This document shows, piece after piece, positions 1 to 38,492 of a DNA stretch of 38,492 nucleotides. The position numbers and the translations under genes were made by a program. The notes below the pieces were generated by a model. It saw only the letters and a list, made by a program, of their open reading frames with translations, was not told the DNA's origin and searched no databases. The first letter of the stretch is position 1. Each line of letters begins with the position of its first letter. The DNA comes from an uncultured Bacteroidales bacterium (GTDB lineage: Bacteria > Bacteroidota > Bacteroidia > Bacteroidales > Bacteroidaceae), in assembly GCA_902791675.1 (NCBI GenBank), contig CADAWW010000021.1, positions 1 through 38,492 of the forward strand, written 5' to 3'.

Positions 1-84
1 CGGATGCTACTAGAACAGATGCTGTCTGGATGAATGTTTGTTTTCTCATCTTAGTATATTCTGTGTTATTTTTATTCGTTTTTG

Positions 85-1425
85 TCATAGGTCAATTTTT
101 TCGCCTGTATAGAACTTCAGAAGTTGCATGTTCAGCAACGTTGTGTATTTGCTCTGCAGCATACTCTGCTCGGCATTTATCACATTATCGCGTCCCTGCA
201 GTACATCTACGGTACTCTTCAGTCCATTTAGGAACTGCTCGTTCAGCAACTCGTAACTAGCTTCCTGGCTCTTAACTCGTGCTTTGGCAGCAAGATAACT
301 TTGCTGGTTGCTGTTGGCATTGATCCAGTATTGTTCTATGGTGTTGGAGAGGGCAGTTTTCTTATCTTGAAGATCCAGTTGTGAATTTACTTGGTTCAGT
401 TTGGCGTTCCTGATGTTGCTAGCAATCTGCCTGTTGTCAAAAATGGGCACGCTCACTGTTACACCGGCACTCATATTCAGATTGCTTTTCATCTGTGTAC
501 CCCAGTTGTTCTGACTTCCTGATGAATGATTGCTTCCCAAGCTGGCACTGGCACGAATAGTGGGGTAGTGGGCACGCTTGGCAATATCCAGTTGCATATT
601 GGCTGACTCAATGCCCAGCTCTGCGCCTTTTATCTCAGGCCTGCTTTCCAATGCCCTGTTGTAGGCATCCAGTTTGCTGGGAATAACAGCAAGTACTTTC
701 TCATCTGTAGGAATGTCTCCCTTAATATTAAAGTCGCTATTGATGTCAAGTTCCAATACGGACTTCAACTGACGTTTGAAGTTTTCCAATTGCGCCTGAC
801 TGTTGGCTATGTCGTATTTGGCACTGCTTAACTGTGCCTCCAACTGTATCACATCGGCCTTAGCCATCTGCCCCTGCTTCTGCATTTCCAATCCTCTGTC
901 ATATTGGGTCTGGGCCGTCTTCAGCAATTCTTCATTAACCTTCAACGCCTCTTTTGTGTACATTATCTGAACGTACAACTGGGCAATCTGTTCCTGAATA
1001 CTCAATTCGCTCTGTTCTGTCTGCAGCTTCGTTATTTCGTTTTGAAGAGCCTGCTCCTTGATGTTCTTATAGTTAATACCTCCATTCCATAAAGTTACGC
1101 TAGCATTAAGACCATAGCTTCCCTGATAGGTGACATTGCTGCTAGTACTGGTTACTTGGTCGCCCTGCACTATAGACATCACTTGTGTAAAGGGTCTGTA
1201 GCCCATATTTTGGTTGGTGCTGAAACTCAGGCTGGGAAACAATGCGCCTTTACGATTCCATAAAGCAACATCGCCTTTTTCTTCGTTGACTCTGTTTTTC
1301 TGAATCTGTATGTTATTCTTCAGAGCGTAGTCGATGCAGTCCTGCAATCCCCAACTCTCCTGAGCTGAAATGCTGGTACAAATGCCCAGTAGCATACAAG
1401 CAATTTTTAATGTTTTGTTTGTCAT
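85..1425 (-). CDS. TolC-family outer membrane efflux protein
   Basis: Outer-membrane channel of the TolC/OEP family, which exports substrates together with an inner-membrane pump and a periplasmic adaptor. The start was set at 1425 because the protein then opens with a signal peptide (MTNKTLKIACMLLG..., cleavage after SAQ). Upstream in-frame codons up to 1488 run through the promoter -7 element and were excluded. About 446 residues is normal for the family. Two OEP repeats are visible, with long heptad-rich helices (around residues 145-230 and 355-440) and a conserved SVPIFD segment in the second half. The C-terminus ends LKFYTGEKIDL. No adaptor or RND/ABC pump is in view; partners, if clustered, would lie left of the window. 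The first 84 bases hold no recognisable gene. The family is certain, the substrate unknown. Confidence 0.9.
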   Translation of the reverse strand: MTNKTLKIACMLLGICTSISAQESWGLQDCIDYALKNNIQIQKNRVNEEKGDVALWNRKGALFPSLSFSTNQNMGYRPFTQVMSIVQGDQVTSTSSNVTYQGSYGLNASVTLWNGGINYKNIKEQALQNEITKLQTEQSELSIQEQIAQLYVQIMYTKEALKVNEELLKTAQTQYDRGLEMQKQGQMAKADVIQLEAQLSSAKYDIANSQAQLENFKRQLKSVLELDINSDFNIKGDIPTDEKVLAVIPSKLDAYNRALESRPEIKGAELGIESANMQLDIAKRAHYPTIRASASLGSNHSSGSQNNWGTQMKSNLNMSAGVTVSVPIFDNRQIASNIRNAKLNQVNSQLDLQDKKTALSNTIEQYWINANSNQQSYLAAKARVKSQEASYELLNEQFLNGLKSTVDVLQGRDNVINAEQSMLQSKYTTLLNMQLLKFYTGEKIDL

Positions 1426-1465
1426 CTTGGAAATCTTTCTTATTATATGAAATATAATTTTAGTG

Positions 1466-1473
1466 CAAAGATA
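1466..1473 (-). promoter_or_regulatory. -7 promoter element of the TolC-family gene
   Basis: TATCTTTG on the minus strand matches the Bacteroidetes -7 consensus TAnnTTTG, about 40 nt upstream of the chosen start. No convincing -33 box was found at the usual distance. Confidence 0.5.
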
Positions 1474-1568
1474 GATAAAAATATGCACTCTGATTCATTT
1501 CGCAACTTCCTTTTTATACTTCTTTACAAAAATTAGGTTTATTTTTGCCATATTTTTTCTTCTGTTGC

Positions 1569-1599
1569 TTGCCAAGTAGTGTTTTTTGCCCTACCTTTG
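1569..1599 (+). promoter_or_regulatory. ribE promoter
   Basis: TTG at 1569-1571 and TACCTTTG at 1592-1599, separated by 20 nt, fit the Bacteroidetes -33/-7 pattern. The start codon follows about 36 nt later. Confidence 0.65.
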
Positions 1600-1635
1600 C
1601 CCCTGTAATAATATAACGTAATACCAAAAGAAAAT

Positions 1636-2241
1636 ATGTTCTCAGGAATTGTAGAATCATTGGCCCGTGTGGTTGCTATAGAGCACGACCAAGATAACGT
1701 GCACTTCACCCTTACTTGCCCGTTTACAAATGAGTTAAGTATCGACCAGAGTGTTGCCCATAATGGAGTTTGTCTTACCGTTGTCAGTATAAAAGACGAC
1801 ACCTATAAGGTAACTGCTATGCGCGAAACTTTAGAATGTAGCAATCTGGGCTTGCTTAAAGTGGGTGACGAGGTAAATGTGGAACGCAGTATGCAAATGA
1901 ACGGTAGGCTAGACGGTCATATTGTCCAAGGACATGTAGATCAGACAGCAACCTGTATAGCTGTAGATGATCAGGAAGGCAGTCACCAGTTTACATTCCG
2001 TTATCAGAGTAATCGTGAGATGGTCTCACACGGTTACTTTACCGTTGATAAGGGAAGTGTAACGGTTAATGGTGTCAGTCTGACAGTATGTCGTCCCACC
2101 GAAAATACCTTTCAGGTATGCATCATTCCTTATACGTTCCAGAACACCAACTTCCATAATATAATGCCTGGCTCTTTGGTGAACATAGAGTTTGATATTA
2201 TCGGCAAGTATCTGGCAAGAATGAACAATCTTTTATCTTGA
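1636..2241 (+). CDS. ribE: Riboflavin synthase, alpha subunit
   Basis: Converts two molecules of 6,7-dimethyl-8-ribityllumazine to riboflavin plus a pyrimidine, the last step of vitamin B2 synthesis. The protein starts with the diagnostic MFSGIVE and has two tandem lumazine-binding barrels (about residues 1-97 and 98-200). HIVQGHVD lies at the junction and VNGVSLTV in the second repeat. The 201-residue length is typical. It is transcribed alone from its own promoter and ends 2 nt from the stop of the convergent ligA. No FMN-riboswitch-like leader is present, since the leader is only about 35 nt. The symbol ribC is used for the same enzyme in some species. Confidence 0.97.
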   Translation: MFSGIVESLARVVAIEHDQDNVHFTLTCPFTNELSIDQSVAHNGVCLTVVSIKDDTYKVTAMRETLECSNLGLLKVGDEVNVERSMQMNGRLDGHIVQGHVDQTATCIAVDDQEGSHQFTFRYQSNREMVSHGYFTVDKGSVTVNGVSLTVCRPTENTFQVCIIPYTFQNTNFHNIMPGSLVNIEFDIIGKYLARMNNLLS

Positions 2242-2243
2242 CA

Positions 2244-4271
<2,028 letters not shown>

Positions 4272-4274
4272 TTA

Positions 4275-4305
4275 CAAAATTAATCATAAAAATCAAAGAC
4301 GGCAA
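4275..4305 (-). promoter_or_regulatory. ligA promoter
   Basis: Minus strand: -33 TTG (4303-4305) and -7 TAATTTTG (4275-4282), 20 nt apart. It lies back-to-back with the dapA promoter in the 137-nt divergent spacer. Confidence 0.65.
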
Positions 4306-4323
4306 GAATTTGCTTGTCTCATT

Positions 4324-4355
4324 TTTGGTTAAATGTCCAAAAAGTATTACTTTTG
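4324..4355 (+). promoter_or_regulatory. dapA promoter
   Basis: TTTG at 4324-4327 and TACTTTTG at 4348-4355 with a 20-nt spacer, about 32 nt upstream of the dapA ATG. It probably also drives the downstream esterase, which follows after 15 nt. Confidence 0.7.
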
Positions 4356-4387
4356 CAGCGCATTAAGGTATAAAGGATAATAACCAT

Positions 4388-5275
4388 ATGGCAAATAACA
4401 AATTCCGCGGCTTAGGCATCGCTTTGATAACGCCTTTTGCCAAAGACGGAACCATTGATTTAGCAGCTCTCGATCGTCTTGTAGAGTACCAGATAAAGAG
4501 TGGTGCCGATTTCTTATGTATCATGGGCACTACTGCCGAAACTCCTACGCTAAGTTCTGATGAAAAGTCGATGCTCAGGTATCACCTTGTTGAGCGAGTG
4601 TCTGGTCGTGTGCCACTTCTTATGGGATGTGGCGGTAATAATACATCTGCTGTTGTACAGGAGTTGAAAACTTCCGACTGGAAGGGTATAGACGGTATTC
4701 TTAGCGTTTGTCCCTATTACAACAAGCCATCTCAGGAGGGACTTTATCAGCATTATGCTGTTATAGCCCAGGCAAGTCCGGTACCAGTTGTTTTATATAA
4801 TGTACCAGGCAGAACTGGTGTTAATATGACCGCTGACACTACTTTGCGCCTGGCTCGTGATTTCGATAATATCGTAGCGATCAAGGAGGCGAGCGGTAAT
4901 ATTGCCCAAATGGACGATATCATAAAGAACAAACCTGCTAATTTTGATGTAATCAGTGGTGACGATGGTATTACATTCCCCCTTATTACACTTGGTGCTG
5001 TAGGTGTAATCAGTGTTATCGGCAATGCGTTACCTTCAGAGTTCAGCCGCATGGTTCGCCTTGCGCTGAAGGGCGAATACAGTACATCTCTCACTATTCA
5101 TCATAAGTTTACAGAGCTCTTCAAACTCCTCTTTGTAGATGGTAATCCTGCTGGTGTTAAAGCTATGCTCAGCGAGATGGGTATGATAGAGAATGTGCTC
5201 CGTCTGCCCTTGGTTCCCACTCGTCTTACCACAATGGAGAAGATTAGTTCCATTGTACGGGAGTTGGGCTATTAG
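4388..5275 (+). CDS. dapA: 4-hydroxy-tetrahydrodipicolinate synthase
   Basis: Condenses pyruvate with aspartate semialdehyde in the diaminopimelate/lysine pathway. It is a TIM barrel of 295 residues, normal length. Visible signatures are GTTAETPTLS near residue 47, the YNVPGRTG loop with catalytic Tyr137, and the Schiff-base lysine K166 in VAIKEASGN. The GDDG segment after residue 185 is also conserved. The start is the ATG at 4388, downstream of a clear promoter. The gene heads a plus-strand series that continues, with gaps of 15, 58 and 17 nt, into three exported carbohydrate-active proteins, an unusual neighbourhood for a housekeeping gene. Confidence 0.97.
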   Translation: MANNKFRGLGIALITPFAKDGTIDLAALDRLVEYQIKSGADFLCIMGTTAETPTLSSDEKSMLRYHLVERVSGRVPLLMGCGGNNTSAVVQELKTSDWKGIDGILSVCPYYNKPSQEGLYQHYAVIAQASPVPVVLYNVPGRTGVNMTADTTLRLARDFDNIVAIKEASGNIAQMDDIIKNKPANFDVISGDDGITFPLITLGAVGVISVIGNALPSEFSRMVRLALKGEYSTSLTIHHKFTELFKLLFVDGNPAGVKAMLSEMGMIENVLRLPLVPTRLTTMEKISSIVRELGY

Positions 5276-5290
5276 TCGGGGTGATAAAAA

Positions 5291-6193
5291 ATGATTGTAA
5301 GTAGGCATAAATGGTTGTTGGTATTATGGCTCTTCGTCATAATCCCGATCTTGGTTAGAGGAGAGCGCTATGTTAATGACTCGCTGAAAATAGACGGCGT
5401 ATGGCGCAAATTCGCCATGCTTCTTCCTGATGGACTTGAAGTTGATGCTCCTCTTGTATTCGTACTTCACGGTCATGGCGGAGGAATATGGAAGGAAAAT
5501 CCTATGGCCGCTCCAGCCAGAAGACATGGATTTGCTCTTTGCATCCCATTGGGGCTTAAGGATTCCAAGAATCAGAATAGTTGGAATGTGGGTTATCCGT
5601 TCCAAGAGGGATGGAAAGTTAACGATGTGAAGACCCTTTGCCAGATGGCCCGATACGTACAGAAACGCTATAAACTGAGCCGGGTAAACACCTTCCTTAC
5701 AGGTATGTCTAACGGCGGAGAGATGTGTTATCTAATGGCGTACTCCAAGCAAAAGACATTCAGAGCAGTTGCACCTATAGCAGGATTGACAATGGAGTGG
5801 ATGTACCTTAAACTGGATGCCGAGAACCCCATTCCTCTGATGGAAGTTCATGGTACAGCGGATCGTATTTCTGAATGGGCGGGCGACCTCGAAGACAAAG
5901 GCGGATGGGGAGCTTACATGCCCGTTCCTTTGGCTGTTGGATATTGGGTAGCTAAGAACCGTTGCACCCACGAGGTTACTGAGCGTGTCGAGAGCATTCG
6001 TGGAGAAAACGGAAATCGTGTTATCAAACACCTTTATACGGGCAGTCCTTCGGGATATGATGTCTGGCTCTACGAAGTTGTCGGAGGCGGACATACATGG
6101 CACACAGACGATATAGATACAGGCGAAGAAGTTTGGAAGTTCTTCAGCAAATACGTGGTCTGTTTAGAGTTGAAAACTAACAACGAAAGATGA
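5291..6193 (+). CDS. Secreted alpha/beta-hydrolase, PHB depolymerase/feruloyl esterase-like
   Basis: Exported serine esterase of the LpqC/polyhydroxybutyrate-depolymerase-like group, which includes feruloyl and acetyl-xylan esterases. An N-terminal hydrophobic signal covers about residues 8-24. The triad is readable: nucleophile Ser140 in GMSNGG, Asp191 in HGTAD, His268 in GGGHTW. The oxyanion region is VLHGHGG (residues 58-64). At 300 residues it is a single catalytic domain without a carbohydrate-binding module. It follows dapA by 15 nt and precedes an SGNH hydrolase and a GH16 enzyme, which suggests removal of acyl groups from a plant or algal polysaccharide (inference). True PHB degradation is unlikely in this lineage. 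The exact substrate cannot be read from the sequence. Confidence 0.82.
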   Translation: MIVSRHKWLLVLWLFVIIPILVRGERYVNDSLKIDGVWRKFAMLLPDGLEVDAPLVFVLHGHGGGIWKENPMAAPARRHGFALCIPLGLKDSKNQNSWNVGYPFQEGWKVNDVKTLCQMARYVQKRYKLSRVNTFLTGMSNGGEMCYLMAYSKQKTFRAVAPIAGLTMEWMYLKLDAENPIPLMEVHGTADRISEWAGDLEDKGGWGAYMPVPLAVGYWVAKNRCTHEVTERVESIRGENGNRVIKHLYTGSPSGYDVWLYEVVGGGHTWHTDDIDTGEEVWKFFSKYVVCLELKTNNER

Positions 6194-6251
6194 AAACGTC
6201 AATTTGAAACCTGAATCTTGAAACTCTATTAAACAACTAAGCAATTATATT

Positions 6252-7052
6252 ATGAAACGTTTTCTTGTCTATTTCTTCGTTGCCTTTATGGCTGTTGCTG
6301 CTAATGCTCAGTCAGTTATTCATCCTTGGAATGGTAAGCGTGTGGCTTATTTTGGTGATTCTATAACTGATCCTAATAACAATGGTTCGAAGCTGAAGTA
6401 TTGGAACTTTCTACAAGACTGGCTTTCCATTACTCCATACGTTTATGGTGTGAGTGGATGGCAATGGAACAGCATTCAGCGTCAAGCCGACAAACTGAAT
6501 GCTGAACATGGGGATGAGGTGGATGCTATAATGATATTCATCGGTACCAACGATTACAATGCTGGAGTGCCCATAGGCGAGTGGTTCACTGAAAGACCAG
6601 AAAGGGTGATGGCCGGTATAGGTGAACCTAAGCACATGGTGGACCGTTGGCATCGCTTACCTGTGATGAGCGATTCGACTTATAGGGGACGTATCAATAA
6701 AGCCCTTGATTATGTGAAGCGAATGTATCCCGATAAGCAGATTGTTTTGCTTACTCCTATTCATCGTTCTGAGTTTCATGCTGGTGACAAGAACTGGCAA
6801 CCGCGTGAGGACTATACCAATAAATGCGGCGAATACATTGATGCATATGTGGAGTCTGTAAAAGAAGCTGGGAACATCTGGGCAGTTCCTGTGATTGACA
6901 TGAATGCGCTCTGTGGCTTATACCCTCTAATGGATGAACATGCCCAATTCTTTAAGGATGCAGAGAATGACCGTTTACACCCCAATGATGAGGGGCACCG
7001 CAGGATGGCTTTGGTCCTAAAACAACAGTTGCTGACATTGCCTGTTTTCTGA
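6252..7052 (+). CDS. Secreted SGNH/GDSL hydrolase
   Basis: Exported SGNH-fold esterase. The signal peptide MKRFLVYFFVAFMAVAANAQ is cleaved after residue 20. Block I is GDSIT with Ser37, block III is GTND with Asn100, and block V is DRLHPN with Asp240 and His243. The block II glycine is probably in VSGWQW near residue 68. The length of 266 residues is usual. The family contains acetyl-xylan esterases, rhamnogalacturonan acetylesterases and lysophospholipases. The neighbours point to carbohydrate deacetylation (inference). The 58-nt gap upstream is AT-rich and shows no promoter, so cotranscription with the esterase is likely. Confidence 0.85.
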   Translation: MKRFLVYFFVAFMAVAANAQSVIHPWNGKRVAYFGDSITDPNNNGSKLKYWNFLQDWLSITPYVYGVSGWQWNSIQRQADKLNAEHGDEVDAIMIFIGTNDYNAGVPIGEWFTERPERVMAGIGEPKHMVDRWHRLPVMSDSTYRGRINKALDYVKRMYPDKQIVLLTPIHRSEFHAGDKNWQPREDYTNKCGEYIDAYVESVKEAGNIWAVPVIDMNALCGLYPLMDEHAQFFKDAENDRLHPNDEGHRRMALVLKQQLLTLPVF

Positions 7053-7069
7053 TATTTTAAAGGAAAGGG

Positions 7070-7894
7070 TTGGATATGAATAAAAGGAATTTTCTATATC
7101 TTGGTCTTTTCTGGCTTTCATCTTTTTCTTTATCTTCTATCCAGGCTTGTGCCAAGAAACGTTGTTCTATGGACCGTCCTGGTTGGGAGTTGGTGTGGCA
7201 TGATGAGTTTGACGGAAAACAGCTTTCAGATGAGTGGACTCGTATACCACGTTTCCCTAATCCGCCTGAATGGAATAAGTATATGAGTATGGATGATAGG
7301 CTTTTTAAGGTGAAGAACGGAAAACTTATCCTTTATGGCCTTGTGAACGATTATCTACCTCAGGATACGGCCCAATTCCTGACAGGTGGCGTCTATACCA
7401 GATGGAAGGTGTTTTTCCAGCGCGGTAGACTGGATATTTGCCTAAAGATGGATGATGCTTCGGGTGCCTGGCCAGCTGCCTGGTTATTGCCTGAGGAGCC
7501 TTGGCCCAGTGGTGGAGAGATAGACATTATGGAGCGTCTGAATTATGATACCATAGCTTACCAGACAGTTCACTCATATACTACTGAGTATGATACTATT
7601 GCACGTAAAAGTCAGTACTGGGGTACAACAGGACCTATTAGACGTGGTGACTGGAACGTATATAGTGTTGAATTATACGAAGACAGCATGAGCTTCTTCA
7701 TTAACGACAGCCACACGTTTACATACTACAAACAACCGGAATTAGGACCTAGGCAATATCCTTACGACCGTCCTATGTATCTGTTGTTAGATATGCAGTT
7801 GGGTGGACACTGGGTTGGACGCGTAGATCCCAAAGAATTACCATACCGCTATCAAATAGACTATGTGCGGTTTTATAAAAAGAAAAAAAGGTAG
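7070..7894 (+). CDS. Glycoside hydrolase family 16 (endo-beta-glucanase-like), probable lipoprotein
   Basis: GH16 jelly-roll enzyme of the laminarinase/lichenase/carrageenase family, acting on beta-1,3- or beta-1,3/1,4-linked glucans or galactans. The catalytic ExDxxE motif is intact as EIDIME (nucleophile Glu150, Asp152, acid/base Glu155). Aromatic subsite residues are frequent (WPAAWLL, GWELVWHDEF). The N-terminus has a hydrophobic segment ending at Cys27 (SSIQAC), compatible with a surface lipoprotein although the lipobox is not perfect. Start ATG at 7070; a second in-frame ATG at 7076 is possible. It lies 17 nt after the SGNH gene. No SusC/SusD pair is nearby, so this is not a canonical polysaccharide utilization locus. 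The subfamily and substrate are not resolved. Confidence 0.87.
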   Translation: MDMNKRNFLYLGLFWLSSFSLSSIQACAKKRCSMDRPGWELVWHDEFDGKQLSDEWTRIPRFPNPPEWNKYMSMDDRLFKVKNGKLILYGLVNDYLPQDTAQFLTGGVYTRWKVFFQRGRLDICLKMDDASGAWPAAWLLPEEPWPSGGEIDIMERLNYDTIAYQTVHSYTTEYDTIARKSQYWGTTGPIRRGDWNVYSVELYEDSMSFFINDSHTFTYYKQPELGPRQYPYDRPMYLLLDMQLGGHWVGRVDPKELPYRYQIDYVRFYKKKKR

Positions 7895-7902
7895 AAGCTG
7901 TC

Positions 7903-8370
7903 TTATGCCTTGAAATAATAGATAAAGGTGGCAAGTCCCTCGAGGGCTTTCTTGCCTGTCTCCTGAATCTCTATGGTAAATTTGATGGTAGTCTTTATAG
8001 CTCCACGTAAGTTTGCCAGTTCCTCTAACTTTGTAGTCATCCGGATATGCTGACCGCTAAGGACGGGCTGCGCAAACTTCATCTTATCCATTCCATAGTT
8101 CATCATACGCTCCAGGTTGTTAACCTCGATTATCTGGTCCCACAGATAGGGGAGCATGCTAAGGGTCAGGTAGCCATGGGCTATGGTCTGACCGAAGGGA
8201 CTCTCGGCCTTCGCCTTCTCGACATCTACATGAATCCACTGGTGGTCTAATGTGGCATCGGCAAACATATTTATACGTTCCTGCGGGAGTTCTACGTAAT
8301 CACTGGCACCCAATACTTGTCCGACATATGGCAGGAAATCTTCGTATGAATTGATAACAACTTTGCTCAT
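7903..8370 (-). CDS. MaoC-like (R)-specific enoyl-CoA hydratase family protein
   Basis: Hot-dog-fold MaoC dehydratase, a family that hydrates 2-enoyl-CoA or related thioesters. The start was set at 8370 (MSKVVINSYEDFL...); codons further upstream overlap the promoter. That gives 155 residues, the standard size for a single domain. The hydratase motif is present as FADATLDHQWIHVD, with Asp42 and His47 in the expected D-x4-H spacing, followed by the conserved IAHGYLTLSML. The gene is transcribed alone, convergent with the GH16 gene (8 nt between stops) and divergent from the cls-like gene. The physiological substrate is unknown. Confidence 0.88.
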   Translation of the reverse strand: MSKVVINSYEDFLPYVGQVLGASDYVELPQERINMFADATLDHQWIHVDVEKAKAESPFGQTIAHGYLTLSMLPYLWDQIIEVNNLERMMNYGMDKMKFAQPVLSGQHIRMTTKLEELANLRGAIKTTIKFTIEIQETGKKALEGLATFIYYFKA

Positions 8371-8397
8371 AAAACATAATTTTTGTGTTTCGTTTGG

Positions 8398-8405
8398 CAA
8401 AGGTA
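8398..8405 (-). promoter_or_regulatory. -7 element of the MaoC-like gene
   Basis: TACCTTTG on the minus strand, about 28 nt upstream of the ATG at 8370. No clear -33 box. Confidence 0.5.
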
Positions 8406-8449
8406 GCAATTTTGAGCGAGATTCTACATGATATATAAAAAAAAAGATG

Positions 8450-8457
8450 TAATTTTG
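8450..8457 (+). promoter_or_regulatory. -7 element very close to the cls-like start
   Basis: TAATTTTG ends only 8 nt before the ATG at 8466. If used, the transcript would be leaderless or carry only a few untranslated bases. No good -33 box was found. Confidence 0.4.
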
Positions 8458-8465
8458 ACCCGCAA

Positions 8466-9695
8466 ATGAGAAATAGACTGTTTCTTTCTTTCTTTCTTTT
8501 TGTTATTGGGCTGCTGGTAAGCTATGCACAGCGGTCTGATGAATGTACCATTGCTGACTTCCGGCAGATGGATATTCCCTTTTATGAAGGTAACGAAGTG
8601 AGACTACTGACTACGGGTCCCATTAAGTTTCGGGATATGTTTGCCGAGATTGAAAAAGCCCGTCGTTTCATTCACATGGATTACTTTAAGTTTCAGGAAG
8701 ACAGTATCTGCGGTGTTCTTTTTGAGATTCTGAAGAGAAAAGCTCATGAAGGTGTTAAGATAAGGATTATATATGACGGCTTTGGAAACAAATACAGCGA
8801 TTTGCCGCTATCCAAGGATTTCCTGAATGAGGTTCGAGACGCTGGCATAGAGATTGAGGCGTTTGACAAGTTCCGCTTCCCGTGGATAAATCATGTGTGG
8901 CATCGTGACCATCATAAGATTGCCATCATTGATGGTAGTATCTGCTATACAGGTGGCATGAATGTTGCTGATTATTACTTGCATGGAAAACCAAAAGTAG
9001 GGGAGTGGCGCGATATGCACATACGCCTGCTGGGTGATATTGTGAAGGGATACGAGCAGATTTTCGAACGCATGTGGTATGTAGTGACAGGAGAATTTCT
9101 TCAACCTGAGGCATATAACGGTCCAGATCGGAGTTGTGACAATGTGCTTGTTGGATTAACAGACAGGATTCCGCATATTTCGCCCGATATGATGCGTAAG
9201 ACTTACTGTACGGCTATTAACAATGCACAGCATCTGATTCAGATTGTTAATCCTTATCCTTGTCTGAGCAATCCCATCCGAAAAGCATTGAATGATGCTT
9301 TGGCGCGTGGCGTGAAAGTCCAGATTATGGTTTCAGAAAAAAGCGACGGGCAAGCTAACGCTGATGTTACGGGCATAGAAATGAGGAAGTTGATGAAGCG
9401 GGGCGCTGAGGTGTTCTATTATCAAGGGGGCTTTCATCATAGTAAGTTTATGATGATTGACAGTCTGTTCTGTACTATAGGTACAACCAACTTGGATGCA
9501 CGATCGCTTAAATTCGACTACGAGGTGAATTCTTTTATCTTCAGTCCCAAGACAACGGCTGAGCTGCAGGAGGTGTTTAGGAAAGATGTGGAGCAGCATT
9601 GCTATCTGCTTACTCCTGAGAAATGGGTTACATTATTCCCTAAGAGCAGAAGGATAAGGGCCCGCATCTATATGTCAATAAAAGGCTTACTTTAA
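8466..9695 (+). CDS. Cardiolipin synthase-like phospholipase D family protein
   Basis: PLD-superfamily enzyme expected to join or exchange phosphatidyl groups, as cardiolipin synthase does. Both HKD motifs are intact: HHKIAIID (His149, Lys151, Asp156) followed by GGMN, and HSKFMMID (His325, Lys327, Asp332) followed by GTTNLD. The N-terminus is a single hydrophobic segment ending SYAQ, resembling a cleavable signal peptide rather than the two transmembrane helices of ClsA. The 409-residue length is shorter than classical ClsA. It may therefore be a periplasmic or membrane-anchored PLD enzyme. It is convergent with the downstream TPR gene (10 nt between stops). Confidence 0.82.
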   Translation: MRNRLFLSFFLFVIGLLVSYAQRSDECTIADFRQMDIPFYEGNEVRLLTTGPIKFRDMFAEIEKARRFIHMDYFKFQEDSICGVLFEILKRKAHEGVKIRIIYDGFGNKYSDLPLSKDFLNEVRDAGIEIEAFDKFRFPWINHVWHRDHHKIAIIDGSICYTGGMNVADYYLHGKPKVGEWRDMHIRLLGDIVKGYEQIFERMWYVVTGEFLQPEAYNGPDRSCDNVLVGLTDRIPHISPDMMRKTYCTAINNAQHLIQIVNPYPCLSNPIRKALNDALARGVKVQIMVSEKSDGQANADVTGIEMRKLMKRGAEVFYYQGGFHHSKFMMIDSLFCTIGTTNLDARSLKFDYEVNSFIFSPKTTAELQEVFRKDVEQHCYLLTPEKWVTLFPKSRRIRARIYMSIKGLL

Positions 9696-9705
9696 CTGGG
9701 TAAGG

Positions 9706-11772
9706 TTATGTCTCAAACCTTATCATGTCGAAAATCAGATGAAAATCGGGAAGACTCACACCTAATTCAATCAGAATCTCTTTGTCTCTGAGAAATATAT
9801 CTTTAGGTTTTAACTTGCTGTTTTCGTACGAACGATTAAATTCATATATGAATTTCCTGTAGTATTCAAGTGCTTTTTGCCAGTCTCCCTGAACAAGGTA
9901 CACATGGCCGATATTCATATATTCGACCTCTTTGTATTTAAGATCGGGAATCTCCAGGACTGCGTGGCTATATCGTTGGGATACATCGAATTTCCTTAAC
10001 ATGAGAGCACATTTTTCGATGTTTTGCATACATATAGGATTGCCCGGATCAAGATAGTCGAGTTTAAACAGATAGGACAGAGCTTCTTCGTAACGTTTCA
10101 GCTTCATGAGGGCATCGGCAGCATTTTTTATATGCAGTTTGTCCTCGGGATTAGCTTCCAGCAGCTTAGTTATACATTCCATTTCCTTCTCGTGTTTTCC
10201 TATGCGCTTGTAGCATTCCTGCATCATAAGAAGTGCGTCCTTGTTGTCTGGATCTAAGAAGAGCATCTGTGTTAAGGGCTCTATGGCTTGGGCTTCTTTC
10301 TCAAGTTTCATTAGGTTGGATGCTTTTTTTTCCAACATGAAGTAGTCGAAACCGGATTCTCGACCAACATAGTCCACCCATTCGACAACCTCTGTATGAA
10401 ATTGGGAGTATTCCATTGCATGAATTAAATGCAAGTGTTCTTTTTCTGTAAACTGAATCTGGAAAATGGGGTTTTCCCAAAAGTGGTGTTGCCAAGAGAA
10501 GGGGTTGTCTATCTGGTTCTTCAAGGGAGAATGAGCAAAGATGCGGTACAGGTTTTGCATGGTAACCTTATAATGGTTAACCTCTATGTATATATCTCCG
10601 TCTAAAGACTGTTCAATTTCTTCAAAACCTTTTGCCAGGATGTCAAGGAAATTGTTCTTTAGGTTTGTCTTGGTCATATATGAATACATGGCATATTGGT
10701 CTATGTCGCATTCATTAGGTATATCAAGCATTTTGTAGGATTTTTCCTTGAAATTCCCATCCTTGTCTAAAAGCAGGTCCTGAATAGCGGGTGAGGTTTT
10801 CTCGAAGGGAATCCACCAATGCGAGATGTTGTCGCGAAGGAAATCGGACCTGTTCCATAGTGCCATTCGGTTACTCAGGTTTACGTCTAATCCGTCAGCA
10901 ATCATCCTCTGAAGATGATTAATTTTCTTTTCCATCAGCTGGTTCATCTCATCTTGTGACATTGAAAGAGAAAAAGAAGAGATTATATTTTCTTCTTCTT
11001 TCAAGGCAATAAGGGTCTGGTGCATACGCATCTTTTCGGTAATAACTTCTATGATGTGAGACCTGACATGCTTTTCCTGATAGGATAAGTATAAATTTGG
11101 GTGATGAAATAACTCCTGTTTGTATTTCTCTGCCAAAAAAAGGAGCGTTGTTACGGAGAGAGCATTTAGTTTTTTGTTTTCTGTATCGGTAAAGTAGAAT
11201 AACAAAGAGAGCTTTTCTGCGTCGAAATATTCCCAAATGGAAAGGAATACCGCGCCAAGAAGATGAATCTTCACATTATCAGTCTGACGACTTAGGAACT
11301 CATACCATTGTGCTGTCTGCTTTTGCGTCCAAAGCGAGGAGGTCCAGATATGCAAAAATAAATGGTCTTGGGTAAGTATCTGTTCTTCCGGTAGCATATA
11401 TGTTCCCAATTTCCCCAGTAACGCTTCTTCCTGTTCCGTACCATACAGGCTCCGTAATTCGTGAAAAGCCTTAGAGTACATGTCGTTTTTTGTCTGCAAG
11501 CGAATATCCCGATGCGCAATCCGCAGTATATTCTGTGCTTTTCTGCTGATTTCATCCTGCGTCTGCGCTCTGTCCTTGTCTTTTCCACCTTTAGCAAGAA
11601 AGTTGAGCATGCTTTGGTAGTTATCGACAATTTCTTCGACCTGAGGAAGAATCTGACTGTCGGAACAATAGCGTGCAATTATTTTTAACTGTTCTAACCC
11701 CGAACTGATGAAAAGCAAGGAGAGATCCTCCCTGCACGATTCGGTGATATTGTTAAGTGTAGCGCTATCCAT
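9706..11772 (-). CDS. Tetratricopeptide-repeat protein of unknown function
   Basis: Large, probably cytoplasmic protein with no signal peptide. The start was set at 11772 (MDSATLNNITESC...), because the upstream gene stops at 11775-11777 and further upstream codons overlap it; this gives 688 residues. The N-terminal two thirds (about 1-480) is helical and unassigned, with many Trp/Phe/His residues. The C-terminal part (about 490-660) contains several TPR units, for example LEKEAQAIEPLTQMLFLDPDN and GDWQKALEYYRKFIYEF. It is the last gene of the nth-pgk-lipoprotein-TPR run, 2 nt after the lipoprotein stop, so translational coupling is likely. I do not recognise a named family; an adaptor role is only a guess. 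Confidence 0.75.
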   Translation of the reverse strand: MDSATLNNITESCREDLSLLFISSGLEQLKIIARYCSDSQILPQVEEIVDNYQSMLNFLAKGGKDKDRAQTQDEISRKAQNILRIAHRDIRLQTKNDMYSKAFHELRSLYGTEQEEALLGKLGTYMLPEEQILTQDHLFLHIWTSSLWTQKQTAQWYEFLSRQTDNVKIHLLGAVFLSIWEYFDAEKLSLLFYFTDTENKKLNALSVTTLLFLAEKYKQELFHHPNLYLSYQEKHVRSHIIEVITEKMRMHQTLIALKEEENIISSFSLSMSQDEMNQLMEKKINHLQRMIADGLDVNLSNRMALWNRSDFLRDNISHWWIPFEKTSPAIQDLLLDKDGNFKEKSYKMLDIPNECDIDQYAMYSYMTKTNLKNNFLDILAKGFEEIEQSLDGDIYIEVNHYKVTMQNLYRIFAHSPLKNQIDNPFSWQHHFWENPIFQIQFTEKEHLHLIHAMEYSQFHTEVVEWVDYVGRESGFDYFMLEKKASNLMKLEKEAQAIEPLTQMLFLDPDNKDALLMMQECYKRIGKHEKEMECITKLLEANPEDKLHIKNAADALMKLKRYEEALSYLFKLDYLDPGNPICMQNIEKCALMLRKFDVSQRYSHAVLEIPDLKYKEVEYMNIGHVYLVQGDWQKALEYYRKFIYEFNRSYENSKLKPKDIFLRDKEILIELGVSLPDFHLIFDMIRFET

Positions 11773-11774
11773 TA

Positions 11775-12737
11775 TTATTCTTTGGAGATTGTAGTGTTGA
11801 TAAAAGTCTCCGGAACAAAATTCTTGGGAAGAAATCCGCGGCCTGAAAGCCAATTCAAAGCTTCCTCAACATCGTTCTTCTTGGGAAGAAACGGGACTTT
11901 CATAGGTGCTATGTTGAGAGAATCAATAACTGATTCTGGTATATCGTATTCATTTGCCAATATGGTACGCAGTGTGTCTGCGCAGAGTCCCTTGTTAATG
12001 TTTTCAACTGCGGTTTTATAGGCAGTATAAAATTTTTGTACCTGGATAATTTTCCTTTTGTCTTTTTCCAGGCTGTCCACCATAACCCAAATGTGGAACT
12101 GGGGGGAACACTCCTGTGTTTTCTGAAGTCTTTTATTGCCTTCCAGCTTTGCACGTGACGCATATGGTTCCTCCAACATGGCACTTTCCAAAAGGCCAGT
12201 ACACAACATCTTGCAGCGTAGCTTAACGTCGTTGATTTGTGGTTTGTACACGCTGTCTTGGTTGATTTTAGCGTTGTCAAGCATTTTTTCGCACCAATAG
12301 TCTGTGGCACTAAGTCTGCAGATGGCAATCATTTTCTCGTTCATCTGTTTCATCTTGCTGATGCGTTTCCCCTTTGGAGCGACCAAAGAAATAGGCTCAT
12401 CGGCAGAGAGAAAGGCTGTGACAAAACAAGAGTCGGAAAGCCTGATGGCGCGAATGATGTCTGTATAGGCTATATCTGCATGTCTCCTGACGATTGCAGT
12501 GTCTATATCCATTTGTGCAGTATAACGGAGTAAGCAGATATCAAGTTTGAGAGAGTCTGCAATTCCTGTTCGCTGAGCATAATAGATGGGCAGACATCCC
12601 AACGTGGGCATCAGTGCAACATGCAGTGCCAAACTGTCTGTCTTTTTATCTTTCTGTACCGAAAGTATGGCCTCCTGTTTATGAGCACAGGAGGCCAGAA
12701 TGATAATAGTTGTTAAGAATGAAATGAACGGCTTCAT
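11775..12737 (-). CDS. Periplasmic solute-binding-like lipoprotein (NMT1/SsuA-like fold)
   Basis: Lipoprotein with signal peptide and lipobox ILASC (Cys17). The mature part resembles type 2 periplasmic binding proteins of the NMT1/THI5/SsuA kind: an early VALMPTLGCLPIYYAQ strand-loop, DIAYTDIIRA in the middle, and a typical C-terminal segment with DVEEALNWL. The length of 320 residues fits. No ABC permease or ATPase accompanies it, so it is an orphan binding protein whose ligand is unknown. It sits 28 nt downstream of pgk and 2 nt upstream of the TPR gene. The fold assignment rests on pattern only and is moderately certain; lipoprotein status is clear. Confidence 0.68.
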   Translation of the reverse strand: MKPFISFLTTIIILASCAHKQEAILSVQKDKKTDSLALHVALMPTLGCLPIYYAQRTGIADSLKLDICLLRYTAQMDIDTAIVRRHADIAYTDIIRAIRLSDSCFVTAFLSADEPISLVAPKGKRISKMKQMNEKMIAICRLSATDYWCEKMLDNAKINQDSVYKPQINDVKLRCKMLCTGLLESAMLEEPYASRAKLEGNKRLQKTQECSPQFHIWVMVDSLEKDKRKIIQVQKFYTAYKTAVENINKGLCADTLRTILANEYDIPESVIDSLNIAPMKVPFLPKKNDVEEALNWLSGRGFLPKNFVPETFINTTISKE

Positions 12738-12765
12738 TCTTCAGTTACTTGATTTAAATTTCGGT

Positions 12766-14034
12766 TTAACCTTTGATGGCAGCTACACCGGGGAGAACCT
12801 TACCCTCGATGGCCTCGAGCAGGGCACCACCACCAGTAGAGATGTAAGATACCTTGTCGGTCAGACCAAACTTGGTGCAGCATGCAACAGAGTCGCCACC
12901 ACCAATCAGTGAGAATGCACCTTCGGCAGTAGCCTCGGCAACAGCATCGCCTACTGCACGTGAACCAGCGCAGAAGTCATCGCACTCGAAGCAGCCGGCA
13001 GGACCATTCCAGAGAATAGTCTTTGCGCCCTTGATGGCAGCTGCGAACTTTGCTCTACTGATAGGACCGGCATCCAGACCCTCGTACTCAGCAGGAATCT
13101 CTGATGACTTGAAGACCTCGGTCTTGGCACCAGGCTTAACAGTGAAGGTAGAGAAGTCGTAACCTGTGCAGCAAACGCTGTCTTCACCTAGGATTAGTTC
13201 AACACCGTTCTCTTTGGCCATCTTTTCAACGTTCAGCGCAACATCTAACTTGTCGAGCTCAACAATAGACCCGCCAATCTCACCACCGTGAGCCTTTGCG
13301 AAAGTATAGGTCATACCACCGCAGAGGATCAGCTTGTCGACCTTACCCAGCAAGTTTTCGATAATACCGATCTTAGAAGAAACCTTGGAGCCACCCATAA
13401 TGGCAACGAAGGGACGCTTAATGTTTGAAAGAACATTGTCAACAGCCTGCACCTCTTTCTCCATGAGGTAGCCCAGCATCTTGTTGTCAGCATCGAAGTA
13501 ATCGGCAATTACAGCTGTAGAGGCGTGCTTGCGGTGTGCAGTACCAAAAGCATCCATTACATAGCAGTCTGCGTAGCTGGCAAGAGTCTTTGCAAATTCC
13601 TTCTGGCGACCCTTCATCTCTTCCTTAGCAGCCTTGTAAGCAGGATCTTCCTTCTCAATACCTACGGGTTTACCTTCCTCTTCGGGATAGTAACGCAGGT
13701 TCTCCAGCATCAGCACTTCACCCATCTTCAGGTTGGCAGCAGCATCAGCGGCCTTAGCACAGTCGGGAGCGAACTTAACCTCGGAAACACCAAGTGCCTT
13801 AGCTACAGCATCCTTAATCTGACCTAGAGAGAGCTCTGGCTTAATCTTGCCCTTGGGCTTACCCATGTGGCTCATGATGATAAGTGCACCGCCACCTTCA
13901 AGGATGTGCTTGAGTGTGGGGACAGCACCGCGGATACGGGTGTCATCAGTAATAACTCCCTCTTTCAAGGGTACATTGAAATCAACACGAACGATTGCCT
14001 TCTTGCCGGCAAAATTGTACTCGTTAATAGTCAT
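12766..14034 (-). CDS. pgk: Phosphoglycerate kinase
   Basis: Transfers phosphate from 1,3-bisphosphoglycerate to ADP in glycolysis, cytoplasmic. Signatures include VRVDFNVPL (residues 16-24), the substrate-binding MSHMGKPKG region near residue 55, the hinge/ATP region ([18 protein letters not shown]) and the C-terminal GGGDSVACC. The length of 422 residues is normal. Codon usage looks more biased than in the neighbours, as expected for a highly expressed gene. It starts 9 nt after nth, but it has its own complete promoter placed inside the last codons of nth, so it can be transcribed independently. Confidence 0.98.
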
Positions 14035-14043
14035 TTTTTCTGG

Positions 14044-14679
14044 TTATTTTAAATAAAAACAAATAGTCTCTTTAATTGTCCGCAAAGTTATGGTGGGCGA
14101 ACGGGCTGTGCAAACATATCTGCCATGAAGAATGAGCCAGTGATGTGCAAGGGATATAATTTCTTTCGGAAAATATTTAGTAAGCATGCGCTCTACGCTC
14201 AAAGGCGTCTTGCATGAATCGGGTACCAGACCTATACGATGACTGACTCTAAAAACATGTGTGTCAACGGCCATTGCGGCTTTCTGGAAAACAACACTTT
14301 GTATTACGTTGGCTGTTTTCCTTCCTACACCTGGGAGCTTTATTAAATCCTTTAGGTCGGATGGCACAACTCCCTGATATTCTTTCTGTAACATCTTTGC
14401 CATTTCTGAAAGATGTTTGGCTTTGCTGTTGGGGTACGAGACACTGCGTATATATTCAAAAAGTACTTCGGGAGAAGCTTCGGCCATTACCTCGGCAGTC
14501 GGATAATCCTGGAACAGACGAGGGGTGACTTGGTTGATTCTCTTGTCTGTACATTGGGCACTTAATATTACTGCTACCAACAGTTCGAAGGGTGTGTTGT
14601 AGTGCAATTCCGTCTGTGCCTCTGGCATTGTTTTTTGGAAATAATCTTGTATTTGCAGGTAGCGTTCTTTTCTTGTCAT
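14044..14679 (-). CDS. nth: Endonuclease III with degenerate C-terminal Fe-S motif
   Basis: DNA glycosylase/AP lyase of base excision repair, removing oxidised pyrimidines. The helix-hairpin-helix is intact (LPGVGRKTAN with catalytic Lys121), as is the catalytic aspartate D139 in AVDTHVFRVSHR. In the family the C-terminus carries C-x6-C-x2-C-x5-C for a [4Fe-4S] cluster. Here Cys190 in GRYVCTARSP is present, but the next two positions are Ile197 and Arg200, and the only other nearby cysteine is Cys207, one residue off. The cluster is therefore probably absent. The same DNA contains the pgk promoter. The 211-residue length is close to normal, and no alternative frame restores the cysteines. Confidence 0.93.
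   Translation of the reverse strand: MTRKERYLQIQDYFQKTMPEAQTELHYNTPFELLVAVILSAQCTDKRINQVTPRLFQDYPTAEVMAEASPEVLFEYIRSVSYPNSKAKHLSEMAKMLQKEYQGVVPSDLKDLIKLPGVGRKTANVIQSVVFQKAAMAVDTHVFRVSHRIGLVPDSCKTPLSVERMLTKYFPKEIISLAHHWLILHGRYVCTARSPTITLRTIKETICFYLK
14083..14114 (-). promoter_or_regulatory. pgk promoter inside the nth coding end
   Basis: Minus strand: -33 TTTG (14111-14114) and -7 TAACTTTG (14083-14090) with a 20-nt spacer, about 49 nt upstream of the pgk ATG. The -33 box overlaps the codon of the first Fe-S-type cysteine of Nth; the -7 box overlaps the codons where the second and third would be. Confidence 0.7.
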
Positions 14680-14704
14680 GATTCGTTATACTATATTCTG
14701 ACTA

Positions 14705-14712
14705 CAAAGATA
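14705..14712 (-). promoter_or_regulatory. -7 element of nth
   Basis: TATCTTTG on the minus strand, 25 nt upstream of the nth ATG. No clear -33 box. Confidence 0.5.
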
Positions 14713-14751
14713 TGATTTTTCTTTTTCCTATACATTATTATATTGGATATA

Positions 14752-14783
14752 TTTGGCTTTTTGTGATTTGTTTTTTAATTTTG
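14752..14783 (+). promoter_or_regulatory. Promoter of the M64 peptidase pseudogene
   Basis: TTTG at 14752-14755 and TAATTTTG at 14776-14783, 20 nt apart. The promoter still looks intact although the gene is broken. Confidence 0.65.
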
Positions 14784-14805
14784 CAGTCTATAAATAAAAT
14801 GTATT

Positions 14806-16019
14806 GTGAAAAGGTTATTCTTTCTCTTTCTTGTTCTACTGCCTTGCCTATCTATAAATGCGCAGGATTTTGATAGTTGGTTTTCGGATAAGACGCTACG
14901 GTTGGACTATACTTTCTCAGGCGATAACCGTAATCAATATATTTTCCTCGATGAAATGAGGCGTTCGGATAATTGGTATGGACGTTGTGTTAATCTGGAC
15001 AGTCTGCTGTTGTTGGGAAACGGGCAGCTCTGCATGCAAGACAGTAAAACGGGACGCGTGCTTTATCGTTACTCTTTCAGTACGCTCTTCCAGGAGTGGC
15101 AGACAACAGAAGAGGCTTCGAAAGTGCAAAAATCCTTTGAAAATGTTTTCCTGGTGCCTTTTCCTAAAGATGCTGTTGATATAACAGTAACCCTAACGGA
15201 TACCCACAACAAAGTGAAAGGAATGTTTACTCATCATGTTGACCCGCAGGATATTCTTATCAGACCGGTTTCAGCAGATCCGGGCTTTAGCTGGAAATAT
15301 CTGGAAAAGTCTGGCGACAGCAAGGAAAAGATAGATGTTGCTTTTGTGCCGGAAGGTTATATGGCTGATGAAATGGATGTTTTTGAACAGGATTGCCGTA
15401 CTTCTATTGGCGCTTTGAAAGCTCACGAACCTTTCCGGTCGATGGCAGACAGGTTTAATTGATTCTCGGCAGTAATTTTGATACTTTCTACAGCGACAGA
15501 TACCTGACGACATTGCATCTGAAGAAATTACATGATGTATTGTCGGGTGTGCCCTATGAACACATAATCATTTTGGCAAATACAGACAATTATGGCGGCG
15601 GGGGTATCTATAACAGCTATCTGATGTCTGCTGCTCATAATGACAAGAATCTGCCTGTTGTGGTTCATGAATTCGGACATAGTTTTGCCGGTCTTGCTGA
15701 TGAATACTATTATGATGACGGATACGAAAGCATGTATCCTTCTGATACAGAGCCTTGGGAACCAAATATAACAACTTTAGTGGATTTCAAGAGCAAATGG
15801 GCCGACTTGATAAAGGATGGGGTAGATATTCCGACGAATCCATCGGGCAAAAATGTTTATGAGGGCCTAGGTGTATATGAAGGGGGCGGTTACCAGTCAA
15901 AGGGCGTATACAGACCTGTTCAGGAGTGCAGAATGAAAGTGAACGAAGCACCTGTTTTCTGTCCTGTCTGTGAAAGGGCAATCAAAAGGATGATAGATTA
16001 TTCGACAATCCGGAAATAA
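14806..16019 (+). pseudogene. Peptidase M64 (IgA-peptidase-like), broken by internal out-of-frame deletion
   Basis: Exported zinc metallopeptidase of family M64. The first part starts with GTG at 14806, has a signal peptide ending SINAQ and the M64 N-terminal beta domain, and stops at a TGA at 15460-15462 right after MADRFN. The second part continues in another frame from about 15459 (ILGSNFDTFYSDRYLTT) with the zinc motif HEFGHS and runs to 16019. Intact relatives, as I remember them, have roughly 20-30 more residues between these two points, so DNA was deleted rather than a single base shifted. The total of 1214 nt is not divisible by three. The TTG at 15459 overlaps the stop, but the separate second part would lack the export signal. 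An assembly error is possible. Confidence 0.8.
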
Positions 16020-16040
16020 AAGGATTTCCGTAATTGCAGT

Positions 16041-16319
16041 TTAGAAGCGGCGGCGTCTTCTTCCTCCGAATAAAGAGCGGAAAGCAGAGATAACGCTGAC
16101 GCCTAAGCGTACTCCCTCGTAGATGGCGAATCCGTTGCTTACAAGTCGGCTTATGCGTGCTGTTTTCTTTTGCGCATCGGGAGCCGGTGCGATAAAATTC
16201 TGCATCTTGCTTCGTAATTGGTCTTTCGAAGCCTTCAGCTCTTTTCTGATTTGTAATTTGCTTTCCTGAAGAGCTTTAAGTGCATCAATTTGAGAAGAAA
16301 TGTTTGGCGTATTTGTCAT
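16041..16319 (-). CDS. Small basic protein of the YtxH/holin-X operon
   Basis: 92 residues, no signal peptide. The first 50 residues form a charged helix, probably coiled-coil (SSQIDALKALQESKLQIRK). A hydrophobic stretch follows around residues 66-84 (FAIYEGVRLGVSVISAFRSLF), and the protein ends in five arginines. It is probably membrane-associated. The start codon overlaps the stop of the upstream holin-X-like gene by 1 nt (TAATG), showing tight coupling. Function unknown; a role in envelope stress is only suggested by the operon. Confidence 0.75.
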   Translation of the reverse strand: MTNTPNISSQIDALKALQESKLQIRKELKASKDQLRSKMQNFIAPAPDAQKKTARISRLVSNGFAIYEGVRLGVSVISAFRSLFGGRRRRRF

Positions 16320-16699
16320 TAGTTTTCCTCCTCTTCATCGTCGTTATCAACAAAAAGCTTTGCGGCCATACGTGCAAGCGGTTGTACGACCCATGCATTG
16401 CGCTTGTGATAGAATAGCAGTAATAACAGAGCCACGATAACAGCCATAGATAGGAATCCCAATGGCAGACTGTTCAGCATGTCGCCAATCCAATAGGCTA
16501 AGGCAAAGGTGCCGAATAGAAGTATTATCGTGCCCAGCAGAATAGAAATAGCTGCAATAGCTACGGCAGAAAGGAGTGCTGTTGTTTTTTCTGCCGTATC
16601 TATTGCAAGATATTTCTTCTGTAGATTCAGGTAATGTTTTAGTTCCAGAATAATATCCTTAATATCCTCTGTATATTTACCTGTTCCTAACATGAGCAT
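16319..16699 (-). CDS. Phage-holin-superfamily-like membrane protein (holin-X type)
   Basis: 126 residues with an amphipathic N-terminal helix (about 10-40) and two strong transmembrane segments (about 42-70 and 78-95), then an acidic tail DNDDEEEEN. This is the pattern of the Holin_X/DUF1469 family, which despite its name is chromosomal and not phage-related. Start at 16699 (MLMLG...), with 16693 an alternative. It lies between the YtxH protein (12 nt upstream) and the small basic protein (1-nt overlap). Function unknown. Confidence 0.78.
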   Translation of the reverse strand: MLMLGTGKYTEDIKDIILELKHYLNLQKKYLAIDTAEKTTALLSAVAIAAISILLGTIILLFGTFALAYWIGDMLNSLPLGFLSMAVIVALLLLLFYHKRNAWVVQPLARMAAKLFVDNDDEEEEN

Positions 16700-16711
16700 G
16701 TATGACGGTTA

Positions 16712-16927
16712 TTATTCTGCGTCTTCCTTTACATTCTGCAGTTCTTCTGCAATCTCTTCTACAAGATCTGTCATTTCCTTTTTGTTTAAACGAATGCCAC
16801 GCTTACGCAAAGCCTCGGCAATTTTCTCGCGCAGGTCAGATCCCTTTTCAGGGGCAAAGAGTAAGCCACAAGCAGCACCAACGGCAGCTCCGCCAATAAA
16901 TGCTAACAGATAATTAATTGCTTTCAT
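16712..16927 (-). CDS. YtxH-domain protein
   Basis: 71-residue YtxH-like protein. One N-terminal glycine/alanine-rich transmembrane segment (LLAFIGGAAVGAACGLLFAP) is followed by EKGSDLREKI, the typical YtxH junction, and an acidic amphipathic helix. The family is often linked to general stress responses, but no activity is known. It is the first gene of a three-gene minus-strand operon. Confidence 0.85.
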   Translation of the reverse strand: MKAINYLLAFIGGAAVGAACGLLFAPEKGSDLREKIAEALRKRGIRLNKKEMTDLVEEIAEELQNVKEDAE

Positions 16928-16966
16928 AATGAGAATTTCTTTTTATGTTTGTAAGTAAATTCAATG

Positions 16967-16974
16967 CAAATATA
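16967..16974 (-). promoter_or_regulatory. -7 element of the YtxH operon
   Basis: TATATTTG on the minus strand about 40 nt upstream of the YtxH start. No clear -33 box. The rest of the 208-nt divergent spacer holds only this and the promoter of the SPOR gene. Confidence 0.5.
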
Positions 16975-17049
16975 TGTTATTTTTTCTTACGCCATTGCTT
17001 GTAACACCTATTTTGTTTGTTATTTAACACTTTTTTTAGAAATATGTAT

Positions 17050-17080
17050 TGCGTACGTGAGAAAATTTTGTTAATTTTGC
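17050..17080 (+). promoter_or_regulatory. Promoter of the SPOR-domain lipoprotein gene
   Basis: TTG at 17050-17052 and TAATTTTG at 17073-17080, 20 nt apart. The leader is about 50 nt and AT-rich. Confidence 0.65.
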
Positions 17081-17135
17081 GCCAAAATAAACAGATGAAT
17101 ATATATTCAAACAAAAATTATTTGTAATTAAAAGT

Positions 17136-17633
17136 ATGAAAAAAACATTATTGATGGGCGCTGCCGTTTGTGCAGTTTTCGCAATGACTTCATGTAAGAG
17201 TAAGGAAAGTGCTTATAAAAAAGCATATGAGAAGGCTAAGGCTCAGCAGGAAACTGTAGTTAATACTACCCCTGTTACTACTCAGCCTACCACTCCCGTT
17301 GCAGTTACTCCTACTGCTCCTGTAACTACAACTCCAGCAGCTGATTATAGCAATGTTCAAGTTCGTACAGAGGCAGTATCTCTTGTAAATGGTGCTCCAT
17401 TGAAGGCTTATAGTGTTGTAATTGGTAGCTTTAGTGTGCAGAGCAACGCTACCGCATTGAGTACAACTCTTTCTGGAAAAGGATATACTCCTCGTGTTGT
17501 TAAGGCTGTAGTAAATGGTGCTGACTGGTATCGTGTAATTGCTACAAGTTACGATACAAAGGCTGAAGCTGCTCAGAGCCGTGCTGCTCTTGAGGGACAG
17601 TATCCTGGTGCTTGGCTGTTATACAAGAAGTAA
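17136..17633 (+). CDS. SPOR-domain lipoprotein
   Basis: 165 residues. The signal peptide ends in lipobox MTSC (Cys20). A Thr/Pro/Val-rich linker covers about residues 40-72. The C-terminal SPOR domain (about 82-163) has the typical YSVVIGSFSVQSNATAL opening and VKAVVNGADWYRVIATSY core. SPOR domains bind denuded peptidoglycan glycan strands, often at division sites, so this is probably an outer-membrane lipoprotein touching the cell wall. It leads the series with ruvX, def and a TPR gene. No lytic or amidase domain is attached. Confidence 0.9.
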   Translation: MKKTLLMGAAVCAVFAMTSCKSKESAYKKAYEKAKAQQETVVNTTPVTTQPTTPVAVTPTAPVTTTPAADYSNVQVRTEAVSLVNGAPLKAYSVVIGSFSVQSNATALSTTLSGKGYTPRVVKAVVNGADWYRVIATSYDTKAEAAQSRAALEGQYPGAWLLYKK

Positions 17634-17639
17634 TACCGT

Positions 17640-17669
17640 ACTCTTCTTTATCCGAATAGTGGGAAGAGT
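17640..17669 (+). promoter_or_regulatory. Hairpin spanning the ruvX start
   Basis: ACTCTTC (17640-17646) and GAAGAGT (17663-17669) form a 7-bp perfect stem. The proposed GTG start of ruvX (17659) is in the loop and a second GTG (17668) is in the stem. There is no T-run after it, so it is not a normal terminator. Confidence 0.4.
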
Positions 17670-18078
17670 GCTTTCCATAGATTACGGGGTCCGTCGAACA
17701 GGGTTAGCTGTGACGGACCCTTTGAAAATCATAGCTGGCGGTCTGACTACAGTAGAAACGCCACAGGTAATGAAATTCTTAAAGGAATACCTGAAAAAGG
17801 AATCTGTTGAACGATTTGTGGTCGGGCTGCCTAAACAGACAAACGGAAGAGACAGTGAAAACTTGCCTCGTGTTCGTGACTTTGTGGAAAAACTGCTTAA
17901 GTCTTTCCCAAACATTCCCGTAGATATGTGGGACGAACGATATACTAGTGTGCTGGCCCATCAGACAATGCTTCAAAGTGGCATAAGAAAAAAAGCTCGT
18001 CAGAATAAGGCTTTGGTTGATGAGATTAGCGCAATCATCATCCTGCAGGGATGGATGGAAGGACGTGGAAATTTGTAG
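17659..18078 (+). CDS. ruvX: Putative pre-16S rRNA nuclease / Holliday junction resolvase YqgF
   Basis: RNase H-fold nuclease YqgF/RuvX, which finishes the 16S rRNA 5' end and has been proposed as a Holliday resolvase. The start was set at GTG 17659, giving GRVLSIDYGVRRTGLAV at the N-terminus with the catalytic Asp8. Earlier in-frame codons lie inside the SPOR gene and do not resemble the family. Other family segments are VVGLP near residue 54, DERYTS near 94 and the final EISAIIILQGWME. About 139 residues is normal. There is no Shine-Dalgarno sequence; a hairpin surrounds the start. Gap to def is 33 nt. Confidence 0.93.
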   Translation: MGRVLSIDYGVRRTGLAVTDPLKIIAGGLTTVETPQVMKFLKEYLKKESVERFVVGLPKQTNGRDSENLPRVRDFVEKLLKSFPNIPVDMWDERYTSVLAHQTMLQSGIRKKARQNKALVDEISAIIILQGWMEGRGNL

Positions 18079-18111
18079 ATTCGAATATTTAGAACAACAT
18101 AGTTTTTTAAT

Positions 18112-18669
18112 ATGATATTGCCAATATATACTTTTGGCCAACCTGTACTGCGTAAAATTGCAGAAGATATAGATAAAGGCGATCCAAATCTGCCACAACT
18201 TATTCAGGATATGTATGATACTTTAGATAGAAGTGAAGGTATTGGATTGGCTGCACCTCAAGTGGGACTTAATATCAGGTTGGTAGTTATTAATTTGGAT
18301 CTTATCAGTGAAGACTACCCAGAATATAAGGGCTATATACATACATTCATTAATCCGTATATTGAGGAATACGACGATACAGAAACAGACATCATGGAAG
18401 AAGGTTGCCTAAGTCTGCCTGGCGTTCATGAAAGCGTAAAGCGTCCTAAGAGAATACGCGTGACTTATCTTGATGAAAATTTTCAAGAGCACGATGAATG
18501 GGTAACAGGATATCTGGCTCGTGTGATGCAACACGAGTTTGACCATTTGGACGGCATATTATTTACTGATCACCTGACAGGTCTGCGTAAACAACTTACA
18601 AAAGCAAAGTTGCAGCAGATAATTAAAGGGAAATTCAGTTGTTCGTATAAGGTAAAGATTAAAAGGTAA
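18112..18669 (+). CDS. def: Peptide deformylase
   Basis: Removes the N-formyl group from nascent proteins. All three motifs are intact: GIGLAAPQVG (residues 43-52), EGCLS with metal-ligand Cys99, and HEFDH with His141, Glu142 and His145. The 185-residue length is typical of type I enzymes with a short C-terminal extension. The gene follows ruvX and is followed after 15 nt by a TPR protein gene. Cytoplasmic, expected to be essential. No methionyl-tRNA formyltransferase gene lies in the window. Confidence 0.97.
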   Translation: MILPIYTFGQPVLRKIAEDIDKGDPNLPQLIQDMYDTLDRSEGIGLAAPQVGLNIRLVVINLDLISEDYPEYKGYIHTFINPYIEEYDDTETDIMEEGCLSLPGVHESVKRPKRIRVTYLDENFQEHDEWVTGYLARVMQHEFDHLDGILFTDHLTGLRKQLTKAKLQQIIKGKFSCSYKVKIKR

Positions 18670-18684
18670 ATTCGAAGGAATAAG

Positions 18685-20661
18685 TTGAAAGGATTACGTT
18701 TTGTCTTATTTCTTTTCTTTTCCTGTTTGTTGTTAAATGGAAAAGATTCTCAATGTTACGCTCAGATCAATACAGACAGAGTTCTTATGATGGGGCGTAA
18801 TGCTTTGTATTACGAAGATTATATCCTGGCCATTCAACGCTTTAATATGGTTATTAGTGCCAAACCCTGGTTGGGAGAACCATATTTTTACAGAGGTTTA
18901 GCAAAGTTTTATTTGGAGGATTATCAAGGAGCTGAGATAGATTGTGGAAGCGCTTTGGAGAAAAATCCATATATGTGTAATTACTTTATGCTTCGTGCCC
19001 TATGTCGCATAAATCAAGCGCGTTATGCTTTGGCTGCTGACGATTATCAACAAGCAATAAAGATTAATCCTCTTGAAAAATCCTGTTGGCATAATTTGGT
19101 TTTATCTCGTATTGAACTTAAGCAATACGATCAGGCCGATTCTGCTTTGGATGTGATGATTAAACAATGGCCGAAAGTTGCTGAGAATATGACATTAAAA
19201 GCGCAGGTAGCTTTGTTGAAAACAGATAGCGCAGCTGCGGAGAAATGGGTGGACCGAGCTTTGGAACTGAATGACTATGAGGGTAGTGCTTGGAGTATGA
19301 AATCCATGTTCCAGGCAAACAGGAAGGAATATGCCGAGGCCGAAAAGAGTCTTGACAAAGCCATACTGCAGTCTCCCAAGGTGGCAAATCTATATATCAA
19401 CAGAGCACTTACACGATATAATCAGGACAATCTTAGGGGTGCCATGTCTGATTATGATGCAGCTATAGAGATAGCTCCCAATAATTATTCAGCCCGTTAT
19501 AATCGTGGACTTTTGCGTGCCAGTGTAGGAGATGACAATCTTGCCATAGAGGACTTGAATGTTGTTCTCAAGATGGAACCTGATAACACAATTGTACTTT
19601 ATAACAGGGCTTTGCTTCTTGACAATATCGGAGATTATAACGGTGCAATCAGGGACATCAGTGCTGTAATAAAAGATTATCCGGAATTTTGGGCTGGATA
19701 CCAAAAACGTGCAGAAATACGTCGGAAGATTGGCGATGTATATGGAGCAGAACGAGATGAGTATAAGCTCCTGAAGGCGCAGATGGCTGTTGCAACAGGA
19801 ACCTATAAAAGTTCCGGAAAGACCCGTAAAAAGAACGAACGTAATATTGATGACTATGACAAACTAATAGAAGAGGATACGCATGAGACGGAAAATCAGT
19901 ATGCTAGCGATTATCGCGGTAAAGTTCAGAATAAACAATCTGAGCTCAAGCCGGAGCCTCTATATATTTTCACATATTACAAGAATCCGTCTGAAGTAAA
20001 ACTCTATGTGGCATATAGTAAGGAATTAGACAAACTGAACTCCCGTTCTGTTCTCCCTTCCACATTGTATCTTACTGATGATGAAGGAAACATGTCTGAG
20101 TCTCAGTTAAATGCCCATTTGGCTTCTATTACTGAGACGACTGTTGCCATTGATGAAAAGGGTGTAATAAAGGAATTGCTTCTTAAGCGTGCATTGGATT
20201 ACTATCATGTAAGGGACTTTGAGAACGGTATTGCCGACATGGATACTTATGTATTGAAATATGGAGATGATGTAATCTCTCTAATGTTAAGGGCACAATG
20301 CAGATATGCTCAACTCGAAGTCTCGAGTTCAACCGCACAGGCTACTGATTTGCGATTGGGTTATCTTATGGTACTGCAAGACTATAACAGAGCCCTTGAT
20401 ATACTTCCTCAGTCGCCATATCTTCATTATAACATTGGTTGTATGATGATAAAACTCGCAGATTATGCTGCTGCTATCAATTCATTCGGTAAAGCTATAG
20501 AGTTAGATAGCCATTTCCCAGATGCATATTATGGCAGAGGCGTTGCCTATCTGCTGAACGGTCAGCTTTCCGAGGGACTGAGTAACTTAAGTCAGGCTGG
20601 TGAATACGGTATTTATTCTGCTTATAATCTGATTAAGAAGTACTCTAACGAGAAAAAATAA
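18685..20661 (+). CDS. Exported tetratricopeptide-repeat protein
   Basis: 658 residues starting with TTG at 18685; the protein begins KGLRFVLFLFF and has a signal peptide ending CYAQ near residue 27. TPR units fill about residues 32-355, for example ILAIQRFNMVISAKPWLGEPYFYRG and NYSARYNRGLLRASVGDDNLAIEDL. A charged linker covers about 370-420. Two or three further TPRs close the protein, including YLHYNIGCMMIKLADYAAAINSFGKAIEL. It is probably a periplasmic scaffold. Such genes next to def and thrS are common in Bacteroidales as I recall, but the function is unknown. The TTG start is inferred from the signal peptide. Confidence 0.87.
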   Translation: MKGLRFVLFLFFSCLLLNGKDSQCYAQINTDRVLMMGRNALYYEDYILAIQRFNMVISAKPWLGEPYFYRGLAKFYLEDYQGAEIDCGSALEKNPYMCNYFMLRALCRINQARYALAADDYQQAIKINPLEKSCWHNLVLSRIELKQYDQADSALDVMIKQWPKVAENMTLKAQVALLKTDSAAAEKWVDRALELNDYEGSAWSMKSMFQANRKEYAEAEKSLDKAILQSPKVANLYINRALTRYNQDNLRGAMSDYDAAIEIAPNNYSARYNRGLLRASVGDDNLAIEDLNVVLKMEPDNTIVLYNRALLLDNIGDYNGAIRDISAVIKDYPEFWAGYQKRAEIRRKIGDVYGAERDEYKLLKAQMAVATGTYKSSGKTRKKNERNIDDYDKLIEEDTHETENQYASDYRGKVQNKQSELKPEPLYIFTYYKNPSEVKLYVAYSKELDKLNSRSVLPSTLYLTDDEGNMSESQLNAHLASITETTVAIDEKGVIKELLLKRALDYYHVRDFENGIADMDTYVLKYGDDVISLMLRAQCRYAQLEVSSSTAQATDLRLGYLMVLQDYNRALDILPQSPYLHYNIGCMMIKLADYAAAINSFGKAIELDSHFPDAYYGRGVAYLLNGQLSEGLSNLSQAGEYGIYSAYNLIKKYSNEKK

Positions 20662-20713
20662 CAATTAAAAGAAAACTTTTATACTAGTATTTCTTGTTTT
20701 AACATTTTATAAT

Positions 20714-20721
20714 TATCTTTG
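20714..20721 (+). promoter_or_regulatory. -7 element upstream of thrS
   Basis: TATCTTTG, 36 nt before the thrS ATG. The nearest TTG (20694-20696) is 17 nt upstream, shorter than the usual spacing. The leader is too short for a T-box. Confidence 0.5.
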
Positions 20722-20757
20722 CAACTCATTTTTAGGAATATATAATATAAATGACAT

Positions 20758-22710
20758 ATGATAAAGATTACTTTTCCAGACGGATCGGTGCGCGAGTATG
20801 AAGCTGGTGTGTCTGGTTACCAGATTGCCGAAAGCATTTCTTCACGTTTAGCACAGGATGTTATTGCTTGTGGAGTGAATGGTGTGACGGTAGAGTTGAA
20901 TCGTTCAATCTATGAAGATGCCAAGGTGGTTCTTTATAAGTTTGATGACGAAGAGGGTAAGCATGCTTTCTGGCATACTAGCGCACACTTGCTTGCAGAA
21001 GCTTTGCAGGAACTTTATCCTGGTATTCAGTTCGGCTTCGGGCCAGCTGTTGAGAATGGTTTCTTCTATGATGTTCTCCTTCCTAATGGAGAGATGATCA
21101 AGGAGGGCGATTTCAAGCAGATTGAAGACAAAATGATTGAGTTGGCTCGTAAGGATGAGCCTGTTGTCCGTAAGGAAATCAGCAAGGCTGATAGTTTGAA
21201 GTTGTTTGGTGCTGCTGGTCAGACGTATAAATGTGAGCATATCGACCAGGATCTTGAGGACGGAAGTATTACTATTTATACGCAGGGTAATTTTACCGAT
21301 TTGTGTAAAGGTCCCCATATTGTTTCCACTGGTATCATTAAGGCTGTTAAGTTGATGAGTGTTGCTGGTGCTTTCTGGCGTGGTGATGCAACTAAGGCAC
21401 AGATGCAGCGTCTGTATGGAATCTCTTTCCCCAAGAAGAAGATGCTTGATGAGTATCTGGTAATCCTGGAGGAGGCTAAGAAACGTGATCACCGCAAGAT
21501 TGGTAAGGAGATGGAACTCTTCATGTTCTCGGAACGTGTAGGAAAGGGTTTGCCCATTTGGTTGCCAAAGGGTACTGATATGCGTTTGCGTTTGCAGGAT
21601 ATGCTACGTCGCATCCAAAAAAAGTATGGTTATCAGGAGGTCATTACTCCTAACATTGGCGGTAAGAATCTTTATCAGACTTCTGGCCACTGGGATCACT
21701 ATGGCAAGGATAGCTTCCAGCCCATTCAGACTCCCGAGGAGGGTGAGGAGTATTTACTGAAACCCATGAATTGTCCTCATCACTGCGAGATTTATGCAAA
21801 TAAGCCTCGCAGTTACAGAGAACTACCTTTCCGTTGTGCTGAATTCGGAACGGTTTATCGTTATGAGCAGAGTGGCGAGCTGCATGGATTGACACGTGTT
21901 CGCTGCTTCACACAGGATGATGCCCATATATTCTGTCGCCCCGATCAGGTGAAAGATGAATTCATTAAGGTTATGGAGATCATCCAGCATGTTTTCAAAA
22001 TCTTCAACTTCTCAGAAGAAAGTGTTGAGGTACAGATATCTCTCCGTGATCCTAATGATACTGAGAAATACATCGGTAGCGATGAGGATTGGGCCAACGC
22101 AGAACAAGCTATTATTGATGCTTGTGCAGAGAAAGGAATGAAAGCCAAGACAGAATTAGGTGAGGCAGCATTCTATGGTCCCAAACTCGACTTCATGGTG
22201 AAGGATGCTATAGGTCGTCGTTGGCAGTTGGGCACCATTCAGGTAGACTATCAGTTGCCTCAGCGTTTTCAACTAGAATATATTGGTGAGGATAATGCAA
22301 AACACCGTCCTGTTATGATTCATCGTGCTCCATTCGGTAGTATGGAGCGTTTCTGTGCTGTGCTTATTGAGCACACTGCTGGTCATTTCCCCTTGTGGCT
22401 GATTCCAGATCAGGTGGCTATTCTTCCTGTTAGCGAGAAATATGTAGAGTATGCTCAGCTGATTAAGGAATATTTTGACATGAAGGAGGTCCGTTCATAT
22501 ATTGATGACCGTAATGAGAAGATTGGACGTAAGATTCGTGACAACGAAATTAAACATACTCCATATATGATTATTGTTGGCGAAAAAGAGCAGGCAGAAG
22601 GCACTGTTAGTTACCGTCAACAGGGTGGAGGAGAGCAAGGAACAATAAAATTTGAAGATTTTGCGAAGAAAATTAACGAACTAGTGCGTCAAATGACAGA
22701 AAATTCGTAA
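20758..22710 (+). CDS. thrS: Threonyl-tRNA synthetase
   Basis: Charges tRNA-Thr. Domain order: N-terminal TGS (about 1-62), editing domain with [11 protein letters not shown] near residue 73 and a further CKGPHI segment, class II catalytic core with the zinc cysteine C339 in MNCPHH and motif 2 around [16 protein letters not shown], then the anticodon-binding domain (about 545-650). The 650-residue length is normal. It heads the conserved thrS-infC-rpmI-rplT cluster. A tRNA-Thr gene also lies about 5.6 kb downstream, though there is no sign that this is more than coincidence. Confidence 0.98.
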
Positions 22711-22736
22711 TTTTGCACCCGATTTTAAATTATTTA

Positions 22737-23399
22737 ATGAAAAAAGAAAACCCTAAACTGCAATATCGCGTTAACGAACAGATTCATGCGCGAGAAGTTC
22801 GCATTGTTGGAGATGGTATAGAATCAACCGTTCTTCCAACCTTTAAGGCTATTCAGATGGCTGAGCAGAAAGGTGTGGATTTGGTAGAAATCTCTCCTAA
22901 TGCAGAACCTCCTGTATGTCGTTTAATTGATTTCAGTAAGTTTCTCTATCAGCAGAAGAAACATCAGAAGGAAATTAAAGCCAAGCAGGTAAAAGTTGAT
23001 GTGAAGGAGATTCGTTTCGGACCGCAGACTGATGAACATGATTACAATTTCAAGCTTAAGCATGCTCAAGGTTTCCTCTCTGATGGAGACAAAGTGAAGG
23101 CATATGTCTTCTTTAAAGGTCGGAGTATTCTCTTTAAGGAGCAGGGTGAAGTTCTTTTGCTTCGATTTGCTGCTGATTTGGAGGAATATGGTAAGGTTGA
23201 TCAAATGCCTCAGCTTGAAGGTAAGCGTATGATAATGTTCATTTCCCCTAAGAAACAGCCTGCCCAGCCAAAGAAAATTCTGGAGAGTACAGCACAGGAG
23301 ATAGTAAACGATAAACCAAAGGAAAAGAAAATCCCTCAGCAAAAAGTTCGTAGAGAGTACACTGGTCCTAAGGTGGAGGGTGAAGACTTTGATGATTAA
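22737..23399 (+). CDS. infC: Translation initiation factor IF-3
   Basis: Binds the 30S subunit and checks start-codon pairing. The start was set at ATG 22737 ([18 protein letters not shown]), which matches family N-termini; an upstream TTG at 22713 would add eight unlikely residues. The 220-residue protein has the N domain, lysine-rich linker ([10 protein letters not shown]) and C domain ([20 protein letters not shown]). A charged extension (about 180-220, [10 protein letters not shown]...) lies beyond the E. coli end point. A TAATTTTG sequence (22708-22715) overlaps the thrS stop and may be an internal -7 element. It is unusual that the start is ATG rather than the AUU known from enterobacteria. 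Confidence 0.96.
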
Positions 23400-23408
23400 A
23401 AAACGATA

Positions 23409-23439
23409 GTGCGTAACGCCCTGGTATATGCGTTGCCAC
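23409..23439 (+). promoter_or_regulatory. Hairpin between infC and rpmI
   Basis: 10 pairs, one of them G-T, with a single bulged C: 23409-23411 pairs with 23437-23439, and 23413-23419 pairs with 23430-23436. The loop is CCTGGTATAT. It lies 40 nt upstream of the rpmI start and lacks a T-run. A regulatory role in ribosomal protein synthesis is inferred. Confidence 0.5.
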
Positions 23440-23478
23440 ATCTATTTATTAATATTAATTAAACAAATTAAAACAATT

Positions 23479-23676
23479 ATGCCAAAAGTAAAGACTAATT
23501 CCGGCGCCAAGAAAAGATTCACGCTCACCGGTACTGGCAAGGTAAAGCGTCATCACGCATACCATAGCCACATCTTGACAAAGAAGACAAAGAAACAGAA
23601 GAGAAACCTGGATCACAGTGCTATTGTAGTGACTGAGAATATGAAACAGGTACGTGATCTCCTGTGTTTGCGTTAA
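23479..23676 (+). CDS. rpmI: 50S ribosomal protein L35
   Basis: 65-residue basic ribosomal protein. The start was set at ATG 23479 ([14 protein letters not shown]), the universal L35 N-terminus; upstream in-frame codons cover the intergenic hairpin. Conserved features are the [22 protein letters not shown] stretch and C-terminal VRDLLCLR. It lies between infC and rplT with hairpins on both sides. Confidence 0.97.
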
Positions 23677-23717
23677 ACCTAATGTCAAGACGCAGTTTTT
23701 AACTTTAGTTATTAACC

Positions 23718-23764
23718 GAACGGTTAGCACAAAGTTCGTACACAGATAGACGGCGCTAACGTTC
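23718..23764 (+). promoter_or_regulatory. Long stem-loop between rpmI and rplT
   Basis: GAACGGTTAGC (23718-23728) pairs with GCTAACGTTC (23755-23764): ten Watson-Crick pairs with one bulged G and a 26-nt loop. It ends 16 nt before the rplT ATG and has no T-run, so it resembles a translational operator rather than a terminator. Autogenous control by L20 is known in other phyla, but the site here is an inference. Confidence 0.55.
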
Positions 23765-23780
23765 AAAATGAAAAAAAATT

Positions 23781-24125
23781 ATGCCAAGATCAGTAAATCA
23801 TGTAGCTTCAAGAGCTAAGAGAAAGAAAATCCTGGGTCTCACCAGAGGTTACTTTGGTGCCCGTAAGAATGTTTGGACTGTTGCAAAGAACACTTGGGAG
23901 AAGGGTCTTACCTATGCTTTCCGCGATCGTCGCACCAAAAAGCGTAACTTCCGTGCTCTGTGGATTCAGCGTATCAATGCTGCCGCTCGCATGGAGGGTT
24001 TGAGCTATTCTCAGTTGATGGGTCTTCTGCACAAGGCAGGTATCGAGATTAACCGTAAGGTGCTCGCTGACCTCGCAGTTAACCACCCCGAAGCTTTTAA
24101 GGCTATCGTAGCTAAGGTTAAGTAA
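23781..24125 (+). CDS. rplT: 50S ribosomal protein L20
   Basis: 114-residue 23S rRNA-binding protein needed early in 50S assembly. It has the long basic N-terminal helix ([17 protein letters not shown]) and the globular C-terminal half with [27 protein letters not shown]. Length is normal. It is the last gene of the thrS-infC-rpmI-rplT cluster and is followed by a strong terminator at 24158-24188. In E. coli and Bacillus L20 represses its own operon, and the upstream stem-loop is a candidate target here. Confidence 0.98.
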
Positions 24126-24157
24126 TTTCAGTCCTCTCTGAGATTTACAGAAAAAGT

Positions 24158-24188
24158 AGCGTGCTTTTCTATTAAAGGAAGGCACGCT
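24158..24188. terminator. Bidirectional terminator of rplT and the minus-strand RNA
   Basis: A 13-bp stem (24158-24170 with 24176-24188, two G-T pairs on the plus strand) closes a five-base loop ATTAA. On the plus strand it is followed by TTATTTTAT. On the minus strand it is followed by ACTTTTT (24151-24157). It can therefore stop both rplT transcription and the opposing RNA from about 24390. Confidence 0.8.
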
Positions 24189-24202
24189 TTATTTTATATA
24201 AA

Positions 24203-24373
24203 ACCGCACTGGTGATGTGATGAAACTCCGATAGAACAAGTTTTGAGTGCTCGCTGCCTTTGTAATCCACTGACTCTTAGGTTACCCGTTAGGGCGTGGC
24301 CCGCCATTAGCATGCGAAGCGTTCTCGGTTTCATAAAATTTACTGATGAGTATCCCGATCAAACCAGTGCGGT
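24203..24373. repeat. Perfect 11-bp inverted repeat enclosing 149 nt
   Basis: ACCGCACTGGT at 24203-24213 and its exact reverse complement at 24363-24373. It serves either as the closing stem of the RNA candidate or as terminal inverted repeats of a small element. No clear target-site duplication was seen in the AT-rich flanks. Confidence 0.85.
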
Positions 24374-24395
24374 ATTTAGTCTCATCTTCTATGAG

Positions 24396-24426
24396 CAAAG
24401 ATAGTCTCATTTTATCATTCAACCAA
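24396..24426 (-). promoter_or_regulatory. Promoter of the structured RNA
   Basis: Minus strand: -33 TTG (24424-24426) and -7 TATCTTTG (24396-24403), spacer 20 nt. It points into the inverted-repeat region and away from malQ. Confidence 0.7.
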
Positions 24427-24478
24427 GTGTTTACGTCACTTTTTTTATAAAACATAGTGTTTTTTCGATTTTTTTTCA

Positions 24479-24486
24479 TATTTTTG
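24479..24486 (+). promoter_or_regulatory. -7 element upstream of malQ
   Basis: TATTTTTG, 24 nt before the malQ ATG. The surrounding sequence is extremely T-rich and no good -33 box stands out. Confidence 0.4.
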
Positions 24487-24510
24487 TAAAAAAACAAATG
24501 AAATAATGGC

Positions 24511-27189
24511 ATGAAATTTCATTTTTCGGTTGAATATCATACTGTTTGGGGACAACAGATTGGTGTTGATATTACGCGTCGCGTTACAAATGGCAAACGT
24601 GTCGTTGAGCATATCATGTTAGATACACAGGATGGTTTAATTTGGAATGGGGAAGTTTATTATAACAACAACGACACACTTTCTTTTTCTTACCAATATA
24701 TATTATACGAGAACGGTATTGTAACTCGTCGAGAGTGGAATATTGTTCCCCGTTCGTATAATGCATCCTCCAATCACGTTTTTATTTTTTGTGATTCGTG
24801 GCGTGAGATACCGCTATGCAATCATCTGTACAGCTCCGCCTATACACACTGCATTTCTAATGTCCCTCCTAAGGAACCGTTTTTTGCTTATTTCGAGAAA
24901 ACTTTTGTTTTTCGCATACAAGCTCCTCAATTACGTTCTGGTCAGACCCTTGCATTGGTTGGCAGTTTGCCCCAGTTAGGCAGTTGGGAACCACGATGTG
25001 CTTTACGTATGCTTCGTGCTGGTATTAATGAATGGTCCATCTCTATAAGTGCTGATGGAATCAGTACTCCATTTGAGTATAAATATGTTATACTTGATGA
25101 GTCTACAGGTAGTCTCATTGCCTGGGAAGAAGGCGACAATCGCCACGCACCTAACTATGCTATAGAATCCAACAGAATAATCGTTTTAAGCGATAATATG
25201 TTGCAGGTGGGTGAAGAAAGATGGCGTGTAGCAGGTGTAGTAGTTCCTTTGTTCTCTTTAAGAAGTGCGAACAGTCAAGGAGTAGGTGATTTTGGAGATT
25301 TATGCTCTCTGGTTGACTGGGCAGAGCAGACAGGCATGCATATAATTCAATTGTTACCTATCTATGATACTATACAGACACATACCGATGCTGACAGTTA
25401 TCCCTATAACAGCATAAGCATATATGCCCTTCATCCTATGTATGTCGATATAAGACAACTTCCGGTTATTGAGGATGATGTTTTTATGGAAGAGTATGAA
25501 ATAGAGCGTTTAGCTCTTAATTCAGCACCTCGATTGCAGTATTCATGCGTAAATGCTCTAAAAGAACGATATCTTAGACGGTTATATATGCAGTCGGCAT
25601 CTTCTTTGTTTGTAGACGCTGACTACCTGGCTTTCCGTCAGAAGAACATAGATTGGCTTATCCCATATAGTGTTTTCTGCCTGCTACGCGATCAATATGG
25701 AACATGTGATTTCAACAGTTGGCCACAGTTTAGTAAATATGAAGAAGGTAAGGTGCTGGCCTTTGCAGAAAATCATCAGACCGAGGTTGGTTATTATATG
25801 TTCGTTCAGTACCTCCTTGTTAAACAACTTTCTGCTGCTACAAAATATGCGCATCTTCATAAAGTAGTCTTTAAAGGAGATATTCCTATTGGTATCAGTC
25901 GATATAGCGTTGAATCTTGGCATGAACCTTATTATTTCCATATGGATAGTCAGGCTGGTGCTCCACCAGATGATTTCAGTGCGACAGGTCAAAATTGGGG
26001 ATTCCCAACCTATAATTGGGAATGTATGGCTCAAGATGATTATCGCTGGTGGGTTCGCCGCTTAAAAAAGATGGCAGACTATTTTGACGCGTACCGTATA
26101 GACCATGTTCTTGGCTTTTTCCGTATTTGGAGGATACCCCTCCACAGTATCCAAGGGATGCTTGGATATTTCTCACCATCGCTTCCTCTGAGTGTTAGTG
26201 AGATAGAACAGTATGGGCTTCGTTATCGGTATGACTTCTTTACCCGTCCTTATATTACAGATAAAGTTCTGGCTGAAATATTCGGAACCGAGGCCAAAAG
26301 TGTTGTGAAGAACTACCTGATTGATCGTTGCGATGGAACCTATGATCTGAAAGAGTCATTCTCCACCCAGCGTAAAGTTAGGAATTACTTTAATAATTCA
26401 AAGAAGAAGAATGTTTCATTCATTCGCGATGGTTTGTATAAACTTATCAATAATGTTCTATTTATACCAGACGCAGAGAACCATGAACTGCTTCATCCAC
26501 GTATTGCTGTTCAGCAAGATTCTGTCTTCCAATCATTGTCGAATTCAGAACAACAAGCTTTCAACAAACTTTATGAAGATTATTATTACCATAGACATAA
26601 TCAGTTTTGGTATGACCATGCCATGAAGAAACTTCCCATTCTTACCCAAAGCACGCGTATGTTAGTTTGTGCTGAGGATCTGGGAATGGTTCCTGCTTGT
26701 GTTTCTCCTGTTTTGGACGAACTAAAGATACTCTCCCTTGAAATTCAGACAATGCCCAAGGCCTTTGGTCAGACCTTTGCGCGCCTTGTGGATAACCCAT
26801 ATCGTAGCGTGGCAACAATCTTCACGCACGATATGCCAACGTTGCGCGGTTGGTGGCAAGAAGATTATAAGCGTGCACAACTATATTACAATCAAGTATT
26901 GCAACATAAAGGACTTGCACCAAAGCAAATGTCTGGAGAGTTGTGCCAAGAAGTTGTCAGTAGTCATCTTGCCTGTCCTTCAATGCTTTGCATGATAAGT
27001 TTACAAGACTGGCTATCTATCGACGAGAACGTCCGTTTTGCACAGCCTGATGCCGAGCGCATCAATGTGCCCTCCAATCCAAAAAACTATTGGGGGTATC
27101 GTATGCATCTTACCTTAGAAGAGCTCAAGTCCAATACTATGCTCTCCTTACGTATCAGAGATTTGATAGTAAATAGCGGACGTTCTTAG
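24511..27189 (+). CDS. malQ: 4-alpha-glucanotransferase (GH77) with N-terminal starch-binding domains
   Basis: Disproportionates maltodextrins by moving alpha-1,4-glucan chains; used in glycogen and maltose metabolism. The 892 residues comprise a first CBM20-like segment (about 1-105), a clear CBM20 (about 128-225, with LALVGSLPQLGSWEP) and the GH77 barrel (about 245-885). Catalytic residues are visible: nucleophile Asp531 in YRIDHVLGFF, acid/base Glu722 in CAEDLGMVP and Asp774 in FTHDMPTLRGWW. No signal peptide, so cytoplasmic. This long architecture resembles the plant DPE2 type and is frequent in Bacteroidetes. Its stop codon overlaps that of the convergent mltG, and its terminator lies within mltG. 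Confidence 0.96.
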   Translation: MKFHFSVEYHTVWGQQIGVDITRRVTNGKRVVEHIMLDTQDGLIWNGEVYYNNNDTLSFSYQYILYENGIVTRREWNIVPRSYNASSNHVFIFCDSWREIPLCNHLYSSAYTHCISNVPPKEPFFAYFEKTFVFRIQAPQLRSGQTLALVGSLPQLGSWEPRCALRMLRAGINEWSISISADGISTPFEYKYVILDESTGSLIAWEEGDNRHAPNYAIESNRIIVLSDNMLQVGEERWRVAGVVVPLFSLRSANSQGVGDFGDLCSLVDWAEQTGMHIIQLLPIYDTIQTHTDADSYPYNSISIYALHPMYVDIRQLPVIEDDVFMEEYEIERLALNSAPRLQYSCVNALKERYLRRLYMQSASSLFVDADYLAFRQKNIDWLIPYSVFCLLRDQYGTCDFNSWPQFSKYEEGKVLAFAENHQTEVGYYMFVQYLLVKQLSAATKYAHLHKVVFKGDIPIGISRYSVESWHEPYYFHMDSQAGAPPDDFSATGQNWGFPTYNWECMAQDDYRWWVRRLKKMADYFDAYRIDHVLGFFRIWRIPLHSIQGMLGYFSPSLPLSVSEIEQYGLRYRYDFFTRPYITDKVLAEIFGTEAKSVVKNYLIDRCDGTYDLKESFSTQRKVRNYFNNSKKKNVSFIRDGLYKLINNVLFIPDAENHELLHPRIAVQQDSVFQSLSNSEQQAFNKLYEDYYYHRHNQFWYDHAMKKLPILTQSTRMLVCAEDLGMVPACVSPVLDELKILSLEIQTMPKAFGQTFARLVDNPYRSVATIFTHDMPTLRGWWQEDYKRAQLYYNQVLQHKGLAPKQMSGELCQEVVSSHLACPSMLCMISLQDWLSIDENVRFAQPDAERINVPSNPKNYWGYRMHLTLEELKSNTMLSLRIRDLIVNSGRS

Positions 27190-28187
27190 TGAATGTTTCT
27201 TTCGTTAAGTGCCCGTATGTAATTGCGGGCATTTTTTTTGTGCTCATTGAAAGTGGCTGCATATTCATGTGTACCTGAGAAATCAGCTTTAGCACACATA
27301 TATAAATAGTTATGCTTTCGGTGGTTCAGTACAGCATCCAGACCCTTTATGCTTGCAATGCGGATGGGACCTGGAGGCAATCCTAAATTAAGATATGTAT
27401 TATACGGACTATCTTTTTTCAGATGCTCACCTAATATGCGTCTAAGAGAAAAGTCTCCTACAGCAAACTTCACAGTGGGGTCTGCCTGTAACAACATACC
27501 TTTATGCAGACGGTTCAGATATAGTCCTGCTATAATAGGTTTTTCTGCATCATTCGCTGTTTCCTCATCTACAATGCTGGCCAATGTACAAATCTCCTCG
27601 TGTGACAAGTTAAGCGCTTTAGCTTTTTGTTCTCGCTCATTATTCCAGAACGCCTTATTCTCTTTCTGCATTCGCGCCATAAGGCCTTTTAGAGAAATAT
27701 CCCAATACACCTCATATGTGTTGGGAATAAAGAGAGCGGGAAGGGTAGCAGTGCTATATCCCAACTGACGACAGAAGTCTTCGTCGGATAAAGCATTAAT
27801 TAAGGTCAGACTATCCAACATAATTTTCTTGGATATGGCTCCTGCAAGATTTTCCATAGTACGAGCCGATGGGATAGTCAGTAGGATAGGGTCCTGTTGC
27901 CCGTTCCTCAATTTGCGGTATAACGTCAAAAAATCTATGTTGGGCTCAATAACATAACGTCCTGTTCTGGCATGTCTAAATGGTATAATCTTATTTATTA
28001 TATATGCCCTCCATCCCAGTTGTGCTTTGTAAAAAACGCTGTCAGGTGTATCGTTCTTATCGATGTATATGATTTTGTTCTCAGACCCGTTGACAGGTAT
28101 GTAGAAGAACAGGTAACAAACTGAAATGATACTGGCACAGATTGCCAAGCAGAAACATATTATGGCGTATTTAATTCCTTTCTTCAT
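27186..28187 (-). CDS. mltG: Endolytic murein transglycosylase
   Basis: Inner-membrane lytic transglycosylase of the YceG/MltG family that cuts nascent glycan strands and sets their length. One N-terminal transmembrane helix (about residues 7-30). The catalytic region ASIVDEETANDAEKPIIAGLYLNRL contains the conserved E-T pair, and ADPTVKFAVGD and LNLGLPPGPI are further family blocks. The 333-residue length is typical. It starts 18 nt after a promoter -7 element and ends overlapping the malQ stop by 3 nt. The last codons are also used as the malQ terminator on the other strand. Confidence 0.95.
   Translation of the reverse strand: MKKGIKYAIICFCLAICASIISVCYLFFYIPVNGSENKIIYIDKNDTPDSVFYKAQLGWRAYIINKIIPFRHARTGRYVIEPNIDFLTLYRKLRNGQQDPILLTIPSARTMENLAGAISKKIMLDSLTLINALSDEDFCRQLGYSTATLPALFIPNTYEVYWDISLKGLMARMQKENKAFWNNEREQKAKALNLSHEEICTLASIVDEETANDAEKPIIAGLYLNRLHKGMLLQADPTVKFAVGDFSLRRILGEHLKKDSPYNTYLNLGLPPGPIRIASIKGLDAVLNHRKHNYLYMCAKADFSGTHEYAATFNEHKKNARNYIRALNERNIH
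27210..27239 (+). terminator. malQ terminator inside the mltG coding end
   Basis: TGCCCG (27210-27215) pairs with CGGGCA (27226-27231), with extra A-T pairs outside, followed by eight T (27232-27239). It is 21 nt after the malQ stop. The same bases encode KNARNYIRAL near the MltG C-terminus. Confidence 0.75.
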
Positions 28188-28211
28188 GTCTCAATTTTAG
28201 AAATGCAGATG

Positions 28212-28244
28212 CAAAAGTACAGAATTCTCAGTACTTTATACAAA
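28212..28244 (-). promoter_or_regulatory. mltG promoter
   Basis: Minus strand: -33 TTTG (28241-28244) and -7 TACTTTTG (28212-28219) with a 21-nt spacer; ATG at 28187. Confidence 0.65.
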
Positions 28245-28282
28245 AAAGAACGGTATAATTTCCCTAATTTCAAAAAAAGAGT

Positions 28283-28290
28283 TACCTTTG
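28283..28290 (+). promoter_or_regulatory. -7 element of the tRNA-Thr gene
   Basis: TACCTTTG, 11 nt upstream of the mature tRNA 5' end. No clear -33 match. Confidence 0.5.
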
Positions 28291-28301
28291 CAGTCGGTTT
28301 T

Positions 28302-28374
<73 letters not shown>

Positions 28375-28390
28375 CTTATAATTTGATAGG

Positions 28391-28417
28391 AGAGTTCTTT
28401 GTTGAATTCTTTTTTTT
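28391..28417 (+). terminator. Weak terminator after tRNA-Thr
   Basis: AGAGTTC (28391-28397) with GAATTCT (28404-28410), seven pairs including one G-T, loop TTTGTT, then a run of T to 28417. The rest of 28375-28476 shows nothing else. Confidence 0.55.
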
Positions 28418-28476
28418 ATCATATATCTTCTCTTGGTTTATATATTCACCCCAATTGTCTAATATATTATTCACCT

Positions 28477-30306
28477 TTAATACTTCATCAACTGAAAGAA
28501 TGTGGGCATATCTACCAACTCGATGCTTGGATCAAGGCGCTTGGCTTCTTCTACCAGGTTAACATACCATTCCGGGCTTTTTAATATGATTCGGAACCAA
28601 TGGAAATGAACATCCTTGCGGAGATGTACCCTTTCCACCAGTACTCGCGCAGCTTCCTTGGGATTATTTGAAACCAGGTCGTAGTCGGACCTTAGTATAG
28701 GCATGCCACGATAGTTGCCGATTATATCGCACTTCTGGGGGACAATACCATTACGACTGAATGTTCTGTATGCATCCAGCGATTTTTTGCCCATTTCAGG
28801 ACCATTCCCATCTATGATGAAGCCCGTTACACTAAGTCCCCATTTCCGATAGTATTTCTTACAATGACGCTTCCATGTGTTGATGTCTTCTGCTGCGCCT
28901 TCTTTCTCAGCGACACCTGGCATTAGATAGCCTGCTCCATTATCAGCAGCTGCAAAGAAATCTTTAGGACTTGCAGTAACACGAAAATTGTGTAGCACGT
29001 GAGGAACTCGTTCGGAGAGCACAGGGCTGATACACCACATCATGGGAAGTTTTCCCCTATAGGGATTGTCCCATAAGTCTGGTGTGCGTTGTGATACCCA
29101 GGAGGAAGCGTCGTAATCACCTACATAGATAATCACGTAGTTACGTGTTGTATCAACTATTCCGTCATTATTCAGATAGTGTGCTTCCTTCAGTTTTTTC
29201 TTTGAAATCCAAAGCTGGGGATAACGCTTCTTTAAGGGAAAGTGTTGCCAGAACGAAGCGTTAGCCAATGCGCCATAGCCTATGGCATCAGCATCCTTGA
29301 AAGCCATGTATCTACTGATTAGTTCGGCAAACTGCCATTCCGTTGCTACATCCTCGTGCTTCCCACCTGCACGTTTGGTATATTTATATGCCCATTCAGG
29401 GAAGCCCCCTATATAACATGGTGCTGAACTACGGCGGAGCGTGTGTGCCTGCTGCAACATTTCGCAAAGTGTACGATAATCTGTTCCCATAGGTTGGGTG
29501 ATATCATCTGTGGCCTCGTCTGGCCAGGGGGACAAATCGAAGAAGAAAGCCTTACGACTGATGAAAAAGTCGTGATTGGTAAGTGTATGATGGTTAATGG
29601 GCGCGCTTAAGGGTTTTTTACGCCACAGTTGGTCCTGATAGTATCCGGCATATCGTCCATCTATGCGCCCCTTCTTCATATACCGTTCAAGTAACCATAG
29701 GTAAGGATCGCATTTCTGGCTTTCAGATGAAACACGTGTAGTTCCTGGAATCATTCCCTTTCCAGTAAAGAGAGGACTACCGTCCTCGTTTACCAACCAT
29801 TCTTGTACCTCTAAGGCATCTCTGCCACTTGTCAGTCTCTGATATAGGGATGAGGGGCGTATATCCCAGCGCAAAGGCAACAGGTTTTCCACACCTGCAA
29901 TACTGCTGGCAACATTGCTTGTTGAAGCTACGTTAGAATCGTATGCAACTACACCTCGAAGTAAAGGGCGGAAATATCTGACGACATCTTCCACACTTTC
30001 CATAGATAGCGTGTCGCGCCCATTTAACCATTCATCCTTACGTCTGTAACGGTTCCACCAATAGGCATCGATACTACATCCGTGACTTTCAACATATTCT
30101 ATGTATAACCGAGGCTTGTCTCTGTTGACAATTCCCTGAAGCGCACTGATAGTATGCAGGTCATCCCATACACTAATAACAGCCATGCTGTCTTTGTAAT
30201 CAGCCTTCAGTGTGTACCTCATGTCGATATAAACAATCGGCTCCTGTTTTTTTGCATCGACATAGATTCCTAAAAAAAAGAATACAAATAAAAGAAAATG
30301 TCTCAT
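28477..30306 (-). CDS. GxGYxYP-domain protein (putative glycoside hydrolase)
   Basis: Exported 609-residue protein with a signal peptide (MRHFLLFVFFFLGIYVDA). The name-giving motif appears as DNGAGYLMPG about residue 454. The N-terminal domain (about 20-280) contains DDLHTISALQGIVNRDKPRLYI, which fits the GxGYxYP_N family. The C-terminal domain includes a segment with FIIDGNGPEMGKKSLDAY. The family is suspected to act on carbohydrates, but no activity is established to my knowledge. The start codon overlaps the stop of the DUF5107 gene by 1 nt (TAATG), and a sugar porter lies further upstream, so the three genes form one operon. It is the last gene before the tRNA region. Confidence 0.85.
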   Translation of the reverse strand: MRHFLLFVFFFLGIYVDAKKQEPIVYIDMRYTLKADYKDSMAVISVWDDLHTISALQGIVNRDKPRLYIEYVESHGCSIDAYWWNRYRRKDEWLNGRDTLSMESVEDVVRYFRPLLRGVVAYDSNVASTSNVASSIAGVENLLPLRWDIRPSSLYQRLTSGRDALEVQEWLVNEDGSPLFTGKGMIPGTTRVSSESQKCDPYLWLLERYMKKGRIDGRYAGYYQDQLWRKKPLSAPINHHTLTNHDFFISRKAFFFDLSPWPDEATDDITQPMGTDYRTLCEMLQQAHTLRRSSAPCYIGGFPEWAYKYTKRAGGKHEDVATEWQFAELISRYMAFKDADAIGYGALANASFWQHFPLKKRYPQLWISKKKLKEAHYLNNDGIVDTTRNYVIIYVGDYDASSWVSQRTPDLWDNPYRGKLPMMWCISPVLSERVPHVLHNFRVTASPKDFFAAADNGAGYLMPGVAEKEGAAEDINTWKRHCKKYYRKWGLSVTGFIIDGNGPEMGKKSLDAYRTFSRNGIVPQKCDIIGNYRGMPILRSDYDLVSNNPKEAARVLVERVHLRKDVHFHWFRIILKSPEWYVNLVEEAKRLDPSIELVDMPTFFQLMKY

Positions 30307-33300
30307 TATTCTATTTGGATAAAGGTATGTAACTGCCGGACACCTTGGTGGTTGTTGTCAAGGATTTCCACTTCCTTTAGATAATGCTCTGCTTTCTCCT
30401 TTTCGCCCATGCCGTAGTAACCGAGGGCGAGCATGTATTTACAATGGATGAGATTCTTTGTGTCAAGACTGTCCTCCCAAATGAGCAAGTCGGGTAGTGA
30501 AACGGCAAAGTAGTCCATCACCACCTTTTCGTAGATATGTTGCTTGCCGTAATTGATAAGCTTGTTGAATAGGCCACGGGCTTTATCTTCTTGCCCCAGC
30601 TTGCGATAGCAGAGGGCTGCATAGAATATCTTGTCGGGCTTGGCATCGTTGTAGTACATAGCGGCAGCAGGTTCTGTGGGGCCTGCTGTACCTTCCTCGT
30701 ATCGGCCAAGGAAATAAAGGAAATCGTTGTCTTGGGCGCCATATAGCTTGCCTTCGCCCAAATGAGTTGGGAAGGTCAGACACTCCTCAAGCAGTTGGCG
30801 GGCACGTTGGTCGTTGTTATCTTTCTGTAATAGCTGCTTGGCAATCTCCAAACGGCAAATCTGGTATTGTCCGCTTACCTTTCCTTCTCCACCTTCCCAT
30901 GGATGGAAGATGCGGTTATCGATAATTTCTTTAGCCTCTTCGTAGCGACCAAGTTGGTTAAGTAGAGTTGCCTCTTCGAGTACAAGATCATCGCGACGCC
31001 GGATAAGTTCCGGATACTGCAGTAGGAAGTCCAATCGCTCCTGATGCGACTTGTGAAGACGTTTGTAGAGTTGGTCGAGTTCCATAAGTGTTCTTGCATC
31101 GCTCTCGTCAAGGTGGAAGGCGCGTTCCATGTATTCGAGCGCTTCTTCTTGGCGCCCCTGTTTATTAAAGCGTGCCAAAGCAAGGTTGCGCCATACGCAG
31201 GGGAACGATGGATCGAGTTTGGCAGATTTTTCCCAGTACTCGATTGCAAGTTCGTACTGACGTTTGTCGTAGTAGAGACAGCCCAAATAGTATGGTGCCC
31301 GTGCATCGTCTATATCGGGCAGGAACTCCAGTTTCTGAAGGATAAATGCATCTTCCAGACGATTGGGGAAGCAATAGTCTGGACTTATCTGGACAGCCTT
31401 TTGCCGATATAGTATTGACTCGGTTATGGAACTGATGTATGCCAGATAATAATAGGTAAGCGGCGACTCTTCCACATGGTGACTGATAGCCGTCTGCAAC
31501 ACCAGTTCAACTTCCTTTTTAAGTCCGGCATGCATATAGTCGAGGGCTATCTCGTGATAGTTATAGATGTTGCCATGCATCAGTTCCACCATACGCTCCA
31601 AAGGCTCATTGCTGTCAGTCAACAGATGTTCCTCTACCATGCAGAGGTAGTTGAAATGGTCTATCCTGTACGACTCCTGAATCCATGCCAGTGCCTGCTT
31701 GTTACGTCCCAATTTGCGCAGTACGACAGCCTTCATGGCACGTGCCTGATGGTTGTGGCTGTTGCTTATCAGGGCACGTTCCATCTCATCCAATGCATCC
31801 TCCCAACGTTCGTCGGCCATACTGATGCAAGCAGCCTCGTAGAAGCCTGCATCTGCCCACGCCTTATTCCATGTAGATTTCCAGAAAAGGTCATACGCAG
31901 ACTGGGGCTTCCCTAAGTATTTATTCACGACACCAAGGTAGAACAGCGGCTCACCATCGTATGGATTGGGATTACGTTTTTTCTGCACCTTAACAGCTGT
32001 CTGCAAATAGCTTTCTGCCATATCGAAGCGGGCACGGCGAAGATACCAGAGCCCCATCTGCATATTACATCGATAATCAAACGGGTCGCGTCGCAGTGCT
32101 TCTTCGTAGTAGTCGAGAGCCGACCATGTGGCATGACGGTATTGTTCCAAATGGAGGCCAGTCAGATAGAGCTGGTCGATGGTCTTGGTGTCTTGAGGCG
32201 AGAGGGCAGCCTCGGCGGCATCGGGAATGGGACGGATTTCGTCAGGCTCGGCATGCCAGCACAGCAACGGACACTTTCGCTTACCCTCTGCCCGGTCGAT
32301 GGTCATACGAAGGTCGGCAAGGTGCTCCTTTCCTGTTTTAACTGTCTCTACAAGCACTTCTTCGGGACTCAGCGTGACAATCTTATTATAATACGCAATG
32401 CCGTCTTTTCCGTCAAGAACGATGCGTACGGTTTTCTTCGAGGTAGCTAAAATCTTGAATTGTGCCTGGCTGTCGGCAATCTCCTCGATGTTCACGACGA
32501 AGTCCTTTGATGCCTGCTTGACGATTCCCACCTCGCGATAAGGCATGAAGTACTGCACGAACTGTTTCTCCTCATATGGCATGAGCCACGTAAAGTCGGG
32601 CTGATTCTCTGTATAGACGCCTGCCATCAGCTCGATATAAGGGCGGAAGCCAGGCTTTAATGGGGAATCATCTTTCGTTACCTCATCTGTAAGGTTGCGA
32701 TCCCAGGCACGGCCAAAGTCGCCATTCCCCCATGTCCATTGTTTCTTACCGGGCGAAAATTGGTGGCGGGCCACATGTAGCATTCCCCCATGTGTGTCGT
32801 TCTCGTATCCACCTTCGAAATCGTATTTTGAATTAACGGCCATATAGCTGGTAGGCACAAAGATATTCTTGTAATTAGAGATATCCACACCTGCGGAATA
32901 GTCCATTTTATAATAGATGCCTGTGGCAATGGGGAAACTGGAAACGGCACGTTTACCGTGATCGAAGACGGCATTCACATCGGGTGGAAAGACGCTTTGA
33001 TAGGCATCATTTACCTCAACGGCAGGATTAGCCCACCAGAGAAAGGTTTGGGGGAGTGGAGTCCGATTGCTGACACGCCCTTGAATCTCCAGATAAGCAC
33101 AACCTGGACGTAACGTAAAGCCTGCCATTCCCTTCTGATGGAACATACGCTCCATCTCGTTCACCCAAACAGTTACACTTCCGTCTTCGTTCTCCACAAT
33201 AGTAGAATCGACGGGCATATAAGTGGAAGGGCGGTGATGCTGGGGCCAATTGAACTCAATGCCTCCCGAGATCCACGGACCAGCCAAGCCCACAAGGGCA

Positions 33301-33596
33301 GGTTTGATGACGTGGTTGTAATATACAAAGTGGCGCTGCTTTATTTTATCATAAGCCATCTGTATACGTCCACCCAATTCGGGGAGTATCATTACCTTTA
33401 TGTATTCGTTCTCCAACCAAACAGCCTTCCAATCCTTGTCTACTTTTTCATTGCTGATGGATTCTATGACAGGGTAGGGGTAAACGACACCACTGGAGCC
33501 CTGATATACTCTCTTTTCCAAGAACATAGGATTCTTTTCGGGCTTCCCCACCTCGTAGGTCGGAATCGTTACAATTTCTTTCCAAGCTTTTACCAT
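30306..33596 (-). CDS. DUF5107 protein with tetratricopeptide repeats
   Basis: 1096 residues, no signal peptide, so probably cytoplasmic. The N-terminal part (about 1-330) is DUF5107, with ENEYIKVMILPELGGRIQMAYDK, which resembles the beta-sandwich of aldose-epimerase-like proteins that bind sugars, and WISGGIEFNWPQHHRPSTY. A linking beta-rich part runs to about 450. The remaining 600 residues hold many TPR units (for example YYEEALRRDPFDYRCNMQMGLWYL and YELAIEYWEKSAKLDPSFPCVW). Domain order and length match other DUF5107-TPR proteins I know. It is 25 nt downstream of a sugar porter and overlaps a GxGYxYP gene. It may process or sense a carbohydrate (inference); no catalytic residue can be named. 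Confidence 0.85.
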   Translation of the reverse strand: MVKAWKEIVTIPTYEVGKPEKNPMFLEKRVYQGSSGVVYPYPVIESISNEKVDKDWKAVWLENEYIKVMILPELGGRIQMAYDKIKQRHFVYYNHVIKPALVGLAGPWISGGIEFNWPQHHRPSTYMPVDSTIVENEDGSVTVWVNEMERMFHQKGMAGFTLRPGCAYLEIQGRVSNRTPLPQTFLWWANPAVEVNDAYQSVFPPDVNAVFDHGKRAVSSFPIATGIYYKMDYSAGVDISNYKNIFVPTSYMAVNSKYDFEGGYENDTHGGMLHVARHQFSPGKKQWTWGNGDFGRAWDRNLTDEVTKDDSPLKPGFRPYIELMAGVYTENQPDFTWLMPYEEKQFVQYFMPYREVGIVKQASKDFVVNIEEIADSQAQFKILATSKKTVRIVLDGKDGIAYYNKIVTLSPEEVLVETVKTGKEHLADLRMTIDRAEGKRKCPLLCWHAEPDEIRPIPDAAEAALSPQDTKTIDQLYLTGLHLEQYRHATWSALDYYEEALRRDPFDYRCNMQMGLWYLRRARFDMAESYLQTAVKVQKKRNPNPYDGEPLFYLGVVNKYLGKPQSAYDLFWKSTWNKAWADAGFYEAACISMADERWEDALDEMERALISNSHNHQARAMKAVVLRKLGRNKQALAWIQESYRIDHFNYLCMVEEHLLTDSNEPLERMVELMHGNIYNYHEIALDYMHAGLKKEVELVLQTAISHHVEESPLTYYYLAYISSITESILYRQKAVQISPDYCFPNRLEDAFILQKLEFLPDIDDARAPYYLGCLYYDKRQYELAIEYWEKSAKLDPSFPCVWRNLALARFNKQGRQEEALEYMERAFHLDESDARTLMELDQLYKRLHKSHQERLDFLLQYPELIRRRDDLVLEEATLLNQLGRYEEAKEIIDNRIFHPWEGGEGKVSGQYQICRLEIAKQLLQKDNNDQRARQLLEECLTFPTHLGEGKLYGAQDNDFLYFLGRYEEGTAGPTEPAAAMYYNDAKPDKIFYAALCYRKLGQEDKARGLFNKLINYGKQHIYEKVVMDYFAVSLPDLLIWEDSLDTKNLIHCKYMLALGYYGMGEKEKAEHYLKEVEILDNNHQGVRQLHTFIQIE

Positions 33597-33621
33597 GTTT
33601 TTGTTTACGCGTTATATTTTT

Positions 33622-34938
33622 CTAATTTACCAATTCATGTTCCAATTCTTCCAGGCTCTTTCCTTTAGTCTCAGGGCAACGGCACAATAGAAATACAAAT
33701 GCAGCGAGACATATGACACTGTAAACCCAGAATGAACCACTGCTACCCAGTGCTGCATTCATGGACGGGAATGAGAATGTGAGTGTGCAACATCCAACCC
33801 ATAAGGCAAAGGTGCATGTAGCCATGGCAATGCCTCGTATACGGTTGGGGAATATCTCAGCCAACAACGTCCATGTTACAGGGGCCAGCGTCATGGCATA
33901 TACCGAGATTGCCGCAACCACCAACGTAACCATCAAGACACCCTTCACTTCGAAGAAATAGCATGTGCCCAGCGTAAGGTAGATTAGCCCCAATCCGCCA
34001 GCACCGATGAGCATAAGCGTTCGGCGTCCCCACTTTTCGATAGTGTAGAGAGCCGCAATAGTAAATACAACGTTGGCTATGCCGGTAATTACAATATTGA
34101 TAAACATACCATCTACATCAAAACCGGCACCCACGAATATCTCTTGAGCATAGTTGAAGATTACATTTGTTCCGCACCACTGTTGAAATACAGCAATCAC
34201 CAAACCTAAAAGTAATATCCTTGCATATCTGGACTGGAACAACTCTTTAAACCCAGCCCCTTGTCTTGTGGATTCATGAGTCTTCATCTTAAGGTACACA
34301 GGACTCTCTGGGATGAAGAAACTCATTATCAAGAACAATGCTGCAGGTATTGTTTCTGCCCAAAACATCCATCGCCATCCCCATTCTACGTTCCAGGCCT
34401 GTTCGACAGAAACGGAGGTATTACGAGCCAATAACATATTTACTATTTGTGCTGCCAGGATTCCCAGTACGATCGTCATTTGGTTGAGTGAGACCATACG
34501 GCCGCGAATTTCTGTAGGACTAACCTCTGCAATATACATCGGTGCCAAAGCAGACGCCACGCCGATACCTATTCCGCCCACGAAACGAGCAATGTTAAAC
34601 AAAGTGAAGCTATTGAACAATCCTGTTCCTATGGCAGATACGGTAAATAAAACTGCCGACAACATGAGCAACGGCTTACGACCATATTTGTCAGCAGCTC
34701 CACCTGCCACCATAGCACCAGCAAGGCAACCAACCAAGGCAGTAGTCATTGCTACCCCCTGCATTATAGGTGATTCGCTAATACCGAAGAAGAGTTCGTA
34801 AAATGGCTTAGCACCACCTATTACCACCCAATCATACCCGAAGAGTAATCCGCCCATTGCAGACACAGCGCAAATGAAATAGAGAAATCCTTTATTGTAA
34901 CTCAGCATTAGGGTCTTTGATTTCCGTTGATTATCCAT
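33622..34938 (-). CDS. Sugar porter family MFS transporter
   Basis: 438-residue inner-membrane protein with 12 predicted transmembrane segments, of the sugar:proton symporter type (XylE/GLUT-like). Signatures are GGLLFGYDWVVIGG in helix 1, DKYGRKPLLM between helices 2 and 3, PESPVYL in the central loop, NRIRGIAMA and the C-terminal PETKGKSLEELE. The central helix QQWCGTNVIFNYA resembles the QQxxGxNxxxYYA sugar-binding motif. The substrate is unknown. It is the first gene of the operon with DUF5107 and GxGYxYP genes and presumably imports their substrate or product. Start ATG 34938. Confidence 0.92.
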   Translation of the reverse strand: MDNQRKSKTLMLSYNKGFLYFICAVSAMGGLLFGYDWVVIGGAKPFYELFFGISESPIMQGVAMTTALVGCLAGAMVAGGAADKYGRKPLLMLSAVLFTVSAIGTGLFNSFTLFNIARFVGGIGIGVASALAPMYIAEVSPTEIRGRMVSLNQMTIVLGILAAQIVNMLLARNTSVSVEQAWNVEWGWRWMFWAETIPAALFLIMSFFIPESPVYLKMKTHESTRQGAGFKELFQSRYARILLLGLVIAVFQQWCGTNVIFNYAQEIFVGAGFDVDGMFINIVITGIANVVFTIAALYTIEKWGRRTLMLIGAGGLGLIYLTLGTCYFFEVKGVLMVTLVVAAISVYAMTLAPVTWTLLAEIFPNRIRGIAMATCTFALWVGCCTLTFSFPSMNAALGSSGSFWVYSVICLAAFVFLLCRCPETKGKSLEELEHELVN

Positions 34939-34989
34939 AAAATAAGGTTGTTATAATGTGGTTGTTCGTTTTTTCGTTGGAAAATTATG

Positions 34990-34997
34990 CAAAAATA
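34990..34997 (-). promoter_or_regulatory. -7 element of the sugar porter operon
   Basis: TATTTTTG on the minus strand, 51 nt upstream of the start. The -33 box is unclear. A perfect 11-nt palindrome CTCTTAAAGAG lies further upstream at 35030-35040 and could be an operator. Otherwise the 227-nt spacer to ssb holds only the ssb promoter. Confidence 0.4.
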
Positions 34998-35114
34998 TTC
35001 ATATAGAATCTCTCAACTTATTTTTTTTGCTCTTAAAGAGTTGTTTTGTTATATAATAAGCCAGATGAGCTTGTTTGTTGTATTTCAAGATAAACAAAAA
35101 TACTACCTTTATAT

Positions 35115-35145
35115 TTTGTATTTCGCTTGGTTTACACTATCTTTG
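35115..35145 (+). promoter_or_regulatory. ssb-gldE promoter
   Basis: TTTG at 35115-35118 and TATCTTTG at 35138-35145, 19 nt apart; ATG of ssb at 35166. Confidence 0.6.
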
Positions 35146-35165
35146 CAAAACAAAATATAAGGATT

Positions 35166-35488
35166 ATGAATAAAGTAATGTTGATAGGAAACGTTGGCAA
35201 AGAGCCAGAAGTAAGATACGTTGATACCGGTGTTTGTGTTGCAAGTGTAAGGCTGGCTACCAAGGAGCGCGGTTATAAACTGCCTAATGGAGGCGAGGTG
35301 CCCGACCGGACGGAATGGCATAACATCATACTTTGGCGCAAACTGGCCGAGGTTGTCGAGAAGTATGTGCATACGGGACCTGGGATGATAAAAATGGGAT
35401 AAAACGTTCTATTACTGAAATTTGGGCCGACTCCATGGAGATGCTTACTCCTAAGTCGCAAGAAACAGTGGAAGAAAATAACATATAA
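35166..35488 (+). pseudogene. ssb: Single-stranded DNA-binding protein, broken by internal deletion
   Basis: SSB coats single-stranded DNA in replication. The start MNKVMLIGNVGKEPEVRY and TEWHNIILWRKLAEVVEKYVHTG are normal. Directly after HTG the frame slips to PGMIKMG and a stop at 35400-35402. The correct C-terminal sequence resumes in another frame (WDDKNGIKRSITEIWADSMEMLTP, from about 35365) and ends at 35486-35488, overlapping the gldE ATG by 1 nt. The missing piece is the segment usually reading like DKLYxEGKIRTR, about 12 residues; the remaining 323 nt is 2 mod 3, so the deletion is 1 mod 3. As ssb is essential, another copy must exist or this is an assembly or cloning error. Confidence 0.82.
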
Positions 35489-36819
35489 TGGATATAGTTG
35501 CTTATTTACAAGCGCTTACAGACTCATTTGGCGCAATTACTTTTCAGGCACCAACAGTGGGCGTTATAGTTGCCTTATTTCTTTCTCTTTTTCTGCTATT
35601 TTGCAGCGGCTTTGTTTCGGCTAGCGAGATAGCATTCTTTAGTCTTACTCCTTCTGACATAAATGAGGTCGAGGAAGAGAAACATAGTTCGGACAAAAGT
35701 ATACTGGCTCTTCGGGAAGATAGTGAACGACTGCTGGCCAATATTCTTATCTGCAACAATCTGGTGAACATTGCCATCATAACATTACTGGATTTCGTGT
35801 TTATGAAGGTAGTGGACTTTGGTGGCTCAGAGGTGCTTCAGTTTTTACTGATGACTGTTGTGCTGACATTTCTGCTGTTGCTTTTTGGTGAGGTAATCCC
35901 TAAGATTTACAGCTCACAGCATACGCTTGCGTTCTGCCGTTTTGCTGCACCCAAGCTTTCTAAGATCAGTAAGGTATTGTCGCCAATGAGCAATCTTCTT
36001 ATTAGAAGTAAAGTTGTAACAAGACGTTTTGTTCATACTGATACGCAGTGCCTAACTGTGGATGATTTGGAGAAGGCGATGGAGCTGACAGACCAGAAGG
36101 ATATTGCCCAGGAGAGCAGTATGCTGGAGGGTATCATCCGCTTTGGTGGTGAGATGGCACGTGAAATTATGACCAGCCGTGTTGATATTGTGGCACTGGA
36201 CATAAATACGCCTTTCCCCGAGGTATTAAAGTGTATTGTGGAGAATAACTACAGTCGTATCCCTGTATATCAAGGTACACAAGACAATATTAAGGGCGTA
36301 CTTTATATCAAGGATTTGCTGCCTCATCTTGGTAAGCCGTCAAGTTTCAGATGGCAGAGCCTTATCAGACCTCCGTATTTTGTTCCTGAGACCAAAATGA
36401 TTGATGACTTGCTACGCGATTTCCAATCAAACAAAGTTCATATGGCCATAGTGGTGGATGAGTTTGGTGGTACAAGCGGACTGGTAACGATGGAAGATAT
36501 CATTGAGGAAATTGTGGGCGAGATTAATGATGAATACGATGATGAGGAGAAACCCTACCAGCGCCTGAACCAGAATACCTACATCTTCGAGGCAAAAATC
36601 CTGTTGGCCGACTTTATGAAGATGTTCGACCTGGACGATGACTACTTCGAGGAAGTGGAGGGAGAGGCAGACACTCTGGCCGGACTCCTACTGGAGATAA
36701 AGGGCGAGTTCCCCCAGCTGCATGAGAAGATTAACTATAAGGGCTTCTCCTTCGAAATCATGGAGATGGATGAGCGCCGCATCGTCAAGGTGAAAGTCAT
36801 ATTCCGCAAGGAGGAGTGA
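35488..36819 (+). CDS. gldE: GldE-like CNNM/CBS-domain membrane protein
   Basis: 443 residues. The N-terminal CNNM (DUF21) domain with three to four membrane helices (about 20-190, including LLLLFGEVIPKIYSS) is followed by a CBS pair (about 210-340, IMTSRVDIVALDIN and HMAIVVDEFGGTSGLVTMEDIIEEIVGEI) and a CorC/HlyC domain (about 350-440). Similar proteins move or sense divalent cations. In Bacteroidetes this one is called GldE, is linked to gliding motility in flavobacteria, and typically lies next to mutY and ssb. Here it starts within the last base of ssb. No other gliding gene is in the window, so a motility role is not implied. Confidence 0.9.
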   Translation: MDIVAYLQALTDSFGAITFQAPTVGVIVALFLSLFLLFCSGFVSASEIAFFSLTPSDINEVEEEKHSSDKSILALREDSERLLANILICNNLVNIAIITLLDFVFMKVVDFGGSEVLQFLLMTVVLTFLLLLFGEVIPKIYSSQHTLAFCRFAAPKLSKISKVLSPMSNLLIRSKVVTRRFVHTDTQCLTVDDLEKAMELTDQKDIAQESSMLEGIIRFGGEMAREIMTSRVDIVALDINTPFPEVLKCIVENNYSRIPVYQGTQDNIKGVLYIKDLLPHLGKPSSFRWQSLIRPPYFVPETKMIDDLLRDFQSNKVHMAIVVDEFGGTSGLVTMEDIIEEIVGEINDEYDDEEKPYQRLNQNTYIFEAKILLADFMKMFDLDDDYFEEVEGEADTLAGLLLEIKGEFPQLHEKINYKGFSFEIMEMDERRIVKVKVIFRKEE

Positions 36820-36871
36820 GGTTAGCTGACCGTTTGTGGCTTACAGCTTATTTTCCGATAACAGAATTCCA

Positions 36872-37648
36872 CTATACCTGCAGCGCTTGCAAAAGCGCAT
36901 TAACGGCCTGCTGAGGATCTTTCAGCTCATCCAGCAATGTTACAAACTTACTTCCGATGATGGCACCTGCGGCATTTGCCTGAGCACTCTCCAGTGTCTG
37001 TTTGTTGCTGATGCCAAAACCTATCATACGGGGATGCTTCAAGCCCATATGGTTTACCTTGTTGAAATATGCCTGCTTAGCTTCGTTAAACTCCTTCTGC
37101 GCACCCGTTGTGGCAGCTGAGCTGACCATGTAGATGAAACCGTCTGTGTTATCGTCGATGAAGCGAATGCGCTCCTCGGAAGTCTCGGGCGTGATAAGCA
37201 TGATGATGCGGATATCATATTTGTCGGCAATGGGCTTCACTTCCTCCATATAGTCGCGGAAGGGTAGGTCGGGGATGATAACACCATCCACATCAGTCTC
37301 CTTGCAAGTGCGGAAGAAGGTCTCGTATCCCATCTGGTAGATAGGGTTCATGTATCCCATCAAGATAAGGGGCAGTTTAACGACTTCCTTCCTGACCTCC
37401 GCAATCTGACTGAAGAGCTTGCGCAACGTCATTCCGTTATGCAGAGCCTTGGTAGCTGCATCCTGAATGACAGGGCCGTCTGCCATGGGGTCGCTGAAGG
37501 GAATACCTACTTCTATGAAGTCGATGCCTTTTTTTTCAATAGTCTTGATAATCTCTCCTGTGCTTTCCAGGGTTGGGTGTCCAGCGCAGAAGTAAAGTGA
37601 AAGAAGTCCTGACTTCTTTTCCTGAAATATTTTGTTGATTCTGTTCAT
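36872..37648 (-). CDS. trpA: Tryptophan synthase alpha subunit
   Basis: Cleaves indole-3-glycerol phosphate to indole and glyceraldehyde 3-phosphate. TIM barrel of 258 residues, normal length. Catalytic Glu46 (FIEVGIPFSDP) and Asp57 (MADGP) have the expected spacing. The phosphate-binding end includes GFGISN near residue 205 and GAIIGSKFV near 230. It is downstream of trpF by 73 nt and probably in the same trp operon. It is convergent with gldE (52 nt between stops, no strong terminator seen). Confidence 0.97.
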   Translation of the reverse strand: MNRINKIFQEKKSGLLSLYFCAGHPTLESTGEIIKTIEKKGIDFIEVGIPFSDPMADGPVIQDAATKALHNGMTLRKLFSQIAEVRKEVVKLPLILMGYMNPIYQMGYETFFRTCKETDVDGVIIPDLPFRDYMEEVKPIADKYDIRIIMLITPETSEERIRFIDDNTDGFIYMVSSAATTGAQKEFNEAKQAYFNKVNHMGLKHPRMIGFGISNKQTLESAQANAAGAIIGSKFVTLLDELKDPQQAVNALLQALQV

Positions 37649-37721
37649 TTTTCCTAATTCAAAATTAATAAATTCAAAATCAAAATTGTGGCTGCGCTTC
37701 GAACCTGCTTAATAGTGGCTT

Positions 37722-38336
37722 TCAAAATTCGCGCACAAACTTTGCCAAAGTTTCAACATCCTTATATGCTGGTGCCGTTTCGAAACGGGAGTTCAGGTCG
37801 ATGCCTACCCATCGGGGATGGTGCCATCGTTTGACCTTCTCCTCATCACCCGGGCCTATTCCTCCGGAGAGCAGGAAGGGCGTTTCTCCCTTGTAGCAGT
37901 GCAGAATGTCCCAGTCGAACTGTTCGCCGCTACCTCCCACACACTTGCATTTGGTGTCGAAGAGGAAGAGATCTGTGATTTCTTCATATCGTGAAGCGTG
38001 AAGCGTGAAGCGTGAAGCATCACCTTCACCTATGCTGAAGGCTTTGATGATAGGCAGACTGGTTCGTTTCTTTATGGTGCGGCAGAAATCCGGGGTTTCC
38101 TGTCCGTGCAGTTGTATGGCATTCAGCCCGAAGTCCTTTACCTTCTGTAACACCTCGTCCTCCGTTGGGTTTACGAACACACCTACCCGGGTGCATTCAG
38201 GAAGATAGGCGGGAGGCTCTGAGACATAACGCTTGGAACCTTTCCAGAAGATGAAGCCCATCATGTCGGGGTGAGCTTTCTCTTCTACGGCGCGTATATT
38301 TTCGGGCTCGCGCATACCACAGACCTTTATTTTCAA
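37722..38336 (-). CDS. trpF: Phosphoribosylanthranilate isomerase with a repeat-encoded insertion
   Basis: Isomerises phosphoribosylanthranilate in tryptophan synthesis. Catalytic Cys6 (KVCGM) and Asp127 (LFDTK) are present, as are the GGSGEQFDW and LSGGIGP phosphate-binding loops. The length of 204 residues is normal. Residues about 107-116 (ASRFTLHASR) are encoded by four copies of a 7-bp repeat at 37991-38018 and do not look like the family. Any gain or loss of one or two units would shift the frame. Located between trpC and trpA. Confidence 0.95.
   Translation of the reverse strand: MKIKVCGMREPENIRAVEEKAHPDMMGFIFWKGSKRYVSEPPAYLPECTRVGVFVNPTEDEVLQKVKDFGLNAIQLHGQETPDFCRTIKKRTSLPIIKAFSIGEGDASRFTLHASRYEEITDLFLFDTKCKCVGGSGEQFDWDILHCYKGETPFLLSGGIGPGDEEKVKRWHHPRWVGIDLNSRFETAPAYKDVETLAKFVREF
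37991..38018. repeat. Tandem repeat, 7 bp x 4, inside trpF
   Basis: Four perfect consecutive copies of GTGAAGC (plus strand) at 37991, 37998, 38005 and 38012. Unit length is not a multiple of three, so slippage changes the trpF frame. Confidence 0.97.
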
Positions 38337-38351
38337 TTCTTAATTCTCAAT

Positions 38352-38492
38352 TCATAATTGGGATATGAATTCGGCAAGGGCCTGACCGGGATTGGGTTGT
38401 TTCATGAAGTGCTCACCCATCAGGAAGCCCCTGTATCCGGCAGCACGCAGTAGCTTGATGGTCTCGGGCTGACCTATACCGCTCTCGCTGAC
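38352..38492 (-). CDS. trpC: Indole-3-glycerol phosphate synthase, C-terminal fragment
   Basis: Only the last 46 codons lie in the window; the 5' part is cut at the right edge. The reading frame ends at 38352-38354. The translated end has VSESGIG at the start and AAGYRGFLMGEHFMKQPNPG later, both diagnostic for TrpC (the SESGI and GFLxGExxM motifs of the phosphate site). The gene is 15 nt upstream of trpF in the trp operon. The gap is a low-complexity TTAATTCTCAATTCATAATT-like filler. Confidence 0.9.
   Translation of the reverse strand, partial: VSESGIGQPETIKLLRAAGYRGFLMGEHFMKQPNPGQALAEFISQL

Follow-up and report, generated by a model that had tools for sequence, protein, structure and literature searches.

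A minus-strand gene between rplT and malQ of a Bacteroidales bacterium very probably encodes a 6S RNA

The gap between rplT, which ends at 24125, and malQ, which starts at 24511, carries an RNA gene on the minus strand, and the locus raises the question of what kind of RNA this gene makes. Both neighbours lie in the window, the whole stretch of 38,492 nucleotides from an uncultured Bacteroidales bacterium that was analysed here, and Pfam identified the surrounding genes as thrS, infC, rpmI, rplT, a GH77 4-alpha-glucanotransferase gene (malQ) and a gene for a YceG-like protein. 6S RNA is a small bacterial RNA that reins in RNA polymerase. We consider it very probable that the gap holds a 6S RNA gene, which a primary sigma factor promoter would drive leftward, with a start near 24391, and whose product would fold into a polymerase-capturing rod (Table 1).

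Family membership and extent of the RNA gene

A scan of the whole window at the Rfam gathering thresholds returned two matches, a tRNA (28302-28374) and RF01693 (24196-24374, minus strand). The RF01693 match (Bacteroidales-1; PMC2864571, available part) covered the family model over its whole length (positions 1-179 of 179) and scored 152 bits against a cut-off of 60; the Rfam description of the family reads "6S-Bacteroidales RNA suggested". The covariance search thus supplied the family that an initial annotation had been unable to name, and the RNA is a well-supported member of a known, catalogued family. That annotation had proposed a structured RNA that stands alone, is transcribed from a promoter of its own and resembles 6S RNA in outline; these proposals are borne out by the RF01693 match, the conserved promoter, the covarying closing stem and arm, and a link to the 6S-Flavo family.

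The general Rfam 6S model RF00013, which the initial annotation had singled out for comparison, found no match in the window's genome at E values up to 10. This miss argues against filing the RNA under RF00013, not against its working like a 6S RNA. The 6S-Flavo model RF01685 aligned at the same place with 29.4 bits, under its cut-off of 85; its bubble strands and layout nevertheless align with those of 6S-Flavo. With the canonical 6S RNAs (RF00013; E. coli ssrS, B. subtilis 6S-1), from which it differs in the absent covariance match, it shares a closing stem, a central bubble, a terminal arm and, among its relatives, a zapA neighbourhood; its helix P2 could open in the way set out in the available part of PMC8876501. 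For Bacteroides thetaiotaomicron, of the same order, the accessible text of PMC7366714 reports a 6S RNA together with product RNAs of two classes, so the kind of RNA is already known; the likeness to that RNA is drawn from the paper's description, and for the prediction of its product RNAs the paper cites PMC4615782.

The RF00013 result, and an Rfam entry that goes no further than suggesting 6S, would suit a trans-acting small RNA of another kind, which pairs with mRNAs or binds another protein and whose likeness to the rod is convergent. The 6S RNA of B. thetaiotaomicron speaks against such an RNA, as do the alignment of both the 5′ and the 3′ bubble strand with 6S-Flavo, the recovery of 6S-Flavo loci by a model built from relatives of the window's RNA, and the zapA neighbourhood of those relatives; we regard it as very improbable.

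A single RF01693 copy was found in the window's genome, which is about 79% complete, and model R1 (described below) gave one match, at the same place, with 146.9 bits. No second copy was found in this approximately 79% complete genome with RF01693, RF01685, RF00013 or R1. From the position of the promoter, the RNA is predicted to start at 24390-24392; its length would be about 195 nt if it ends with the U tract (24196) and about 240 nt if it extends to the hairpin beyond. A 76-aa minus-strand open reading frame (24282-24512) that overlaps the RNA gene had no Pfam match. As the initial annotation had stated, no minus-strand gene lies downstream, where the antisense side of rplT comes next.

Table 1. 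Positions of the RNA gene, its signals and its structural parts in the window
Feature	Position	Strand	Basis
6S RNA gene (very probable)	24196..24392	-	Rfam 152 bits, model R1 146.9 bits; RF01693 match 24196-24374
-33 element TTG	24424..24426	-	20 nt before the -7 box; sequence
-7 box TATCTTTG (TAnnTTTG)	24396..24403	-	sequence; box upstream of 121/142 homologues
Closing stem P1, 5′ strand	24363..24373	-	perfect 11-bp repeat; covariation
Conserved strand GAUCGGGAUACUCAUCA	24344..24360	-	conservation; proposed product RNA template
Helix P2, 5′ strand GAUACUC	24348..24354	-	pair counts; not significant in tree-based test
Central bubble, 5′ strand	24321..24347	-	between P2 and arm
Terminal arm with apical hairpins	24249..24320	-	covariation
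Central bubble, 3′ strand	24229..24248	-	small hairpin possible, competing with P2 in relatives
Helix P2, 3′ strand GAGUUUC	24222..24228	-	pair counts
Closing stem P1, 3′ strand	24203..24213	-	perfect 11-bp repeat; covariation
U-rich tract after closing stem, possible 3′ end	24196..24203	-	sequence
Terminator-like hairpin between rplT and RNA	24158..24188	.	plus-strand scan; minus strand by reading

Promoter and 3′ end

The promoter with both boxes at 20-nt spacing (24396-24426) is present as first described and is commoner than chance across homologues. A TAnnTTTG box lay within 70 nt upstream of 121 of the 142 homologues scoring at least 60 bits, compared with 5 of 423 control windows taken 300-670 nt upstream at the same loci. 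Among the 121, a TTG preceded the box by 20 nt in 81 and by 19 nt in 26 (107 in total). According to the accessible text of PMC7366714, TAnnTTTG together with TTTG is the pattern of primary sigma factor promoters in Bacteroidetes; the window matches it except in the upstream element, which is CTTG where the paper gives the full TTTG. A sigma-70 scan for E. coli-type promoters reported none at the start of the RNA, whose promoter is of the Bacteroidetes type. Among loci below 60 bits, the box was found in 5 of 23; many of these 23 sit directly behind a zapA-like gene, and their RNAs may be processed from that gene's transcript.

The promoter also bears on whether the RNA could be a cis-acting element of rplT or malQ, acting as an untranslated region or as antisense control of rplT. 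The RNA does sit in the gap that separates the two genes, and it is transcribed toward the 3′ end of rplT; its promoter, however, is its own and stands on the strand opposite both genes, the neighbours vary, and rplT lay outside the examined flanks in 116 of 165 homologous loci. These results make a cis-acting element so improbable that we rejected it.

Downstream of the closing stem, a T-rich stretch followed immediately in 110 of 142 homologues, compared with 35 of 142 in the -300 control window. T-richness was also high at 40 nt further (90 of 142), with 54 at 80 nt and 41 at 120 nt, and the U tract is therefore not decisive as a conserved terminator. The RNA may end at the U tract (24203-24196), and the hairpin at 24158-24188 may serve rplT or act as a back-up. 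The initial annotation had called this hairpin a bidirectional terminator. The terminator scan reported it on the plus strand; on the minus strand the hairpin is followed, by reading, by ACTTTTTC, but the scan did not report it there, so the bidirectional claim is plausible but weaker.

The fold and a possible release switch

The RNA is predicted to fold as a rod, the layout of the 6S class: a closing stem (P1) is followed by a helix P2, then by a central bubble that stays open, and the rod ends in a terminal arm. Covariation supports P1 and the arm, and P2 is argued for by pair counts. The perfect 11-bp inverted repeat of the initial annotation was found by reading and corresponds to P1. Pairing was assessed in alignment A1, a set of 44 loci that the authors picked out of 165; 15 of the 44 score below 60 bits. 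In A1, P1 had 92.9% of cells paired, and 8 of its 9 pairs had changed on both sides; P2 had 95.8% of cells paired and such changes in 2 of 7 pairs; the three helices of the arm reached 70.6%, 89.8% and 57.1%, the last value being that of the small apical helix. Taken together, P1, P2 and the arm had 81.7% of cells paired and 29 of 36 pairs changed on both sides, and their covariation score was 0.398. Shuffles averaged 0.212, with none of the 500 reaching 0.398, and slid versions scored no more than 0.137; both controls remove relatedness in part.

A tree-based covariation test (the authors' own script; 164 sequences, of which one, locus L030, was in reverse orientation; 20 null alignments) found seven pairs that exceeded every null value. 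Three of them belong to the closing stem and four to the arm; column pairs unable to pair also ranked high from an E value of about 1.6 on. The best pair of P2 was not significant in this test (E about 31). When RNAalifold was applied to A1, the closing stem and some of the arm appeared in its prediction and P2 did not; the GAG in the 3′ strand of P2 was paired instead with a CUC in the 3′ bubble strand. P2 therefore rests on pair counts: all 7 pairs formed in 30 of the 44 A1 sequences and at least 6 in all 44, and the window's own 7-bp P2 contains one U-U mismatch. An apparent C-G to G-C swap in P2 was seen by eye in two loci outside A1 (L153, L154). The Rfam consensus line of RF01693 leaves both P1 and P2 unpaired, whereas here P1 covaries and P2 is backed by pair counts.

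Folding energies were in modest agreement with a structured RNA. The 179-nt RNA had a z score of -2.74 (2 of 200 shuffles as good) and the 213-nt stretch one of -1.14 (25 of 200). The window's fold with P1, P2 and the arm (-44.7 kcal/mol) was less stable than its minimum-energy fold (-52.7 kcal/mol), in which the 5′ bubble strand pairs with GUUUC. That pairing, in which the far part of the 5′ bubble forms a helix with the 3′ strand of P2, had weak comparative support: pairs filled 62.1% of its cells, and shuffling gave a score as high in 17 of 500 cases. Concerning the further stems and apical hairpins proposed in the initial annotation, the arm and P2 were supported, and the apical helix (57.1% paired) and some minimum-energy pairs were weak; the compensatory changes it had proposed to look for in the stems were found in P1 and the arm, with P2 backed by pair counts and not by the tree-based test.

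By analogy with studied 6S RNAs, the bubble would mimic an open promoter and capture the RNA polymerase that carries the primary sigma factor when nutrients run out. On recovery, the polymerase would use the 5′ strands of the bubble and of P2 to transcribe a short product RNA; its template is likely the conserved strand GAUCGGGAUACUCAUCA (24360-24344), and the product would be complementary to the GGGAAACUCAUCA strand. Synthesis of the product RNA would open P2, its 3′ strand would pair elsewhere and the polymerase would be released. We infer the capture, the choice of template strand and the switch from the 6S class and, for capture during slow growth and release by a product RNA, also from the B. 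thetaiotaomicron report (PMC7366714). Promoter mimicry by sequence, in which the 3′ bubble strand would carry its own version of the -7 box, was considered and set aside, because the likeness to TAnnTTTG was no greater than in shuffles (56 of 142 sequences extracted).

Two partners for the freed P2 strand are set out in the available part of PMC8876501: in E. coli-type 6S RNAs it forms a hairpin in the 3′ bubble, and in B. subtilis 6S RNA it pairs with the far 5′ bubble. Across A1, the GGAG strand of P2 can alternatively pair with UCC in the 3′ bubble strand. The variable pair of this 3′-bubble hairpin was U-A in 19, C-G in 9, U-G in 3 and unpaired in 13 of the 44 A1 sequences, and 95 of 500 shuffles reached its count of pairs changed on both sides. 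All 9 C-G cases came from low-scoring, zapA-linked loci, so few independent changes may underlie them; in the window the variable pair is A-A. Re-pairing of the B. subtilis kind had the weak comparative support given above.

A different way of binding polymerase is represented by Ms1, which, in the available part of PMC9130861, is structurally related to 6S RNA yet binds core polymerase. If the window's RNA resembled Ms1, it would bind the polymerase differently and make no product RNAs. The 6S RNA of Bacteroides, however, is reported in the accessible text of PMC7366714 to give product RNAs, and Ms1 is known from Actinobacteria (PMC9130861, same part); we judge an Ms1-like RNA highly improbable and retain the 6S RNA reading. 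A 6S RNA here connects the general 6S mechanism with a phylum whose primary sigma factor is unusual; the natural compensatory changes are useful for asking which helix controls release.

Distribution, neighbourhood and movement of the gene

Among 295 genomes of the order, RF01693 matched 79, of which 56 lay above the cut-off. Within the window's family, 98 of the 101 genomes carried it, with one match each except in genome G356. This genome had three matches (contigs C219, C214 and C107), two of them within the first 1.5 kb of their contigs, which may reflect a strain mixture or a duplication. Model R1, for which A1 supplied the alignment and P1, P2 and the arm the structure, matched 267 of the 295 genomes of the order, compared with 79 for RF01693; two genomes (G043, G154) were matched twice. 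The RNA is thus free-standing, conserved and usually present in one copy, with these three genomes as exceptions. Because A1 was hand-picked and included 15 loci of 44 below 60 bits, the reach of R1 to such RNAs is partly by construction.

We checked 20 R1 matches in genomes negative for RF01693, chosen by the authors down the list from 109.6 to 82.8 bits. All 20 lay upstream of rny on the same strand, most less than 150 nt away, and none of the 20 reached the Rfam 6S cut-offs. In the corresponding loci (L195-L214) the RNA sits just upstream of rny, at 474-667 in L195 and near 2001-2200 in the others; these are probably unannotated 6S RNAs, and similar RNAs appear to be unannotated in related genomes. 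In the phylum sample, R1 matched 25 of 148 genomes: the window's own, 22 others of its class and 2 outside the class. Among the best 19 R1 loci outside the order, 7 were RF01685 6S-Flavo loci above the cut-off and 16 had rny beside them. R1 also matched 74 of 80 named loci fetched by a DNA pattern, including, by record title, Parabacteroides distasonis, Bacteroides mediterraneensis and Dysgonomonas mossii. Given 267 of 295 genomes matched compared with 79 for RF01693, R1, with P1 and P2, could serve wide 6S RNA annotation. The RNA itself is a known housekeeping regulator, and the main interest lies in the added closing stem and in a much wider, partly unannotated distribution.

The position of the gene varied. 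Relative to the RNA, rplT was upstream on the same strand in 45 of the 165 loci, convergent in 4 and outside the examined flanks in the remaining 116. The 4 convergent cases were the window itself plus three loci (L107, L109, L110) out of five others examined from its genus, and because they share the flip, it looks real and lineage-specific, and misassembly is unlikely. In five further loci (L242; L302, titled Paraprevotella; L257; L294; L310) the RNA stands near malQ in divergent orientation, like that of the window, so the pairing of malQ with 6S RNA is shared beyond the genus.

In other members the RNA sits between zapA and rny. Pfam identified three upstream proteins of low-scoring loci as ZapA and the downstream one as RNase Y. 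The available part of PMC7641849 places ssrS behind zapA in beta- and gamma-proteobacteria; in the portion of the literature searched, no paper on a 6S-zapA-rny linkage in Bacteroidota was found. We consider it fairly probable, for the following reading taken as a whole, that Bacteroidales-1, 6S-Flavo and the largely unannotated zapA/rny RNA form one 6S lineage; that its old seat in Bacteroidia was zapA-6S-rny, echoing the proteobacterial zapA-ssrS order; that some families moved the gene, for example to a place downstream of rplT, with its own primary-sigma promoter; and that in several genomes the closing stem may stay behind as a small zapA-rny terminator. Under this reading, the absence of P1 and P2 from its consensus would be the reason why RF01693 misses many members.

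The zapA-rny gap was read in 16 genomes whose 6S RNA lies elsewhere. A GCAY...RTGC hairpin followed by a T run was present in 6 of the 16 by a strict pattern (L167, L171, L172, L175, L177, L178) and in about 10 by eye; none was found in three genomes of the window's genus. Our guess is that these hairpins are remnants of the 6S closing stem, used as a terminator. By eye, a small coiled-coil gene, with an end like REIDKCIALLN, precedes zapA in many loci (L066, L079, L167-L182), and its product could be a ZapB-like partner.
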